64,000 nucleotides of DNA from Haloferax mucosum ATCC BAA-1512. Lineage in GTDB: Archaea > Halobacteriota > Halobacteria > Halobacteriales > Haloferacaceae. The stretch lies in contig NZ_AOLN01000018.1 of NCBI RefSeq assembly GCF_000337815.1, positions 620,001-684,000 of the forward strand, given 5' to 3'. Both the position numbers and the translations under genes were made by a program. The notes under the pieces are model-generated. The model was given only the letters and a program-made list of their open reading frames with translations. It made no database searches and was not told the DNA's origin. Shown piece after piece: positions 1 to 64,000 of the stretch (positions are counted from its first letter, which is position 1; every line of letters begins with the position of its first letter).

Positions 1-24
1 GTCTCAGCCGTCAAAAAGATTGGT

Positions 25-1287
25 TCACGAGAAGTCGAAGATGTTCGCCTGCAACCCGGCGGCCATCGTCGATTTTCGCCGGAGGTCGCCGAGCGAGATG
101 GGGAGGTAGTCGGCCACGTCGCGGACGGCGTCACCGAACGTTTCGGCGGTCGCTTTCTCGCCTTCGAACGCGTGGCGGACCGCCTCTCTGACCTGCCAGA
201 CACCGACCGGTCCCCAGTAGTCGTCCGAGACGTGCCGCAAGACGAGCACTTTCGCCTGTCGGCCGCGGTCGTTGAGGTGTTCGAGAGCGCCGAGCCGCGA
301 AGCGTGGTACGCGCCGGCAGTCTCGTTGACGTATCCGCTTCTGCCGTCGTAGCCCTCGCGGTCGGCCGCGAGATACATCCCGGCTTCGGGGTCGGGGTTC
401 CAGACGCTTCCGGGAGCCTTCATCTCGACTAGTTCGAACTCCCAGCGACCCGGTGCGAGAATCACCCAAAAGGCGTTTCCGAGGAACTCGTTGCGATAGA
501 TTTCGACGCCATCGACGGACTCGGCGTGGCGAACCTGTCCTCGGAGATACTGTCCGAGGGTGTCGTCAACGGCGGTAATAGACCACCGCGTCGGAACGAG
601 ACGGCGTTGTTCTGTCTGTCCGAGCGCGCCCGCAGAGAGAATCGTGTTGATGTCGTACACGTCGAAGCCACGGCGATAGAGGTACGTCATCGCACCCTGT
701 GCGTTCCAGTCGTCGTCTTCGAGCGTCTTTTTCACCAACTTCGGGACGTGTGGGTTCTCCGCGAGGTCGGCAGAGCGGGCGCGGGCACGGGGACCGACCG
801 GCGTCGCCACGTCCGCGGCGCTGGCATCGAAGTCGAGGTCTGGCGTGTCGTCGAGACCGATTTCGACCGTTACGGGGCGGTCGGCGATGGCGACCTCGCG
901 TTGCGTCCCCAGAAACCCGTCCCACGAGTCAGCGACGTTCGTCACTTTCGTCCCCTGATTCGAGTTCAGAAGGGAGGTGCGCCGCTGGAACACGTCGTTG
1001 ATGCTCACGCCTTCGTCGTACCACGCGGCGCTCGTCTCGAATGCCGCGGCGTCGTCGTCGTGGCCGACGGGAGAGAGGATGCCCGTCGAGACGCGCGGAT
1101 AGTTCGAGCGCCCGACGAAAATCGACGGTGAGACGCCGCCGTAGAGGGAGTCGCCCTGCACCGTCTCCTCGAAGCGGTCCTGAAACGTTTCGAGGTGGTC
1201 GAGGATGCCGTAGGACTTCTCCTCGGCGAGACGCCGGCGCTCGGCGCGGTCGTCTCGCTCGATGTCCATGTACTCGTCGAGCCGCAT
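25..1287 (-). CDS. nreA: DNA repair protein NreA (PCNA-interacting)
   Basis: 420-residue archaeal Nre-family protein. Members take part in DNA damage repair and bind the sliding clamp PCNA. The C-terminus reads QANIFDF (residues 413-419), a good PIP-box-like motif one residue before the end, which is the family hallmark. I chose the ATG at 1287 (protein starts MRLDEYMD); the frame stays open 25 codons upstream, but that stretch is Pro/Arg-rich and unlike the acidic body. It is the first of two minus-strand genes at the window edge, with the TFB gene upstream. No zinc-binding cysteines were noticed. Family assignment is confident; the repair role is family knowledge. Confidence 0.9.
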   Translation of the reverse strand: MRLDEYMDIERDDRAERRRLAEEKSYGILDHLETFQDRFEETVQGDSLYGGVSPSIFVGRSNYPRVSTGILSPVGHDDDAAAFETSAAWYDEGVSINDVFQRRTSLLNSNQGTKVTNVADSWDGFLGTQREVAIADRPVTVEIGLDDTPDLDFDASAADVATPVGPRARARSADLAENPHVPKLVKKTLEDDDWNAQGAMTYLYRRGFDVYDINTILSAGALGQTEQRRLVPTRWSITAVDDTLGQYLRGQVRHAESVDGVEIYRNEFLGNAFWVILAPGRWEFELVEMKAPGSVWNPDPEAGMYLAADREGYDGRSGYVNETAGAYHASRLGALEHLNDRGRQAKVLVLRHVSDDYWGPVGVWQVREAVRHAFEGEKATAETFGDAVRDVADYLPISLGDLRRKSTMAAGLQANIFDFS

Positions 1288-1488
1288 TACCGAACGGTGG
1301 GGCGGCCGCGGGTATGAACCTTCGGCGATACAGTCGGGACGCTCGGAAGCGACGGCGCACAAAAGTCATCTCGGACGACTGGTCGCGGCCGAGCGCGTGC
1401 TGGCTACGAACCGGTCGGCCGTCACGCGAAACGAGTCGTACCGGGTCTCAGATGGTGGATGGGTGCGGTGTCCGCGTTCGGGGACACC

Positions 1489-2469
1489 TCAGGTGTGAAT
1501 GCCCATCGCTTCGATCTGTTCTTGGTAGCGGTTCCGGATGGTGACCTCGGTGACCTGCGCGACGTCCGCGACTTCGCGCTGAGTCTTTTTTTCGTTGCAG
1601 AGAAGCGAGGCCGCGTAGATTGCGGCGGCGGCGAACCCGGTCGGAGACTTCCCGGAGAGAAGTCCCTGTTCGGCCGTCGTCTCGATAATCTCGTTCGCTT
1701 TCGACTGGACCTCCTTCGAGAGGTCGAGTTCGGACGAAAATCGCGGGACGTACTTCTTCGGGTCGACCGGCCGCATCTCCAACCCAAGCTCCTGTGAGAT
1801 GTAGCGGTACGTTCGTCCGATCTCCTTTCGTTCGACACGCGATACCTCAGAGATCTCTTCGAGCGAGCGCGGAATCCCCTCTTTTCGACAGGCGGCGTAG
1901 AGCGCCGATGTGGCGACGCCCTCGATAGACCGCCCGCGAATCAGGTCTTCGTTGAGGGCGCGTCGGTAGATGACGGATGCGACCTCGCGTACCGACCGCG
2001 GTACGCCGAGTGCGGACGCCATCCGGTCGATTTCACTGAGTGCGAACTGGAGGTTTCGCTCGCCCGCGTCTTTCGTTCGAATTCGTTCCTGCCACTTTCG
2101 AAGCCGGTGCATCTGCGACCGCTTTTTCGACGAGATGGACCGACCGTAGGCGTCTTTGTCCTTCCAGTCGATGGTCGTCGTTAGCCCCTTGTCGTGCATC
2201 GTCTGCGTGGTCGGCGCACCCACGCGAGACTTCGACTGGCGTTCGGAGTGGTTGAACGCGCGCCACTCCGGTCCGGGGTCGATACGTTCTTCTTCGATGA
2301 TAATACCGGTCTCCTCGTGAATCAACTCGCCGTCGGCAGTTCTGACAACTTCCTCCGGGTCGAGGTTGTCGAGATCCACCTCGTCTTCCGATTTCTCGTC
2401 GTCTTGCGACTCGTCTCCCCATCGAGTCCGGTCGTTCTCACGCTCCCGCTGGCGGGTAGGCCGTTTCAT
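1489..2469 (-). CDS. tfb: Transcription initiation factor TFB paralogue lacking the zinc ribbon
   Basis: 326-residue archaeal TFIIB homologue that should bridge TBP-TATA DNA and RNA polymerase. The B-linker region is recognisable (GPEWRAF at 66-72, then SRVGAPTT), followed by two cyclin repeats (about 138-215 and 245-320) ending in a recognition helix (VTIRNRY). Where the N-terminal CxxC...CxxC ribbon should lie (about 33-58), all four cysteines are absent and the segment is acidic. The start is the ATG at 2469; upstream codons are non-haloarchaeal in composition. An AT-rich patch (TATATA) sits directly before the start codon, closer than usual for a box A. Divergent from rnhA. TFB identity is confident; the effect of losing the ribbon is inference. 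Confidence 0.92.
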
Positions 2470-2579
2470 CGCATTTATATATTGTCTATTTCCACACACT
2501 TGAAACTTTTCTCGGGGGTTCGTGAGTTGTTCATCTTCCGAAAGGACGGCGAACGGAGCGCCTATACCGAATCCACAGT

Positions 2580-2587
2580 GAGGTGAT
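2580..2587 (+). promoter_or_regulatory. Shine-Dalgarno for rnhA
   Basis: GAGGTGAT ends three bases before the rnhA ATG at 2591. It is a strong match to the 16S tail and stands out because most starts in this window look leaderless. It supports the ATG at 2591 as the real start. Confidence 0.6.
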
Positions 2588-2590
2588 AGT

Positions 2591-3184
2591 ATGCCGACCG
2601 TCGAGTGCGACCCAGACGAAGCGCGACGACGACTCGAAGAGGCGGGCATCGCGGTATCGCCCGGCAACACAGAACACGAGCGCTGGCGCGCGGAGCGAGA
2701 CGACGCGAGCGCAGTCGCCTACGATGGAAAAGTCGTCGTGCAGGGGTCGAGACCGACCGACCTGCTTGCCGTGCTCCAACCCAAAGGCGGGCGCGCACAC
2801 GTGTACTTCGACGGTGCAAGCCGTGGGAACCCCGGTCCGGCGGCGATTGGGTGGGCTATCGTGACGAACAACGGAATCGTCGCCGAAGGGTCGAAACGAA
2901 TCGGGGAGACGACGAACAACCGTGCCGAGTACGAAGCCCTGATAGCGGCGCTCTCGGCGGCCGCAGAGTACGGATACGACGAGGTTGACGTTCGCGGTGA
3001 TTCGCAACTCATCGTCAAGCAGGTCCGCGGCGAGTGGAAGACAAACGACCCCGGACTGCGGGAACGCCGCGTCAAAGCGCGCGAACTCCTCGACAGGTTC
3101 GACCGCTGGTCGCTGGAACACGTCCCACGAGAGATAAACGACCGCGCGGACACCTTAGCTAACGAGGCTCTCGACGATGCCTGA
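2591..3184 (+). CDS. rnhA: Ribonuclease HI with N-terminal extension
   Basis: 197-residue type 1 RNase H that cleaves the RNA strand of RNA-DNA hybrids. The C-terminal domain (about 68-197) carries the four acidic catalytic residues in family context: D74 (YFDGAS), E113 (NNRAEYEAL), D137 (VRGDSQLI) and D187 ([12 protein letters not shown]). Residues 1-65 form a separate extension with a YDGKVVVQG segment that recalls the N-terminal domain of RNase HIII; that resemblance is from pattern memory only. The start is supported by a Shine-Dalgarno. The stop overlaps the next gene by 8 bases, so the two are co-translated. Confidence 0.93.
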
Positions 3185-3737
3185 GTCAGAACTCCCTGAA
3201 GACGTGTGCGAGGAAGCGACGCGGTTGACCCGCCTCGCGCGCGATGCGGTAGACCCCGACGAGCGCGAGACGTACCGGTCGGCCCGCGACGACCTCGTCG
3301 GCGAGTACGACTTCGTCGCGCGCGTCCGCGACGAAGACGCCGTACTCGTGTTGCACCCCGCAGAGTGGGTCGATGCCGACGGAACCGTCACGCCGGCGGA
3401 GATCGATAATATCGACAGAGGTGTCGAACAGCCACTGTCGGGGACCGGAGAGGAACACGAGTGGGACGCAGTCGAAGAACACAACGCACGCCTCGTTGCG
3501 GTCGTCGCCGAAGAACACGGCGCGGACCACGCCGCGAACGCGCGTTCGTTCGCCGATTTCCTCGGGAATCACTACGTGCGCCGTATCGAGACGGCTGGCG
3601 CTCCCGAAGTGCGTGAGTTCGTCGAAGAATATTATCCACGCAATGCGTGGCCGACCGCCGAACAGCGGTCGATACTTTCGGAATCGCTCACGTTGCTCTT
3701 CGACGCCGCAGACGCCGAAGTGCCCGAATACAACTGA
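3177..3737 (+). CDS. rnhA-operon conserved haloarchaeal protein
   Basis: 186-residue acidic soluble protein of unknown function. Its start overlaps the end of rnhA by 8 bases, so the two genes form a translationally coupled operon. I see no membrane segments, metal motifs or known catalytic signature; the N-terminal half is rich in Asp/Glu/Arg helices and the protein ends VPEYN. I recognise it only as the protein that habitually follows rnhA in haloarchaea. A role in hybrid processing would be guilt by association. Confidence 0.8.
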   Translation: MPESELPEDVCEEATRLTRLARDAVDPDERETYRSARDDLVGEYDFVARVRDEDAVLVLHPAEWVDADGTVTPAEIDNIDRGVEQPLSGTGEEHEWDAVEEHNARLVAVVAEEHGADHAANARSFADFLGNHYVRRIETAGAPEVREFVEEYYPRNAWPTAEQRSILSESLTLLFDAADAEVPEYN

Positions 3738-3773
3738 ACGAATTCCGCGGTTCGTGCGGATTCTATCGCGCGA

Positions 3774-4133
3774 TTACAGCTTTGCGTCGATGAGGTCCGA
3801 AACCATCTCGGCGCGCTCGTCGTCGGTGACGAACTTCGAGAGCATCCAGTCGAAGCGGTCGAGGACGGCTTCGAGACCGGTCTCGGTCAGTTCGTACTGG
3901 TTCGTCCGCTTGTCGAGTTCGCTCTTTTCGACGAGGTCCATCTCGACGAGGTCGTCGAGGTTGGGGTACAGACGCCCGTGGTTGACTTCGGTGTCGTAGT
4001 ACTCTTCGAGGTGGCGTTTGATAGCCAGACCGTACATCGGTTCTTCTGCCAGGATGACTAGGATATTCTGCTGGAACGCGGTGAGGTCCCGAGTCGCACC
4101 GGATTCACTGCCAATTGTTTGTGCCTCTGACAT
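3774..4133 (-). CDS. PadR-family transcriptional regulator
   Basis: 119-residue winged-helix regulator. The PadR core is clear: LTAFQQNILVILAEEPMYG, then a short helix, HGRLYPNLDDLVE and the wing with ELTETG (about 15-90). The family usually represses neighbouring or own promoters as dimers; the ligand is unknown. It is preceded by a well-placed TATA box (4156-4164), suggesting a leaderless transcript. It lies divergent from ppa across a 334-base AT-richer gap that could hold its operator. Family confident, target unknown. Confidence 0.88.
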   Translation of the reverse strand: MSEAQTIGSESGATRDLTAFQQNILVILAEEPMYGLAIKRHLEEYYDTEVNHGRLYPNLDDLVEMDLVEKSELDKRTNQYELTETGLEAVLDRFDWMLSKFVTDDERAEMVSDLIDAKL

Positions 4134-4155
4134 ACATGTGGAAATGTCATCCGTC

Positions 4156-4164
4156 TATTTAAAC
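4156..4164 (-). promoter_or_regulatory. TATA box of the PadR gene
   Basis: On the minus strand the site reads GTTTAAATA, centred about 27 bases upstream of the ATG at 4133. This is the spacing expected for a leaderless archaeal transcript. Confidence 0.65.
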
Positions 4165-4467
4165 TTTGTCAACTTCCAGTCTGTTTGGCGCATTCTGACG
4201 TGGATTTGAGTCCCGAAATCAAGCTCTGAGCCGATAAGTAAGCCGAATAGCAAGTGGTATTACTAAGTGATGTATACCTGCAAATTCGGTCTCGTCCACC
4301 ACGAGCATACTCGGAGAACACCACGGGCATATTTGGGTATTTGTTAGAGAACCTCCAAAGAATACCTCCAATCACGGAGGGGTTCCGTAGGTCGGTTGGT
4401 GGGATACTACCGTCACTCAGAGAGCAATGCCGAAAGGACTTTTGCCTGCATCGAGGATGGGTTCGGT
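4165..4467. other. AT-richer intergenic region between padR-type gene and ppa
   Basis: This divergent intergenic stretch has no credible gene: open frames in it lack the GC-rich third positions seen nearby. It contains small symmetric elements, GGTAT...ATACC at 4256-4278 and CCTCC-AATCAC-GGAGG at 4366-4381. A pyrimidine-rich box at about 4440-4447, some 27 bases before the ppa ATG, is the likely ppa promoter. Confidence 0.4.
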
Positions 4468-5001
4468 ATGGCGAATCTCTGGGAAGATATGGAGACCGGT
4501 CCCGACGCACCGGACGAAATCTACGCAGTTGTCGAGTGCCTCAAAGGCGAGCGCAACAAGTACGAGTACGACAAGGACATCCCCGGCGTCGTGCTCGACC
4601 GCGTGCTTCACTCCAACGTCCACTACCCGTCCGACTACGGGTTCATGCCGCGGACGTACTACGACGACGAAGACCCCTTCGACGTGCTCGTCCTCGTCGA
4701 AGACCAGACGTTCCCCGGTTGCGTCATCGAAGCCCGCCCCGTCGCCCTCATGAAGATGGACGACGACGGCGAGCAGGACGACAAGGTCATCGCCGTCCCC
4801 ACCGAGGACCCGCGTTACGACCACATCGAGGACCTCGAAGACATCCCACAGCAGAGGCTCGACGAGATTGACGAGTTCTTCTCGACGTACAAGAATCTCG
4901 AAGCGGGCAAGGAAGTCGAGACCCTCGGCTGGGAGGACAAGCAGGCCGCGAAGGACGCCATCGAACACGCGATGGACCTCTACGAAGAGTACTTCGCGTA
5001 A
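4468..5001 (+). CDS. ppa: Inorganic pyrophosphatase
   Basis: 177-residue cytoplasmic family I pyrophosphatase that hydrolyses PPi and pulls nucleotide- and aminoacyl-forming reactions forward. The active-site signature DEDPFDV is at 67-73, with the upstream SDYGFMPRTYY segment and Asp-rich metal sites typical of the family. The start at 4468 (MANLWEDM) fits family length; the frame extends upstream only into non-coding-like sequence. Single gene, divergent from the PadR regulator. Confident. Confidence 0.96.
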   Translation: MANLWEDMETGPDAPDEIYAVVECLKGERNKYEYDKDIPGVVLDRVLHSNVHYPSDYGFMPRTYYDDEDPFDVLVLVEDQTFPGCVIEARPVALMKMDDDGEQDDKVIAVPTEDPRYDHIEDLEDIPQQRLDEIDEFFSTYKNLEAGKEVETLGWEDKQAAKDAIEHAMDLYEEYFA

Positions 5002-5335
5002 GCGACACTCACGACACTTCTTTGCGACGTGGTCGAACACCGCGGAGCGGCGGCACTCGAAGACAGCGCTCGGTCGTAGAATCAAAAAATCGGTCCGCGC
5101 TCGTTCGTTTGTCCACTGCTCGACATCTACCGCAGTTTCACCACTGCCGTTCACTGCCCCTCGTCCACCTACACCTCACCATCGACTCTTCGTCTACCCA
5201 CCGTCATCCGCCCGTCAAAGGCGAATCGCAAGACAGAGACCAACTGGATACACACTGGTTATCCTCACCGTATCATCCGATGAATTATGCGCATGGGTAA
5301 TTATTAGTCAGTCTGTGGGCTACGTAGAGTTGAGT
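5002..5335. other. Intergenic region downstream of ppa
   Basis: A pyrimidine-rich stretch with no frame showing haloarchaeal codon bias. TAATTATTAG at about 5299-5308 lies roughly 30 bases before the small gene at 5336 and is its probable promoter. I see nothing else that can be supported. Confidence 0.35.
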
Positions 5336-5452
5336 ATGGCAGCCAAGCAACCCCGCCTCGGGATACAACACCCGACCGTCGTTCCGACGAACTTCACGCC
5401 CGCCGAGAACGCGGACGCAGACGCCGACGAAGAGCGCGTCAAAGACGCGTAA
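5336..5452 (+). CDS. Small 38-residue haloarchaeal protein
   Basis: A 38-residue frame starting MAAKQPRLGIQH and ending DEERVKDA. The third codon positions are almost all G or C and the C-terminal half is Asp/Glu/Ala-rich, both typical of expressed haloarchaeal genes. An AT-rich box lies about 30 bases upstream. No domain or function is recognised. It is probably real on codon use, but it is short enough to be chance. Confidence 0.5.
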   Translation: MAAKQPRLGIQHPTVVPTNFTPAENADADADEERVKDA

Positions 5453-5741
5453 CGAGGATTTTATCGCACGCACACCGAGCAACAGCGGCCGCGCCGTCCA
5501 GAGGAAAGCGGTTAGAGGACAGTTGGTAGGCGGACGTTTTCAGACGACGGTGTCAGAGAATACGTTCCAAACCGAGCGCGTAGACCGCATGCAACGACAG
5601 CGTGAGGGTGTTCCCCGCAGTAACGGCTGTTTCACGGGATTTGTCGAGGATTCGACTCGCGTAGCGTCTCGGCGGAGCGCACTCGGCTACGGGTTGGCAT
5701 CGACCGAAGGTGTGTACACGTCGCGCTCGTGAGGGAACCCC
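5453..5741. other. Intergenic region before the rhomboid gene
   Basis: No supported gene. An open frame at 5523-5732 (+) has mixed codon use and no recognisable features, so it is not called. The rhomboid promoter follows at 5741. Confidence 0.35.
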
Positions 5742-5749
5742 TTTTTATC
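5741..5749 (+). promoter_or_regulatory. TATA box of the rhomboid-nfi operon
   Basis: CTTTTTATC is centred about 26 bases before the ATG at 5772. It supports that start over the TTG two codons earlier and implies a leaderless mRNA. Confidence 0.6.
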
Positions 5750-5771
5750 TCGCCGCCGTAAGGCGTTGGTA

Positions 5772-6695
5772 ATGGCTATCTGCGACGTGTGCGGTAAAGA
5801 CGAGAGTCTGCCGTACCGATGTTCGCGGTGCGGCGGGACGTTCTGTTCTGAGCACCGTCTCCCGGAGAACCACAACTGTTCCGGACTAGCAGACTGGGAC
5901 GACCCAGTCGGGGTCTTTTCGAGTGACTTCGACGACTCCGTAACGACAGAACGCACAAGCGGTGGTGGCATCCTCGACTCTGTCGTGGGAACCGGTGGAC
6001 TCCTCGGCTACTTCCGCGGGAACATGGCATACCTGTTCTTGGGACTGATGTGGCTCACGTTCGCGCTGGAGTGGGCAGTCATCCTCGGCACGAGAGCCGG
6101 AATACTCCCCCGAGGAACGTTCGGGATGCTGTTCACGCTGAGTTCGTCGAATCCGCTCTTCGTCTGGACGTGGGTCACGTCAGTGTTCTCACACGACCCA
6201 GGGTTTTTCTTCCACATCGTGGGGAACAGTATCGTCCTATACTTCTTCGGTCCCCCCGTCGAACGCTACATCGGGTCGCGGAATTTCGCCGCTCTGTTCG
6301 TCGTCTCCGGGGTGCTCGCGGGGCTGTCACACATCGGGAGCGCTCTCATCCTGTCGCCAGGGAGCCTCACAGCGGTGCTCGGTGCGTCCGGTGCCGTCTT
6401 CGCCATTCTCGGCGTTCTCACGGTTCTCAATCCCAGCCTTCGAATCTATCTATACTTCGTGATTCCAATCCCACTGTGGCTGTTTACCTTCGGCTTCGCG
6501 GCCCTCTCGCTCGTGTTCTTCCTCTCGCCCGACTCCGCCGCGTCGGTCGGACAGGGGAACGTCGCCCACTTCGCGCACCTCGTCGGTCTCGTCATCGGTC
6601 TCCTGTACGGCCAGCGAGTGAAGGGGAAACGGAGCGTTCCCAATCAGATGTCGTTCGGCGGCCGTCGCGGCGGTCCCGGTCGCGGGCGATTCTGA
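5772..6695 (+). CDS. Rhomboid intramembrane protease with AN1-type zinc finger
   Basis: 307-residue membrane protein. Residues 4-36 form an AN1-like zinc finger (C4, C7, C17, C20, C25, H28, H34, C36). A linker leads to about six membrane segments from residue 85 to 280. The rhomboid catalytic pair is visible: S206 in GASGA and H269 in AHFAHLVG, with the HIVGN helix (N152) contributing the oxyanion site. The C-terminal tail is Gly/Arg-rich. Such enzymes cut membrane proteins within the bilayer; the finger suggests recruitment or sensing on the cytoplasmic side. One base separates it from nfi, so they are an operon. Substrate unknown. Confidence 0.88.
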   Translation: MAICDVCGKDESLPYRCSRCGGTFCSEHRLPENHNCSGLADWDDPVGVFSSDFDDSVTTERTSGGGILDSVVGTGGLLGYFRGNMAYLFLGLMWLTFALEWAVILGTRAGILPRGTFGMLFTLSSSNPLFVWTWVTSVFSHDPGFFFHIVGNSIVLYFFGPPVERYIGSRNFAALFVVSGVLAGLSHIGSALILSPGSLTAVLGASGAVFAILGVLTVLNPSLRIYLYFVIPIPLWLFTFGFAALSLVFFLSPDSAASVGQGNVAHFAHLVGLVIGLLYGQRVKGKRSVPNQMSFGGRRGGPGRGRF

Positions 6696-6696
6696 G

Positions 6697-7494
6697 ATGC
6701 GACAGGTCAATCCCGAGTTCGCTCCGCGCGCCGGTCTCTCACGCGCGGAGATGGAGTCGCTCCAGCGCCGCGTCGCCGAGCGCGCCGTCTTCGAAGACGA
6801 CCTCGGATTCGACCCGGCGAGCGTGTCCCTCGGCACTCCCAAAAACGCGACGCTCTCGGGAGGGACCGACGTTCCTCTCGTCGCCGGTATCGACCAGTCG
6901 TTTCTCGACGACCGCGCGCTGAGCGCCGTCGTCGTCCTCCGCGGCGACGAAGTGGTCGAGCGCGTTCACGCCGTCACGGAACTCGACTTGCCGTACATCC
7001 CCGGATTGCTCTCGTTCCGCGAGGGCGGTCCCATCCTCGACGCGCTGGCCAAGCTCGAACACGACCCTGACCTCCTCGTCTTCGACGGGTCGGGCCGCAT
7101 CCACTTCCGACAGGCGGGCCTTGCCACGCATCTCGGTGTCATCTGCGACGTGCCGAGCATCGGCGTCGCCAAGTCGTTGCTCTGTGGCACCCCCGACGAA
7201 GCTGTCGATGGCAGACCGGAAGGGTGGCACACGCCGATTCGAGCCGACGGAGACGTCGATTCTGTCGGTGGGCACTCCGCGACCGCCGAGACGACACTCG
7301 GCTACGCCTTCCAGTCGCGGCAGTACGACTCGCGGCCAATCGTGAACCCACTGTACGTCAGCCCCGGCCACCGCGTCGCGGCCGAAACCGCGGTGCATCT
7401 CGTGTCGAACCTCTCGGGTGGGTACAAACTCCCTGAGCCGACGCGGCTTGCCGACGCCTACGCGGACGAGGCGAAAGCTCAGTACGAAGACTGA
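6697..7494 (+). CDS. nfi: Endonuclease V (deaminated-base repair)
   Basis: 265-residue repair nuclease that nicks DNA 3' to deoxyinosine. Family landmarks are present: D66 in GIDQSF, the PYIP wedge (99-102), E109, D130 in FDGSGRIH, H136 and K159. The N-terminal 45 residues and a Gly/Asp stretch near 190-210 are longer than in bacterial enzymes. It starts one base after the rhomboid stop, hence co-transcribed. Confident. Confidence 0.94.
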   Translation: MRQVNPEFAPRAGLSRAEMESLQRRVAERAVFEDDLGFDPASVSLGTPKNATLSGGTDVPLVAGIDQSFLDDRALSAVVVLRGDEVVERVHAVTELDLPYIPGLLSFREGGPILDALAKLEHDPDLLVFDGSGRIHFRQAGLATHLGVICDVPSIGVAKSLLCGTPDEAVDGRPEGWHTPIRADGDVDSVGGHSATAETTLGYAFQSRQYDSRPIVNPLYVSPGHRVAAETAVHLVSNLSGGYKLPEPTRLADAYADEAKAQYED

Positions 7495-7592
7495 GCCACT
7501 GCACCGCCAGTAGACCCGCGTTCTGCGCTGTTCGACATTCCTTTTCGTGGCGAACCGCGTACACTTAACAGCGCGGGGACCGACCTACCGAC

Positions 7593-8438
7593 GTGCATCA
7601 AAAGACGGTCCTCATCACCGGTTGCTCCTCGGGTGTCGGGCGCGCCACGGCGCTCGATTTCCTCGACGAGGAGTGGGAGGTCTACGCCACCGCCCGCAAC
7701 CCGGCAGACATCGAGACGCTGGGCGAGCGCGGCGCGAACATTGCGACGCTCGACGTGACCGACCACGGGGACGTAACACGCGTCGTTGACCGCATCATCG
7801 ACGAGGAAGGCCGCATCGACTGTCTCGTCAACAACGCCGGATACGGGCAGTTCGGTCCCATCGAAGACGTGCCGACCGAGATGGTTCACGACCAGTTCGA
7901 CGTGAACGTCTACGGGCCGCACCGACTCACGCGCGCCGTGTTGCCCCACATGCGCTCGCAGGGCGACGGCACCATCGTCAACGTCTCCAGCGTCGCCGGC
8001 CGCATCTCGTTCCCCGGCGGCGGCGTCTACTCGGGGTCGAAATTCGCGCTCGAAGCGATGACTGACGCGCTCCGCGCTGAGGTCGAAGCATACGACATCG
8101 ACGCCGTTCTCGTCGAACCCGGCCCGGTCGAGACGAAGTTCAACCAACGCGTCGAAGCGGAAGTAAACGGTAACGGCGAGGACAAAGACGGTATCGAACG
8201 CTCCGGTGCGTACGAAGCCGTCTACAAACTGTTCGAAGACTCACAGGCGCTCGGCGGTGGCGGTCCCGGTGCGATTCCGCCAGAGCGAGTCGCAGAAGAC
8301 ATCCTCAACGCCGCGAGTTCGACCAAGCCGAAACCGCGCTACCAACCTGGAACCGTCGCCCGCGTCGGAGTTCTCGGGCGATTCATCCCCGATTCGTGGC
8401 GCGACGCGCTCTTTGGGTTCGCACGAAAACTCCCGTAG
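7593..8438 (+). CDS. Short-chain dehydrogenase/reductase
   Basis: 281-residue classical SDR. It shows the nucleotide-binding TGCSSGVG (9-16), NNAG (80-83), catalytic S133, Y146 and K150 (YSGSK) and PGPVET after the active site. The start is GTG at 7593, supported by an ACTTAA box about 27 bases upstream and by the motif lying immediately after the N-terminus. The C-terminal third resembles SDRs acting on retinol- or steroid-like substrates, but the substrate cannot be read from sequence. Single gene, convergent with the ATPase that follows. Confidence 0.9.
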   Translation: MHQKTVLITGCSSGVGRATALDFLDEEWEVYATARNPADIETLGERGANIATLDVTDHGDVTRVVDRIIDEEGRIDCLVNNAGYGQFGPIEDVPTEMVHDQFDVNVYGPHRLTRAVLPHMRSQGDGTIVNVSSVAGRISFPGGGVYSGSKFALEAMTDALRAEVEAYDIDAVLVEPGPVETKFNQRVEAEVNGNGEDKDGIERSGAYEAVYKLFEDSQALGGGGPGAIPPERVAEDILNAASSTKPKPRYQPGTVARVGVLGRFIPDSWRDALFGFARKLP

Positions 8439-8465
8439 CAGAGCCGAATTGTATCGACAGTGTCG

Positions 8466-9677
8466 CTATCGAAGACAGGTAGCGACGACTCGCAACGCGT
8501 CTTCTCCCTGCACTTGGTCGGCAAGAAGCGGCACGCGTTTCACGTCGCGGCCGCGGAAGAGGTTCGTCGCGGAACGAAGTGCATCCTGTTGGACCTGCCA
8601 GCGACGCTGACAGAAGCCACAGTTGTCGAGGTCGGGCGATTCGATCCACTTCGAGTCCACGTCGGCGACGTCATCGACGGACTCCATGACACGGTTGACG
8701 ACGAGTGTCTGAACCGGAATGCCGAACTCGTCGAGGCGGGAGACGAGCCGCTTGGATTCGACGACGCTCATCTCTTCGGGAATCATGACGACGCGGAAGT
8801 CGGTTCGGGTCGGGTCCCGAAGGACCGCGCGGAGTCGCTCGATGCGTTCTCTGAGGTCGTCGAGGTCGGCCATTCCGGCCTGCGGTTCGTCGGGGCCGCC
8901 GCCGAACATCCCCTTGATGTTGTCCATCATCCCGGAGAAGCGCTCGCGCATGCGGGCGATGCGACCGAGCATGGAGTCCATCAGTTCGGGGAGTTCGAGC
9001 AGGCGGAGCGTGTGGCCGGTCGGCGCGGTGTCAACGACGACGCGGTCGAATCGCGGGTCGTCGAGATATTCGAGGAGCTGTTGCATCGCCGCGGCCTCGT
9101 CCGCACCCGGCATCGGACCACCCATCCCCATCGGACCGTCACCGCCGAGTAGGTCTTCGAACCCGCCCATCGCGTCACCCATACCGCCGAACGGGGCGTT
9201 CGAGTCGTCGCCAGCGAACGGGTTGTCGTCGTACGCGTCCGCGTCGGCACCCATCTCGTCTCCTTGCGGGCCGTCAGCACCCGCGAACGGTCCTTCCATC
9301 ACGGCGTCGGGGTCGATTTCGGCCGCGTAGAGCGGCACGTCCTCCCGGATGCGCGTCGGCTTGTCGGGGACGGGGACGCCGAGCGTGTCCGAAAGCGAGT
9401 GTGCGGGGTCGGTCGAGACGACGAGCGTCGATGTGCCGTCGGCCGCGCTGGCGAGCGCCGTCGCGGCCGCCATCGTCGTCTTGCCGACACCGCCTTTGCC
9501 GCCGTAGAGAACGTACTCGGGCGCGTCGATACCCTCGGGGAGGTCGGCGCTGTCAGTCGTCGTCACCTCCTTTCGGTCGGTGACTTCCACCTCGATTTCC
9601 GCCGGGCCGCTGTCGTCGGTGCCAGCGTCATCTCCGTCGTCGGTCGGGCGGTCTGTTGGCTCGACGTCGATATCCAT
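8466..9677 (-). CDS. Get3/ArsA-family ATPase
   Basis: 403-residue cytoplasmic ATPase of the ArsA/Get3 group. It has the deviant Walker A GGKGGVGKTT (59-68), DPAHS near 90, DTAPTGHTLRLLELP as switch II, and a CGFC pair (C353, C356) near the C-terminus like the Get3 dimer zinc site. A Gly/Met/Asp-rich insertion of about 70 residues (about 125-195) sits where Get3 has its client-binding region. That favours tail-anchored-protein targeting over arsenite efflux; no ars genes are adjacent. A 50-residue acidic N-terminal tail precedes the P-loop. Confidence 0.88.
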   Translation of the reverse strand: MDIDVEPTDRPTDDGDDAGTDDSGPAEIEVEVTDRKEVTTTDSADLPEGIDAPEYVLYGGKGGVGKTTMAAATALASAADGTSTLVVSTDPAHSLSDTLGVPVPDKPTRIREDVPLYAAEIDPDAVMEGPFAGADGPQGDEMGADADAYDDNPFAGDDSNAPFGGMGDAMGGFEDLLGGDGPMGMGGPMPGADEAAAMQQLLEYLDDPRFDRVVVDTAPTGHTLRLLELPELMDSMLGRIARMRERFSGMMDNIKGMFGGGPDEPQAGMADLDDLRERIERLRAVLRDPTRTDFRVVMIPEEMSVVESKRLVSRLDEFGIPVQTLVVNRVMESVDDVADVDSKWIESPDLDNCGFCQRRWQVQQDALRSATNLFRGRDVKRVPLLADQVQGEDALRVVATCLR

Positions 9678-9824
9678 GTCGAACCCGTGACGGCGTGGCT
9701 TTGTGTACTTCTCGGTCTCGGAACCGGTGCAGTGTGACCCGCCGTCGTCTCGAAAAGCCAGTCGCCACCGAGAGATGCGACTGCCGCCGGTCGGTTTTTG
9801 TTTCGTCCGGCCGTGAGCGGACCT

Positions 9825-10352
9825 ATGCGCGAGTTCGCATCAGACCCGCCCGAAGAAGTCCGCGTCGGCGACGCGCTCCGCGATGCGGGACACACCGTCG
9901 CCGCCGCCGAGTCCTGTACGGGCGGCCTCATCGGGTCGCTTCTCACCGACGTCCCGGGGTCGAGCGACTACTTCGACCGCTCGCTCGTCACCTATTCGTA
10001 CGACGCCAAGCGGCACGAACTGGCCGTCTCACGCGAGGTGCTGGACGACCACGGGGCCGTCTCGGAACCCGTCGCCCACGAGATGGCCGCTGGGGTCCGC
10101 GACGTCGCCGATGCGACGTGGGGTATCGCAACGACCGGCATCGCCGGGCCGGACGGCGGCCTGCCCGGAAAGCCAGTCGGAACCGTCTTTGTCGGCGTGG
10201 CGTTCGCCGCACCGTGGGGGTCTGGCGACTCGTACACCCACGTCGAACGGTTCGAGTACGACGGCTCTCGGACGCAGGTGAAAGAACAAATCGCGCGGGG
10301 GGCGCTCACCCTCCTCGCCGACGAAATCGAGGCAGTCGACGATAGCGAGTGA
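9825..10352 (+). CDS. CinA C-terminal domain protein (NMN deamidase type)
   Basis: 175-residue single-domain CinA/PncC family protein, which in bacteria deamidates nicotinamide mononucleotide in pyridine-nucleotide salvage. The motif AAESCTGGLIGSLLT (27-41) and TGIAGPDGG near 105 are the conserved active-site elements. The start is ATG 9825, with a pyrimidine-rich box (GGTTTTTG) about 27 bases upstream. It stands alone on the plus strand between the ATPase and a membrane protein. The activity is inferred from family. Confidence 0.88.
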   Translation: MREFASDPPEEVRVGDALRDAGHTVAAAESCTGGLIGSLLTDVPGSSDYFDRSLVTYSYDAKRHELAVSREVLDDHGAVSEPVAHEMAAGVRDVADATWGIATTGIAGPDGGLPGKPVGTVFVGVAFAAPWGSGDSYTHVERFEYDGSRTQVKEQIARGALTLLADEIEAVDDSE

Positions 10353-10451
10353 TGGGCTTTCCCCTTGTCTCGTTGACAAAACGAACCGGGACCGGCGCTG
10401 TCGGCCGGTTCCGTGGGAAAGCTTTGTATCCCGGCGGTCCAGTCTGAGCGC

Positions 10452-10976
10452 ATGAACAAAAAGGGACACGTGCTCAACGCCGTCTTGCTGGCGCTCGGGC
10501 TCGGCGTCATTTTCACCGTGGACCCGCGGACGTTCGAACCGACCGTTGACTCGGTACTCCACCTTGCCCAGAAAATCGGGCAGTTGTCGATTCCGGTCGT
10601 CCTCGGCGCGCTCTTTCCCGACGTGGACACCGCCTTCGGCAAGCATCGCAAGACCCTCCACAATCTGCCGGTGTTGGTCGTCTTCCTCCTCTTTCCGGTG
10701 TTCTTCGAGAACCTCTACTTCGTCTGGATCGGCGTTGCCACGCACTACGTCCTCGACATGGTCGGGTCGAAACGCGGCATCGCGCTTTTCTATCCCCTGT
10801 CGTCGCAGGAGTACGACCTGCCGACCGGCGTCGCAACGAGTTCGAAACACGCCGACGTGGTGACGGTCGTCATCACGACCGCGGAACTCGCCGTCCTCGC
10901 TGGTGTCCACTACTACCTCTTCTCGCTCGACGTGTCGATGGCTGATGCCGCGGCGTCGATTGGGTCGATGATCTGA
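10452..10976 (+). CDS. Membrane-bound metal-dependent hydrolase-like protein (YdjM/DUF457 type)
   Basis: 174-residue integral membrane protein with about four hydrophobic segments. The N-terminal MNKKGHVLNA, the LFPDVDTAFGKHRKTLHN region and HYVLDM carry the conserved His/Asp pattern of the YdjM/DUF457 group, which has been called a metal-dependent hydrolase; the reaction is not established. The start at 10452 is preceded by CTTTGTATC at the leaderless distance. A pentanucleotide tandem repeat follows the stop. Confidence 0.82.
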   Translation: MNKKGHVLNAVLLALGLGVIFTVDPRTFEPTVDSVLHLAQKIGQLSIPVVLGALFPDVDTAFGKHRKTLHNLPVLVVFLLFPVFFENLYFVWIGVATHYVLDMVGSKRGIALFYPLSSQEYDLPTGVATSSKHADVVTVVITTAELAVLAGVHYYLFSLDVSMADAAASIGSMI

Positions 10977-11047
10977 AAGCGAGGACCGACTCGAAGCGAA
11001 CAGGACAGCCTCGGAACGAAGAGAAGAACGGTAGAACGCGTCGAGTG

Positions 11048-11081
11048 GGACAGGACAGGACAGGACAGGACAGGACAGGAC
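11048..11081 (+). repeat. (GGACA)n pentanucleotide tandem repeat
   Basis: About 6.8 perfect copies of GGACA in the gap between two convergent genes. No coding frame crosses it. It is a candidate slipped-strand variable locus. Confidence 0.95.
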
Positions 11082-11109
11082 GAAGCTAGATGGGATGAGG
11101 ATAACCGAG

Positions 11110-11874
11110 TTAGTAAACGCTCACGTCGTCGAACCGGCCGTCGTAGGCGATGTGTCTCGGGTGTGTCGGTTCCATACCCGAGAGGAGAAGGCGGTCGATT
11201 TTTCCCCACGAGTTTTCGTAGCCGAGGTGGGCGAACTCGACAGCGCCGCGGAGCGTGTGTGACAGGCCGGAGCGACGGACGACGCGTCGGTCCGCTCGCT
11301 CGCGGAGCGCCGTAACGAGGGCCGCTTCGGAGTCGATGTCGCGGTCGAACTCGGTCCACGCCTCGCCGATACTGCCGCGGAGATGGGCGTAGGACGACCC
11401 GAATCCGGGCAGGGCCATCTCGCGGGCGATTTCGCGGCCGCGTCGGTTGTGACAGGAGAAGGCTTTGGCGTTGTACGTCTCGATGCCGTGAATGCGCTCG
11501 CGGTGGCCGGCAATGTCGTCGGCGGACAGGCTCACCGTCAGCAGTTCGGGATGGGGCACGACCGTCGCCGCCGCCTGTCTGTCGAACTCGTCGAGCGCGC
11601 CGTCGAGAGAGATGAAATCCGGAACAGGGTCCGAAAGCCCGATTGCGAGGAGGTGTTTGCGGTTGTGCCAAGAGCCAGTGAACACCTCGCGCGCGGGCAC
11701 GACGAGGAGTTCGTCGTCCGAAAAGCGCTCTGCGCGAGCGCGGATGTCGGGGAGGCGGACGAAGTGGGGGGCGTAGACGAGTACGTCGATTCCGCGGGAT
11801 TTCGCACGCGAGACGACCTGCTCGTCGAGAATCTTCACGTGCATATCAACCCGTGTCGTCGTACTCCCGCTCAC
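11110..11874 (-). CDS. PHP-domain protein
   Basis: 254-residue protein of the PHP (polymerase and histidinol phosphatase) superfamily, usually metal-dependent phosphoesterases. The VDMHV N-terminus, APHF, PAREVF, VVPHPEL and GIETYNA segments follow the family order. The usual HxH in the first motif is reduced to a single His (DMHVK), so metal binding may differ. The start is GTG at 11874; an ATG at 11844 would truncate the first motif. Substrate unknown. Convergent with the upstream membrane protein. Confidence 0.82.
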   Translation of the reverse strand: MSGSTTTRVDMHVKILDEQVVSRAKSRGIDVLVYAPHFVRLPDIRARAERFSDDELLVVPAREVFTGSWHNRKHLLAIGLSDPVPDFISLDGALDEFDRQAAATVVPHPELLTVSLSADDIAGHRERIHGIETYNAKAFSCHNRRGREIAREMALPGFGSSYAHLRGSIGEAWTEFDRDIDSEAALVTALRERADRRVVRRSGLSHTLRGAVEFAHLGYENSWGKIDRLLLSGMEPTHPRHIAYDGRFDDVSVY

Positions 11875-11972
11875 AAAGGCACGTCAGATTAGCCGACAGT
11901 TAGGGATTGCTATTTCTTCAACGCCGGACCGTCGAAGAAACGGTTTTGTCAGTCACGTCCGTCGGGTCGAAC

Positions 11973-12275
11973 ATGTCCCGGTGGAAGTGCGGAATCGAGG
12001 GGTGTGACGCTCGGTTCGAGAATGTCGAAAATGCGATTATTCACCAGACGACGGAACACGAGCGACACGAGTGTAAGGTGTGCGGGACAATCGTCCCAGA
12101 AGGCTACTTTGCGATTCGGCACGCCTTCGACGAGCACACCCGCGCGGAGTTCGTCCGCGCGTACGACGCCGACTCCTCGGCGGTCCGCATACGAGAAGAT
12201 ATCAAACAGGCAATCGAAGACGTTGCCGACCTGAATCGAGTCGTCAAGACACTCCGCGACGAGGGCGCATTGTAA
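11973..12275 (+). CDS. Small C2H2-type zinc-finger protein
   Basis: 100-residue protein. A classical-looking C2H2 finger (C6, C11, H24, H29) is followed directly by a second site (C34, C37, H50, H55). The remaining C-terminal region is a basic/acidic helix (about 70-98) that could form a coiled coil. The arrangement suggests nucleic acid or protein binding. It belongs to a haloarchaeal family of unknown role. The start at 11973 has a GGTTTTG box about 27 bases upstream. Confidence 0.8.
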   Translation: MSRWKCGIEGCDARFENVENAIIHQTTEHERHECKVCGTIVPEGYFAIRHAFDEHTRAEFVRAYDADSSAVRIREDIKQAIEDVADLNRVVKTLRDEGAL

Positions 12276-12497
12276 CGGACGAAACAGTCACGCGAGGTCC
12301 GTACTCGTCCGAAGAAGACCGTGTGTTGGTGGGGCCGCCTCGTCAGCCGGTTAACCCCGGCGGTGTTGCAGTGAATTGTTCCGAACGGGGGTCCGCGGCG
12401 TTTTGAGAATCGAGTTACATCGCTTACGAGCCGACAGTATCACTGTACGGGCCGGCAAAGAGAGAAAAAACCTCGCGTGTGGTGCGGGTGCGGACGC

Positions 12498-12950
12498 TTA
12501 CCGCTCTTCGGAATCAAGGACGCGAATCTGGTCGCCGCGGACGGTGACCGGAATCGGGACCGTCGCCTCGTAGAGTTCGACCGTGACCTGGTCTTTCGTC
12601 TCGTCGATGCGCTGGACGCGCGCCTTCTCGCCTTTGAACGGTCCGGCGATGAGTTCGACGATGTCTCCCTCGGCGATGCCTTCGACGTCCGGCGTCGGCG
12701 AGAGGAAGTGTTCGACTTCGGCCATGCTGGAGGTGCCGACCATGCCGCCGCTCTCGACGAGACCGCGTGCGTGCGGAATCTCTTCGAGGACGCGAGAGAC
12801 GATGCCGTCGTCGGAGGCTTCGACCATCACGTAACTCGTGAGCGAGTCGGGCGCTAAGACGGCGTGGATTTCGGAGAAATCCTTCGACGCAATCATGTCT
12901 GCAACCGTTCGCTCTTGGCGAGCGGTGGTCTTTACGGCGAAGATGGGCAT
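12498..12950 (-). CDS. spt5: Transcription elongation factor Spt5/NusG
   Basis: 150-residue archaeal Spt5. The N-terminal NGN domain (about 1-85, starting [13 protein letters not shown]) binds the RNA polymerase clamp, and a C-terminal KOW domain ([21 protein letters not shown], about 92-125) follows. It encircles the template for processivity and couples to Spt4, which is not encoded nearby. It starts one base after the secE stop, in the ftsZ1-secE-spt5 gene order conserved in haloarchaea. Confident. Confidence 0.96.
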
Positions 12951-12951
12951 C

Positions 12952-13125
12952 TCAGACGCCCCCAGGGAGGAAGCTCATGACCGCGAAGATGGTGAAGCCG
13001 AGCAACCCAACGAGGAAGATACCCGCACCGGCAATCTTGGAGATCTGAGAGAACTCCTGCCAGGATGGCGTGCTTGCGAGTTTCAGCACGCGAACGTAGC
13101 TGTTCAGGTCGTACTTGACGTCCAT
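12952..13125 (-). CDS. secE: Preprotein translocase subunit SecE (Sec61 gamma)
   Basis: 57-residue subunit of the SecYE-beta channel. An N-terminal amphipathic helix ([18 protein letters not shown]...PSWQEF) precedes one transmembrane helix (about 33-52) ending MSFLPGGV, the typical archaeal layout. It is shorter than many automatic gene-length cut-offs. It lies between ftsZ1 and spt5, one base before the latter. Confident from motif and synteny. Confidence 0.93.
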
Positions 13126-13280
13126 GTTAGTGGGGCGTAGGGTATCGGGCTTTTTCTATCTATTGATGCAGTCGCCCGTTCGTGCGCCTCGGCACGAGAG
13201 CGACGTTTCTGTCTACTCAGTCGTGAGTGCTAAAAAGTCGTCGCGGGGACCGCGGCGGCGGCACCTCGCAGTGAGGGCGA

Positions 13281-14414
13281 CTACTCGACGTAGTCGATGT
13301 CTTCGAGACGGCCCTGTGCCTGCGATTGGACCTCACCGTTGCGGCCGTAGATTTGGGGCGATTCGACGCCCGTGACGACGATCATCGTCCGCATCATGCC
13401 TTCGAGTTCGTCGTCAACGGAGGTCCCCCAGATGATGCGCGCGTCGGGGTCGATGCGGTCGTAAATCTCCTCGACGACACCTTCTGCCTCTTCGATGCTC
13501 ATGTCGGACCCACCCGTGACGTTGACGAGCGCGGAGTTCGCACCGGAGATGTCTACGTCGAGAAGCGGCGAGCGGAGTGCGGACTTGACGGACTCTTGGG
13601 CCTTGGACTCGGAGTCGGATTCGCCGAGACCGATCATGGCGACGCCACCACGTTCCATGACGGTCTTCACGTCGGCGAAGTCGAGGTTGACGAGGCCGGG
13701 TTTGGTGATGAGTTCGGTGATACCCTTGACAGAGCGCATCAGCACTTCGTCGGAGACCTTGAACGCCTGTCGGACCGGAAGCTTGCCGACGGCGTCGAGC
13801 AGGCGGTCGTTCGGGACGACGATGACGGTGTCAGAAACGTCGCGGAGGCGTTCGAGACCGGCTTCGGCGTTCGTTCGGCGAACTTCGCCTTCGGCCGTAA
13901 ACGGCGTCGTGACGATAGCGATTGTGAGCGCGCCGGATTCGCGTGCCGCCTTTGCGACGACGGGGGCGGACCCGGTGCCGGTGCCACCGCCGAGTCCGGC
14001 CGTGACGAACACCATGTCGGAGCCTTCGATAGCGTCGTAAATCTCCTCTTGAGATTCGAGTGCGGCCTCCTCGCCGACCTGTGGGAGCGACCCCGCGCCG
14101 CGGCCCTGGGTCTTCTGTTCGCCCATGAGAATCTTCGTGTCGGCACCGATTTCCACGAGGTGCTGAACGTCAGTGTTGGCGGCGACCAGCTTGGCACCCT
14201 TGATGCCTTCGTCGTGCATTCGGTTGACGGTGTTACCACCAGCACCGCCACAGCCGACCACCGTAATGTTGGTCTGAAGGTCTTTGAGAACCGCTTGTAG
14301 TTCGTCGTCAGTCATCGTCCCGGACCGGTTGATGTTGGTCGGGCCGCCGACTTCAGCCGCCCCATCCCCCATGTCCTCGGCCTCATCGATTGCGTCGTCG
14401 ACGATAGAGTCCAT
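13281..14414 (-). CDS. ftsZ1: Cell division GTPase FtsZ1
   Basis: 377-residue tubulin-family GTPase that polymerises at mid-cell. The tubulin signature GGGTGTG is at 142-148, the N-terminal GCGGAGGNT loop at 54-62, and a T7-loop-like NLDFADV lies further on. A roughly 45-residue acidic N-terminal tail precedes the GTPase domain, as in haloarchaeal FtsZ1. Synteny with secE-spt5 favours FtsZ1 over FtsZ2, which lies elsewhere in Haloferax. An AT-rich AAGATAATTA box lies about 30-39 bases upstream. The C-terminus ends EDIDYVE. Confidence 0.96.
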
Positions 14415-14563
14415 ATTTGTGAAGACGGTTTACGGAGGATGACTAATTATCTTTCCCCCTTACGTCAGACGTCTGTCCGACGAGGCCCCAAATTCGTGCA
14501 TATTACTCCCACACTATTGGCACCACAGTGACGAATCTACGACCAATCGTCGTCGGTTCCCGC

Positions 14564-15883
14564 TCAGAGAGCAAACTGGACGACCCGCTCTTTCGACACG
14601 TCCGCCGGTTCGATAGTCTCGCCTTCGACTTCGACCGCCTGTCCCGACGAGAGTTTGCCGAACGCCGGCCCTTCCGGGACGCCGAGTTCGCGCGCAACCG
14701 CCGGGTCGAACGCGCGCATCGTCGCCGTGACGTGGTCGTTCTCGCGGACGACCGAGTCGTATTTTCGGCCAAGAATCTCGCAGAGTCGCGCGACGAGTTC
14801 GTCGTAGCCGTCGCCGGAGACGGCCGCGCGCCCGAGCGCTCGGGTCCCGCCTTCGGTCGTGTGGAAGGCCACGGTCGTCTCGGTGACGGCATCGAGCGAG
14901 GCGTCGAGGTCGATGCCTTGGGCCTCGGAGAGGAGACCGTCCGGCAGGGAGACGACCTCGTACTCGTCGGCGCCGATGTGCGCGCCGAACCGAAGTCCGT
15001 CCTCGACGGCCGTGATGTCGGCTTCGAGGTCGGTGATACGGGCGAGCGGGACGCCGTCGGTTTCTCTGACCCACGTCTCGGAGACGACGCGGAAGCCTTC
15101 AGCTTCGAGGACAGCCGCGAGGTCGTCTCGGTCGCCGTCCACCAGTGCGAAGTCGGCCGCCGAAGCGTCGAACGCGCGGCGGAGCACGTCGCGGTTCTCC
15201 GCGGGCGACCCCATCGCCTTGAGTTGCCAGTCGGCCGCGATGTGGCCAATACACCAGTCTGTCTCGCGCAGGACGCGCTCGAATCGCGGGGCGTAGTGGC
15301 CGCCACCGAAGCCGACGAGTTGGCGGTCTGCGTCGGGTTCGACGCCTTCGATGTCGAGCACCGCGGCCGCGACAGCGCGCGCGCCGTCGGGGTCGTCCCA
15401 CTCCGCTTCGTCGCTTCCGAGTTCGACGAACATCGAGGGGACTGTCGGCTCTGTCGGACCGTGGTGGGTCGCTTCGATGCCGACCTCGTAGCCGTCGGGC
15501 GCGTGCTCGGAGAGTGCATCGAGGACGACGCGCTGGGCGTTCGGGCACGCGCGGGCGAAGTGTCCCGGTTCGCCGCCGTAGTCGGCCGAGCCGAAGTTGC
15601 CGGTGAAGTGCGCGGTCAAGAGCGGTCCCGTCTCGCCCGCGTGCCGCGAGACGACTGCGAGCAGGTCGATATCGTCGCCGAAGGCTTCGGCGGGGTCGTC
15701 GAGGTAGATGTGCAGGTCGTCGAACTCGCGGAGTTCGAAGCCGTCGCGGCGGTAGACGGTGCCGCCACCGTCAGCGTCCGGGCGGCTATCGTCCGTCTGT
15801 TCGTCCCAATCGGCGAGAGAACGCAGGTGCTCGCCGATGTGAACCGATGCGCTGTCGGCGCGGCTGACGACGATTCCAATCAC
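14564..15883 (-). CDS. dtdA: D-aminoacyl-tRNA deacylase (DtdA/GEK1 type)
   Basis: 439-residue archaeal deacylase that frees tRNAs mischarged with D-amino acids. The N-terminal MIGIVVSRADSASVHIGEHL, HFTGNFG and IEATHHGPTEP, then GFGGGHYAPRF, are conserved family blocks. It is longer than methanogen enzymes (about 270-280 residues) because of a C-terminal extension of about 150 residues (from about 290). It uses a GTG start at 15883. It is 87 bases downstream of an exchanger gene on the same strand. Core identity is confident; the role of the extension is unknown. Confidence 0.9.
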   Translation of the reverse strand: MIGIVVSRADSASVHIGEHLRSLADWDEQTDDSRPDADGGGTVYRRDGFELREFDDLHIYLDDPAEAFGDDIDLLAVVSRHAGETGPLLTAHFTGNFGSADYGGEPGHFARACPNAQRVVLDALSEHAPDGYEVGIEATHHGPTEPTVPSMFVELGSDEAEWDDPDGARAVAAAVLDIEGVEPDADRQLVGFGGGHYAPRFERVLRETDWCIGHIAADWQLKAMGSPAENRDVLRRAFDASAADFALVDGDRDDLAAVLEAEGFRVVSETWVRETDGVPLARITDLEADITAVEDGLRFGAHIGADEYEVVSLPDGLLSEAQGIDLDASLDAVTETTVAFHTTEGGTRALGRAAVSGDGYDELVARLCEILGRKYDSVVRENDHVTATMRAFDPAVARELGVPEGPAFGKLSSGQAVEVEGETIEPADVSKERVVQFAL

Positions 15884-15970
15884 GATTCGTGGGTGGTCGA
15901 AGGCGGCGAAAAGAGCGTCGGAACCGGCGAGAGAACGAACGTCTTCCCGGAGCGACCCGCTCTCAGTTGT

Positions 15971-17326
15971 TCAGTCTTCGGGTGCAATCGTCGTCTCGCC
16001 GGTGCTGTAGTCGCCCCGAAGCCGACGAACCGAGAGTCTCGCCACGGCCACGGCGTCGCGCCGCCGCGAGACGAAAAGAACCGTCCCGAGGACGAGGTAG
16101 ACGACCGAAAAGCCGATAAGCGACGTTGCGCCGTCGAACGTGATAGCGACCTCGGAGAGCGGAACCTGAATCGTGAACACCGTTCCCGTGACGGAGTAGA
16201 CGAACTGTGCGAAAAACAGACCGAGAAGCGCGAGCGCCTCGCGGATGCTGATGGAGAACGTGATGAGGATGGCGATTGCGAAGTAGCTCTGTGCCGCCGT
16301 CAACCAGAGTTCGCCCGACTGGTGAGCGTCGAGCGGAAGCGGACCGTAGTACCCAAGCGAGAGACTGTACACGAGGACGAGCGTCCCGATGAGGAGCGTC
16401 CACTGGTTGAGTTTCGAGGAGATGAGCGCGTTGAATCCGGCGGTCGAACGCGCCTTGTTGACGAGATAGGCGACGACGATGAGTTCGGGGCTCTCGCTCG
16501 CCAGCGGTGCGACCCACTGAATCATCAAGAACGACGGGATACCGACCGACGTACCGAGGTCTTCGAGTCCGTGTGCGAAGGGTTCGACGGCGACGAGAAT
16601 CACGACCCCGGAGAAGACGAACAGCGTGAGCGTCGTCGCAATGCGCTTGGGCCGCGGATACGACTGGAGATAGGCCGGGACGCCGATCTGCTCTTCGTGT
16701 TCGTGGGGTGCGTTCAGTGCCGCGAGGATGTAGACGACGTAGAGACCGACGAGAACGAACATGTCGAACGCGCCGATACCCGCGCCGAGCGGGACGAAGA
16801 AGGCGAACAACGTCGCGGCGAAGAGAAACAGGATTTCGGTCGAGATACCGCGGTCGAGACGAACGACATCGGCGAGGAATCCGTCTCGGCGTTCGACCGC
16901 CCCGTCGCCGGTCTTGCGCGCTCGAACGACCGTGAACAGGGCGATTGCCGACCAGCCGATACCGATGAGGATGCGGTTCGCGCCGGTCATGTTGGCGACG
17001 GCGAGACTCGCCGCTTCCATCGATTCGGGAGAACCGGGGTTGATGCCTGCTTCCCACGCGTACAACGCGTCCACGGCGTATTCGGGGGCCACAGCGAGCA
17101 CCGCGAGGACGGCGAGTGCGAACGCCCGAGGCACGTCGGCTTCGGCCGTCTCGGCACCCCACGCGAGGAGGAACGAGGCACCCAGGATGGCGATACCGCT
17201 CAGTGCAACCGTGACGCCGGTTTGGAGACCCACACCGAAGACCGTGCGGAGACCGAGCCACGGAACCGTGAGCAGTGCCGCCCCGAAGACCGCGACCAGC
17301 GGGTGACTCAATCGTCGTCGTACCAT
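15971..17326 (-). CDS. Cation/calcium exchanger family membrane protein
   Basis: 451-residue integral membrane protein with 11-13 hydrophobic segments, related to the CaCA (sodium/calcium exchanger) superfamily. The two inverted halves can be seen: LAVAPEYAVDALYAW in the first and APLASESPELIVVAYLVN in the second, each with the ion-binding Glu. A cytoplasmic loop (about 210-240, HEHEE) separates them. The ion specificity cannot be told. It is followed in the same direction by dtdA and preceded by a second, shorter exchanger. Confidence 0.8.
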   Translation of the reverse strand: MVRRRLSHPLVAVFGAALLTVPWLGLRTVFGVGLQTGVTVALSGIAILGASFLLAWGAETAEADVPRAFALAVLAVLAVAPEYAVDALYAWEAGINPGSPESMEAASLAVANMTGANRILIGIGWSAIALFTVVRARKTGDGAVERRDGFLADVVRLDRGISTEILFLFAATLFAFFVPLGAGIGAFDMFVLVGLYVVYILAALNAPHEHEEQIGVPAYLQSYPRPKRIATTLTLFVFSGVVILVAVEPFAHGLEDLGTSVGIPSFLMIQWVAPLASESPELIVVAYLVNKARSTAGFNALISSKLNQWTLLIGTLVLVYSLSLGYYGPLPLDAHQSGELWLTAAQSYFAIAILITFSISIREALALLGLFFAQFVYSVTGTVFTIQVPLSEVAITFDGATSLIGFSVVYLVLGTVLFVSRRRDAVAVARLSVRRLRGDYSTGETTIAPED

Positions 17327-17434
17327 CGTACATACAAGACCGCGGGCGAAGCCGGTAGCTTTTGTGTTTCAATCGTGCGCCGCGTCACGAAGAAATGCGG
17401 CTGTTCGCTACGCACCAAAAGGGATGGCGCGCGA

Positions 17435-18406
17435 CTACGGGAGAATGAGCCAGAAGAACACGAGGTAACCGCTGACGAGGATGGCGCCGTCGATTCTGGA
17501 GACGTCGTAATTTCGGAGCATCAGTGCGATGACGCCGAAGGTGAACACGAGGAGTGCGGGGAAATCGAGCGCGATGGTGCTCGCGGGAACGTTCACCGGG
17601 ACCATGATGGCGAGAATGCCGAGGACCGCGACGATGTTGTAGATGTTCGAGCCGACGACGTTGCCGATGCTGAACTCCGACTCGCCGCGGACCGCGCTGA
17701 TGACGGACGCCGCGAGTTCGGGAAGCGACGTACCGAACGCGAGGACGGTCAGGCCGATGAACCGCGGGCCGAACCCGAAGGATTCGAGGAGTCCGCTTCC
17801 GCCCTGAATGAGCCAGTTCGAGCCGATAAACAAAAGCAGGAGACCGGCACCGAGGTAGAGCACGTCTTTCAACTGTGCCGAGACTTCATCCTCGTCTTCG
17901 ATGTCGATTTCGTCGGTTCCGATCGCGTCGGCTTTGGTCGAACGCGCGCGGTAGAGCAAAAAGCCGGTGAACGCCGCGAGGATGAGAAGCAAGATTCCGC
18001 CGTCAACTGCGCTCAAGTCTCCGTCCATTCCGAGCGCGACGAGCACAACCGCCGCGGTAATCATGAATGGAACGTGGCGACGAAGGGTGGACACCGACAC
18101 TGACATCGGTTGGATGAGTGCGGAGACGCCCAAGACGAGACCGATGTTGGCGATGTTCGAACCGATAATCGCACCGAGTCCGAGGTCGGCGGAGTAGCCG
18201 AGACCGCTCAGTACGGCGACGAACAGTTCGGGGGTCGTGGTCGCAAACGCGACGATAGTTACACCGACGATAGCCGCACGGAGACCGAGACCGATAGCGA
18301 GTCGGGAAGCACCCTCGACGAGCGCCTCTGCGCCGAGGTAAAGTGCAACGATACCAACCACCAAGAGGGCGGTATCGAAGGAAATCAGGGTTGCGAGAGC
18401 CGACAT
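17435..18406 (-). CDS. CaCA-family sodium/calcium antiporter
   Basis: 323-residue antiporter with about ten transmembrane helices and the two signature alpha repeats: FATTTPELFVAVLSG with GSNIANIGLVLG, and LAFGTSLPELAASVIS with GSNIYNI. Both acidic ion ligands are present. A central acidic loop (about 150-172, DEIDIEDEDE) may be a regulatory cation site. Length and repeats match the YrbG-like archaeal/bacterial exchangers. It is adjacent to a second, more divergent exchanger and divergent from aroE. Confidence 0.92.
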   Translation of the reverse strand: MSALATLISFDTALLVVGIVALYLGAEALVEGASRLAIGLGLRAAIVGVTIVAFATTTPELFVAVLSGLGYSADLGLGAIIGSNIANIGLVLGVSALIQPMSVSVSTLRRHVPFMITAAVVLVALGMDGDLSAVDGGILLLILAAFTGFLLYRARSTKADAIGTDEIDIEDEDEVSAQLKDVLYLGAGLLLLFIGSNWLIQGGSGLLESFGFGPRFIGLTVLAFGTSLPELAASVISAVRGESEFSIGNVVGSNIYNIVAVLGILAIMVPVNVPASTIALDFPALLVFTFGVIALMLRNYDVSRIDGAILVSGYLVFFWLILP

Positions 18407-18521
18407 ACGCGGGAGTAGTCCAACGGCGCACCAAAAACGCGCCGGTCCGCCGATAGAATGTCACAAATTGCCATGGGAACTCGCCCGCGGAACATCGCGG
18501 CGGAAACCGACACAGGCGGGC

Positions 18522-18530
18522 GAATTATAT
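18522..18530 (+). promoter_or_regulatory. TATA box of aroE
   Basis: GAATTATAT is centred about 28 bases before the ATG at 18554. It supports that start rather than earlier in-frame codons. Confidence 0.55.
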
Positions 18531-18553
18531 CGTCGGCGGGAAACCACCAGACC

Positions 18554-19363
18554 ATGCAAGTCTACGGTCTCGTCGGGAACCCCGTCGGTCACTCGTTGTC
18601 GCCGCCGATGCACGAGGCGGCCTACGAGCACGTTGGACTCGACGCCCGATACGTCTCCTTCGAGCCGGAGCCGTCGGCTCTCGCGGCCGCACTCGACGGT
18701 GCGGACGCCCTCGGTATTTCGGGACTGAACGTGACGATACCGTTCAAACAAGACGTACTCGACCTCGTTGACTCCGACCCGCTCGCCACCCGAATCGGCG
18801 CCGTCAACACCATCGATTTCGGATGCGACGAGCCAACAGGCCACAACACAGACGCGGCGGGCGTGACGCGAGCCTTCGAGCGCCACGACGTCGCACTCGA
18901 CGGCGCAACCGCCGTCGTCGTCGGTGCTGGTGGGGCGGGCCGCGCCGTCGCGTTCGCCCTCGCCGACGCCGGGGCATCGGTCCATATCGCCAACAGAACC
19001 GCCGAAACGGCCGTCGAACTGGCCGACGCAGTTCCCGGAGCGACGGCCGGTGGACTGGACACGCTCGACCGCATTCGAGACGCGACGGTACTCGTCAATG
19101 CGACGAGCGTCGGGATGGAATCGCCGGACGAATCGCCCGTCCCGGCCGCGCATCTCCACAGCGACCTCGCCGTTCTCGATGCGGTGTACACCCCGCTCGA
19201 AACGCGACTCCTCCGAGACGCCGCCGACGCGGGCGCAGTGACTATCGATGGAGCGTGGATGCTTCTCTTGCAGGGCGTCGAAGCTTTTGAACTGTGGACC
19301 GGACTCGACGCGCCCGTGGAGAAGATGAACACCGCTCTCCGGACGCGGCTTGAGAGGCATTGA
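18554..19363 (+). CDS. aroE: Shikimate dehydrogenase
   Basis: 269-residue enzyme reducing 3-dehydroshikimate with NADPH in aromatic amino acid synthesis. It shows the substrate-binding HSLSP (13-17), catalytic K65 in NVTIPFK, the NTDAAG motif and the NADP fold [13 protein letters not shown]. The start at 18554 places [10 protein letters not shown] at the N-terminus as in the family. It is monocistronic and lies just upstream of an acidic HhH gene and the pab operon, which draws on the same chorismate pathway. Confidence 0.95.
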
Positions 19364-19407
19364 GGCCGCTGGTTTTTAAATAACCGAATCACATAGGAGA
19401 AAACAAC

Positions 19408-20187
19408 ATGGGCTTGTTTGACACTCTTTCGTCGTTCCTGAAATCGCTCTTTGGTGGCGGGTCGTCGTCCGCCGAGTCGGCAGAACGTGACGACTCAGCG
19501 ACCGTTACGGTCGAACGTGACACCCGAACCGAGCGCGAAGAACCGGACGTCGAGACCGAATCGGCTGTCAAGGAACCAGTCGAAGAGACCGACGAAGCGG
19601 CCGAAGAATCTGCTGAGGAAGCGACCGAAGAATCTGCTGACGACGCTGGGTCCGAACCTGAACCTGAACCTGAACCCGAGTCTGCCGCCGAAGCCATCGA
19701 GGAAGCCGAACCAGAAGCAGAGTCAGCAGTAGTCGAAGAGCCTGAAGAGGACGACGGCGAAGGTGCTGAATCCGGCGTTGTCGAAGAGGCAGAAGAACCC
19801 GAAGACGACGAAGAGAGCGAGGAGTCCGAAGGGAAAGGAGAATCCGAAGAAGACGAGGAGAACGAACCAGAACCCGAGTCCGACGTGGAAGCTCCTGAAG
19901 TCGATGCTGACACCGCCGATGAAAGTGACGAGAGCGACACCGACGAGGACGAGAGCGAAACTGGCGACACTGCCGGCGAAAGCGATGAAACCGACGAAAC
20001 CGACGCGGAATCGCCCACGGTAGACACGATTCGCGGTATCGGTCCCGCGTACGCAGACCGGCTCTCCGACATCGGCATCGAGACCGTTTCCGACCTCGTT
20101 TCGTCCGACGCCGAGCACGTTGGCGACGCAATCGACGTGTCACCCAAGCGCGTCCAGCGCTGGATTGACCGCGCCGCCGACGAATAA
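19408..20187 (+). CDS. Hyperacidic protein with C-terminal helix-hairpin-helix domain
   Basis: 259-residue protein in three parts. Residues 1-18 (MGLFDTLSSFLKSLFGGG) could form an amphipathic membrane-binding helix. Residues about 20-200 are a low-complexity Glu/Asp/Ser/Ala/Pro tether. Residues 204-259 form a helix-hairpin-helix domain (VDTIRGIGPAYADRLSDIG) of the kind that binds DNA or mediates dimerisation. The start is supported by TAGGAG before the ATG and GTTTTTAAATA further up. Function unknown; a membrane-DNA tether is inference. Similar HhH sequence ends TopA in this window. Confidence 0.8.
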   Translation: MGLFDTLSSFLKSLFGGGSSSAESAERDDSATVTVERDTRTEREEPDVETESAVKEPVEETDEAAEESAEEATEESADDAGSEPEPEPEPESAAEAIEEAEPEAESAVVEEPEEDDGEGAESGVVEEAEEPEDDEESEESEGKGESEEDEENEPEPESDVEAPEVDADTADESDESDTDEDESETGDTAGESDETDETDAESPTVDTIRGIGPAYADRLSDIGIETVSDLVSSDAEHVGDAIDVSPKRVQRWIDRAADE

Positions 20188-20358
20188 CGATACTCGACGG
20201 CACCCCGCCGCGTTTCGGTCGGTATCTCTCTGCGCTCATCCCTTTCGTTTTCGACGGCGTTACGCGGATATCTCAGTGTTTCCGGCGCGTCCAGCGGTGA
20301 CGACACACGTGAGACACGTCACGAAACCGTTTACCCGACGCACCGACTGGTGCGAGTA

Positions 20359-21909
20359 ATGACCGCACCGACCGTCGTCACCGACCGCGACGACTTTCGC
20401 GCGACCGCCGAGGACGCACCCGACGGCGCGCGCGTTCCCGTCGAAGTCCGGGTCGTCGTTTCCGACCCCTTCGACGCCTATCGGCGCACGCGGCAGACTT
20501 CCGGCGGCTTCTTCTACGAGACGACCGGTGGCCAACCCGGCTGGGGGGCGTTCGGCGTCGCGCCCGACGAACGCCTCACAGTCGGCGAGTCGGCCGTCAG
20601 CACGACTGCTTCGGGGCCGACGCTCGCCGCGCTCGAAGGACTCGTGGATTCACAGACGCTCGCCCGCGGTAACTGCGACGTGCCGTATCCCTGCGGCCTG
20701 TTCGGCTGGCTCTCGTACGACGTTGCCCGCGAACTCGAATCGCTCCCCGAACACACGACCGACGATAGGGGTCTTCCGCATCTTCAACTCGGCCTGTACG
20801 ACCTCGTGGCTTCGTGGGAAGAACCGCGAACCGCCGACGAGACGACACTGCGAATCACCTGCTGTCCAGTTGTCGATGACGGGAGCGACATCGACGCCGT
20901 CTACGACGCGGCGCGCGAGCGGGCGGCCGCACTCGCCGTCGAAGCGCTCGAAGGCGAACCCGAACCGGTCGAAGCGCCCGTCGAGTCCGACGAAGCGCAG
21001 TTCGAAAGCGCCTGCGGCCGAGCGAACTTCGCAGAGCGCGTCCGGGCGGCGAAGCAGTACATCCGCGACGGCGACACGTTTCAGGCGAACCTCTCGCAGC
21101 GACTCGTCGCACCCGCCGCAGTCCACCCGGTCGATGCCTACGCCGCGCTTCGGCAGGTCAACCCCGCGCCCTACTCCGGCCTGCTCGAACTCCCCGGCGT
21201 GGACCTCGTGAGCGCGAGCCCCGAACTCCTTCTCCGTGTCGAGGGCGACCGCCTCGTCACCGAACCCATCGCCGGGACGCGACCCCGTGGCGAGACAGCC
21301 GAGGTGGACGACGCGCTCGAAGCGGACCTGACGACCGACGAAAAAGAGCGGGCCGAACACGCGATGCTCGTCGACCTCGAACGAAACGACCTCGGGAAGG
21401 TCTCCGAGTACGGGTCGGTCGAAGTGACCGAGTACCGCCGCGTTGACCGCTACTCCGAAGTGATGCACCTCGTGTCGCTGGTCGAAGGGATGCGACGCGA
21501 GGGGACCACGCTCGCCGACGCCATCGCGGCGGTCTTCCCCGGTGGCACCATCACCGGCGCGCCGAAACCACGGACGATGGAAATTATCGACGAACTCGAA
21601 GCGACCCGGCGCGGTCCCTACACCGGGAGCATGTTCGCCATCGGGTTCGACGACAAAGCGGTGCTGAACATCATCATCCGGACGTTGGTCCGCTTCCGAG
21701 ACGAGTACCACCTTCGGGTCGGCGCGGGTATCGTCCACGACTCCGACCCCGAACGTGAGTACGACGAGACGCTGGCGAAAGCCCGCGCGCTCGTCACGGC
21801 ACTCGACGAGGCGCTCGGCGAACGTGCGAAGATGACCGTCGATGCGGCCGACACCACACACCCACAGACGGGGTCGAACACCGATTCGACTGCGGGGACC
21901 GAGCGATGA
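20359..21909 (+). CDS. pabB: Aminodeoxychorismate synthase component I
   Basis: 516-residue chorismate-binding enzyme. It uses ammonia from PabA to make 4-amino-4-deoxychorismate for folate. The C-terminal half carries [18 protein letters not shown]-type residues ([10 protein letters not shown]) and [21 protein letters not shown]. The PIAGTRP lysine/alanine signature and the downstream pabC-like gene favour PabB over TrpE. The start at 20359 has CCGTTTACC about 27 bases upstream. It overlaps pabA by 4 bases (ATGA), so the subunits are translationally coupled. Confidence 0.9.
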
Positions 21910-22613
21910 CTCGCATCCTCGTGGTCGATAATTACGACTCGTTCGCCTACAACCTCGTGCAGTACGTCGGCGAGTTCGCCGACGAGGTCGTCGTCCACCG
22001 CAACGACGAAATTTCGACGGACGACATCCGCGACATCAACCCGGACGGTATCGTCGTCTCGCCCGGCCCGGGAACGCCTGCTGACGCCGGTGTCTCGGTG
22101 TCAGTCTTCCGCGACCTCGCTTATCCAACGCTCGGCGTCTGTCTCGGCCACCAATCGCTGTGCGCCGCGCTCGGGTCGCCCGTCGGCCACGCCCCCGAAG
22201 TCGTCCACGGAAAGCCGTCGGTGGTCGAACACGACGGGAAGGGCGTCTTCGCCGGGCTCCACGACCGAATCGAGGTCGGGCGCTACCACTCGCTCGCGGT
22301 CGAACGCGACGATATCCCGGACGCGCTGGTCGTGACTGCGACCACGGTTTCTGAGATGGCAAACGAGGGTGCCGACAAAGACGCCGACGAAGACGCGGCC
22401 AGTGTCGGCGGCACCGACACAGATGACACGACCGACGACGCCACGGACACAGACGACGCATCGGTCGTCATGGGCGTTCGCCACCGCGAGAAACCCCATA
22501 TCGGCGTCCAGTTCCATCCCGAAAGCATCCTCACCGCATCGGGGAAAGACATCGTTCGAAATTTCGTCTCCCTCGCCGCGGGCGAATCACCAGCGATGGA
22601 GGCGCGGGACTGA
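21906..22613 (+). CDS. pabA: Aminodeoxychorismate synthase component II (glutamine amidotransferase)
   Basis: 235-residue class I amidotransferase supplying ammonia to PabB. The catalytic triad is visible: C79 in GVCLGHQ, then H204 and E206 in FHPES. A 35-residue insertion (about 152-186) made of Ala, Asp, Thr and Gly interrupts the fold before the HREKPHIG strand and looks like a solvent-exposed halophilic loop. It overlaps pabB and lies two bases before pabC. It could equally serve anthranilate synthase, but the operon argues for PABA. Confidence 0.9.
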
Positions 22614-22615
22614 CG

Positions 22616-23557
22616 ATGCGCGGACAACCGAGCGACGACGGTTCAACTTCTCGTTCAGATTCGGGTTCGAACGGTGACGATTCGGCACGTGTCTACCACG
22701 TCGATGGCGACCTCGTGCCCGCCGACGAGGCGTCGATTCCGGTCACTGACCGCGGGTTTCTCTACGGCGACGCCGCGTTCGAGACGCTTCGCGCCTACGG
22801 CGGCGACGTGTTCCACTGGGACGCTCACGCCGACAGACTCGCCGAGACGTGCGACATCCTCGGGATGGACCACGGACTCTCTGACGACGACCTCGTCGGG
22901 CGAATCGACGAGACGCTGGCCGCGAACGACTTCGTGGACGCCTACGTCCGACTCTCCATCACGCGTGGGAGCCAACCCGGCCGTCTGACCCCGGCCGCGG
23001 ACGTGTCTCCGCGTGTCGTCGTCATCGTCGAACCGCTTCCGAGAGGCGGCCGTGGGTCAGTCTCTGTTTGGGACGGCCCCGCGGCGGTACAGACGGTGAA
23101 AACGCGCCGTATCTCCGACCGGGCGATTCCGGCGCGGGCGAAGACGCACAACTACCTCAACGGCATCCTCGCGCGAACCGAACTCCGCGTCACCGGCGCG
23201 GACGAGGCGCTCATGCTCGATTCAGACGGCTACGTCACGGAAGGCGCGACGAGCAACCTCTTTTTCGTCGATGATGACGCGCTCTGTACCCCGAGTCTCG
23301 ACGGGCCGGTGCTGCCCGGCATCACCCGCCGGGTCGTCCTCGACCTCGCGCAAAACGAAGGGATTCCGATTCGAGAGCGGCGATACACGCCTGACGACGT
23401 GCGCGACGCCAACGAAGCGTTCCTCACGAATTCGACGTGGGAACTCCGCCCGGTCGAGACGGTCGATGGCATCGCCATCGGCGACGGACCGGTCACAAAA
23501 CTGCTCGCGCGACTCTACGACGACTACGTGGAGCGACGGCACTACGGCGAGCACTGA
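22616..23557 (+). CDS. pabC: Aminodeoxychorismate lyase (class IV aminotransferase fold)
   Basis: 313-residue PLP enzyme of fold type IV. The PLP lysine is K176 in ARAKTHNYLN, followed by EGATSNLFFV and the late FLTNSTWELRPV block. Branched-chain aminotransferases share the fold, but position directly after pabBA points to release of 4-aminobenzoate from aminodeoxychorismate. The first 25 residues are a Ser/Asp-rich tail not seen in most homologues; no later start fits better. Third gene of the pabBAC operon. Confidence 0.87.
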   Translation: MRGQPSDDGSTSRSDSGSNGDDSARVYHVDGDLVPADEASIPVTDRGFLYGDAAFETLRAYGGDVFHWDAHADRLAETCDILGMDHGLSDDDLVGRIDETLAANDFVDAYVRLSITRGSQPGRLTPAADVSPRVVVIVEPLPRGGRGSVSVWDGPAAVQTVKTRRISDRAIPARAKTHNYLNGILARTELRVTGADEALMLDSDGYVTEGATSNLFFVDDDALCTPSLDGPVLPGITRRVVLDLAQNEGIPIRERRYTPDDVRDANEAFLTNSTWELRPVETVDGIAIGDGPVTKLLARLYDDYVERRHYGEH

Positions 23558-23572
23558 CCGCTCGACGGGTGC

Positions 23573-23995
23573 TCAGAACTCGACGTTCGACCGCGACGTT
23601 CGGTCCGCGGGGTCGGTCTCGATTGCGCCGGTGCCGACGAACGAGAAGTCGTCGTCCGAGAGGAAGACGTGGTCGCCGTCGATAGTGAGTTCGAGGTCGT
23701 CGAGAACCGCACCCTCGCAGGGACCGTAGTTGCAGTAGCCCGTGTCGGCCTCGAAGTACGCGCCGTGGTTCTGACAGATGACCTCGCCGTTTCGCATCGG
23801 CGCACCCGACCCTTTGTCGAGTTTGATGTGCGTCAGGTGCATGCAGTAGTTCAACCACGCTTGAATGCCGTCGTCGGTGCGGACGAGAATCGCCTCGCGT
23901 TCGTCTTCGTCCTCGTCGGTCTCGCTGACGCGGAATAAGAAGGTCGTGTCGTCGGGGACGTCGCCGACCGAACAGATGCGTTCGAGGTCGCTCAT
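23573..23995 (-). CDS. Rieske [2Fe-2S] ferredoxin-like protein
   Basis: 140-residue soluble single-domain Rieske protein. The cluster ligands are C51 and H53 (CMHLTH) and C74 and H77 (CQNH), with GAYFEADTGYCNYGPCEG supplying the loop and two extra cysteines (C88, C93). An acidic loop (26-33) is a halophilic adaptation. It could be an electron carrier for a dioxygenase, but no oxygenase is adjacent. An AAATTAGC box lies about 30 bases upstream. Convergent with pabC. Confidence 0.87.
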   Translation of the reverse strand: MSDLERICSVGDVPDDTTFLFRVSETDEDEDEREAILVRTDDGIQAWLNYCMHLTHIKLDKGSGAPMRNGEVICQNHGAYFEADTGYCNYGPCEGAVLDDLELTIDGDHVFLSDDDFSFVGTGAIETDPADRTSRSNVEF

Positions 23996-24078
23996 TGCTC
24001 TCTCGTTACCGTGGGACGGAAAATTAGCTTCGAAAGCGAAGCGTGGCGACCGACGATTGCAAGCACCCGGCGAGACGC

Positions 24079-24094
24079 GACGAGTTAACTCGTC
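24079..24094. repeat. 16-bp perfect palindrome upstream of the Rieske gene
   Basis: GACGAGTTAACTCGTC equals its own reverse complement. It lies about 85 bases upstream of the Rieske start, in a gap with no gene, and could be a regulator site. Confidence 0.5.
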
Positions 24095-24270
24095 AGAAAA
24101 CGCCGAAGAAAACCGCTCAGAGTGTCGCTTTCGGGGGTCGCGGAAGCAGATGACAGATTCGAACGTCGGTCGCTGGTGCTCGCTAGTTCAGTGTGACTGA
24201 GCTATGATGCCGACCTCGTGAGGTACACCGGAACAAGCCCGGTTCTCAGCAGTTGAGGTCAGCAAAATCA

Positions 24271-24345
24271 TAGCGGGAGGTAGATTTGAACTACCGATCT
24301 CCGGGTTATGAGCCCGGCGGAATCTCCTGGCTATCCCATCCCGCT
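24271..24345 (-). tRNA. Initiator tRNA-Met (CAT)
   Basis: The 75-nt minus-strand sequence folds as a cloverleaf: acceptor AGCGGGA pairs with TCCCGCT, the anticodon loop is CTCATAA (CAT), and the T-arm loop is TTCAAAT. Two features mark it as the initiator: an A1-U72 first pair and three G-C pairs (GGG/CCC) closing the anticodon stem. No intron is seen and CCA is not encoded. It lies downstream of the gtrA-type gene on the same strand. Confidence 0.95.
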
Positions 24346-24369
24346 GAATCAACAAATGTGCCTGCTACT

Positions 24370-24380
24370 GTTAAGACTTC
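24370..24380 (-). promoter_or_regulatory. TATA-like box of the initiator tRNA
   Basis: On the minus strand this reads GAAGTCTTAAC, centred about 30 bases before the tRNA 5' end, the spacing expected for an independent tRNA promoter. Confidence 0.5.
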
Positions 24381-24405
24381 TGTTTCGGGAGCCGTGTGTC
24401 AATTT

Positions 24406-24873
24406 TCACCGTGAGTCACGCTGACTCGAACGGCCCGCGATTCGCCACGTGAACAGGCTCTCTGCGACGTAGTTCAGGAGCATCGACGCGACGATAGCGA
24501 TGGGCAGGGGAATCAGTTTCCAGAGGTCGATACCGGCGACCGGAATCACCAACTGAACCTCGCCGAGCGCGCGGACGACGAGCACTTGCACCGCGAGACC
24601 GCCGCTTCTGACGAGATTCGATTTGACGAAGCGGCGTCCCTTCGCCAGAAGGTGGTCTGCGCCCGCCCCCGCGAAGGTCCACCGGTCGTTGATGAGAAAC
24701 ATCACGACGATGGCGAGTTCCGCACCGGCGAGTTTCGAAATCTCACCGGCGACACCGAAAAAGACGATGAGAAGGCTACTCAGCGACAGGTCGAACACCG
24801 CTCCGACCGCGCCGACGGACGCGAACTTCCCGAATCGCGTACCTGATGCGAGCGCGGAGAGTCGGTCAGTCAT
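24406..24873 (-). CDS. GtrA-family membrane protein
   Basis: 155-residue four-helix membrane protein of the GtrA/DPMS type, proposed to flip polyprenyl-phosphate-linked sugars. It starts MTDRLSALASG, with FGKFASVGAVGAVFDLSLSSLL as the first helix, LINDRWTF after the second, and a Leu/Val-rich C-terminal pair. The start at 24873 overlaps the glycosyltransferase stop by 8 bases, so they are translationally coupled. The partner gene gives the best clue to its role. Ends 60 bases before the initiator tRNA. Confidence 0.85.
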   Translation of the reverse strand: MTDRLSALASGTRFGKFASVGAVGAVFDLSLSSLLIVFFGVAGEISKLAGAELAIVVMFLINDRWTFAGAGADHLLAKGRRFVKSNLVRSGGLAVQVLVVRALGEVQLVIPVAGIDLWKLIPLPIAIVASMLLNYVAESLFTWRIAGRSSQRDSR

Positions 24874-25651
24874 CCGTGACCTCCACCGAAAACTGTTCGA
24901 CGAGCGCCCGTTCGTCGTTTCGAGCGTCGATGAGTTCGTGAAGGCGGTCCTCCCGAATCGTCCGGGCGCGGTGGCGAGACCGGAGCAGTCCGCGAGCCAT
25001 CTTGAGTGTCGTATCGACCGGCGAAACCGTCGAATTCGGTTGGTCTTCCCAAACGACCGGCACTTCGGCGACGCGGTGACCGAACGCACCCGAGACGGCG
25101 ACGAGTTCGATGTCCCACGCGAACCCGGGTTCGTAGAGGTGCGTTCGAACGTCGGCCCACGCGTCGGCGGTCATGGCTTTCGCGCCGCACTGGTAGTCGT
25201 AGAGGGGAACGTCGGTGAGGTGGCGGGCCAACCACGCAAAGCCGTCGCCGAGGTAGCGTCTGGCAATCGTCTGATGTGAGGCGACGGTGGCGTCGGGATG
25301 GCGGCGCGAGCCAACCGCGAGGTCGGCACCGTCCCGAACGGCGTCGATGACGTTCGCAATCGACGTGGCTGGCGTACTGCCGTCGGCGTCCGCGAACGCG
25401 ACGATATCGGTGTCGAGCGCTTCGAACCCCGCGGTAATGGCGGCACCTTTGCCGCGGCGCGAATCGACCGGGTGTACCTCGGCGATGGCGGGGAGGGAAT
25501 CGAGGGCGTCGAGTATTCCTGTCCGCGGAGCGTCGAGTTCGACCCGGACGACGGCGGGATCGAGTTCCGCGACGAGCGCGTGAACGTAGGGAACCAAACG
25601 GTCGGGGTCAGGCCGGTAAGCAGGCACCACCACCCCGACAGACTGCGACAT
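24866..25651 (-). CDS. Family 2 glycosyltransferase (dolichyl-phosphate sugar synthase type)
   Basis: 261-residue GT-A glycosyltransferase. It has the nucleotide-binding VGVVVPAYR N-terminus, the metal-binding DAD at 88-90 (FADADGSTP), GSRR near 110 and YDYQCGAKAM, a pattern typical of DPM1/Alg5-like synthases that put a sugar on polyprenyl phosphate. No membrane segment is present; membrane attachment probably comes from the GtrA partner it overlaps by 8 bases. The start at 25651 is preferred because the upstream frame lacks family sequence. Sugar unknown. Confidence 0.88.
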   Translation of the reverse strand: MSQSVGVVVPAYRPDPDRLVPYVHALVAELDPAVVRVELDAPRTGILDALDSLPAIAEVHPVDSRRGKGAAITAGFEALDTDIVAFADADGSTPATSIANVIDAVRDGADLAVGSRRHPDATVASHQTIARRYLGDGFAWLARHLTDVPLYDYQCGAKAMTADAWADVRTHLYEPGFAWDIELVAVSGAFGHRVAEVPVVWEDQPNSTVSPVDTTLKMARGLLRSRHRARTIREDRLHELIDARNDERALVEQFSVEVTDD

Positions 25652-25747
25652 GCACGACCATTCATCCAACGAGGTAAAAAGCAAACCGCTCTCGTGCGCA
25701 CCCGCCATCACAAAACGTATTGCATCCGCCGCGCCTTCAACTGACAG

Positions 25748-28123
25748 ATGGAGTACGCCCTCGTGGTCCGTTGGTTGGTGGTGTTTGCGGCCCTCTGGGC
25801 GGTCGGGGTTCCGCTCTCGGCTCGCCTGTTTCGCCGTCTCCCCGGTCGCGGTTCCGGATTCGCCCTCCCCGTATCGCTCGTCGTCTTGACGCTCCCTGTC
25901 TACTACGTCGGCCATATCTCGTTCGGTCCCCCCGCGCTCGCGGTCGGCGTCGGCACTCTTCTGTTACTCTCGGCGCTGGCTGGTCTCGACGTGGCGGCGC
26001 TCCGCCGCGGCGAGATACGACTCGCCGCCGACCTCGACATCGACAGGCGAGCAATCGCCGAAGCGGGGGCCGTGTTCGTGTTCGCCTTCCTGTTTGCCGT
26101 TGCGCTCCGCGCGCTCGACCCATCGGTCTACGCCAGCGGCGGCGAGAAGTTCCTCGATTTCGGGCTCCTCCAATCGCTCTCCCGCGCGTCGGTGTTGCCG
26201 CCAGAAGACATGTGGTTTGCCGGCGAACCGGTCCGGTACTACTACGGCGGTCACCTCGTGTCGATACTCCTCGCGTGGCTCACCGGTACGGAACCGGAGT
26301 TCGCGTACAACCTCGCGCTCGCCGGATTCTTCGGCTTCCTCGTCACCGCGGCGTTCGAACTCGGCCGTAGCCTGTCGATAGTTTCGGGGGCGAACAGTCG
26401 TCTCGGCGGTCTCCTCGCGGCGTTTTTCGTCGGCTTCGCAAGCAACCTCGTCACGGCGGGGCGACTCGCGTTGCTCGCACTGCCCGAGGGGATACAGCGC
26501 CCGGTCGCACAGGCAATCGCCGAGCGCTCTCGCTACAGCGTCTCACAGGTTCTCGCCACCGTCTCGGAGTTCTCCTACTGGGACGCGAGTCGCGTCATCC
26601 CCGGAACGATAAACGAGTTCCCGCTGTTTTCGTGGCTCAACGGCGACCTGCACGCGCACATGATGGGAACGCCGTTTTTACTCCTCGCCGCCGGGCTGGC
26701 GTTCGCGTACTTCCGGACGCCTGAGGAGGCAGTCAGCGAGCGTCGGGGTCTCGTCGGCGTCACGGCCCTCGTCGGCGCGCTCCAGGTCGTCGTCGATACG
26801 TGGAGTTTCCCGTCGGTGTTCGGCGTCCTCTTTCTTGGTCTCGTCTTTGCGCCCGCGCGCCCGTCAACCATATTTATCAGCCGTGACCGACTGGACCGCT
26901 TCGTCGGCGACGACCCAGTCGCAGGCGAAACGGCTCGCGTCCTCGGAACCACTCTCGCGGTCGGTCTCGCCGGGGGTGTCGCCGTCGCCCTCGCAAGCCC
27001 GTTCCTGCTCGGAAGCGTTACTGGCGGCGGAAGTACCAGAACAATCGAGATTCTGGCACCCGAAAATCGCAGTGGCTTCGGAGCGCTCCTACTCGTCCAC
27101 GGCGCGTTCATCGGGGCGTTCGCACTTCACTACGCAGGACAACTGCGCTCGGGACAGGGGTCTGCTCACGGTCTCGACGGACGACAGACGCTCGGGCTTC
27201 TCGGCGGTCTCGCGGTGTTGTCGGTCGTCGCCGCAGTCCACTCGTTCGCCGCGCTCGTGCTCGTCGTTCCGTTCGTGGCCGTCGGGTGGATTCTACTCAG
27301 GTCTACCGACGACCCGCGGTTCGAGACGGTTCTCGTCGTCGCGGGGGCGGGTCTCGTGACACTCGTCGAACTCGTCTTCGTGAACGAACAGGCCGGTCCC
27401 GGTCGGATGAACACGGTGTTCAAGACGTACATGCAGGTGTGGGTGCTCTGGGGAAGCGCCGCGGGAGCCGTCCTTGCGAGCGTCGTCCGCGACGCCGCGA
27501 CGACCGGCGACGTGTCGCTACCGAAAGTCGGGTTCAGTGTCCGCGCCGGCGCGGTCCGGGTCGTCGGTGTCGCAGTCGTCGTCTTGCTCGTCGCGTCCAC
27601 GTCGGCCTACGCCGGCCTCGCCGTCTCGGAACACACAAACACCCCGCGACAGGAGACGACGCTCGATGCGACGGCGTTCGCGGAGTGGTGGCATCCGAAC
27701 GAGTCAACGGCGATTACGTGGCTCGACCGGAACGTCGAAGGAACCCCGACGATGCTCTCGGCACCGGGAACGACGTGGTCGGAAACAGTAGCCGACAAGC
27801 GAAACGGGGTCATGTATAGCTGGCGCGGGAACCCCGAATCGAGTCTCACCGGCGTCCCGACCGTCGCCGGCTGGGCGCACGAAGTCGGCTACCGCGGTCC
27901 CGAAGCGTACTACGACCGCGTGCGCGACGTGGACGCGATGTACGTCGGGAACGAATCGACGCGAATGGAACTCATCGACGAGTACGACGTGGCGTACGTC
28001 TGGGTCGGGCCGGGCGAGCGCGCCCGCTACGGAGACATCGAAACGGACGTCCCGTGGCTGACGCCCGTCCACCGGTCAGGGTCGGTCGTGGTCTACGAAG
28101 TAGAAGAAGCGATGCTTCGTTAG
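25748..28123 (+). CDS. DUF2298 (YYY) multi-pass membrane protein
   Basis: 791-residue integral membrane protein with 12 or more hydrophobic helices, related to the DUF2298 archaeal/Chloroflexi family named after its Tyr-rich motif. The motif VRYYYGGHL lies near 160, with KFLDFGLLQ before it and NGDLHAHMM near 297 on an outward-facing loop, where an acidic residue follows the first helix as in GT-C glycosyltransferases. The C-terminal roughly 160 residues are a soluble domain (WAHEVGYRG...). It is divergent from the GT2/GtrA pair 97 bases away. A transferase role is inference. Confidence 0.85.
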   Translation: MEYALVVRWLVVFAALWAVGVPLSARLFRRLPGRGSGFALPVSLVVLTLPVYYVGHISFGPPALAVGVGTLLLLSALAGLDVAALRRGEIRLAADLDIDRRAIAEAGAVFVFAFLFAVALRALDPSVYASGGEKFLDFGLLQSLSRASVLPPEDMWFAGEPVRYYYGGHLVSILLAWLTGTEPEFAYNLALAGFFGFLVTAAFELGRSLSIVSGANSRLGGLLAAFFVGFASNLVTAGRLALLALPEGIQRPVAQAIAERSRYSVSQVLATVSEFSYWDASRVIPGTINEFPLFSWLNGDLHAHMMGTPFLLLAAGLAFAYFRTPEEAVSERRGLVGVTALVGALQVVVDTWSFPSVFGVLFLGLVFAPARPSTIFISRDRLDRFVGDDPVAGETARVLGTTLAVGLAGGVAVALASPFLLGSVTGGGSTRTIEILAPENRSGFGALLLVHGAFIGAFALHYAGQLRSGQGSAHGLDGRQTLGLLGGLAVLSVVAAVHSFAALVLVVPFVAVGWILLRSTDDPRFETVLVVAGAGLVTLVELVFVNEQAGPGRMNTVFKTYMQVWVLWGSAAGAVLASVVRDAATTGDVSLPKVGFSVRAGAVRVVGVAVVVLLVASTSAYAGLAVSEHTNTPRQETTLDATAFAEWWHPNESTAITWLDRNVEGTPTMLSAPGTTWSETVADKRNGVMYSWRGNPESSLTGVPTVAGWAHEVGYRGPEAYYDRVRDVDAMYVGNESTRMELIDEYDVAYVWVGPGERARYGDIETDVPWLTPVHRSGSVVVYEVEEAMLR

Positions 28124-28383
28124 GCTACTGCGCCGCTCTCCCGAATGACCTCGATGGCTTCGGCATCGACGCCCTCGGTTTCGAGCCAGTGCGGGACGAA
28201 TTCTCGCTTTTCGAACGCCTCGCGCTCGTCTTCGCTGCCGACGGTACACCACATCTGGACGCGGTCCGGGCCGTGCCAGTCGCCCTGCCGGTCGATGGAG
28301 AAGCAGATGTACTCCTCGCCGTCGTACTCGATGACGGCGTCGCGCCGAATACCGGGGTCGCCGTGGATGATGAGCTTCTTCAT
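28120..28383 (-). CDS. HAH_0734-family small protein
   Basis: 87-residue conserved haloarchaeal protein of unknown function. It begins MKKLIIHGDPGIRRDAVIEYDGEE-like beta-rich sequence, contains C27 and C46 and ends IRESGAVA. It overlaps the DUF2298 stop by 4 bases, tail to tail. I recognise the family only by its appearance in halophile annotations; no enzyme motif is evident. Confidence 0.75.
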   Translation of the reverse strand: MKKLIIHGDPGIRRDAVIEYDGEEYICFSIDRQGDWHGPDRVQMWCTVGSEDEREAFEKREFVPHWLETEGVDAEAIEVIRESGAVA

Positions 28384-28581
28384 GTGCCGGGATTGGCACA
28401 GTCACCGCTTAATCGCTTCGGCTTCGGCCGTACGGGAACGGCACAAAAAAGCGTGCGCCGCGAGTCTCGTCAGCTGGCCACACGTGACACGGAGAGTGCG
28501 GTGAATAGCCGATGCACGCGCCGCGTCGAACCAAACGGGTTTTAACGGGCCCCACCAAAACCCACCACAAGGTCGATATCT

Positions 28582-28863
28582 ATGCAGATGCCACGCCGTT
28601 TCAACACGTATTGCCCGAACTGCAAGGGTCACCACGAGCACGAAGTGGAGAAGGTCCGGACGGGACGCCCGACCGGTATGAAGTGGAACGCCCGTCAAAC
28701 GCGACGCGGCAAGGCCACCATCGGTAACGCCGGTAAGTTCTCCAAGGTGCCCGGTGGCGACAAGCCCACGAAAAAGACGCACCTGAAGTACATCTGCTCG
28801 GACTGTGGCAAGGCCCACATGCGTGAGGGCTGGCGCGCAGGTCGCCTGGAGTTCCAGGAGTAA
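28582..28863 (+). CDS. rpl44e: Large ribosomal subunit protein L44e
   Basis: 93-residue zinc ribosomal protein. The ligands C11, C14, C72 and C75 are present, with the conserved [15 protein letters not shown] and [13 protein letters not shown] blocks. The start MQMPRRF matches the known halophile protein. A GGTTTTAACG box lies about 40 bases upstream, giving a short leader. It leads the rpl44e-rps27e-aif2a-nop10-PAC2 cluster. Confidence 0.97.
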
Positions 28864-28866
28864 ATC

Positions 28867-29061
28867 ATGGCAGGAAACTTCTACAAGGTCGCGTGTAGCG
28901 ACTGCGAGAACGAACAGGTCGTCTTCGGAAAAGCATCCTCGGTCGTCAACTGCGCCGTCTGCGGGACGACCCTCGCCACGCCGACCGGCGGCAACGCCGA
29001 ATTCCACGGCGAGGTCGTCGAGACGGTCGAGCGTCGTGACAGCGACGAGCTTGAGGCGTAA
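28867..29061 (+). CDS. rps27e: Small ribosomal subunit protein S27e
   Basis: 64-residue zinc-ribbon ribosomal protein with ligands C10, C13, C29 and C32 and the family FYKVACSDC and VVNCAVCGTTL blocks. It begins three bases after the rpl44e stop and precedes aif2a by 18 bases. Confident. Confidence 0.95.
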   Translation: MAGNFYKVACSDCENEQVVFGKASSVVNCAVCGTTLATPTGGNAEFHGEVVETVERRDSDELEA

Positions 29062-29079
29062 CTGTACGGAGGACCTCGT

Positions 29080-29880
29080 ATGAAGTACAGCGGATGGCCT
29101 GACCCCGGCGAACTCGTCGTCGGGAAGGTAGACGATATCACGGACTTCGGCGTCTTCGTTGACCTCGAAGAGTACGAAGACAAGCGCGGGCTTTGCCACA
29201 TCAGCGAGGTCGCAAGCGGATGGATCAAGAACGTCCGCGACCACGTCCGCGAAGGACAGACGGTCGTCGCTAAGGTGCTCGAAGTCAACGAGAGTTCACA
29301 GCAGATAGATCTCTCGATCAAGGACGTCAACGAGCACCAACGCAAAGAGAAGATTCAGGAGTGGAAAAACGAGCAGAAGGCCGATAAGTGGATGGCGCTC
29401 GCGTTCGGCGAGGACATCGCCGACGAAGCGTACGGTGCCATCGCAAACGCCCTGCTCGCCGAGTTCGAGTCGCTTTACGACGGCTTCGAACAGGCCGCGA
29501 TTCACGGAACCGAGGCGCTCGAAGGCGTCGAACTCGACGACGAGGAAATCGAAGCCATCGTCGATACCGCACGGCAGAACGTGTCGGTCCCCTTCGTCAA
29601 CGTCACCGGCTACGTTGACCTCCGTTCGCCCGCTGGCGACGGTGTTGACGACGTGAAAGAGGCGCTGAAGGCCGCTGAAGGCGACGGCGAAGTCGCCGAC
29701 GAAATCGAGCTTTCTGTCACCTACGTCGGTGCGCCCGAGTACCGCATCAAGGTGAAAGCGCCCGACTACAAGACCGCCGAGACGGAACTCGAAACGAGCG
29801 TCGCTCGTGCCCGAGAGGTCATCGAAGCGGCCGGCGGAACCGCGGAGTACCACCGCGAGCGAAGCGGCGACGACGAGTAA
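29080..29880 (+). CDS. aif2a: Translation initiation factor aIF2 alpha
   Basis: 266-residue alpha subunit of aIF2, the heterotrimer that delivers initiator tRNA to the ribosome. The N-terminal S1 RNA-binding domain is clear ([22 protein letters not shown], ending about 85). A helical middle domain follows, then the alpha-beta C-terminal domain. No eukaryotic-style regulatory serine can be asserted from sequence. It sits between rps27e and nop10 (4 bases). The initiator tRNA gene lies in the same window. Confidence 0.95.
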
Positions 29881-29884
29881 CAAC

Positions 29885-30070
29885 ATGAAATCGCATATCC
29901 GGGTGTGCAGTGTGTGGCGCGACCGCCACGACCGCCCGGTGTATTCGCTTTCTGATTCCTGTCCGGAGTGCGGCGCACCGACCGAAAACAGCGCGCCCGC
30001 ACCGTTCAATCCGGACGACCCCTACGGCGAGTATCGCCGAGCACGCAAACGCCGGGTCGCAGACGAGTAG
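29885..30070 (+). CDS. nop10: H/ACA ribonucleoprotein subunit Nop10
   Basis: 61-residue core subunit of the pseudouridylation RNP with Cbf5, Gar1 and L7Ae. The C-terminal FNPDDPYGEYRRARKRR helix is characteristic. The zinc ribbon is degenerate: C8, C26 and C29 remain but the second Cys of the usual first CxxC is W11, and the inter-ligand loop is longer and basic. It starts 4 bases after aif2a. Identity confident. Confidence 0.92.
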   Translation: MKSHIRVCSVWRDRHDRPVYSLSDSCPECGAPTENSAPAPFNPDDPYGEYRRARKRRVADE

Positions 30071-30132
30071 CCGACGGCCAGTCCGGTTCGGCTACCGACG
30101 CTCTCTTAACCAGTGCGGCCGGCACTACGTGC

Positions 30133-30897
30133 ATGGACGACATCGAAATCGAGACTGTCGAAGAGGTCTCCCTCTCTGACCCCGTGTTCATCGAGGGACT
30201 GCCGGGCGTCGGCAACGTCGGTAAACTCGCCGTCGAACACCTCCTCGAAGAGTTCGAAGAATCGACGCTGGTTCGGCGCATCTACGCCGACGTGTTCCCG
30301 CCGCAGGTGAGTATCGACGACGGCGTCACCGAGTTGACTCACGCCGCGGTCTATGCCGTCGAAACGCCCGGAGAGGGACCGGACCTGCTGTTGCTCACCG
30401 GCGACCACCAGGCACAGTCTAACGAGGGACACTACCACCTCACGGACGCCTTCCTCGACGTCGCCGAATCGTTCGATGTCGAACAGGTGTTCGCACTCGG
30501 CGGCGTCCCAACGGGCGAACTCGTCGACGAACCGTCGGTACTCGGCGCAGTCGCAAACGCGTCGCAACGCGACGAACTCGAAGACGCGGGCGTCGAATTC
30601 CGCGAGGGTGAACCGGCGGGCGGCATCGTTGGTGTCTCCGGTCTCCTGCTCGGTCTCGGCGGTCGCCGCGGTTTGGACGCGACGTGCCTGATGGGCGAGA
30701 CGAGCGGCTATCTCGTTGACCCACAGAGTGCACAGGTCGTCATCGAAGTCCTACAGGACCGTCTCGATTTCAGCGTGGGCTTCGAGAGCCTCGAAGAGCG
30801 CGCAGAGGAGATGAAGGAAGTCGCCGCGAAGATTCAAGAGATGCAACAGCAACAACAGGGCATCGCCAGCGACGACGACCTGCGGTATATCGGGTAA
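30133..30897 (+). CDS. PAC2-family protein (proteasome assembly chaperone type)
   Basis: 254-residue protein of the PAC2 superfamily, which in eukaryotes assists proteasome assembly; the archaeal role is unproven. It shows FIEGLPGVGNVGKLAVEHL, GDHQAQSNEGHY and GLGGRRGLDATCLMGETSGY. The C-terminus is a Gln/Glu-rich helix (MQQQQQG). The start at 30133 is preceded by CTCTTAACC about 27 bases upstream, so it may also be transcribed separately from the ribosomal cluster. It is usually found beside nop10 in archaea. Confidence 0.88.
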   Translation: MDDIEIETVEEVSLSDPVFIEGLPGVGNVGKLAVEHLLEEFEESTLVRRIYADVFPPQVSIDDGVTELTHAAVYAVETPGEGPDLLLLTGDHQAQSNEGHYHLTDAFLDVAESFDVEQVFALGGVPTGELVDEPSVLGAVANASQRDELEDAGVEFREGEPAGGIVGVSGLLLGLGGRRGLDATCLMGETSGYLVDPQSAQVVIEVLQDRLDFSVGFESLEERAEEMKEVAAKIQEMQQQQQGIASDDDLRYIG

Positions 30898-30923
30898 CTC
30901 GCTTTTCCGTCGGGGCCTGCGCG

Positions 30924-31823
30924 TCAGGCTTCGATGATGTCGTCGTCTGCGAACTCCGGAACGATGAGTTCACCGTCGAGCGACTGCACCGCCCGCCCGC
31001 CGACGCGGATATCCGTGCCGACCGTGACGCGGACCACACTCGGGCGGTCAACGAAGTGCCCCTGCTCGAATCTGAGTTCGTCGGGGACCGAATCGAATGC
31101 GCCGACTTGCCGGAGATACGCCCCGCAAGCACCGCTCGCGGTTCCCGTCGCGGGGTCTTCGGGGATGCCGACACCCGGCGCGAAACAGCGGGCGTGAAGC
31201 GTCGAGTCGCCGTCGATAGCGTCGAAACTGAAGGCGTAGATGCCCGCGGCGTCGTGTTCGGCGGCGAGGTCGCAAAGCGCGCCGTGGTCGGGCGCGGCCG
31301 ACGAGAGGTGTTCGAGAAAGTTGACGGGCACCATGAGAAACGGCAGTCCGGTGGAGGCGAGGGCGACCGGGAGGTCCGCGCCGACGTCGCGGAGGGCGGC
31401 GTCGTCGATACCGAGTGCCGACGCGAACCGGCCGTAATCGACGTCGAGACGTTCGACGGTGGGCGCGTCTTGGGTCATCCACACTTCGCCGAGGTCATCG
31501 ACTTCGATGTCGAGCGTGCCGACGTTCGTTTCGAGCGAGTGGGTTCCAGGTTCGATGGCGCGTTCGGCGGCGAGGTGGGCGTACGCGGCAATCGTCGCGT
31601 GCCCACAGAGGTCGATTTCCTGTGTCGGCGTGAAGTATCGGATTCGGCGGTCAGCGACGGACGACGAGAGGATAAATGCCGTCTCGCTCGCGCCGAGTTC
31701 GGCCGCGATGGCGCGCATCTGGTCCGCGTCGAGTCCGTCAGCGTCGGGGACGACACCGGCCGCGTTCCCGGACAACGGTTCTGTCGTGAAAGCATCGACG
31801 AGGAGGGCGCGTCGGCTATCCAT
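30924..31823 (-). CDS. PhzF-family isomerase/epimerase-like protein
   Basis: 299-residue PhzF/diaminopimelate-epimerase-fold protein. Conserved blocks are VDAFTTEPLSGNAAGVV, LGASETAFIL with the likely catalytic E47, YFTPTQEIDLCGHAT, and GIPEDPATGTASGA. The start at 31823 (MDSRRALLVDAF) fits the family N-terminus. Physiological substrate unknown; the neighbours do not point to phenazines. Next gene upstream is a zinc microprotein on the same strand. Confidence 0.9.
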   Translation of the reverse strand: MDSRRALLVDAFTTEPLSGNAAGVVPDADGLDADQMRAIAAELGASETAFILSSSVADRRIRYFTPTQEIDLCGHATIAAYAHLAAERAIEPGTHSLETNVGTLDIEVDDLGEVWMTQDAPTVERLDVDYGRFASALGIDDAALRDVGADLPVALASTGLPFLMVPVNFLEHLSSAAPDHGALCDLAAEHDAAGIYAFSFDAIDGDSTLHARCFAPGVGIPEDPATGTASGACGAYLRQVGAFDSVPDELRFEQGHFVDRPSVVRVTVGTDIRVGGRAVQSLDGELIVPEFADDDIIEA

Positions 31824-31926
31824 GGGAGTGCGCACTGCACGGCGATGTATCAAACCCGCGGGTCGGCAGGCGAAAGCGAAGTAAGAAGTCGGTGATTCCG
31901 ATGGTAGTTTTTCGGCGGCAGGCCGC

Positions 31927-32097
31927 TCACGCGCGGGTCCACCTGACGCGGCCGGACGGTTCGCCCGCACCGTCGCCTTGCATCACCTCGCGCATGTTCA
32001 TACAGGCTGGACAACCGACGACTTCGTCCATCTCGTTGCCGAAGACGCGCACGAAGTCGCGGGACACGAACTCACCACAGTTACCACACGTGTGCAT
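31927..32097 (-). CDS. Small zinc-finger microprotein (DUF7563 type)
   Basis: 56-residue protein with two Cys pairs, CGNC (C4, C7) and CPAC (C29, C32), spaced to form a single zinc ribbon, followed by a basic tail RVRWTRA. Third codon positions are GC-rich despite AT-rich flanks. This class of zinc microproteins is abundant in Haloferax and often regulatory, but the role of this member is unknown. A TAGTTATATC box about 37-46 bases upstream could be its promoter. Confidence 0.82.
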   Translation of the reverse strand: MHTCGNCGEFVSRDFVRVFGNEMDEVVGCPACMNMREVMQGDGAGEPSGRVRWTRA

Positions 32098-32307
32098 GTT
32101 TGGTCACCTACGAACGTGCATACTCGTTCTCCCGATATAACTATGAGCAATGTTAACATAGGTTATGAAACTCCTGAATCCCGAATAGAGGCGGTTAATT
32201 GGCTCCTAACGACGATTTTAGCGTTCTAAGCACCGTCTAGACCCGCGAGGCGAGTCGTACAGATTAAAGGGCATCAGGCGCGGCAGTACGGACGGTGAAC
32301 GGAAGTT

Positions 32308-33021
32308 ATGGGCGACCTCCCCGACGAATTTAAGTGTACCATCACGAACTGGGAGTACATCTACGGGCTTTGTCGTGACGTCTCCGACGACGTCAAACAG
32401 TCCGAATTCGAACCCGACGTTATCGTCGCGCTGGCGCGCGGCGGTTGGTTCGCAGGGCGTTGTATCTGCGATTTCCTCGGGTTAGACGACTTGACGAGCC
32501 TGAAAATGGAACACTACGTCGGTACGGCCCAGAAATCGAACGAACCCGAAGTCCGCTACCCGATGCCGGAGGGGAGCGTCGAAGGCAAAGACGTGCTCAT
32601 CATCGACGACATCGCCGACACCGGCGGGTCGATCAAACGCGCACACGAGTACGTGACCGACCGCAACGCGGGCGAAGTCCGCACGGCGACTCTGCAACTC
32701 CTCCAGACGAGCGAGTTCGAACCCGACTACGTCGGCGAGCGCCTCGAAGCGTGGGCGTGGGTCGTCTACCCGTGGAACTTCATCGAGGACATGATAGACC
32801 TTACCTCGGGGGTGATGGCGAAAGCCGGCGACGACACCTTCGAATTGGAGGACATCCGCCACTATCTCGCCGAGTTCCACGACGTAGACCGCATCGAGAT
32901 GGAGATCGCCCAACCCGACCGCATGCCGGAAGTGATGGCGGAGATGGAACGACGTGACTACGTCGAATCTACCGGTGACGGCGCGTGGCGACTCCTCGAA
33001 AACGACGGCGTCGGAGCCTGA
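32308..33021 (+). CDS. Phosphoribosyltransferase with C-terminal winged-helix-like domain
   Basis: 237-residue protein. The PRPP-binding loop DVLIIDDIADTGGS lies near 95-107, after a VIVALARGGWFAGR flexible loop. The first about 155 residues make a type I PRTase domain of the xanthine/purine group. The remaining residues (about 165-237, LEDIRHYLAEF and EMERRDYVESTGDGAWRLL) look like a winged helix, suggesting regulation or nucleic-acid contact. Substrate base not determinable. Upstream lies an AT-rich region with AGATTAAAGG. Confidence 0.87.
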   Translation: MGDLPDEFKCTITNWEYIYGLCRDVSDDVKQSEFEPDVIVALARGGWFAGRCICDFLGLDDLTSLKMEHYVGTAQKSNEPEVRYPMPEGSVEGKDVLIIDDIADTGGSIKRAHEYVTDRNAGEVRTATLQLLQTSEFEPDYVGERLEAWAWVVYPWNFIEDMIDLTSGVMAKAGDDTFELEDIRHYLAEFHDVDRIEMEIAQPDRMPEVMAEMERRDYVESTGDGAWRLLENDGVGA

Positions 33022-33125
33022 CAGGCGCACACGACCCACGCAACTCGACCTTTTCCGGCCGCCAACCCGACGAGTGAGACGCCGGAAGCGAAACGTTAGT
33101 CAGCGTGACAGCCGTGGCCTCGCCC

Positions 33126-34100
33126 ATGTCGCTTCTTTCGATTTTCGTCACGGCGCTGTTGCCTATCCTCGCCATCGGCGCAGTGGGGTTTCTCTTGGGC
33201 CGCGTCCGCGACGTTGACCCCGGTCCGCTCAACACCGTGACGGTGTACGTCCTCGCACCGGCGCTGGTCTTCTACAGCCTTGCAACGACCGAACTCGCCG
33301 GAGCGACGCTTGCGACTCTCACAGCCGGGGTGACCGTCTACCACGTCGTGATGATACTCGTCGCCGCGGGTATCGCCCGCCTCGTCGGCATCCCCGAACC
33401 GCTTTTGGGCGCACTCGTTCTCGTCGCCGCCTTTCCCAACTCGGGAAACTACGGCGTTCCCGTGAGTTCCTTCGCGTTCGGTGCGACCGGGCGTTCGACC
33501 GCCGTCGTCTACCTCGCGGTGCAGGGCGTGCTCATCTACACGCTCGGCGTCTACATCGCCGGGGCCGGGTCGTCGTCAGACTCGGCCGACGCGTCTCCCG
33601 GCTGGCGCGTCGGCGTGAGACGAGTCCTCCGAATCCCGCTCATCTACGCCGTCGTCGCCGCGCTCGTCGTCCGCTGGCTCGGTCTCGTGCCGCCGACCGA
33701 CCTCGCCGCGATGCAGACGCTCAAACTCGTCGGCGACTCCTCAATTCCGATGATGCTTCTCATTCTCGGCATTCAACTCGCCGGTGCCGACCTCGGGACG
33801 ACGCTCCCCGAGGTCGGTCTCGTCGCGGGGCTGAAGATGGTCGTCGCGCCCGCCGTCGCGGTCGGCATCGCACTCGTCGCCGGATTCGGCGACCTCACCG
33901 TCGCGCGGACCTTCGTTCTCGAATCCGCCATGCCCGCCGCGGTCACCCCGCTCATCCTCGTCGCCGAGTTCGGTGATGCCGGCGACGCCACCGTCTCGGT
34001 CGCCGAATTCGTCTCCGCGGCCGTCTTTGCGACGACGCTTCTCAGTATCCCCGTTCTCTCGGTGCTTATCTTCCTCCTCGACGGCGGATTCCCCGTCTAA
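33126..34100 (+). CDS. AEC-family transporter (auxin efflux carrier type)
   Basis: 324-residue integral membrane protein with about ten helices, of the AEC/bile-acid superfamily fold. Typical motifs: ILAIGAVGFLLGR near the start, FPNSGNYGVPV in the fourth helix and AMPAAVTPLILVAEF late in the protein. Substrate is likely an organic acid or metabolite. The start at 33126 puts the first helix immediately after the N-terminus. It is followed by an MTA phosphorylase in the same direction. Confidence 0.88.
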   Translation: MSLLSIFVTALLPILAIGAVGFLLGRVRDVDPGPLNTVTVYVLAPALVFYSLATTELAGATLATLTAGVTVYHVVMILVAAGIARLVGIPEPLLGALVLVAAFPNSGNYGVPVSSFAFGATGRSTAVVYLAVQGVLIYTLGVYIAGAGSSSDSADASPGWRVGVRRVLRIPLIYAVVAALVVRWLGLVPPTDLAAMQTLKLVGDSSIPMMLLILGIQLAGADLGTTLPEVGLVAGLKMVVAPAVAVGIALVAGFGDLTVARTFVLESAMPAAVTPLILVAEFGDAGDATVSVAEFVSAAVFATTLLSIPVLSVLIFLLDGGFPV

Positions 34101-34158
34101 TTGCGGCGACGACACGCCGATTCGCCACGACTTTGTGCGCACCCACCGACTGTCAGGT

Positions 34159-35019
34159 ATGAAAATCGGATTCATCGGTGGCAGTGGTATCTACGAGGCG
34201 CTTCCCCTCGAAAACACCCGTGAAGAACCCGTCGAGACGCCGTTCGGCGAACCTTCGACGACGCCTATCGTCGGCGAGTTCGGCGACACCGGCCGCGAAG
34301 TCGTTTTCCTGCCGCGTCACGGACCGGACCACCAGCACTCGCCGACGACGCTTCCGTACCGTGCGAACATCTTCGCACTGAAGAAACTCGGCGTCACTCA
34401 CATTCTCGCCAGCAACGCCGTCGGGAGTCTCAAAGAGGACCTCCCGCCGCAGACGCTCGTCGTCCCCGACCAGATTTACGACCGCACGAAACACCGGCCT
34501 CTCACGTTCTTCAACGAGGGCATCGTCGTCCACCAGCCGTTCGCCAACCCGTACGACGAGGAACTCGTCTCTATTCTCGCCGAAGCGGCCGCGGAAGCGA
34601 CCGACGCGAAGGTCCAAGAAGGCGGCACCTACGTCTGCATCGAAGGCCCCTCGTACTCCACGAAAGCCGAAAGCGAACACTACCGCGCGCAGGGCTGGGA
34701 CATCGTCGGCATGACCACCATTCCGGAAGCAAAACTTGCCCGTGAGGCCGAAATCGCCTACGCGACCATCACCGGCGTCACCGACTACGACGTGTGGAAA
34801 GAAGACAGCGAAGTCACCCTCGACGAAGTACTGAAGAACGCCGCCGCCAACGAAGACGCCATCAAGGAGACCGTCGAGGCGGCGATTCGGAAGATTCCTG
34901 ACGGCCACGAAACCGGTAGCCACTCCGCACTCGAAGGGACCATCAACACGCCCGACGAGGCAATCCCCGAAGCGACGAAAGAAACGCTCGCGCCGCTTAT
35001 CGACCGGTACGTCGAGTAA
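34159..35019 (+). CDS. mtnP: S-methyl-5'-thioadenosine phosphorylase
   Basis: 286-residue family 2 nucleoside phosphorylase that splits MTA from polyamine and other SAM-derived pathways. It shows the IGFIGGSGIYEAL phosphate loop, LPRHGPDHQHSP, NAVGSL and GPSYSTKAESEHYR segments, and GMTTIPEAKLAREAEI. The start at 34159 has a GACTTTGTG box at leaderless distance. Substrate could also be inosine/guanosine; the motif GPSYSTKAE favours MTA. Confidence 0.9.
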   Translation: MKIGFIGGSGIYEALPLENTREEPVETPFGEPSTTPIVGEFGDTGREVVFLPRHGPDHQHSPTTLPYRANIFALKKLGVTHILASNAVGSLKEDLPPQTLVVPDQIYDRTKHRPLTFFNEGIVVHQPFANPYDEELVSILAEAAAEATDAKVQEGGTYVCIEGPSYSTKAESEHYRAQGWDIVGMTTIPEAKLAREAEIAYATITGVTDYDVWKEDSEVTLDEVLKNAAANEDAIKETVEAAIRKIPDGHETGSHSALEGTINTPDEAIPEATKETLAPLIDRYVE

Positions 35020-35031
35020 GCAGAGAGACGC

Positions 35032-35481
35032 TCAGCGGTTCAGTTCCTCGCGTTCGGTCGCGTCAGAAGCACTTCGCGCGGCGCTGTCGGTCGGCGAGAA
35101 TTCGACTGCGAAACACCGCTCACAGTACTCGTTTTTCCCGTGTTCCGTCGTCGTCAGCGGAACCGCCGCCGCGACGAGTTGCGTGCTGAACTCCCGAACG
35201 ACGCCGCGGGCGTCGGCGTCACCACAGACGGTGCAGTTGCGGACTGACTTCGGCGTCGTAACCACGTCTCGGACGCGACCCCTCGTCGTCGGACTGTACG
35301 AGACGTAGCCAGGGAAGTAGCAGTGTAGCCAGAAGATAGGAAAGAAAAACACGACTCCTAACTCGGGAAGTGAAGGAACGAGAATAACCGCGGTGAGGAA
35401 TGCGAATAGCGTCGAGGTAAGAAGCGAGACGGCGACAGTCAGGCGACGAAGCGTACTGGAGAGCAGGGTCGGTCGGGACAC
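35032..35481 (-). CDS. Membrane protein with zinc-ribbon tail
   Basis: 149-residue protein with two hydrophobic helices (about 12-35 and 40-60), then a zinc-ribbon-like CTVC (near 83) and CERC (near 119), and a Ser/Ala-rich tail. It starts MSRPTLLSSTLRRL. Lower GC and mixed codon use suggest faster evolution than its neighbours. No family recognised. It is just downstream of scpA on the same strand (32 bases), but its composition argues against a condensin role. Confidence 0.65.
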   Translation of the reverse strand: MSRPTLLSSTLRRLTVAVSLLTSTLFAFLTAVILVPSLPELGVVFFFPIFWLHCYFPGYVSYSPTTRGRVRDVVTTPKSVRNCTVCGDADARGVVREFSTQLVAAAVPLTTTEHGKNEYCERCFAVEFSPTDSAARSASDATEREELNR

Positions 35482-35513
35482 ACCGGAAAGTGGCGAGTGT
35501 CTGAAATAAATGC

Positions 35514-36584
35514 TTAGTCGTCCGCGACGGCGTCGGCTTCGAGTTCGGGGTCGTCTTCAGCCTCGCTCGATGCAGGTGCCACGTCCTCGTCGTCCTCACC
35601 CAACGACTCCGTATCGGACGATGCGTCGAACGCCTCGGGGTTCCGAATCCAGAGGTCACCAAACAGTTCGTCCTGTTTGAGGTAGACGTTGCTCCGGTGT
35701 GCGAGGAACAACAGCGCGAGATACGTCGTCATCACAGTGTCTGCAACGTCCCGAATCTCGGCGAAGAGCACCTCGTCACGGCCCTTCTCGTACTGCGTCG
35801 AGAGGACGTCGCGGACGGTGTCAACGACAGACTCGATATCTTCGTTGTGGGCGGTCCCGGTGACGTCGTCTTCGGTCGGTTCGCCCGCCCCGCGCATCTC
35901 GCCGGGCGTGTGGTAGTCAAGCGTCTGCGTCCCGCGTGAAAACCCGCGGGGCGACTCGGAGGTGTCGTACTCGCGGCGGCGTTTCCACCACGACCCGCGT
36001 TCCGCTTCGCGGAGTTCGCGGACGAGTTCGTCCAGCGTCTCCGGCGACCCGCGGGCGTGTTTGCGTTCGAGACGGCGGTCCATCTCGTCTTCGAGCGCGT
36101 CAATGGGGTCGAATCCGGGCGGGCCACCATCGTCGCCGGGATGGCCGTCGGCGGCGCTATCTTGGAGGGCGAGTTCCCACGGTTCGAGTTCTTCTTCGTC
36201 GGGTTCGTCGGGTGCGAGGAGTTCGTCGGATTTCATCCGCAGGAGAACGCTCGCGTAGAAGAGCGCGCGACCCGTGGTCCGGAGGTCCATCGCATCGAGA
36301 CGCGCTAAGAAGGCGTCGGTCACGTCAACGATGTCGATATCCCACGGGTCGATTGTCCCCTCTTTGGCGAGTTGCACGAGGAGTTCGACAGGTTCGACTT
36401 CGTCTTCGTCCGATTCTGAGACGTCTTCCGGCAACACGTCGTCCATCGCGTCCTCTCCGGTCGCCTCGGATTCGGTATCCGTGTCGCGGCCGGCGGCATC
36501 GGCGAAGGCCAAGCCGTCAGCGGCGGCCGATTCGTCCGCACCGCGGTCACGCGTGAGGTTCAGTTCGGGGATATCGTCAGTCAT
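35514..36584 (-). CDS. scpA: Segregation and condensation protein A (kleisin)
   Basis: 356-residue kleisin that bridges the SMC heads. The N-terminal domain (about 65-120) shows VELLVQLAKEGTIDPWDIDIVDVTDAFL and ALFYASVLLRMKSDEL, typical of ScpA. A long acidic and Arg-rich middle follows, and the C-terminal winged helix contains VLFAEIRDVADTVMTTYLALLFLAH. The first about 60 residues are a Glu/Asp-rich tail. The ATG at 36584 overlaps the smc stop by 8 bases, consistent with translational coupling. No scpB gene is present in the window. Confidence 0.92.
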   Translation of the reverse strand: MTDDIPELNLTRDRGADESAAADGLAFADAAGRDTDTESEATGEDAMDDVLPEDVSESDEDEVEPVELLVQLAKEGTIDPWDIDIVDVTDAFLARLDAMDLRTTGRALFYASVLLRMKSDELLAPDEPDEEELEPWELALQDSAADGHPGDDGGPPGFDPIDALEDEMDRRLERKHARGSPETLDELVRELREAERGSWWKRRREYDTSESPRGFSRGTQTLDYHTPGEMRGAGEPTEDDVTGTAHNEDIESVVDTVRDVLSTQYEKGRDEVLFAEIRDVADTVMTTYLALLFLAHRSNVYLKQDELFGDLWIRNPEAFDASSDTESLGEDDEDVAPASSEAEDDPELEADAVADD

Positions 36585-39500
36585 TCGTCGGGACCTCCGC
36601 TTCGACCTCGACGCCGGTGTCGTCGTGTTCGTCACCACCGTCGTTGTGTCCGTCGCTACCGTCGTCGCTGTCGCCGCCGGTTCCATCGTCACCGTCGGTC
36701 CTGTCGGCGGTATCGTCACCGGCGCCGTCGCCGCCGAACTGGATGCCGGTGACGGCGCTGACGTTGTCACCCTGCATCGTCACGCCGATGGCGCGCTCGG
36801 CGCGTTCGAGGAGCGCAGAGCGGTGGGAGACGACGACGAACTGGGCGTCTCCGGCGAGGTCATCGACCATCTGTCCGACGCGCTCGGCGTTGGCGGCGTC
36901 GAGGAACGCGTCAACTTCGTCCAGCGCGTAGAACGGCGCGGGGTTGTGACGCTGAATGGCGAAGATGAACGCGAGCGCCGTCAGTGACTTCTCGCCGCCG
37001 GACATCGCGTCGAGGCGCTGAATCGGCTTGTCGCCCGGTTGGGCTTTCATCGTCAAGCCCTCCTCGAAGGGGTCGTCTGGGTTTTCGAGGTGCAGGTGGC
37101 CCGTCCCGTTCGACAGACGCTCGAAGATATCGGTGAAGTTCTCGGCGATGGCGTCGAACGACTCCATGAACGTCGCTTTCTTCTGTGATTCGTACTGGTC
37201 GATGCGCTCGGCGATGGCGTCGCGCTCTTCGACCAACACGTCGCGTCGTTCTTGGAGGTCATCGAGGTCGGCTTTCACGTCGTCGTACTCGTCGATTGCG
37301 AGCATGTTGACCGGTTCGAGCGCTTCCATCTCCTCGGTGAGCCGTTCGATTTCGGACTCGACGGTGCTGTGGTCCGGAATCTCGTCTGGGTCGTAGTCGC
37401 CGACCTGTGCTTCGAGTTCGTCGATTTCCCATTCGAGGCGCTCTGCGGCAGACCGCATGCTTTCGAGTTTGGACTCGACCGCGTTCACCCGGTCTTTCTT
37501 CTCGTCGCGGGCACTGCGCGCTTCGCGGAGGTCGTCCTGAAGTTCGCGGCGGTCTTCTTTGAGGTCAACCAGTTCGTCTTCGAGTTCCGCGACCGCCTCG
37601 CGCTTCGCTTCGAGGTCTGCCTCGCGGGATTCGATGTTGGATTCGGCCTCGGCGATTGTCTCGCTTGCCTCTGCCTTGCGGTTCTGTGCGCTTTCGACCG
37701 TCTCGTGGAGGTCGTCAACCGCATCCTCGGCGTACTGCTTTTCGAGTTGAATCTCGTTGAGGCGGCCGTCGAGCGTGGACATCCGGTCTTCGAGGTCGTC
37801 GATGTTCGCGCGAATCTCGTCGGTTTGGGCGGTGAGTTCCGGAATCTCCGAGTCGGCGAGTTCGGTTTCGATGTCCTCGATATCGGCTTCGACGGCGGCG
37901 ATTTCGTCGTCGTACGCGGCGATTTCGTCGTCGAGGTCGGACATCTCCTCGTCAACCGACTTGCGCTCGGATTCGAGTTCGTCCAGTCTGTCGTTCAAGC
38001 GGTCGATTTCGGCTTCCGCGTCGTCGATATCCGCCTGCGCGTCTTCGACTTCGCGCTCGATGGTTCGGACGCGGTCGGCGGCGTCGGAGGCCCGACCGCG
38101 GGCGTCGTCGAGGTCGTCGTCGATAGCTCGAATCTCGCTGTTGAGCGAGCGGCGGCGGTCTTCGAGCGTCGTGATTTCTTTGGCGATGCGTTCGAGTTTG
38201 CCCTCGCCGGACTTCGAAAAAGAGTACCGAGAACTACCGCCGGACCCGCCGGTCATCGCGCCGGAGCGCTCGACTAAGTCGCCGTCGAGGGTGACCATGC
38301 GGTAGTCGCCCATCAGGTCGCGGGCGGTCTCCATGTCCTCGACGACGAGCGTCGAACCGAGGACGTACGAAAAGATGGATTCGTACTGGCTGTCGTACTC
38401 GACGAGGTTGCGCGCGAAGTCAACGACGCCCGGGTGGGTCGGCTTGTGCGGAAGCCCGCGGTTGTCCATCTTCGTGATGGGGAGGAAGGTCGCGCGACCC
38501 GCGTTCCGAGACTTCAGGTGGTTAATACAGGACGAACCGACGCCGTCGTCGTCCACGACGACGTTTGCGAGACGGCCACCAGCGGCCGTCTCACAGGCTT
38601 TGGCGTACTCGCCATCGACCGAGCCGAGTTGTCCGACGGCACCATGAACGCCGGAGAGACCGGCGTTGAGGATGGTCGTGACCGCTCGTGGCCACGAGTT
38701 GTCGCCGTCTTTTCCGGCCCGCGCTTCGAGGCGCGCGTACTCGGATTGCTTGGTCTGGAGTTCGTCCGTGACCTCGGAGAGTTCGTCGTTCAACTCGGCC
38801 TTTTCGGCCTGCAAGTCCTCGATGATGCCGTCTATCTTCGCCTTGTTCTTTTCGGCGGTGTCGAGTTCGCTGTGCAGGTCCGAAAGGGTCGCTTTCAGTT
38901 CCGGGATGCGCTCGTGGGTGCGGTCGATTTCGTCTTGCGTCTCGGAAATCTCGTTCGACCGGCGACGAGCATCGTCGAGGAGGCGGTCTTTGGCGCGCTG
39001 GCGGTCGTTCTTCTCGTCTTTGAATTCGTCGAGCGCCTCCTTTTTCTCCGCGAGTTCGGACTTCAGTTCGTCGAACTCGGTGTCAACGGAGTCGATTTCC
39101 GCCTGTACCTCGGAGAGTTCGACCCGCTTCGACTGGATGTCGCTTTTGACCGACGCCTTCTCGACTTTAACCTCGCGGATATCGGCTTCGAGGTCGTCGA
39201 TTTTCTCCTGTTTCCGGTCGATATCGACGAAGGCGGTCCGGCGTTCGGCCTCGGCGTCGTCGCGTTTCTCCTCGGCCGCCTCGATGGTGTTTTCAAGGCG
39301 TGCGATGTCGCCTTTTATCTCCTCCATCTCGGATTTGATGCGGAGTTGCTCGTCTTCGCCCTTCCGCTCGATTTCGTGGGTGAGGTCTTCGAGGTCTTCT
39401 TCCAGACGGGTGACCTTGCCCTGTCGTTCGTCGAGTTCGGCTTGGAGGGCTTCGAGGTCTGATGCGGTCGATTCGATGCGCGATTCGGTGCGGTCGAGGT

Positions 39501-40287
39501 CGTCGCGTTTGTCTTCGAGTTCGGCCGCCTTCAAGTAGCCCTCGTACTCTTCTTTCTCGTCGCGGAGTCCCTTGTATTCGAGTGCGGTCTCTCGCTCGTC
39601 GGCGAGTTGGTCGAGACGCGTCTCTTTTTCTTCGATGCGGAGGTCCGCTTCGTCAACGCGTTCTTCGACCGCTTCGAGTTCTTCGAAGGCGGCGTCTTTC
39701 TTCTCGTCGAACTCGGCGACGCCCGCGATTTCGTCGATGATGCCCCGGCGCTGATAGGGCGTCATGTTGATGATTTCGGTCACGTCGCCCTGCATGACGA
39801 CGTTGTAGCCCTCGGGCGTGATACCCGCTTGCGCGAGGAGGTCTTGGATGTCCGAGAGGTTTACCGACCGCTCGTTGAGATAGTAATACGAGTAGTAGTT
39901 GTCTGGCGTCTCCTTGACGCGGCGTTTGATGGTGATTTCGTCCACGTCGCCGACGTTGTCGGTGCCGGCGGCATTGACGACCTGTGACCGGTCGAGCGTG
40001 CCCGCCGAGTTGTCGAGAACGACCGTGACACTCGCTTCTTTGGGTTGTGTCGGCGCGTCGCCGTCGCTTCCGTCGGCGTGGCCGGGATTATAGATGAGGT
40101 CCGTCAGTTTCTCGGCGCGAATCCCGCGGGTACGGGCCAAACCGAGCGCGAAGAGAACGCCGTCGATAATGTTCGATTTTCCTGAACCGTTCGGGCCGGT
40201 AACGACCGTGAAATCCTCGTAGAACGGGATGCGAGTCGGCCGCCCGAAGCTCTTGAAACCGTCAAGAACGAGCTCTTTGATGTGCAT
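36577..40287 (-). CDS. smc: Chromosome segregation ATPase SMC
   Basis: 1236-residue condensin subunit. The N-terminal head carries the P-loop GPNGSGKSN (31-39). Two long coiled coils (about 170-500 and 680-1020) surround a hinge with GYVLG-like SVDGEYAKACETAAGGRL and GRATFLPI. The C-terminal head has the ABC signature LDAMSGGEKSL (near 1095) and Walker B LDEVDAF (near 1125). A roughly 50-residue acidic tail (GDG...DDG) after about 1185 is a halophile addition. It is the middle gene of the coiled-coil/smc/scpA operon. Confident. Confidence 0.96.
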   Translation of the reverse strand: MHIKELVLDGFKSFGRPTRIPFYEDFTVVTGPNGSGKSNIIDGVLFALGLARTRGIRAEKLTDLIYNPGHADGSDGDAPTQPKEASVTVVLDNSAGTLDRSQVVNAAGTDNVGDVDEITIKRRVKETPDNYYSYYYLNERSVNLSDIQDLLAQAGITPEGYNVVMQGDVTEIINMTPYQRRGIIDEIAGVAEFDEKKDAAFEELEAVEERVDEADLRIEEKETRLDQLADERETALEYKGLRDEKEEYEGYLKAAELEDKRDDLDRTESRIESTASDLEALQAELDERQGKVTRLEEDLEDLTHEIERKGEDEQLRIKSEMEEIKGDIARLENTIEAAEEKRDDAEAERRTAFVDIDRKQEKIDDLEADIREVKVEKASVKSDIQSKRVELSEVQAEIDSVDTEFDELKSELAEKKEALDEFKDEKNDRQRAKDRLLDDARRRSNEISETQDEIDRTHERIPELKATLSDLHSELDTAEKNKAKIDGIIEDLQAEKAELNDELSEVTDELQTKQSEYARLEARAGKDGDNSWPRAVTTILNAGLSGVHGAVGQLGSVDGEYAKACETAAGGRLANVVVDDDGVGSSCINHLKSRNAGRATFLPITKMDNRGLPHKPTHPGVVDFARNLVEYDSQYESIFSYVLGSTLVVEDMETARDLMGDYRMVTLDGDLVERSGAMTGGSGGSSRYSFSKSGEGKLERIAKEITTLEDRRRSLNSEIRAIDDDLDDARGRASDAADRVRTIEREVEDAQADIDDAEAEIDRLNDRLDELESERKSVDEEMSDLDDEIAAYDDEIAAVEADIEDIETELADSEIPELTAQTDEIRANIDDLEDRMSTLDGRLNEIQLEKQYAEDAVDDLHETVESAQNRKAEASETIAEAESNIESREADLEAKREAVAELEDELVDLKEDRRELQDDLREARSARDEKKDRVNAVESKLESMRSAAERLEWEIDELEAQVGDYDPDEIPDHSTVESEIERLTEEMEALEPVNMLAIDEYDDVKADLDDLQERRDVLVEERDAIAERIDQYESQKKATFMESFDAIAENFTDIFERLSNGTGHLHLENPDDPFEEGLTMKAQPGDKPIQRLDAMSGGEKSLTALAFIFAIQRHNPAPFYALDEVDAFLDAANAERVGQMVDDLAGDAQFVVVSHRSALLERAERAIGVTMQGDNVSAVTGIQFGGDGAGDDTADRTDGDDGTGGDSDDGSDGHNDGGDEHDDTGVEVEAEVPTND

Positions 40288-40371
40288 GGGTTGGTGTTCA
40301 CGCGGGCGACGCCCGCAAAGAGAGCGCGCCGCATGGACACGGGACGCGCTCGCGGTTGACGGCGCGTCCGA

Positions 40372-40680
40372 TTACGCGACGATGATGTCGTCGTCGGGGG
40401 AGTCGCCGCCGTCTTCGTCAGTCTCCTTGGACTCGTCCGTTTTAATCTCATCGTCGTCGGCCTGTGCGACAGGCTCGGCTTCGACGGTCTCTTCGGCTTC
40501 CTCTTCTTCCGGCTCCCAGTCGCCGCGACGACGTGGAGCACGAGACGGCACCTCGACGTTGTTTTCGTCTTCGAGCTGTCGCAGTCGTTCTTTAGTCTCG
40601 ACGAGTTCCTCGGTGAGTCCGTTCACCGCGGCCTGCAGTTCCGCAACCTTCGATTCGAGTTCCTCCACCCGATTACTCAT
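40372..40680 (-). CDS. Small coiled-coil protein at the head of the smc operon
   Basis: 102-residue protein with an N-terminal heptad-repeat coiled coil (about 4-45, SNRVEELESKVAELQ onward), a short basic patch (RAPRRR) and a strongly acidic disordered tail ending DDDIIVA. The start at 40680 is supported by CATTTATGT at leaderless distance. It reads into smc with an 84-base gap. I recognise no domain of known function. It sits where a bacterial ScpB would be expected but is too small to be a normal ScpB. Confidence 0.8.
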   Translation of the reverse strand: MSNRVEELESKVAELQAAVNGLTEELVETKERLRQLEDENNVEVPSRAPRRRGDWEPEEEEAEETVEAEPVAQADDDEIKTDESKETDEDGGDSPDDDIIVA

Positions 40681-40704
40681 GGGTAAGATAGCGCCGCGCG
40701 TGAG

Positions 40705-40713
40705 ACATAAATG
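40705..40713 (-). promoter_or_regulatory. TATA box of the smc operon
   Basis: CATTTATGT on the minus strand, centred about 29 bases upstream of the ATG at 40680. It is probably the single promoter for the coiled-coil protein, smc and scpA. Confidence 0.6.
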
Positions 40714-40977
40714 TGCGTCAGACAATCACCGAGAATGTGATACGTGCGCGAACGCGTCTCCGTGGTTTCTGTATCGGACGCTATCGTTCGCATCACGCAT
40801 GGACGTATCGGCCGTTACCGACCGCACTTCACACGCTACGGACGTATTTGTCGCCGCTTTGAACCACGGCGGTGTCCGACCGTGAACGGAACTGAGACGG
40901 CGGAAGTTGACGCCGATAGCCCCGCCGCTCGCAACTGTCCCGTTAGTCTTTAGCCCACCGCCGTCGAAGCGCGGCCA

Positions 40978-42468
40978 ATGACTGCGCAAGCGCTCGAACA
41001 GCGCGAACTCTCGGTCGTCATCGGGTTGGAGGTCCACGTCCAACTCGAAACGGCCACGAAGATTTTCTGCGGCTGTTCGACCGAGCCCGCCGAGGACGAA
41101 GCGCCGAACACCCGCGTCTGCCCGGTCTGCCTCGGGCTTCCCGGTGCGCTTCCGGTACTCAACGAAGCGGCCGTCGAATCCGCCGTCAAAATCGGCAAGG
41201 CGCTGAACGCCGATATTGCCGAGGACACCCGGTTCCACCGGAAGAACTACTACTACCCCGACCTCCCGAAGAACTTCCAGATCACTCAGTACGACGCGCC
41301 AATCTGCGCCGACGGGACGCTGGAAGTCGCCGTCGAAGGAACCCGCCGCGACATCGGCGTCACACGCGCGCACCTCGAAGAGGACCCCGGAAGCCTCCAA
41401 CACAAAGGCGGCAGTATCGACACCGCGGACTACACGCTCGTCAACTACAACCGCGCCGGCACGCCGCTCGTCGAAATCGTCACCGAACCGGACTTCCGCA
41501 GTCCGCAGGAGACGCGCGCGTTCCTCGCCAAACTCGAAGAGGTGCTCGAATACCTCGGCGTCTTCGATGCGACCCGCGACGGGTCGCTCCGCATCGACGC
41601 CAACATCTCGCTCGTCCCCGCCGACGAGGTTGACGACGACGGCACGATTTCGGATGAGGCGCTCGAAGCGGCGAACCGCACGGAAGTCAAGAACATCTCC
41701 AGCCACAAGGGCGCAGAGAAGGCGCTGGCCTACGAGGTCACCCGCCAGAAGAACGCTATCAAACGCGGCCGCGCTGTCGAACAGGAGACCCGCCACTGGG
41801 ACGAATCCCGCGGCATCACCGTCTCGATGCGCTCGAAGGAAGAAGAAAAGGACTACCGCTACTTCCAGGAGGCCGACCTCCCACCGCTCCAAGTCGCTCA
41901 CTGGAAAGAGGAGATTCCGATTCCGGAACTCCCCGACGCGCGCCGCGAGCGCTTCCAGACCGAGTACGGCATCGACGAGGAATCCGCCTCGAAGCTCACT
42001 TCGACCAAGGAAGTCGCCGACTTCTTCGAAGACGTTGCGGCCGAGTTCGACGCCGACCTCGCCGCGACGTGGGTCGCCGACAACTTGCTGGGCGAACTCA
42101 ACTACCGCGACATGCGTATCACCGACGTGTCGGACCGACTCGACGAGTTCACGCGTCTTATCGAACTCGTCGATACCGACGAGGTGACGACGAAGAACGC
42201 CGAGGAAATCGTCCTCCGCGAGATGCTCGACGAGGAGAAAGACCCGGACACCATCGTCGAAGAAGAAGGACTCGGCAAGGCCGACGACGACGAAATCGGC
42301 GGCTTCGTCACCGAAGCCATCGAAGAGAATCCAGACGCGGTCTCCGACTACCACGACGGCGAAGGCGGCGCGTTGAACTTCCTCGTCGGCCAAGTCATGC
42401 AGAAGTCCAAAGGAAGCGCCGACCCCGGCACCGTCAACCAGTTGCTCCGCGAACAACTCGACGAATAA
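40978..42468 (+). CDS. gatB: Asp-tRNA(Asn)/Glu-tRNA(Gln) amidotransferase subunit B
   Basis: 496-residue GatB, the kinase/transamidase subunit of GatCAB. It begins with VVIGLEVHVQLETATKIFCGC (CGC zinc pair), followed by NTRVCPVCLGLPGALPVLN, RKNYYYPDLPKNFQITQYD and GTPLVEIVTEPD. The C-terminal YqeY-like tail ends LLREQLDE. It converts Asp-tRNA(Asn) or Glu-tRNA(Gln) to the amides. GatA and GatC are not in the window. A GTCTTTAG box lies about 28 bases upstream. Confidence 0.96.
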   Translation: MTAQALEQRELSVVIGLEVHVQLETATKIFCGCSTEPAEDEAPNTRVCPVCLGLPGALPVLNEAAVESAVKIGKALNADIAEDTRFHRKNYYYPDLPKNFQITQYDAPICADGTLEVAVEGTRRDIGVTRAHLEEDPGSLQHKGGSIDTADYTLVNYNRAGTPLVEIVTEPDFRSPQETRAFLAKLEEVLEYLGVFDATRDGSLRIDANISLVPADEVDDDGTISDEALEAANRTEVKNISSHKGAEKALAYEVTRQKNAIKRGRAVEQETRHWDESRGITVSMRSKEEEKDYRYFQEADLPPLQVAHWKEEIPIPELPDARRERFQTEYGIDEESASKLTSTKEVADFFEDVAAEFDADLAATWVADNLLGELNYRDMRITDVSDRLDEFTRLIELVDTDEVTTKNAEEIVLREMLDEEKDPDTIVEEEGLGKADDDEIGGFVTEAIEENPDAVSDYHDGEGGALNFLVGQVMQKSKGSADPGTVNQLLREQLDE

Positions 42469-42589
42469 CGGCGCTCGGCACCGCGCAAGACCGAATTCGT
42501 GCTCGGTCACGGGTTGGTGACAGAACCCACGAACTCACGCTATCGCGTCTCGCTGTTTCGACCGCATCCCGGGAGACGGCGCACGAAAA

Positions 42590-43282
42590 TCACTCATTGT
42601 CAGCGTCGCGGCCGAACAGTATCGCCGACCCGAGGACGACCGCGACCCATGTCAGAAACGACTCAGCGGCCGGATTCGACGGGAGTGGTTGCCGGGAGCC
42701 AGATTGGTACACGACGTAATACTCGCCGTCGAGTTCGAACACGGGGACGCCATCTCGTTCCGACCAGAGTTCAGTTTTCGAGTGGGCAGACCCGGTCTGA
42801 ATCGCCGTGAGAACGGTCGGATACCGTTCGGCGGGACGGGAGACGTCGTCCAGCGCCGTCGCCGCGGACACCCGCTCAGTCGAGAGGACGTACTTGCCTG
42901 CGTCCCACGTCGAGTTGTACGCGTACACGACACCGTCGTAAGAGAGGTACGGCGCTCTGCTTACGAGGTATCCCGTGCTAGAACTTGTCACTGTTGGGTG
43001 GTCAATGGTAATAGTTCCGTCAAGCGTCGCCGCTTCGAGCGTGCAATGTCGTGACGGGCGCACCGTGTATAAGCACGCAAACCCAGAGAGACCGCCACGA
43101 CTCGACAGCGCGTTTCGGTCATCCCTGTCGGGGACCACGAGGCGATTGTCTTCGCTCGTGAGTTCGCCCGCCTCGTAGGTGTACCGCGGGGTGGTGAGAC
43201 CGAGAAACGGTCCCCAAAGCGGGGTGAAAATCAACAGCACCGCGAGGACCAGACGGAGTCGGTTGGTAGAGAGCAGTCGCAT
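42590..43282 (-). CDS. Haloarchaeal membrane-anchored protein with extracytoplasmic domain
   Basis: 230-residue protein with an N-terminal helix (about 8-30, LRLVLAVLLIFTPLWGPFLGL) and a C-terminal helix (about 207-225, FLTWVAVVLGSAILFG), leaving about 175 residues between them that probably face outside. The exposed part has C70 and C83 that could form a disulphide, Tyr-rich stretches (YEAGEL, YLSYDGVVYAY, YYVVY) and many Ser/Thr. GC content is a little low. I recognise no family; function unknown. Confidence 0.7.
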   Translation of the reverse strand: MRLLSTNRLRLVLAVLLIFTPLWGPFLGLTTPRYTYEAGELTSEDNRLVVPDRDDRNALSSRGGLSGFACLYTVRPSRHCTLEAATLDGTITIDHPTVTSSSTGYLVSRAPYLSYDGVVYAYNSTWDAGKYVLSTERVSAATALDDVSRPAERYPTVLTAIQTGSAHSKTELWSERDGVPVFELDGEYYVVYQSGSRQPLPSNPAAESFLTWVAVVLGSAILFGRDADNE

Positions 43283-43328
43283 ACGCGACCATGATAGCGA
43301 GGTCTGAAATCTATTTTGTCTGTCAGCT

Positions 43329-44756
43329 TTAGTCGTCGCCGGCGGACGCGGTCGGGGCGCGGTCCAACACGCCTTCGCGCCACGTGCCGGCCCGGAACCA
43401 CGCGATAGCGACGACGAACGACGCGATTGCGCCGAAGACGTAGGCCCACCAAAGCCCTTCGACACCCAAGTCGAACCCGGAGACGGGACCGATTCCGGGG
43501 ACCGAAACCGTCCACGCGAAGGCGAGCGCAAGCGCGACGGGCACGCGGAAAATCCACCGCGAGAGGAACGACAGGGCCATCGCCGCTTTCGTGATTCCAG
43601 CGCCGCGGAACGCGCCTTGAATGACCATCACGCCGCCGAAGAACGCCCACGACGGAGCGACCATCCGAAGGAAGGTGACGCCCTCGTCTACGACCGCCTC
43701 CTCGCCGATGAACAGCCGCATCGCCTCGCCGGGAAACGCCATCACGAGTCCGCCGGCGGCGAAGAGAATCCCCATCGTCGCTATCATCGCCGTCCACGTG
43801 ACCGATGCCGCCCGGTCAGGCGTTCGCGCGCCGAGGTTCTGCCCGACGCCGGTTGCCGTAGCTTGTCCGACGGCCCCGGAGACGGTCCACGAGACGGACA
43901 TCAACCGAACACCGATACCGTAGGCCGCGGTCGCAATCGGGCCGAAACGGGCGACGAATCCGGCCATCACGACCGCGGAGAAGCTCCGTGCCCACCCGTC
44001 GAGTGTGGCCGGGTAGCCGATATCGACGAGTTTCTTGAGGCGTACGGGGTCGGGCCGGAGGTCGGCGAGGTGGAGTTTGATCCCCCAGTCGCCGCGGAGG
44101 AGGATGTAGACACCAGCAACGGTTGCGAACAGACGCGCGATGAGCGTCGCTATCGCCGCACCGCGCGTTCCCATCCCGGGGACGGGACCCCAACCAAGGA
44201 TGAAAACCGGGTCGAGAACGACGTTGAGACCCGCAGAGGCGACCATGAGCCACATGGCTGTCTTGGTGTCGCCCGCGCCCTGCAACGCGGCGCGAAAGGC
44301 AAAAAAGAGGAACGTCAACGGGAGCGAGAGGAAGACGACCTCGATGTAGGCGAGCGCCTTGGTGAAGACGGCACCCTGCGCACCGATGAGTTCCAAAAGC
44401 GGGTATCTGAACGCGAAGCCGACGACCGCGAGGACGGCCGAAACGGCCAGCGTGAGGAGAATCGTCTGGCCGACGACGTGGTCTGCTTGTCGCTTTTCGC
44501 CAGCGCCGATGTGCTGTGAGACGAGCGCAATCGTCGAGGCGGTGATACCCATCGCGGTCGAGACGAACATCCAACTCGTCGGAAACATGAGCGAGACGGC
44601 GGCGACGGCGTCGGCACCGACACGCCCGACCCAAAACACGTCCGCGAGGTTGTAGAGCGTCTGCAGGAGGTTTCCCGCGACGAGTGGCCACGAGAGGGCA
44701 AACAGTTTGGGGGCAATCGCCCCTTCCGTCATGTCGATTCGTGATTCACCCGACAC
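43329..44756 (-). CDS. MATE-family efflux transporter
   Basis: 475-residue membrane protein with twelve helices in two six-helix halves (NVLDP in the first, GGVMVIQGAFRGAG in the second). The first half begins LFALSWPLVAGNLLQTLYNLADVFWVG, typical of MATE cation/drug antiporters. The start is GTG at 44756; ATG at 44732 (MTEGAIAP) is a reasonable alternative. An intergenic repeat lies directly upstream. Substrate unknown. Confidence 0.9.
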   Translation of the reverse strand: MSGESRIDMTEGAIAPKLFALSWPLVAGNLLQTLYNLADVFWVGRVGADAVAAVSLMFPTSWMFVSTAMGITASTIALVSQHIGAGEKRQADHVVGQTILLTLAVSAVLAVVGFAFRYPLLELIGAQGAVFTKALAYIEVVFLSLPLTFLFFAFRAALQGAGDTKTAMWLMVASAGLNVVLDPVFILGWGPVPGMGTRGAAIATLIARLFATVAGVYILLRGDWGIKLHLADLRPDPVRLKKLVDIGYPATLDGWARSFSAVVMAGFVARFGPIATAAYGIGVRLMSVSWTVSGAVGQATATGVGQNLGARTPDRAASVTWTAMIATMGILFAAGGLVMAFPGEAMRLFIGEEAVVDEGVTFLRMVAPSWAFFGGVMVIQGAFRGAGITKAAMALSFLSRWIFRVPVALALAFAWTVSVPGIGPVSGFDLGVEGLWWAYVFGAIASFVVAIAWFRAGTWREGVLDRAPTASAGDD

Positions 44757-44809
44757 GTTTTGTGGTTCGGCGCACGGCTGTTAGCACTTCTGGTGTGGTG
44801 ATGTTTTGA

Positions 44810-44859
44810 CCGTCTTTCCCAGGGGACTTTTGATGATGATGCCGTCTTTCCCAGGGGAC
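44810..44859 (+). repeat. 18-bp direct repeat, 32-bp period
   Basis: CCGTCTTTCCCAGGGGAC occurs twice without mismatch (44810-44827 and 44842-44859), separated by TTTTGATGATGATG. It lies in the 221-bp divergent gap between the MATE gene and topA and is not part of any gene. Confidence 0.9.
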
Positions 44860-44944
44860 AACACCTTCGCGCGCGACGCGTCCACACCCGTACACTCGTA
44901 TCCGCGCGCGTTAGGCCTTCTACACTAAGAATCCGGGCACGAAA

Positions 44945-44952
44945 GGTTTAGG
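44945..44952 (+). promoter_or_regulatory. TATA-like box of topA
   Basis: GGTTTAGG is centred about 29 bases before the topA ATG at 44978, so the transcript should be leaderless. Confidence 0.5.
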
Positions 44953-44977
44953 ACAAATCCCGTCATATCGCCGCTCA

Positions 44978-47500
44978 ATGAGCCGCGGCCCGGAACTCAT
45001 CATCACAGAGAAGGACAACGCCGCGAGGCGCATCGCCGACATCTTGAGCGGCGAGACCGCCACCGCAGAGCGGATGAACGGCGTCAACGTCTACAAGTGG
45101 GGCGGAAAGCGCTGTATCGGCCTGTCGGGGCACGTCGTCGGCGTGGATTTCCCGCCGGAGTACAACGACTGGCGCGACGTCGAACCAGTCGAACTCATCA
45201 GTGCGCCCGTCGAGAAACACCCCACACAGGAGAATATCGTCGCCGCGCTCCGGCGACTCGCCCGCAAGGCCGGAAACGTCACTATCGCCACAGACTACGA
45301 CCGTGAGGGCGAACTCATCGGCAAGGAGGCCTACGAACTCGTCCGCGACGTGAACGAGGACGTTCCCGTAGACCGCGTTCGGTTCTCGTCGATTACGAAC
45401 CGCGAGGTGACAGAGGCGTTCGAGAATCCGGACGACCTCGATTTCGACCTCGCCGCCGCCGGCGAAGCGCGACAGATTATCGACCTCGTCTGGGGGGCCG
45501 CGCTCACGCGCTTCCTCTCGCTTTCAGCCCGGCAACTCGGCAACGACTTCATCTCGGTCGGTCGCGTGCAGGGACCCACCCTGAAACTCATCGTTGACCG
45601 CGAGCGCGAAATCGAAGCGTTCGACCCCGAGGACTACTGGGAACTGTTCTCTAAACTCACGAAGGACGCAGACGGGGCCGCCGAATCCTTCGAAGCCCAG
45701 TATTTCTACCTCGACGATGACGGCACCGAAGCCGAGCGTATTTGGGACGAAGAAGCCGCCGAATCCGCCTACGAGACGGTTCTCGACGTCGAGACTGCGG
45801 AAGTCACTGCGGTCAAGCGCCGCACTCGAACGGACAAGCCGCCCGCGCCGTTCAACACTACACAGTTCATCCGCGCCGCCGGCTCTATCGGCTACTCCGC
45901 ACAGCGAGCGATGAGCATCGCCGAGGACCTCTACACCGCCGGCTACATCACCTACCCGCGGACCGACAACACGGTCTATCCCGACGACCTCGACCCGCGC
46001 GAACTCCTCGGCGCGTTCGAAGGTGACCGCCGGTTCAAAGACGACGCGAAGTCGCTCCTCGAACAGGAGGAAATCGAACCGACCGAGGGCGATAACGAGA
46101 CGACCGACCACCCGCCGATTCACCCGACCGGCGAACTTCCATCCGCGTCCGACCTCTCCGAAGACGAGTGGGACGTGTACGAACTCGTCGTCCGCCGGTT
46201 CTTCGCTACCGTCGCCGAGAACGCGGTCTGGGAGCACCTCCGCGTCGTCGCCGAAGCCGCTGGACTCTCACTCAAGGCCAATGGCAAGCGACTTCTCGAG
46301 CCGGGTTACCACGAGGTCTACCCCTACTTCAACTCCACTGAGTCGTTCGTCCCCGACGTGGAGGAAGGCGAATCGCTCGTCCTCTCCGACACCCACCTCG
46401 ACGCGAAGCAGACGCAACCACCGCGACGCTACGGTCAGTCGCGGCTCATCGAGACGATGGAACAGATGGGTATCGGGACGAAAGCGACCCGCCACGACGT
46501 GATTCAAAAGCTCTACGACCGCGGCTACATCGAGAGCGACCCGCCGCGTCCGACCCGCCTCGCGCGGGCCGTCGTGGAGGCCTCTGAGGACTTCGCAAAG
46601 CTCATCGTCAGTGAGGAGATGACCTCGCAACTCGAATCCGACATGCTGGCTATCGCCCGCGGTGAGGCCACGTTGGAGAACGTGACCGAGGAGTCCAAAG
46701 CGATGCTCGAAGACGTGTTCGAGGGTCTCATGGAATCCCGCGAGGAACTCGGCACGCAACTACAGGACTCGCTCAAGGCCGACAAGACCGTTGGGACCTG
46801 TCCCGACTGTGGCGGCGACCTCGTCGTCCGCAAGAGCCGACGCGGTTCGTACTTCATCGGCTGTGACTCCTACCCCGACTGTACGCACACGCTCCCGCTT
46901 CCCTCGACCGGCAAGCCGCTCATCATGGAGGACGCCTGTGAGGAACACGATCTCCACCACATCAAGATGCTTGCCGGGCGCAAGACGTTCGTCCACGGCT
47001 GTCCGCTCTGTAAGGCCGAGGAAGCCGACGAAGAAGACGACCTGATTATCGGGTCGTGTCCCGAGTGCGGAGAGGAAGCAGGCGGGGAGTTGGCTATCAA
47101 ACGCCTCCGCTCTGGCTCCCGACTCGTCGGCTGTACCCGCTATCCCGACTGCGACTACTCGCTTCCGCTTCCGCGACGTGGCGACATCGAAGTCACAGAC
47201 GGGTCCTGCGACGAACACGACCTACCAGAACTGCGGATTACGTACGACGGCGACCGCGAACCGTGGGACCTCGGCTGTCCCATCTGCAACTACCGCGAGT
47301 ACCAGGCCCAACAGAACGGAGCGGGCGACTCGGAGTTAGAGAGCATCAAGGGTATCGGGGCGAAGACCGCCGAGAAACTGAAAGAAGCCGGTATCGAGGA
47401 CGTGAAGACGCTGAAGGCGTCCGAGCCGGACGACATCGCCGACAGAGTTGAGGGCGTCGGTGCGGAGACGGTTCGGAAGTGGCAGACTGCGGCGGACTAA
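44978..47500 (+). CDS. topA: DNA topoisomerase I (type IA)
   Basis: 840-residue type IA topoisomerase that relaxes negative supercoils. The N-terminal TOPRIM domain begins LIITEKDNAARRIADIL and holds TDYDREGELIG. The catalytic tyrosine is Y326 in YITYPRTDN. The C-terminal part carries three zinc ribbons (starting CPDCGGDLV, about 606; CPECGEEAG; CPICNYREY). The last about 55 residues are a helix-hairpin-helix domain (SIKGIGAKTAEKLKEAGI) like the HhH of the acidic protein at 19408. Stop overlaps the convergent Mrr-like gene by 3 bases. Confidence 0.96.
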   Translation: MSRGPELIITEKDNAARRIADILSGETATAERMNGVNVYKWGGKRCIGLSGHVVGVDFPPEYNDWRDVEPVELISAPVEKHPTQENIVAALRRLARKAGNVTIATDYDREGELIGKEAYELVRDVNEDVPVDRVRFSSITNREVTEAFENPDDLDFDLAAAGEARQIIDLVWGAALTRFLSLSARQLGNDFISVGRVQGPTLKLIVDREREIEAFDPEDYWELFSKLTKDADGAAESFEAQYFYLDDDGTEAERIWDEEAAESAYETVLDVETAEVTAVKRRTRTDKPPAPFNTTQFIRAAGSIGYSAQRAMSIAEDLYTAGYITYPRTDNTVYPDDLDPRELLGAFEGDRRFKDDAKSLLEQEEIEPTEGDNETTDHPPIHPTGELPSASDLSEDEWDVYELVVRRFFATVAENAVWEHLRVVAEAAGLSLKANGKRLLEPGYHEVYPYFNSTESFVPDVEEGESLVLSDTHLDAKQTQPPRRYGQSRLIETMEQMGIGTKATRHDVIQKLYDRGYIESDPPRPTRLARAVVEASEDFAKLIVSEEMTSQLESDMLAIARGEATLENVTEESKAMLEDVFEGLMESREELGTQLQDSLKADKTVGTCPDCGGDLVVRKSRRGSYFIGCDSYPDCTHTLPLPSTGKPLIMEDACEEHDLHHIKMLAGRKTFVHGCPLCKAEEADEEDDLIIGSCPECGEEAGGELAIKRLRSGSRLVGCTRYPDCDYSLPLPRRGDIEVTDGSCDEHDLPELRITYDGDREPWDLGCPICNYREYQAQQNGAGDSELESIKGIGAKTAEKLKEAGIEDVKTLKASEPDDIADRVEGVGAETVRKWQTAAD

Positions 47501-48501
47501 TTTTCGGACCAAACATAGCATTTCTCTCGCCCGCTCTCTACGGAAACAGCCGGTAATCGAGCGAGCCAGACGCCGACTGAACTTCCCCTGCGTTTCGCGC
47601 TACTTTGCGACAACTGTGATTCGGACGCGATACGTTCGATTAGCTTGCTGTGCGAAAATGAGCCATCCTCCGAGAGTGTACGCCTGAGTCGGTCGATTAT
47701 CTCCGTCTCCCGGATACCGTCAACGAGGAGCTTGTCTGCTTTCTCGTCGCGTCCCACATTGCGATATGCCACGTATCGGGCACCAGTTCGAGTGAGTGAC
47801 CATCGACGTTGCTTGTGTGGTTCGTCATCGGGCCACTCTTGATGAACGAAGTCGAGAATCCAGCCAGCAATCGCATACAAATCTGCATGACGCCGAGACA
47901 CGCCCGTCTGAGAGGCGATATCGTCTTTCGTCCCTCGACTGTCGCCGATGGCCGAAAGCACGGTATCGAGCGTTTCGAACGAGTTCGCAAGCGGGATTCG
48001 CTTAGAGGGAATCGGACCCACTTCGTCAGACTCCCCAAACAGGTTCCAGAATCGCTCGTCTGGCACGAACTGTTCAGTGTCTCGACGGACACCAACCTGA
48101 AGGTCAACCATCGATTCGAACAGTGTCGAGCCATCCACCAGATGGATTCCGGCACGCTCTGCACTTTCGATGGCAGGGGTGGTGTACGAACTCGACGTGA
48201 TGACCGTCCCAGTGTCACAACCAGTGTCAGCTAACGCGCCCTGAAATCGCTGAATGGAGGGCGAACCAACCGAGTTTGCCGGAGAATATTGTTTCACTTG
48301 GACGCCTAACGAAACATCCAAAAGCGAATTTCGGACGTGGCCGTCTATGTCGATCCCGCCGTCTTGGCGGAACGCTGTCACCGAGAATCGTGCAGGTGGA
48401 AGTGACTCTGTGAGCACCGATTCACAGAGTAACTCGAAGTCTTCGGCGGCGAGTTCCCTCGATTGTGTTTCGACGTACTCAGTCGCGGCGACAGCATCCA
48501 T
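47497..48501 (-). CDS. Mrr-like type IV restriction endonuclease
   Basis: 334-residue protein. The N-terminal half (about 14-145) matches the Mrr catalytic domain: ELAAEDFELLCESVL, then DGGIDIDG with the catalytic Asp, VQVKQY (the QxK motif) near 84-89, and GTVITSSSYTTPAIESAER...HLVDG. The C-terminal half has two winged-helix-like segments (about 190-235 and 285-330) that may recognise DNA. Such enzymes cut modified, usually methylated, DNA. It is AT-richer with less biased codons than all neighbours, suggesting transfer. The start at 48501 has TGTAAAATTC about 30 bases upstream. Confidence 0.78.
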   Translation of the reverse strand: MDAVAATEYVETQSRELAAEDFELLCESVLTESLPPARFSVTAFRQDGGIDIDGHVRNSLLDVSLGVQVKQYSPANSVGSPSIQRFQGALADTGCDTGTVITSSSYTTPAIESAERAGIHLVDGSTLFESMVDLQVGVRRDTEQFVPDERFWNLFGESDEVGPIPSKRIPLANSFETLDTVLSAIGDSRGTKDDIASQTGVSRRHADLYAIAGWILDFVHQEWPDDEPHKQRRWSLTRTGARYVAYRNVGRDEKADKLLVDGIRETEIIDRLRRTLSEDGSFSHSKLIERIASESQLSQSSAKRRGSSVGVWLARLPAVSVESGREKCYVWSEN

Positions 48502-48570
48502 CGTCCGACAAATTTGGTGACAGCCGATGTAAAATTCACCACAATCGGTAGTCACCCAGTGCATCCGCAC

Positions 48571-48580
48571 GCTTTTTAGG
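48571..48580 (+). promoter_or_regulatory. TATA-like box of the GGGP synthase gene
   Basis: GCTTTTTAGG is centred about 28 bases before the ATG at 48604, supporting that start and a leaderless mRNA. Confidence 0.55.
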
Positions 48581-48603
48581 CCCCCTCAAGCATAGACCGA
48601 CCA

Positions 48604-49329
48604 ATGAGCTATCCGTGGGAAGACTGGGACCATATCACCAAAATCGACCCCGACAAAGACCTCGTCGACGGCGAAACGTTCGAAGACGTCTGCGAGACCG
48701 GCACCGACGCGCTCGAAATCGGCGGCACGCTCGACATCACCGAAGAGAAGATGGAACGCGTCGTCGAAGCCACGGCGAAGTACGACGTGCCAATCTATCA
48801 GGAACCGTCAAATCCAGCGGTCGTCATCGACGACGACGCGCTCGACGGTTACCTCATCCCGACCGTGTTCAACTCCAGTGACTCCTTTTGGATTACCGGC
48901 GCGCACAAAGAGTGGGTTCGAATCGAAGACGGACTCGACTGGGACCGAACCCACACCGAGGCGTACATCGTCCTCAACCCCGATTCCTCCGTCGCCGAGT
49001 ACACCGAGGCGGACACCGACCAATCGGCCGATGACGTGGCATCGTTCGCCCGCGTCGCCGAGAAGATGTTCGGCCAAGATATCGTCTACATCGAGTACTC
49101 CGGCACCTACGGCGACCCCGAGAAAGTCTGTGCGGCCCACGACGCGCTGGACGACGCAACGCTGTTCTACGGCGGTGGCATCCATGACTACGAATCGGCC
49201 CACGAGATGGGCACGTGCGCCGACGTCGTCGTCGTCGGAGACCTCCTCCACGACAAGGGTGTCGATGCCGTCCGCGAGACGGTCGAAGGTGCAAAAGACG
49301 CTTCGGCGGAGCGCATCGACGCACAGTAA
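48604..49329 (+). CDS. Geranylgeranylglyceryl phosphate synthase
   Basis: 241-residue TIM-barrel enzyme that makes the first ether bond of archaeal lipids from sn-glycerol-1-phosphate and geranylgeranyl diphosphate. Family motifs are [12 protein letters not shown] near 164, FYGGGI near 190 and [12 protein letters not shown], the phosphate-binding loops. It starts [18 protein letters not shown]. Monocistronic between the Mrr-like gene and a DUF4013 membrane protein. Confident; essential in archaea. Confidence 0.93.
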
Positions 49330-49362
49330 CTCGGTAACAGTCGAGGCGGTCTCTCTTCCTGA

Positions 49363-50094
49363 TTACACCGGGTCTGTGGTGTCCGTTTTTGTGCTCGTAC
49401 CCGAACACGCATCACCTGCTGGAGTCGCTGGTGCGCCCCGGCCGAGGAGCGTCGCCGACGCAACGAGCACCAGAAACGAAACCGTACCGGCGAGAATGAC
49501 ACCGCCGAGCGGGAACGCCCCGAAAAGAAGCACGGCAATCCGTCCGGCGAATCCCACGAGGGCGACAGCAGAGACGACGGGAACGAACGAAACGTCGAAC
49601 GCGAGGTCGCGGAACACGGGGGTTGCGGCGAGAAGCGACCGTTCACGAGCGATAGCAACCGTCGCGGCCGCCGAAAGATAGGTGCCGACGAGGGCAACAA
49701 CGGCGGCGACGACCAATCCGACGACATCGAGCACCGAGAAATCGAAGTACCGGAGCGCACGCGGGGTTGAGAGTGCGAGCGCCGTCAACGACAGGCGTGA
49801 CGAGTTGAAAACGACAGCGAGGATACCGACCGCCGGAAGTTGGAGCGTGACGAGAGCGACCGACAGGCGAACACCTTCGGCGACGATGCCGGGGAAGTCG
49901 TCGAACGACGGGAGCGCGGTCGCGCGCCGGTCGCCGCCGCGAACGAGTCTGACGACGTAGCCGACGAGCAAAACACCTGCCAGCGGCGTGGCGAACGAGG
50001 CGAGTGTCACGAGCAGTCCAACGACGAAGGTGTCGAAGGACGTATCTTCTGCAAGTGGGAGTGTGAAGGCGGATTCGAAGTCTGAAGCGTCCAT
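49363..50094 (-). CDS. DUF4013-type membrane protein
   Basis: 243-residue membrane protein with five or six hydrophobic helices. The layout of paired helices with LLVGYVVRLVRGGDRRATALPSFDD and FPLGGVILAGTVSF resembles the DUF4013 family. The C-terminal 25 residues are a soluble tail with Cys and Thr (DACSGTSTKTDTTDPV). The start at 50094 is chosen because upstream sequence is non-family. Function unknown; divergent from aspS. Confidence 0.75.
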   Translation of the reverse strand: MDASDFESAFTLPLAEDTSFDTFVVGLLVTLASFATPLAGVLLVGYVVRLVRGGDRRATALPSFDDFPGIVAEGVRLSVALVTLQLPAVGILAVVFNSSRLSLTALALSTPRALRYFDFSVLDVVGLVVAAVVALVGTYLSAAATVAIARERSLLAATPVFRDLAFDVSFVPVVSAVALVGFAGRIAVLLFGAFPLGGVILAGTVSFLVLVASATLLGRGAPATPAGDACSGTSTKTDTTDPV

Positions 50095-50185
50095 GTTCGA
50101 GACGAGATGGGCGCGTATTGGTTCATAAACCTCCGCCGGAGAAGAGTGTCGTGATACCATATGACTTGCAGGAGCGAAACGGCCG

Positions 50186-50193
50186 TGTTTAAG
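50186..50193 (+). promoter_or_regulatory. TATA-like box of aspS
   Basis: TGTTTAAG is centred about 28 bases before the aspS ATG at 50218. Confidence 0.55.
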
Positions 50194-50217
50194 ACGCACG
50201 GTCGGGAACCACGTCGT

Positions 50218-51522
50218 ATGCGAAACCGAACGTACACGGCCGACGCCGAGCCTGGTGACACCGTCACCGTCGCCGGCTGGGTTCACGAAGTTCGTGACCT
50301 CGGCGGCATCGCGTTCCTGATCCTCCGGGATACGACCGGCAAGATTCAGGTCAAATTCGAGAAGGACGAGATGGACGACGACCTCGTCGAGACGGGACTG
50401 GGTGTCCACCGCGAGAGCGTCATCAGCGTCACCGGCGACGTCGCAGAGGAGCCGCGCGCGCCGACGGGCGTCGAAATCACGCCCGAGAGCCTCGACGTCA
50501 TCGCCGAGGCCGAGGCACAACTTCCGCTCGACCCCTCAGGCAAGGTCGATGCCGAGCTTTCGACGCGCCTCGACAACCGGACGCTCGACCTCCGGAAAGA
50601 CGAAGTAAAGGCCATCTTCGAGATTCGCGCCGAAGTCCAGCGCGCCGTCCGTGATGAATTCCGCACCCTCCGCGCGACCGAGATCAACACGCCGAAAATC
50701 GTCGCCACGGGTACCGAAGGCGGCACCGAACTCTTCCCCATCACCTACTTCGGGCAGGAAGCGTTCATGAACCAGTCGCCACAGCTGTTCAAACAGCTGA
50801 TGGTCGGCTCCGGACTCGAACGCGTCTTCGAAGTCGGTCCGATCTTCCGCGCCGAAGAGCACAACACGCCGCGCCACCTCAACGAAGCGACTTCCATCGA
50901 CTTCGAATCCGCTTTCATCGACCACACCGAGGCGATGGACGTCTGTGAGGCCGTCGTCAAGGCCGCCTACGAGGCAGTCGAAGAGAACTGTCAGGACGAA
51001 CTCGAAGCGCTCGGTCTCGCCGAGGAGTTCGAAGCGCCGTCCGGCGAGTTCCCGCGTCTCACCTACGAGGAAGCCATCCAGCGCATCAACGCGACGGGCG
51101 AACTCGACGAGCAACTCGTCTGGGGCGACGACCTTCCGACCGAAGGCGAGAAGGCGCTCGGCGATGACGTCGGCGAACACTACTTCATCACCGACTGGCC
51201 CAGCGAAATCAAGCCGTTCTATATCAAGGACCACGACGACGACGAGACGCTTTCGACTGGCTTCGACATGATGCACCCGAACATGGAACTGGTCTCGGGT
51301 GGCCAGCGTGAACACCGCTTCGAGCACCTCGTCGCCGGATTCGAACAGCAGGGTCTCGACCCCGACGCGTTCGAATACTACACGAAGATGTTCAAGTACG
51401 GCATGCCCCCGCACGCAGGATTCGGTCTCGGCGGCGAGCGTCTCATCATGACGATGCTCGGGCTTGGGAACATCCGAGAAGCTGTGCTGTTCCCGCGAGA
51501 CAGACAACGCCTGAGTCCTTAG
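50218..51522 (+). CDS. aspS: Aspartate-tRNA(Asp/Asn) ligase, probably non-discriminating
   Basis: 434-residue archaeal-type class IIb synthetase. An OB-fold anticodon domain (about 1-100) precedes the catalytic core with motif 2 ([15 protein letters not shown]) and motif 3 ([28 protein letters not shown]). At the two positions known to set tRNA(Asn) discrimination, it has H23 (GWVHEV, where discriminating enzymes have Trp) and P82 (PRAPTG, where they have Lys). Both match non-discriminating enzymes, so it should also make Asp-tRNA(Asn) for GatCAB. The 3' end of the gene is duplicated downstream. Confidence 0.95.
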
Positions 51523-51618
51523 ACGAAGGCGTTTCTGGGAGGGGGAACAGCGAGCAACGCGACGCGTTGTGAGTGAGTTCCCGTGAGACAGACAACGCCT
51601 GAGTCCCTAGACGAGGGG
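51490..51618 (+). repeat. Imperfect direct repeat of the aspS 3' end
   Basis: About 41 bases starting TTCCCG at 51490-51530 (the last codons and stop of aspS) recur at 51578-51618 with about four mismatches, 88 bases downstream. The copy contains the same GAGACAGACAACGCCTGAGT core and stop-codon region. The 47 bases between the copies have no gene. Confidence 0.88.
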
Positions 51619-51651
51619 ACATCGTCGACCCGCACAAAAGACACTCAATCG

Positions 51652-51660
51652 ATATTTTTT
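51652..51660 (+). terminator. T-rich terminator downstream of aspS
   Basis: ATATTTTTT lies about 130 bases after the aspS stop on the coding strand. T-rich tracts are the main archaeal termination signal. Confidence 0.4.
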
Positions 51661-51730
51661 GCGAAACAATCGTAACCGCTCCGTCGAGTGGACACACTAT
51701 GGACGAAAGTCGCCACCGGGAGAGAGAAAG

Positions 51731-52156
51731 ATGAACCCCAAAGCGTTCACCGACAGCGAAGACAACGGCGATTCACCACTCCAAGAGTTGGCCGCCGGAG
51801 TTATCATCACTCTTACATTTCTCGTCGGATTCGGCCTGTTCGCACTTGGTTATTCGTGGGGCTGGGTGGCGTTCGTGGTCGGCTTTGCGGGAGTCCTCCC
51901 CGCCGCGATAGCGCTCGTAAAGCTCTACGAATCTCGCCGCGACGACGACGCAGACGCCTCGAAGCCCGAGACCGAAGACGCACTGGAGGCGCTTCGCCGA
52001 CGCTACGCGACGGGAGAACTAACCGAGGCTGAGTTCGAGCGAAAGGTCGAGCGACTGTTGGAGACAGAGACCGTCGCCGACGCCAGAAAGCAGGTGGCCG
52101 ACCGAACGCGAACGACGGATACGGAAAAAGAAAGCGTCGAATTTGAACGCAAGTGA
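51731..52156 (+). CDS. SHOCT-domain membrane protein
   Basis: 141-residue protein with two hydrophobic helices (about 20-42 and 45-65, PLQELAAGVIITLTFLVGF) and a C-terminal SHOCT motif (EALRRRYATGELTEAEFERKVERLL, about 92-117). SHOCT is a short C-terminal oligomerisation motif common in haloarchaeal membrane proteins. The start ATG at 51731 follows a GGGAGAGAGAAAG purine tract that could serve as ribosome-binding site. Function unknown. Confidence 0.8.
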   Translation: MNPKAFTDSEDNGDSPLQELAAGVIITLTFLVGFGLFALGYSWGWVAFVVGFAGVLPAAIALVKLYESRRDDDADASKPETEDALEALRRRYATGELTEAEFERKVERLLETETVADARKQVADRTRTTDTEKESVEFERK

Positions 52157-52234
52157 ACTGAAAAGGCGGGAACGAAGGAACGCGAGCGCGACGAAACGCA
52201 ACATCGTTAACCGACCCGCGTCGTAGGAAAACCG

Positions 52235-53068
52235 ATGAGCGACGACGCGACGGCTTTCGTCCCCGGCCACATCACGGGCTTTTTCAGCGCCCACCCCGAC
52301 GACGACCCGGCGGTCGCGGGGTCGCGCGGTGCGGGGCTAACGCTCTCTCACGGCGTCACCGTAACCGTCAAACCGGCACCAGAACCCGCGACGTTCCTCG
52401 ACGACGAACCGGTCGAGATGCCGCCGGTCGCGGACGTGCTTCAGACGCTCGGCGTGAGCGCCACGGTCCGCGCCGAAAGCGAACTGCCGCTCGGTGCTGG
52501 GTTCGGCGTCTCCGGCGCGATGGCGCTCGGGACGGCGCTCGCGGCGAACGCCGTCTTCGACTGCGGCCGGTCCGAAAACGAACTCGTCACGGTTGCCCAC
52601 GAAGCAGAGGTCCGCGCGGGAACCGGTCTCGGCGACGTGGTCGCACAGGCACGCGGCGGACTACCAATCCGCGTCGAACCCGGCGCGCCGAACCACGGCC
52701 GGATGGACGGCATATCGGCTCGTCCGCGAGTCGAATACGTCGCGTTCGGCGGTCTTTCGACTGCCGAAATCCTCTCCGGAGATACGACAGCACTCACCGA
52801 CGCCGGAGAGTCGGCCCTCGAAGCACTCCGCGCCAGACCCACACTCGACCGGTTCCTCGCCGAATCGAGACGGTTCGCCCGCGATGCCGACCTCCTCACC
52901 GACCGCGTCGCGGCCGCAATCGAAGACGTGCGAGAGACCGGCGGCGACGGATCGATGGCGATGCTCGGCGAGACGGTGTTCGCCGTCGGAACCGGACTTT
53001 CGGACGCCGGGTACGACGCCGAGAGCTGTCGCGTCCACGCCGCCGGAGCGACGCTTCGAGACGACTAA
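52235..53068 (+). CDS. Pantoate kinase (GHMP family)
   Basis: 277-residue GHMP-superfamily kinase. It makes 4-phosphopantoate in the archaeal CoA route, which phosphorylates pantoate before beta-alanine is added. The GHMP motif PLGAGFGVSGAMALG is at 85-99 and the N-terminal VPGHITGFFSAH is typical of archaeal pantoate kinase. The CGTTAACCG box sits about 27 bases before the ATG. The next gene encodes the following enzyme of the pathway, 66 bases away, confirming the assignment. Confidence 0.92.
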   Translation: MSDDATAFVPGHITGFFSAHPDDDPAVAGSRGAGLTLSHGVTVTVKPAPEPATFLDDEPVEMPPVADVLQTLGVSATVRAESELPLGAGFGVSGAMALGTALAANAVFDCGRSENELVTVAHEAEVRAGTGLGDVVAQARGGLPIRVEPGAPNHGRMDGISARPRVEYVAFGGLSTAEILSGDTTALTDAGESALEALRARPTLDRFLAESRRFARDADLLTDRVAAAIEDVRETGGDGSMAMLGETVFAVGTGLSDAGYDAESCRVHAAGATLRDD

Positions 53069-53134
53069 TTCTCACGGGAGTTTCGCGTCGGCGATGAGAA
53101 AACGTGTTAGTTCAGCGGTGACGAAACCACAGGC

Positions 53135-53881
53135 ATGAGCGACATCGAGATTCCCGAGAGCCACCCGCGATACGAGTCGCTTCTCACCAGACACCGCATC
53201 GAGGTGGGTGTCGAGAAGGGTATCACGAGCAGGCAGGGACTCATCGCACAGGGTCGCGGCGAGGCGTTCGATTACCTCCTCGGCGAACAGACGATTCCGA
53301 GCGCGGACGAGGCGGCGCGGGCCGCGGCGGCGCATCTCCTGCTGGCCGACCACCCGGTCGTCTCCGTCAACGGAAACGTCGCGGCGCTCTGCCCCGAGGA
53401 AATCGTCGAACTCGCTGAGGCGACCGACGCCGACATCGAGGTGAACCTGTTCAATCGTACCGACGAGCGCATGCAGACCATCGTAGACCACCTGCGCGAA
53501 CACGGAGCCGACGAAGTGAAGGGTCTCACTGCCGACGGGCGAATCCCGGGAATCGACCACGAACGCGCCAAAGTCGATGCCGACGGTATCGGGAGTGCGG
53601 ATGTCGTCGTCGTCCCCCTCGAAGACGGCGACCGCGCGGCGGCGCTCGGCGAGATGGAGAAGATCGAAATCGTCGTGGACCTCAACCCGATGTCGCGCTC
53701 TGCACGGGTCGCTACCGTTCCAATCGTGGACAACATCGTCCGTGCGGTGCCGAACGTGACGGGCCACGCCCGAGACCTGCAGGGTGCCGCGCGCGACGAA
53801 CTCGAAACAATCGTCGCCGACTTCGACGCCGACGAGGCGCTCGAAGCGGCCGAGCGGGCGATTCGGACTGGCGGCGAGTGA
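53135..53881 (+). CDS. 4-phosphopantoate-beta-alanine ligase (phosphopantothenate synthetase)
   Basis: 248-residue archaeal ligase joining 4-phosphopantoate and beta-alanine with ATP. It shows HPRYESLLTRHRIEVGVEKGITSRQGLIAQGRGEAFDYLLGE-type conserved blocks near the start (HPRYESLL at 9-16, GITSRQGLIAQGRGEAFDYL following) and DLNPMSRSARVATVPIVDN later. It is separated from pantoate kinase by 66 bases with its own CGTGTTAGT box. The two enzymes work in sequence. Confidence 0.93.
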   Translation: MSDIEIPESHPRYESLLTRHRIEVGVEKGITSRQGLIAQGRGEAFDYLLGEQTIPSADEAARAAAAHLLLADHPVVSVNGNVAALCPEEIVELAEATDADIEVNLFNRTDERMQTIVDHLREHGADEVKGLTADGRIPGIDHERAKVDADGIGSADVVVVPLEDGDRAAALGEMEKIEIVVDLNPMSRSARVATVPIVDNIVRAVPNVTGHARDLQGAARDELETIVADFDADEALEAAERAIRTGGE

Positions 53882-53899
53882 GCGTCGCGCAACGCGAAC

Positions 53900-54973
53900 T
53901 CACGTGAACCCACTCACCAGCACCGCCAACCACTGCGCGGGGTCGCGTCGCCGACGAACGTCGATTGCATCGATCCACTTGACCCACTGGAATCCGCGTC
54001 GGTTCGGAGCGACGAGTCGAAGCGGTGCGCCGTGGCCGTGCGAAAGCGGTTCGTCGCCGACGCGGGTTGCGAGAAGCATCTCGCGCGCTTCCTCGATTGG
54101 GAACGACCACCGATAGCCCGTGACCGACCGGACCGTGACCCACCGCGCTGACGAGTGAACATCGGCGTTCGAAAGCACGTCGCCGAGTCTGACGCCGGTC
54201 CAATTCTGTACTGTGTACCACCCGCTCGTGCAGTCGAGGAGGACCGACTGGGTTTCGTCGGGGCCGAAGTCCGCGCGGCGGAGCGTGAGCGGGTGTGCGA
54301 CCAGCCCGTCCACCGAAAGCGACCACGCGTCGGGGTCGATTGGGTCGGGGTCGTCGGCGACCCAACTCGTGACCGGAAACGACGCGTTGCCGTCCCCCGA
54401 CGGAACCGGCCGCGAGCCGGTGAAGCGGCGTGTCATGCCGTGAATCGCACCGACTGTTTCGGTGGCGCGGTAGGTGACCGCGCCGAAGACGAGTATCGCG
54501 CCGAACTGGAGGGCGCGGCGACGGCCCTCGAAATCGACCCGGCGAGGCGTGTGAAAGCGCGAGCGGAGGTGAACGAGGAGAATCGGGAGGACGAGCAGGC
54601 CGAAGCCGATGTGAACGTTGAGAAGCGTCCAAAAGCCGAGTCCGACCTCGACGCCGAGCACCCACGCGATTCCGGTTCCAAGCGCCGCGAGCGCGACGAC
54701 AGCGAGGAGAATCGAGACAGCGGTGTGGCGGTCCCGGAGCCGAGAGTCGAGCACACGGCGGCGGACGCGGTACAGTTTGAAGCCGACGAGAACGACGAGC
54801 GAGAGTCCGGCGACGCCGTGAGTGACGAACAAGAGTCCGTTCGCTGGATGGCCTGCACCGAGGCTCAAGACGCCGGAAAGCGCCTCGAACAAGACGAGTA
54901 CGAGAATCGACCAGTCAACCGCCCGCGGCGGGGGTTCGACTCGTCGGAGTGTTCGAGCGATACGACCAGCCAT
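53900..54973 (-). CDS. Molybdopterin oxidoreductase fused to a cytochrome b561-like membrane domain
   Basis: 357-residue two-part protein. Residues 1-180 have about five helices with His residues in suitable positions (H52, H83, H121, H135) to bind haem b, like the YedZ/cytochrome b561 group. Residues 190-357 are a sulfite-oxidase-family molybdopterin domain, with the metal-binding Cys C248 (LLDCTSGWY) and the GHGAPLRLVAPNRRGFQWVKW block. No Tat signal is present because the membrane part anchors it. Substrate and partner unknown. Confidence 0.85.
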   Translation of the reverse strand: MAGRIARTLRRVEPPPRAVDWSILVLVLFEALSGVLSLGAGHPANGLLFVTHGVAGLSLVVLVGFKLYRVRRRVLDSRLRDRHTAVSILLAVVALAALGTGIAWVLGVEVGLGFWTLLNVHIGFGLLVLPILLVHLRSRFHTPRRVDFEGRRRALQFGAILVFGAVTYRATETVGAIHGMTRRFTGSRPVPSGDGNASFPVTSWVADDPDPIDPDAWSLSVDGLVAHPLTLRRADFGPDETQSVLLDCTSGWYTVQNWTGVRLGDVLSNADVHSSARWVTVRSVTGYRWSFPIEEAREMLLATRVGDEPLSHGHGAPLRLVAPNRRGFQWVKWIDAIDVRRRRDPAQWLAVLVSGFT

Positions 54974-55052
54974 GCGAATTAATAGCGTGGCGAGCGGGAA
55001 GAACTCGTCGCGGGTCGCCGACGGGTCGAAGAAAGTGAGTCGAAGACCGACA

Positions 55053-55112
55053 AAGGGCGGTGGAGTACGACGAAGGGCGGTGGAGTACGACGAAAGACGG
55101 TGAGGGATGTGA
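55053..55112 (+). repeat. 20-bp tandem repeat (two perfect copies and a decayed third)
   Basis: AAGGGCGGTGGAGTACGACG at 55053-55072 and 55073-55092, followed by a diverged unit. It sits in the non-coding gap between the molybdopterin gene and the GST-like gene. Confidence 0.85.
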
Positions 55113-55146
55113 AGGGCGCGACGGCAAATTGCGGCGAACAGTCGCT

Positions 55147-56127
55147 TCAGTCGTCCGTCGAGAGCGCCGGTGGAAGGTCGGCCGGGAGGCGGTCTCTATC
55201 GTGCGGCGCGGTGAAATCGAGGTCCGGGCCGACACCGTAGATGCGCTTCGGGTTGATATCGCCGTGGCTGACGAAGTAGTGGCGGACGATGTGGTCCATG
55301 TTGACCGTCTGTTCGACGCCCGGTAGCTGGTAGAGTTCCTTCGTGTAGTTCCAGAGGTTGTCGTACTCGTGGATGGCCTTCTTGTTGCACTTGAAGTGCG
55401 TGTGGTAGACGTGGTCGAAGCGAATCAGTGTCACGAACATCGCGATGTCGGCTTCGGTGAGCACGTCGCCCGCGAGGAACCGCTGGTCTTCGAGGACCGA
55501 CTCCCAGTGGTCGAGCGCGTCGAACAGTTCGGTGACGGCATTCTCGTAGGCGTCCTGTGTCGTTGCGAATCCGGCGCGGTAGACGCCGTTGTTGATTGGC
55601 TCGTAAATCTCGTCGATGAGCCGTTCGACGTCCGCTTCGTACCCCTCGGGGACGAGGTCGACGTCGTTCTCGGCGAGCGGGTCGAACGCCTCGTCGAGCA
55701 TGCGCATAATCTCACGCGATTCGTTGTTGACGATGGTCTCGCGTTCTTTGTCCCACAGAACTGGGACCGTAACGCGGCCGGTGAACTCGTCGTCAGTACG
55801 GAGGTAGATGTCGCGCAGGAACTCCTCGCCGTACAGTGGGTCCGGCAGGCTGTCGGAGAACTCCCAGCCGTCGTCGATGCGGACCGGTTCGACGAGCGAG
55901 AGCGAAACCGCGTCTTCGAGTCCCTTCAGCGCGCGCGTCATCGCAGTCCGGTGTGCCCACGGACAGGCGCGACAGATGTACAGGTGGTATCGCCCGGTCT
56001 CGACGGGGAACCGTTCGTCCTCGCCGACCCAGTTGCGGAACGTCGTCGTCTGGCGCTCGAACTCGCCGCCTTCGTTGTTGGCGACGAACTTGTCGGTTCG
56101 CCACTCGCCTTCGTAGAGCATGTTCAT
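55147..56127 (-). CDS. Glutathione S-transferase-fold protein (hydroquinone reductase type)
   Basis: 326-residue protein of the ECM4/YqjG subgroup, whose bacterial members reduce glutathionyl-hydroquinones. The catalytic Cys is C55 in ACPWAHR (C52 also nearby), followed by DPLYGEEFLRDIYL, TVPVLWDKE and NESREIMRML, and the C-terminal alpha domain with RFDHVYHTHFKCNKK and HGDINPKRIYGVGPDLDF. Haloarchaea mainly use gamma-glutamylcysteine, so the thiol partner is likely different. The start at 56127 (MNMLYEGEW) is preferred; MLYEGEW is possible. Confidence 0.9.
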   Translation of the reverse strand: MNMLYEGEWRTDKFVANNEGGEFERQTTTFRNWVGEDERFPVETGRYHLYICRACPWAHRTAMTRALKGLEDAVSLSLVEPVRIDDGWEFSDSLPDPLYGEEFLRDIYLRTDDEFTGRVTVPVLWDKERETIVNNESREIMRMLDEAFDPLAENDVDLVPEGYEADVERLIDEIYEPINNGVYRAGFATTQDAYENAVTELFDALDHWESVLEDQRFLAGDVLTEADIAMFVTLIRFDHVYHTHFKCNKKAIHEYDNLWNYTKELYQLPGVEQTVNMDHIVRHYFVSHGDINPKRIYGVGPDLDFTAPHDRDRLPADLPPALSTDD

Positions 56128-56260
56128 GCTACCACGACCTGAGGTGCTGACATCGACTGCTGGTTAGGGCGAGAGCAACAAAAGTTGGGAGGCGACACGG
56201 ATGTAACCACACACAACGGATTTTGTCGCCACTATAGCGTCAGAAGTCGAGCACCAGTAG

Positions 56261-56269
56261 CTTTTACTA
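56261..56269 (+). promoter_or_regulatory. TATA-like box of thi4
   Basis: CTTTTACTA is centred about 27 bases before the thi4 ATG at 56292, overlapping the left edge of the palindrome below. Confidence 0.5.
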
Positions 56270-56292
56270 CCTAGTGATATCACCAAGTAGTA
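56265..56292 (+). promoter_or_regulatory. 28-bp imperfect palindrome over the thi4 transcription start (ThiR operator candidate)
   Basis: The left arm TACTACCTAGTGAT pairs with the right arm ATCACCAAGTAGTA at 12 of 14 positions. Its last base is the A of the thi4 ATG and its left edge overlaps the TATA-like box, so a bound protein would block transcription start. The ThiR gene (58090-58989) is about 1.8 kb away. Confidence 0.7.
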
Positions 56293-57215
56293 TGTCGTTC
56301 GACGGATTCACCGACGCGACAGAAGCACAGGTCACGCGCGCAATCTCCGACTCGTGGATGGAGGAGTTCCGCGAGCGGACGGACACAGACGTCATCATCG
56401 TCGGCGGCGGTCCATCCGGTCTCGTCGCGGCGAAGGAACTCGCCGAACGCGGCGTGGATGTAACCATCGTCGAGAAGAACAACTACCTCGGCGGCGGCTT
56501 TTGGCTCGGCGGCTTCCTAATGAACAAAATCACCGTCCGCGGCCCGGCCAACGAAGTCCTCGACGAACTCGACGTGCCGTACGAAGAAAGCGACGAAGCC
56601 GACGGACTCTACGTCGCCGACGGCCCGCACGCCTGTTCCGCGCTCATCAAGGCCGCCTGTGACGCCGGTGCTGAAATCCAGAACATGACGGAGTTCACCG
56701 ACGTCGTCCTCCGCGAAGACGACCGCGTCGGCGGCATCGTCATGAACTGGACGCCGGTTCACGCCCTCCCGCGCGAACTCACCTGTGTCGACCCGATTGC
56801 CGTCGAATCCGACCTCGTACTCGACGCGACGGGGCACGACGCCGTCGTCCTCTCGAAGCTCTCCGAGCGCGGCGTCCTCGACGTGAGCGGTATCGAACAC
56901 GCGAAGACGCACAACACGGGGATGGACAAGACGAGCGACGGCGAATACGGCGCACCTGGCCACGACTCGCCCGGCCACGACTCGATGTGGGTCTCCGAGA
57001 GCGAAGACAACATCGTCGAGCAGACGGGCGTCGTCCACCCCGGCGTCGTCGCCTCCGGTATGGCCGTCGCCACCGCACACCACCTCCCGCGCATGGGGCC
57101 GACCTTCGGTGCCATGCTCCTGTCCGGCAAGCAGGCGGCGCAGTCCTGTCTCGACGAACTCGGCCGCGACGCGTCCGAAGTGACTATCAGCGGTCCCGCG
57201 GCCGCAGACGACTGA
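56292..57215 (+). CDS. thi4: Thiazole synthase Thi4
   Basis: 307-residue enzyme making the thiazole moiety of thiamine from NAD and glycine; in yeast it gives up its own Cys sulfur. The dinucleotide-binding GGGPSGL is at 38-44, with GGGFWLGGF near 67-75 and [10 protein letters not shown] near the end of the C-terminal half. C165 (RELTCVD) is at the position equivalent to the sulfur-donating Cys of yeast Thi4. The start at 56292 coincides with a palindrome. Next to it a poly-T tract ends transcription. ThiR is encoded about 1.8 kb away. Confidence 0.93.
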
Positions 57216-57300
57216 GCAGGTGCATGCCCCGGACCTGTCTCCCGCCGGGGCACCCCGACAGGCCCAACTGGTCCGTAGTTACAGCGGAGACGATGAGCAC

Positions 57301-57308
57301 TTTTTCTT
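57301..57308 (+). terminator. T-rich terminator downstream of thi4
   Basis: TTTTTCTT follows the thi4 stop by about 85 bases, on its coding strand. Confidence 0.45.
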
Positions 57309-57327
57309 AATCCAAATCGGCGGAAAA

Positions 57328-58086
57328 CTACTGTTCGACGACGCCCGCTCTGACGCGTGCGAACCCGAGAACATGGGTCGCTCGATGGGTCACGCGACAC
57401 CACGATTCCAGCGCTCGGTGAGCCGAAACGAGTCGCTCGTCGAGCACCGCTGTCGGTGACTCGCGCATCGTCCGCGTGCCGGGCGGTGCAGTAACGCGGA
57501 CGAGCGCCCGAAACACTGGATTGAGCGTTCGCCACGTCGAGTCTGTCGTCTCCGCGAGGTCAACGAGACAGAGTCGGCCGCCCGGTCCGACGAGGTCGGC
57601 CCACAACGAAACCACGGCGGCAGGGTCGTCGAACATCCCGGAGACGAAGGTAGCGAGAACGGCGTCCGGGGCGTGTTTCTGAATCGGGGGCCGGGTCGCG
57701 TCGGCGCGAGCGAGGGTGACGTTCGAGTAGTCGCGGACGCGCTCGCGGGCAACATCGAGCACGCCGAGTGAGAAATCGACGCCGACGACGGTGCCCTCGT
57801 TGCCGACTCGCTCTGCAAGGTACGGGAGGTTCGCACCCGTTCCACAGCCCATCTCGACGACGGTGTCGCCGGGTTCGAGCCTGAGGGCGTCCGCGGCCTC
57901 GGATCTGACGAGTCCGACGCTCGGCGCTCGAAGAGCAATGGTGTCGTAGAGACGCGCCCAACGCGTGTAGAAGGATTGTGAGATAGTTGCCGGAGACGGT
58001 GACTGGGCCTGAGACTGCGGTTGGGGCTGGGACTGCTGACGGCGAAGTTTGGACACCCACTGTTCGACCGACGAGGGAACTGCCAT
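57328..58086 (-). CDS. SAM-dependent methyltransferase
   Basis: 252-residue class I methyltransferase. The SAM motif VVEMGCGTGANLPYL (about 75-89) and the following VVGVDFSLGVLDVARER are clear. The N-terminal about 30 residues are Gln/Ser/Pro-rich. The C-terminal segment (CRVTHRATHVLGFARVRAG) could form a helix. The acceptor is not evident. It begins 3 bases after thiR, so it is co-transcribed with dcd-thiR; ubiquinone/menaquinone-type or arsenite methyltransferases have similar folds. It is convergent with thi4. Confidence 0.82.
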   Translation of the reverse strand: MAVPSSVEQWVSKLRRQQSQPQPQSQAQSPSPATISQSFYTRWARLYDTIALRAPSVGLVRSEAADALRLEPGDTVVEMGCGTGANLPYLAERVGNEGTVVGVDFSLGVLDVARERVRDYSNVTLARADATRPPIQKHAPDAVLATFVSGMFDDPAAVVSLWADLVGPGGRLCLVDLAETTDSTWRTLNPVFRALVRVTAPPGTRTMRESPTAVLDERLVSAHRALESWCRVTHRATHVLGFARVRAGVVEQ

Positions 58087-58089
58087 CGG

Positions 58090-58989
58090 TTAGAGCAGGA
58101 CGCGAACCACGTCGGCGACAGTCGGCGCATCGGGACCGAGGATGTACGTGATGGGTTCGATACCGTAGCCGCCGCTTTGGTAGACGACGAACGTCTCGGG
58201 AAGGTCGCGGCCGTCGAGGGTGTCCCGAACCGGGTCGGTCGGCGCGTCGGGGTCGAACTCGATGCACTCGTAGCCCTCGGCTTCGAGGTCGTCGATGACG
58301 CCCGCGTCGTAGACGATATTGAGTGCGGCGTTCACGTCGGCACCGGCGGCGCGCGCGGAGAGTAGAACGCCCGCGACGTGCTCGCTGACGCCGAATTCGG
58401 GTTCGCCGGGGACGGTCGCTTGTCCCTTCACGTCGAAGATACGACCGGGAATCGCGGCGATGTCGTCGATGCTGTCGGCGTCGGGGAGCGACTCGACGAG
58501 ATTCGACCCGACGTTGGGGATGAGACCCGCGAACCCGGACGTGTTCGTCAACATCCGAAGGCCGCGACGAATCGAAGAGCGAACCTGCTCGATGGTTCGC
58601 AGACGGCTGTCGGAGTCGTGGATACTGCGGAAGCCGTCGTAAGACGCCAACTCCGGCATCTGTTCTTCGTGAAGGTCGGACAGGAGGTCACCCTCTTCGA
58701 GTTGGCGGATGAGGACTTCGGTCTCGACGAGTGCCTGTACGGGCGTCATATCGCCCGTCGAAAGCCCGTCTCCGATGCGGGAGACAAGGTCGACGACGCG
58801 GGCATCGGTGGCGATGCGCTCGTTTGTACTCACCTCGCCGTGGGCGTACTTCGAGACGGCACTCTGGCTGATTCCGAGCGCCTCGGCGACCTCTGACTGG
58901 GTGAATCCGCGGTCGCGGAGGTCTTCTGCGAGGAGCGCGCGAAACGTTGGGAGGAACGCATCGACGACGATTTCCTCGATGAACTTCAT
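58090..58989 (-). CDS. thiR: Transcriptional regulator ThiR (HTH plus ThiN domain)
   Basis: 299-residue thiamine regulator. An N-terminal XRE-like helix-turn-helix (about 28-50, [20 protein letters not shown]) is followed by a ThiN domain (about 125-299) related to thiamine phosphate synthase but lacking a partner ThiD fusion. It contains [28 protein letters not shown] and [18 protein letters not shown]. It likely senses thiamine phosphates and represses thiamine genes; a strong candidate site overlaps the thi4 start. It overlaps dcd by 4 bases (ATGA) and is followed by a methyltransferase gene 3 bases on. Confidence 0.92.
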
Positions 58990-59573
58990 TCGTCGTCACC
59001 GAACTCCGGGTCCGAGCCGATTCGAGAGGCCTGCGGACCGCTCTGGCCTTGATATTTCGACCCGCGGTCAGCACCGTAGGGGCGCGCCGCCGGCGACTTC
59101 ATCTCAGTGAACACGAGTTGCGAGATGCGCATGCCGGGCGTGAGCGCGACGGGTGCAGAGCCGAGATTCGAGAGTTCGAGCGTAATCTGGCCCTCGTATC
59201 CGGGGTCTACGATACCGGCCGTGGCGTGGATGACGACCGCGAGTCGGCCGAGCGACGAGCGACCTTCGACGGTCGCAAGCAGGTCCGGGGGAATCTCGAC
59301 GCGCTCTTTGGTCGTTCCAAGCACGAAGTCGCCCGGGTGGAGGATGAAGTCGTCACCCTCGGCGACGTGGGTCTCGCGGACGTACTCGCTTACTTCGTGT
59401 TCGCGGTTCGGGTGGATACAAGAGATGTTCGTGCGCTGGAACTCCAGAAACTCCGTGCCCAATCGGAGGTCAACGCTCGCGGGTTGGACCTGCATGTCGA
59501 TGTCGTCAATTGGGTCCACTACGAGGTCGCCCTCTTTGAGACGAGAGAGGATATCGGCGTCCGAGAGTATCAT
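58986..59573 (-). CDS. dcd: dCTP deaminase
   Basis: 195-residue homotrimeric enzyme converting dCTP to dUTP for dTMP synthesis, of the archaeal Dcd group that may also be bifunctional as dUTPase. The motifs [16 protein letters not shown] (31-46), [18 protein letters not shown] and [12 protein letters not shown] are characteristic. It starts [12 protein letters not shown]. It leads an operon with thiR (4-base overlap) and a methyltransferase. Confident. Confidence 0.94.
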
Positions 59574-59687
59574 GTCCCAACAGAGCGCGACCGGGAAGGT
59601 AAATCCATATCTTCTCGGGCGACGGACGCAGGCGTCTACTGAGAGTTCCAGACTCTTTGCTGACAGCTTCGAGAGACCGACCCGCGA

Positions 59688-60425
59688 CTACAAGATAGGT
59701 TCGAAGAACAGGCCGGCGAGCGCCAATCCGACTGTTGCCACGGCCGCGGAGCTGACATCAACGTCGTGAGCGCGGGCGAGTCCGTATGTACGGATGTACG
59801 TCCCCCACGCGATGGCGACGAACACGGCGACGGCAGCGACGGGACTGACCCCCGAGATGACCCCCAGTATCGCGTCGCGCGCTCCGGCGGGGCTGTCGGG
59901 CAACGAGAGCTGACTGAGTTGGTAACTCATGAGCGCGACGACCACGAGAAGACGGAACAACTTCGATACCATTCCCCACCCGGCGACGACGAGCGTGTCG
60001 GTAAACCGCCCTTCACCGCCGACCACCAAGCCGCCGAGGTAGAGAAAGAACCCCTCGAATAGCCACACGAGCGGGGCACCGATGAGCACCGACGGAATCA
60101 ACCACGACACTTCTTGCCATACCATGTCACCGAGGCGTTTATCCACTGTCTCGCTGACGGCCGCGTCACAACCCGGTGGCGCGTCAATGTCGTCGAACGC
60201 GCCGCCAGGTTCGTACTGCTCGCACATGTGCTCGGGGTGGTGTTCAGGGTTATCGACCGAGACCTGCTGGTCGAGTTGTTGCGTGAAAGTCCAGAGCAAG
60301 CCGCCGACACCGGCAGTCGTGACGACCGTGACGAGCGCGACGACGACGACCGCGCGACCGAAACTGAGCGACTTCGATTCGAAGTATTCGCGTGGCTTGA
60401 GGAGGGGCGTTCGGGGACCAGACAT
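59688..60425 (-). CDS. Yip1-family membrane protein
   Basis: 245-residue protein with about five transmembrane helices (about 26-50, 108-140, 145-170, 195-212, 222-243) of the Yip1 superfamily, known in haloarchaea from many uncharacterised proteins. The N-terminus FESKSLSFGRAVVVVALVTVV and the loop CEQYEPGGAFDDIDAPPGCD, with two Cys that could form an external disulphide, are notable. A palindromic AAATATTT box (60453-60460) lies about 30 bases upstream. Function unknown. Confidence 0.75.
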   Translation of the reverse strand: MSGPRTPLLKPREYFESKSLSFGRAVVVVALVTVVTTAGVGGLLWTFTQQLDQQVSVDNPEHHPEHMCEQYEPGGAFDDIDAPPGCDAAVSETVDKRLGDMVWQEVSWLIPSVLIGAPLVWLFEGFFLYLGGLVVGGEGRFTDTLVVAGWGMVSKLFRLLVVVALMSYQLSQLSLPDSPAGARDAILGVISGVSPVAAVAVFVAIAWGTYIRTYGLARAHDVDVSSAAVATVGLALAGLFFEPIL

Positions 60426-60452
60426 CAGCCGAATTACACGGACGTGTCAAAC

Positions 60453-60460
60453 AAATATTT
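60453..60460 (-). promoter_or_regulatory. TATA-like box of the Yip1-type gene
   Basis: AAATATTT, about 31 bases before the ATG at 60425. Confidence 0.5.
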
Positions 60461-60487
60461 CGGTGCAGGAATAATTAGCAGGGCACT

Positions 60488-60521
60488 GTCGGCTGTCGAA
60501 CCGGCAGTCGAGACAGCCGAC
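60488..60521. repeat. 10-bp inverted repeat with 14-nt loop upstream of pth2
   Basis: GTCGGCTGTC (60488-60497) and GACAGCCGAC (60512-60521) are perfect complements. It lies in the divergent gap between the Yip1-type gene and pth2 and could be a hairpin or a regulatory site. Confidence 0.75.
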
Positions 60522-60537
60522 GCCGACGATGGGAGGA

Positions 60538-60545
60538 CATTTACC
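60538..60545 (+). promoter_or_regulatory. TATA-like box of pth2-truD
   Basis: CATTTACC lies about 27 bases before the pth2 ATG at 60568. Confidence 0.5.
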
Positions 60546-60567
60546 GCGTCGGCGGGGAGTAGGCGGC

Positions 60568-60906
60568 ATGAAACAGGCCATCGTCGCACGCGCCGACATC
60601 GGCATGGGGCAAGGGAAACTGGCCGCGCAGGTCGCCCACGCCTCGCTTTCGGCCTACGAGGACACCGACACGCAGACGCGAAAGCGCTGGAAGGGCGAGG
60701 GACAAAAGAAAGTCGTCCTCAAGGCCAACGGCGAATCGACGCTGTTCGAACTCGCCGAAAAGGCCGACCGCGCCGGGCTTCCGAACGCCATCATCCGCGA
60801 CGCGGGACACACCCAACTCGACCCCGGGACGGTGACGGCGCTCGCCGTCGGTCCCGCCGAAGACGACCTCGTTGACCGCGTGACCGGCGACCTCTCACTG
60901 TACTGA
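60568..60906 (+). CDS. pth: Peptidyl-tRNA hydrolase Pth2
   Basis: 112-residue archaeal/eukaryotic-type hydrolase that frees tRNA from stalled peptidyl-tRNA. It shows [24 protein letters not shown] with K17 and H24 in the active site, and [16 protein letters not shown] later. It overlaps the truD start by one base (TGATG), so they are translationally coupled. A TATA-like box lies about 27 bases upstream. Confident. Confidence 0.95.
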
Positions 60907-62276
60907 TGCGCGAATCACACTCGCTCGAACGCGCCGTCGGCATCCACCACTACGTCAGCGACGCCGACGGTATCGGCGGTGTCCTCCGAGTCGAACCGGA
61001 GGATTTCCGCGTCCGAGAAGTCGAACTCGATTCGCTGAACATCCGTCCGCCGGACGCCCCGACCGGTGACTTTCCGAACCTCGTCCTCCGCGTCACGCTC
61101 CGCGGGTGGGACACTAACGATTTCGCCGGTCGCCTCTCGGACGACCTCGGCGTGAGCAGAGAACGCGTCTCGTGGGCCGGCACCAAGGACAAACACGCCG
61201 TGACGACGCAGTTGTTCACGGTCCACGGCGGCGACGCCGACGACGTGCCCGAGATTCCGAACGCCGACATCGAAGTCGTCGGCCGACTCGGCCGAACGCT
61301 CGACTTCGGTGACCTCGCGGGCAACGGCTTCCGTATCCGCGTCCGCGACCCGGACCAGCCCGAAGCCGTCGCCGAAATCACTGACTCGCTCCGCGAGTTC
61401 GGCGGCCGTGAGGACATCGTCGGCGTCCCCAACTTCTTCGGCCATCAGCGGTTCGGGAGTATCCGTCCCATCACGCACAAAGTCGGGCTTCACGTCGTCC
61501 GCGGCGAGTGGCGCGAGGCGGTCCTCGCGTACTGCGGCGGTCCGACCGAAGACGAACCCGAAGCGACCCAAGTGGGCCGCGCTGTCGTAGACGAAGAAGC
61601 CGAGTCCGCCGACCCCGACTGGCACCGCGCGCTCGACCGAATCCCGGGCTATCTCGGCTACGAACGCGGGATGCTCCACCGTCTCGCCGAAGACGGCTCG
61701 GAGACCGACGACGACTGGCGCAACGCGCTCGAATCCGTCCCGTCGAACCTCCAGCGACTCTTCGTCAACGCGGCGCAGTCCTACGCGTTCAACAAAATGC
61801 TCTCCGAGCGTCTCGACCGCGACCTGCCGTTCGACGAACCCGTCGAAGGCGACGTGGTCTGTTTCGCCGACCGCGACGCGCCGGACGGACTCGAACTCCC
61901 CGACGTGAGCCGACTCCAGACCGCGACGGGCCAGCGAGTCGATGTGATGGCTCGCCACATCGAGCGCGGCCGCGCGTTCGTCACCGCACCGCTCGTCGGG
62001 ACCGAGACGGAACTCGCAGGTGGAGAGCAAGGAGACATCGAACGGGCGGTGCTCGACGAGTTGAACCTCGAACCCGGCGACTTCGACCTGCCCGGAAACT
62101 TCCGTTCGACGGGAACCAGACGCGCGATTCTCGTCAGAACCGACCTCGAAATCGACGGACGCGACGAGACCGAGACGGCCGACGAGAGCATCGCGTTCGA
62201 TTTCGCGCTTCCGCACGGGTCGTACGCAACGGCCGTGATGCGGGAGTATCTGAAAGCCGGCCCGCTCGACCTCTAA
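60906..62276 (+). CDS. truD: tRNA pseudouridine synthase TruD
   Basis: 456-residue TruD, which makes pseudouridine 13 in tRNA. The catalytic Asp is D95 in [12 protein letters not shown]; the motif [10 protein letters not shown] and the closing [18 protein letters not shown] segment are family-typical. The TRUD insertion domain (about 190-340) is present. It overlaps pth2 by one base. Confident. Confidence 0.95.
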
Positions 62277-62287
62277 GTCGGCCGCGT

Positions 62288-63115
62288 TTATTCGTCCGCG
62301 TTCGCCCCGGATTTGACTCCGTGTTCCGCTTTCGTCTCCATCTGGCGTCGCAACTCGCTCGTCCGAGTGGTGGCGTAGCCGATGGCGGCGAACGGAAGCG
62401 AAAGGAGCGCCGCGACCGCGGCAAAGCCGACCGCGAGCGCGACGGTCCCGGGTTCGAATGCCGCCGCTTCCGCGGCCGGCGGGAAGTACGACCACGCAGG
62501 GACCGCGAACGCGACCGTCGAAACCGCCGCCCCGAGTCGTAACCGACCGAGAGCGCTCGCCACGCCGAGCGCGTAGCCAACCGCGAGCGGGAGCGCCAGC
62601 GTCGCGGTACGGGCGACCGTCGCCCCGGCGAAGAGATACGCGACGCCAGCACCGAGCGCGATAGGTGCCATCGCGTACAGCGACCCGGTGACGACGCCGT
62701 CGGTCTCCGAGCGTCCGGCGAAGACGGCCCCGGCGGCGGCGAGAAAGAACACGCCGGTTCCGGCGACGACGACCGGCCTGTCGCGGGCGAAAACCACGAC
62801 GAGCGGGATGCCCGCGGAGGCGACGAGGGCGAAGGCGAGTTCGGCCGTCGTTCGGGTGTCCGTGGGGTCGCGGTGGACGAAAAACGCCCGGAAACTACCA
62901 GCGGCGAGCCACGCGAACACGGCGAAAAGCGCCGTCGAAATCGGAGCCGACCGACGAAGGTACGACGCGATTGCCAACCCCGTGTCGAGAGCCGACTGCA
63001 ACAACTGGTTCGCAAGCCGAATCGTCGTCTCGGGGGCGAGCGCGAGTGCAACTAAGCCGACGAGACCCGCGAGCGCGAGCGGGGAGAGAGATGCGAGAAG
63101 TGCGCGACGACGCAT
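62288..63115 (-). CDS. Haloarchaeal multi-pass membrane protein
   Basis: 275-residue protein with about eight hydrophobic helices, starting MRRRALLASLSPLALAGLVGLV and ending in a charged cytoplasmic tail (TSELRRQMETKAEH). Ala- and Val-rich helices, no obvious catalytic or metal motif. It is convergent with truD (12 bases between the stops). I recognise no family; it could be a channel, transporter or structural protein. Confidence 0.65.
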   Translation of the reverse strand: MRRRALLASLSPLALAGLVGLVALALAPETTIRLANQLLQSALDTGLAIASYLRRSAPISTALFAVFAWLAAGSFRAFFVHRDPTDTRTTAELAFALVASAGIPLVVVFARDRPVVVAGTGVFFLAAAGAVFAGRSETDGVVTGSLYAMAPIALGAGVAYLFAGATVARTATLALPLAVGYALGVASALGRLRLGAAVSTVAFAVPAWSYFPPAAEAAAFEPGTVALAVGFAAVAALLSLPFAAIGYATTRTSELRRQMETKAEHGVKSGANADE

Positions 63116-63248
63116 ATACGCTGGTCTCTCGGACACGGGAACCAATAGTTTTCGCCGCGGTTGGTGTGCGCGACCGCCGACAGAGAAAACAGCGGCCCGG
63201 AATCGATGCATAAACGACCTTTTGTACGCGCACACCCGACACGTCGGT

Positions 63249-63974
63249 ATGCACTGTGGGCGGTGTGGCAATCCGTTAGAGAAACCCGGAGACTACTGTC
63301 TCACCTGCAACACCGCCAACTGCGACGCCGTCGTCGCCGTCTTCGACACCGACCGCGCGACCCTGACGTTTCTCGACGAGGACGACGTCGTCGGCGAGAC
63401 GACGGTCACGACGATACCCGAGTCCGACGGCGAGACGAAAGTCGTCCAACTTCGGAACTTCGCCGGACTCGTCGCCGACGAGATTCGCCGGAAGCGCCCC
63501 GAAACCGTCTACGCCGCCGGCGAGCGCGCTCCGCTCCGAGAGACGCGCGCGCAACTGCACTACGAATTTTACCGGGTCTCGGACGACGCGCCGGTACAGA
63601 GCGTTCTCGACAGCCGCGGCGAGCGAGCGCTCGAAGTCGTCGATATTCCGCCCGCAGAGAAGCTCGGTGGGAGCCACACGACACTCATCGGTCGGCGAGC
63701 GGGTCGCCGCGCAATCGGCGTCGTCGCCGGGCACCCACACGTCAAGAAGGTCATTCCCGGTCCCATCGACGCCGGCGGGAAGGGGTCCAGAACGGGTCTC
63801 CGCGCGAAAGTGACCCGCGCCGACGACAACGGCAACGTCAGACTCCTGCTCCGCGACGGGTCGAGCGTCCAAGAAAATCGCATCGTTACGACGGCGATGA
63901 ACCGCGAGACAGGCGAGCGCGTCCGCGACGACCTGAACGAAGCGCTCCGCGAAGAAGAACTCCAAGACGAATAG
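63249..63974 (+). CDS. DUF2103 protein with N-terminal zinc ribbon
   Basis: 241-residue protein. The N-terminal zinc ribbon uses C3, C6, C17 and C20 (HCGRCGN and YCLTCN). A middle segment (about 30-110) is followed by the conserved DUF2103 core with GGSHTTLIGRRAGR, VAGHPHVKKVIPGPI and TAMNRETGERVRDDL. The combination suggests RNA binding; the family is widely found in archaea but its function is unknown. The start at 63249 follows CCTTTTGTA at leaderless distance. Confidence 0.85.
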   Translation: MHCGRCGNPLEKPGDYCLTCNTANCDAVVAVFDTDRATLTFLDEDDVVGETTVTTIPESDGETKVVQLRNFAGLVADEIRRKRPETVYAAGERAPLRETRAQLHYEFYRVSDDAPVQSVLDSRGERALEVVDIPPAEKLGGSHTTLIGRRAGRRAIGVVAGHPHVKKVIPGPIDAGGKGSRTGLRAKVTRADDNGNVRLLLRDGSSVQENRIVTTAMNRETGERVRDDLNEALREEELQDE

Positions 63975-64000
63975 CGTCAGCGCCGGGAGACGGGAGAGCC

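Follow-up and report, generated by a model that had tools for sequence, protein, structure and literature searches.

The locus analyzed here is best compared with the bacterial three-component glycosylation systems, GtrB/GtrA/Gtr and GtlA/GtcA/GtlB (PMC8035078, PMC11127046), which share a GT-A-fold polyprenyl-phosphate sugar synthase, a small membrane protein of the GtrA type and a linked polytopic GT-C transferase. A similar logic is found in the AglD-AglR-AglS system of Haloferax volcanii, by which the N-glycan of the S-layer receives its terminal mannose (PMC3871713) and which likewise involves a lipid-linked monosaccharide made by a GT2, its outward movement and transfer by a GT-C enzyme. 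In Pyrococcus furiosus, the dolichyl-phosphate mannose synthase (DPMS; 5mlz, PMC5526996) carries the catalytic and transmembrane (TM) halves in one polypeptide. Finally, Agl23 of Haloarcula hispanica, a member of TIGR03663, was published as a putative flippase and is reportedly linked to DolP-glucose/galactose for both N- and O-glycans (PMC11182771, citing Lu et al. 2020).

The genes described below lie in a window of 64,000 nucleotides from Haloferax mucosum ATCC BAA-1512 (Table 1). The earlier note on this DNA reported a DPM1-like GT2 gene overlapping a GtrA-family gene by 8 bases and a gene for a 791-residue DUF2298 protein close by on the opposite strand; the coordinates and the family matches (PF00535, PF04138, PF10060 and TIGR03662) bear out this layout, in which the ATG of the GtrA gene overlaps the GT2 stop. 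The short region between the two divergent start codons is likely a shared promoter region. A GT-A-fold synthase, a GtrA-type membrane protein and a linked polytopic GT-C-fold protein are all present, as in multi-component transmembrane glycosylation. The cluster differs from the bacterial systems in being archaeal, in having DUF2298 as the GT-C component, in a GT2 that lacks a TM segment of its own and in its co-inheritance with a second GT-C protein (TIGR03663) and an FAD oxidoreductase. Compared to AglD-AglR-AglS, the third protein is DUF2298 and the second is GtrA rather than AglR; no member of the AglS family (PF15971) was found in the genome carrying the cluster.

Table 1. Features of the locus, with positions counted from the first letter of the window.
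Feature	Positions	Strand	Details
GT2 gene, DPM1-like dolichyl-phosphate sugar synthase catalytic subunit	24866-25651	-	261 aa; ATG at 25651; PF00535
GtrA/DPMS transmembrane-domain gene	24406-24873	-	155 aa; PF04138; predicted membrane subunit of synthase and/or flippase
DUF2298/TIGR03662 membrane protein gene	25748-28123	+	791 aa; predicted GT-C transferase
Predicted first extracytoplasmic loop of DUF2298, codons for residues 124-166	26117-26245	+	candidate catalytic site
Divergent intergenic region, 96 bases	25652-25747	.	between GT2 and DUF2298 start codons
tRNA-Met gene	24271-24345	-	ARAGORN; borders cluster downstream of GtrA

The GT2-GtrA pair

GT2 matches PF00535 (E = 3e-9), and a profile built on it has P. 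furiosus DPMS (residues 22-246, E = 7e-24) as the best solved relative. Residues D88, D90, R116 and R131 are invariant across 25 relatives of GT2 and correspond to D89, D91, R117 and R131 of DPMS, the residues for the metal and the acceptor phosphate (PMC5526996). The first of the three successive steps proposed in the earlier note, loading of a sugar onto polyprenyl phosphate, is therefore well supported. When the residues are mapped by hand, S135 of DPMS is replaced by G135, and neither of the mannose contacts, H94 and K178, is conserved; the donor and the sugar may therefore differ from those of DPMS. The sugar is likely to be glucose/galactose or mannose, the latter being putative on these sequence grounds. 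Membership of GT2 in the AglJ, AglG or haloarchaeal DolP-hexose transferase families is ruled out by scores far under the cut-offs; AepG (HAH_1206) differs in belonging to another cluster, alongside aglB, and in bearing two C-terminal TM segments.

The GtrA protein (PF04138, E = 2.4e-18) matches the TM half of the same P. furiosus chain (residues 254-373, E = 1e-12), which is its only solved-structure match. Accordingly, the two halves of a single DPMS chain align, in gene order, to two separate genes in the cluster. There is a substantial, if less than even, chance that the pair is a split two-gene DPM synthase in which GtrA flips nothing and serves to anchor or position either the enzyme or its product, some other protein moving the lipid-linked sugar and DUF2298 still being the transferase. 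Apart from the alignment, this would fit the findings that DPMS lacking the TM domain is still active, its TM function being separate from catalysis (PMC5526996), and that the transporters of such systems lack direct evidence of flipping (PMC11127046). Against it, GtrA proteins are proposed flippases in the bacterial systems (PMC8035078), and the same slot is occupied in methanogens by a protein named flippase-like: DUF2298 adjoins a GT2 in 15 of 20 methanogen-type loci, and in 14 of these 15 a PF03706/TIGR00374 protein replaces GtrA, in keeping with transport as the function of this slot. GtrA may thus flip the lipid-linked sugar, the second proposed step, but it is equally well described as the TM half of a split DPMS.

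DUF2298 as a candidate GT-C transferase

DUF2298 belongs to PF10060 (E = 6e-142) and TIGR03662 (E = 7e-174); PF10060 is its only Pfam match, with no match to PF02516 (STT3) at E<=0.1, and no solved relative was found by sequence search. The AlphaFold2 model is confident (pLDDT 92.8, pTM 0.94), and a Foldseek search of the PDB with it gave 17 matches at E<1e-3, every one of them a GT-C enzyme, in line with the GT-C-like topology suggested previously. The significant matches are STT3/AglB, which rank best, and AftA; of the plausible matches that follow, PglB and Pmt1-Pmt2 come first. TM-scores, normalized by query length, are moderate at 0.31-0.45, the highest being that of AftA. No significant fold match was detected among viral proteins, and a viral origin of DUF2298 was rejected on this basis.

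Conserved acidic residues in the first extracytoplasmic loop, a GT-C feature, are also present, with the side of the loop read from the model and the positive-inside charge distribution. Among 51 relatives, E133, D154 and Y165 are invariant, and K134, D137, Y164 and Y166 are conserved in at least 47 (D137 in 48); residues 164-166, the YYY motif, fall in the same predicted loop. Taken with the model, DUF2298 is best read as a new GT-C family, and we infer from its GT2 partner that its donor is a lipid-phosphate sugar. The top rank of STT3 and AglB among the fold matches could alternatively mean that DUF2298 resembles oligosaccharyltransferases and transfers a preassembled glycan instead of a single sugar. 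This appears improbable, given that DUF2298 has no STT3 Pfam match, that its partner is a monosaccharide-lipid synthase and that AftA, the match with the highest TM-score, uses a lipid-phosphate monosaccharide. Moreover, AglB is encoded in 142 of 145 haloarchaeal genomes regardless of DUF2298, and a separate AglB is encoded in the genome carrying the cluster.

Conservation and co-inheritance

Among these 145 genomes, orthologous GT2 and DUF2298 are both present in 75 and both missing in 54; DUF2298 lacks an orthologous GT2 in 8 and GT2 lacks DUF2298 in another 8, exceptions that weigh against the preferred explanation (all are raw counts that ignore kinship). The two genes adjoin in 60 of the 75 genomes with both, and the divergent arrangement of GT2-GtrA and DUF2298 recurs across Halobacteria. 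In a comparison of 11 neighbourhoods, these three genes are the only ones always kept, with variable flanks; the GT2-GtrA pair of locus L176 was missed by the gene finder and found by tblastn in the matching L017. Conservation and co-occurrence together rule out chance adjacency. A plasmid-borne module was rejected because a search of 72,556 plasmids yielded only weak matches.

The cluster is often located at the conserved L44e/HAH_0734 locus, so that gene order retained by descent could account for some of the adjacency. Taken further, the adjacency might mostly reflect the order of genes at an old locus, with GT2-GtrA mainly feeding TIGR03663, AglS and PMT_2 and DUF2298 using a different donor. 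We regard this as unlikely, but several loci are compatible with it: GT2-GtrA occurs at the L44e/HAH_0734 locus without DUF2298 (L040-L042), DUF2298 occurs there without GT2 (L032-L034, L036), and the pair is found near TIGR03663 instead in Halobacterium. Furthermore, GT2 is rarely near bacterial DUF2298: in Chloroflexota, only 5 of 70 DUF2298 loci have an adjacent GT2, and the neighbour is TIGR03663 instead, which counts against the explanation that we prefer. On the other side, the trio stays together in five neighbourhoods without the HAH_0734/L44e surroundings (L173-L175, L177, L179), co-occurrence of GT2 and DUF2298 persists where the genes stand apart, and methanogens have an independent order, FAD-GT2-PF03706-DUF2298. 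In sister GT2-GtrA pairs, other GT-C families, AglS (PF15971) or PMT_2, occupy the DUF2298 slot, and the seven GT2s with such partners form one clade inside the haloarchaeal GT2s (support 100/99). Together with the fold of DUF2298, this substitution supports transfer outside the cell, the third proposed step.

The trio is not the entire unit. TIGR03663 ("Agl23"), a family and a gene distinct from those of the cluster, is present in exactly the 83 genomes with DUF2298, and an FAD oxidoreductase gene is found in 80 of these 83 and in 3 of the other 62 (raw counts in both cases). The grouping of the three genes in the earlier note stands, and the module is larger than described there. In control searches, DUF2298, GtrA, TIGR03663 and the FAD family were all found in the genome of the laboratory strain Haloferax volcanii. 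TIGR03663 contains a PMT_2 domain and is a GT-C protein by fold, with ArnT as the top match. For H. hispanica Agl23, flipping of a lipid-linked oligosaccharide in liposomes has been reported, and the protein is called a putative DolP-Glc/Gal flippase (PMC11182771). By analogy, DUF2298 might mainly move lipid-linked sugars across the membrane, with no transfer. This seems very improbable because the GT-C folds of both DUF2298 and TIGR03663 match transferases, conserved acidic residues occur at the expected loop and a dedicated flippase-like protein is already encoded in the cluster.

Proposed pathway and its significance

The cluster is thus probably an archaeal multi-component transmembrane glycosylation system that uses lipid-phosphate sugars, with DUF2298 as the GT-C transferase. 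Families, folds, conserved residues, linkage and co-inheritance were computed, and we infer the order of reactions, the orientation and the catalytic roles. Most likely, the trio attaches a sugar to a membrane lipid, from which the sugar then passes to a cell-surface molecule. On the cytoplasmic side, GT2 would charge dolichyl phosphate with one sugar, its transmembrane half being supplied by the separate gene for GtrA; the lipid-linked sugar would then reach the outer leaflet, possibly flipped by GtrA. The polytopic DUF2298 would transfer the sugar to an extracytoplasmic acceptor through E133, D137 and D154 of the first outer loop, and its C-terminal soluble domain possibly binds the acceptor; the S-layer or pilin glycan named in the earlier note is a guess at this acceptor. 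TIGR03663 and the FAD oxidoreductase would act in the same pathway.

A broader and rather speculative extension is that DUF2298, TIGR03663, the FAD oxidoreductase and GT2-GtrA (or GT2-PF03706) constitute one pathway common to archaea and Chloroflexota, which in haloarchaea would be the O-glycosylation pathway that decorates threonines of the S-layer with a dihexose, each of the two GT-C enzymes adding one sugar in turn. Halorubrum sp. PV6, whose S-layer has a Thr-rich region, lacks DUF2298, TIGR03663 and the FAD gene. The archaeal O-glycosylation pathway has been termed elusive (PMC8241124) and enigmatic (PMC8305020).

DUF2298 is a large family that is rarely mentioned in the literature searched, where no functional paper on TIGR03662, PF10060 or YYY proteins was found, and it carries no assigned function; the GT-C placement and a defined donor-making partner turn it into a testable enzyme. 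The GT-C fold of TIGR03663 questions the flippase label of Agl23, and its exact co-inheritance with DUF2298 supplies a list of genes for a pathway of glycosylation distinct from the AglB route, which is nearly universal. Conserved as a group in many archaea and part of a larger co-inherited set, the three genes are good candidates for a so far undescribed glycosylation pathway, and the gene set is a concrete, testable candidate for the haloarchaeal O-glycosylation pathway.

The cluster and its predicted split synthase

Pfam and NCBIfam matches confirm the family identities that an earlier note had given to the three genes of the cluster, and the gene overlap and the opposite-strand DUF2298 neighbour it described agree with the coordinates listed in the table. 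DUF2298 and GtrA are each encoded by a single gene in the whole genome. A second, weaker GT2 match (32%), found in most haloarchaea, lies at G000:C18:552538-553035 in a 662-residue frame that is possibly AglD-like. The HAH_0734/DUF7098 gene beside L44e is kept in many relatives.

Features of the cluster and related genes (window positions unless a contig, C, of the window's own genome, G000, or an extracted locus, L, is named)
Feature	Position	Strand	Remarks
GT2	24866-25651	minus	PF00535; its end lies inside the GtrA start
GtrA	24406-24873	minus	PF04138; 8-base overlap with GT2
DUF2298	25748-28123	plus	PF10060/TIGR03662; start 96 bases from GT2 start, opposite strand
tRNA-Met	24271-24345	minus	downstream of GtrA, between GtrA and Rieske-domain gene (23573-23995)
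HAH_0734/DUF7098 family gene	28120-28383	minus	convergent; end overlaps DUF2298 stop by 4 bases; then L44e
TIGR03663, copy 1	G000:C18:386233-387720 (L208)		away from window cluster
TIGR03663, copy 2	G000:C1:270911-272338 (L209)		away from window cluster
FAD amine-oxidase-like gene, own genome	G000:C6:152822-154129		away from window cluster
FAD amine-oxidase-like gene (NF005560/PRK07233)	L074, L075, L077-L081, L083, L087, L089, L091		methanogen operons; ahead of GT2

The GT2 family profile matches residues 22-246 of the Pyrococcus furiosus dolichol-phosphate mannose synthase (DPMS; 5mlz; E 7e-24), and the GtrA family profile aligns further along this chain, with residues 254-373 (E 1e-12). Because these are successive parts of one chain, the two genes are predicted from sequence to be a split DPM synthase with its parts in the same order. 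In DPMS, aspartates bind the metal and arginines R117 and R131 the acceptor phosphate (PMC5526996); the GT2 counterparts, D88, D90, R116 and R131, are invariant among 25 relatives and, together with the profile match, bear out the DPM1-like nature claimed for GT2. By hand mapping of the printed alignment, S135, H94 and K178 of DPMS are not conserved in GT2, so the sugar may be other than mannose. GtrA proteins have been proposed as flippases in bacterial systems (PMC8035078), and by analogy this one may be a flippase or, as in the rival reading that it does not flip, merely the membrane half of the synthase.

Predicted fold of DUF2298 and the replacement of the third gene

Sequence search alone recovered no solved relative of DUF2298. 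Its AlphaFold2 model, for which 51 haloarchaeal and methanogen relatives were used (mean pLDDT 92.8, pTM 0.94), has 17 PDB matches with E < 1e-3, all of them to GT-C glycosyltransferases, so that the GT-C-like topology suggested earlier holds for the predicted structure. They comprise oligosaccharyltransferases (STT3 and AglB) as well as AftA, an arabinosyltransferase with the top TM-score of the 17 (0.45 by query, 0.57 by target), with PglB and Pmt1-Pmt2 next in the list; an oligosaccharyltransferase-like role is one rival to monosaccharide transfer. E133, D154 and Y165 are among the invariant residues, and K134, D137, Y164 and Y166 are nearly invariant; they sit in a loop after helix 100-123 that is placed outside by a positive-inside reading. 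Since GT-C enzymes bear the catalytic acid at this extracytoplasmic loop position, a catalytic role of these residues, judged from the model and by analogy, is a reasonable inference; a rival reading makes DUF2298 a translocase.

The strongest functional argument of the analysis is the exchange of the third gene in paralogous GT2-GtrA cassettes (approximately 50% identical): in seven of them DUF2298 is replaced either by an AglS-family (PF15971) protein (L039, L044, L060, L071) or by a PMT_2 protein (L057, L058, L059). The GT2s of these seven form one clade (support 100/99). In Haloferax volcanii, AglS acts as the mannosyltransferase that uses DolP-mannose (PMC3871713), so the slot of DUF2298 is elsewhere held by a known DolP-sugar user or its GT-C relatives. 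One of the PMT_2 cassettes (L058:3569-6966) adjoins transposase-like ORFs, as if it were mobile.

Linkage and co-inheritance of the gene set

GT2 lies beside DUF2298 in all 30 best-scoring haloarchaeal DUF2298 loci and GtrA in 29 of them, a sample biased by its selection on score. Among 145 haloarchaeal genomes taken without such selection, and counted singly with relatedness ignored, 75 carry both DUF2298 and the orthologous GT2, 8 carry only DUF2298, 8 only the GT2, and 54 lack both; where both are present, they lie at most 4.5 kb apart in 60 of the 75. The three cluster genes are the only ones constant across 11 compared neighbourhoods, the L44e/HAH_0734 surroundings being common to at most six; in one neighbourhood (L176), the gene finder missed the GT2-GtrA pair, which tblastn detects in the matching locus L017. 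A rival reading is that the cluster is inherited gene order and DUF2298 uses a different donor. Exceptions occur at the L44e locus, where some relatives have GT2-GtrA without DUF2298 and others the reverse. In one genome (G014, L006), the GT2 adjoining DUF2298 is in two pieces by tblastn and GtrA is not detected, possibly a decaying copy.

Two further families follow DUF2298: TIGR03663 is present in 83 of 83 haloarchaeal genomes with DUF2298 and in 0 of 62 without it, and the FAD oxidoreductase NF005560 in 80 of 83 and 3 of 62, respectively; for comparison, the oligosaccharyltransferase family is found in 142 of 145. TIGRFAM descriptions reportedly note that TIGR03662 and TIGR03663 co-occur. 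Joint absences are spread over several families (e.g., Halorubrum, genus-level groups g51 of family f3 and g31 of f7, and the whole of f4); judged from this distribution, at least two joint losses or gains would be required. The TIGR03663 family has a PMT_2 domain and a conserved D42-E43 pair, and a model of one copy (AlphaFold2, pLDDT 85) matches GT-C enzymes first, with ArnT at the top; this predicted fold sits uneasily with the NCBI name 'flippase activity-associated protein Agl23', which derives from H. hispanica Agl23, reported to be a flippase (PMC11182771).

Outside haloarchaea, GT2 lies near DUF2298 in 15 of 20 methanogen-type loci from many families, 14 of which also encode a flippase-like protein (PF03706/TIGR00374), either as a separate gene or fused to GT2; about ten show the order FAD oxidoreductase-GT2-PF03706-DUF2298, with genes closely spaced or overlapping. 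Among bacteria, DUF2298 is present in Chloroflexota and a small number of other MAGs; in 70 bacterial loci, TIGR03663 is found in 34 and an adjacent GT2 in 5, possibly an undercount given the archaeal profiles used. Chloroflexota loci (L115-L172) frequently contain tandem DUF2298 copies and ORFs of approximately 1500 residues spanning DUF2298, with about 20-27 hydrophobic segments (e.g., L124, L132, L161). All five families share one gene run in a methanogen-type locus (L083:2709-12346; TIGR03663, FAD, GT2, DUF2298 twice, PF03706, GT2) and occur together in a Dehalococcoidia locus (L109:200-10334), which suggests one multi-gene pathway.

Proposed pathway and candidate acceptor

We consider it fairly probable that GT2 with GtrA would make a dolichyl-phosphate monosaccharide inside the cell, that this would then be moved outward, that DUF2298 would transfer the sugar onto an outer acceptor, and that TIGR03663 and the FAD enzyme would act in the same pathway. 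An O-linked dihexose has been reported on the S-layer protein of Halobacterium salinarum, Haloferax volcanii and Haloarcula hispanica, and its pathway has been termed elusive (PMC8241124, PMC9943897). DUF2298 occurs in genomes assigned to Halobacterium and Haloarcula and in the H. volcanii control; Halorubrum sp. PV6 (G013), with a Thr-rich region in its S-layer protein (PMC6137143), lacks the entire set. Three concordant genera are weak evidence, and the proposal that this set makes the dihexose is a more novel reading of low probability.

In its parts and logic, the cluster is a variant of known multi-component transmembrane glycosylation systems, from which it differs in having DUF2298 as the predicted GT-C component in an archaeal cluster. 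What is new here is the assignment, as a predicted function, of DUF2298 as this archaeal GT-C component, together with the co-inherited gene set around it.
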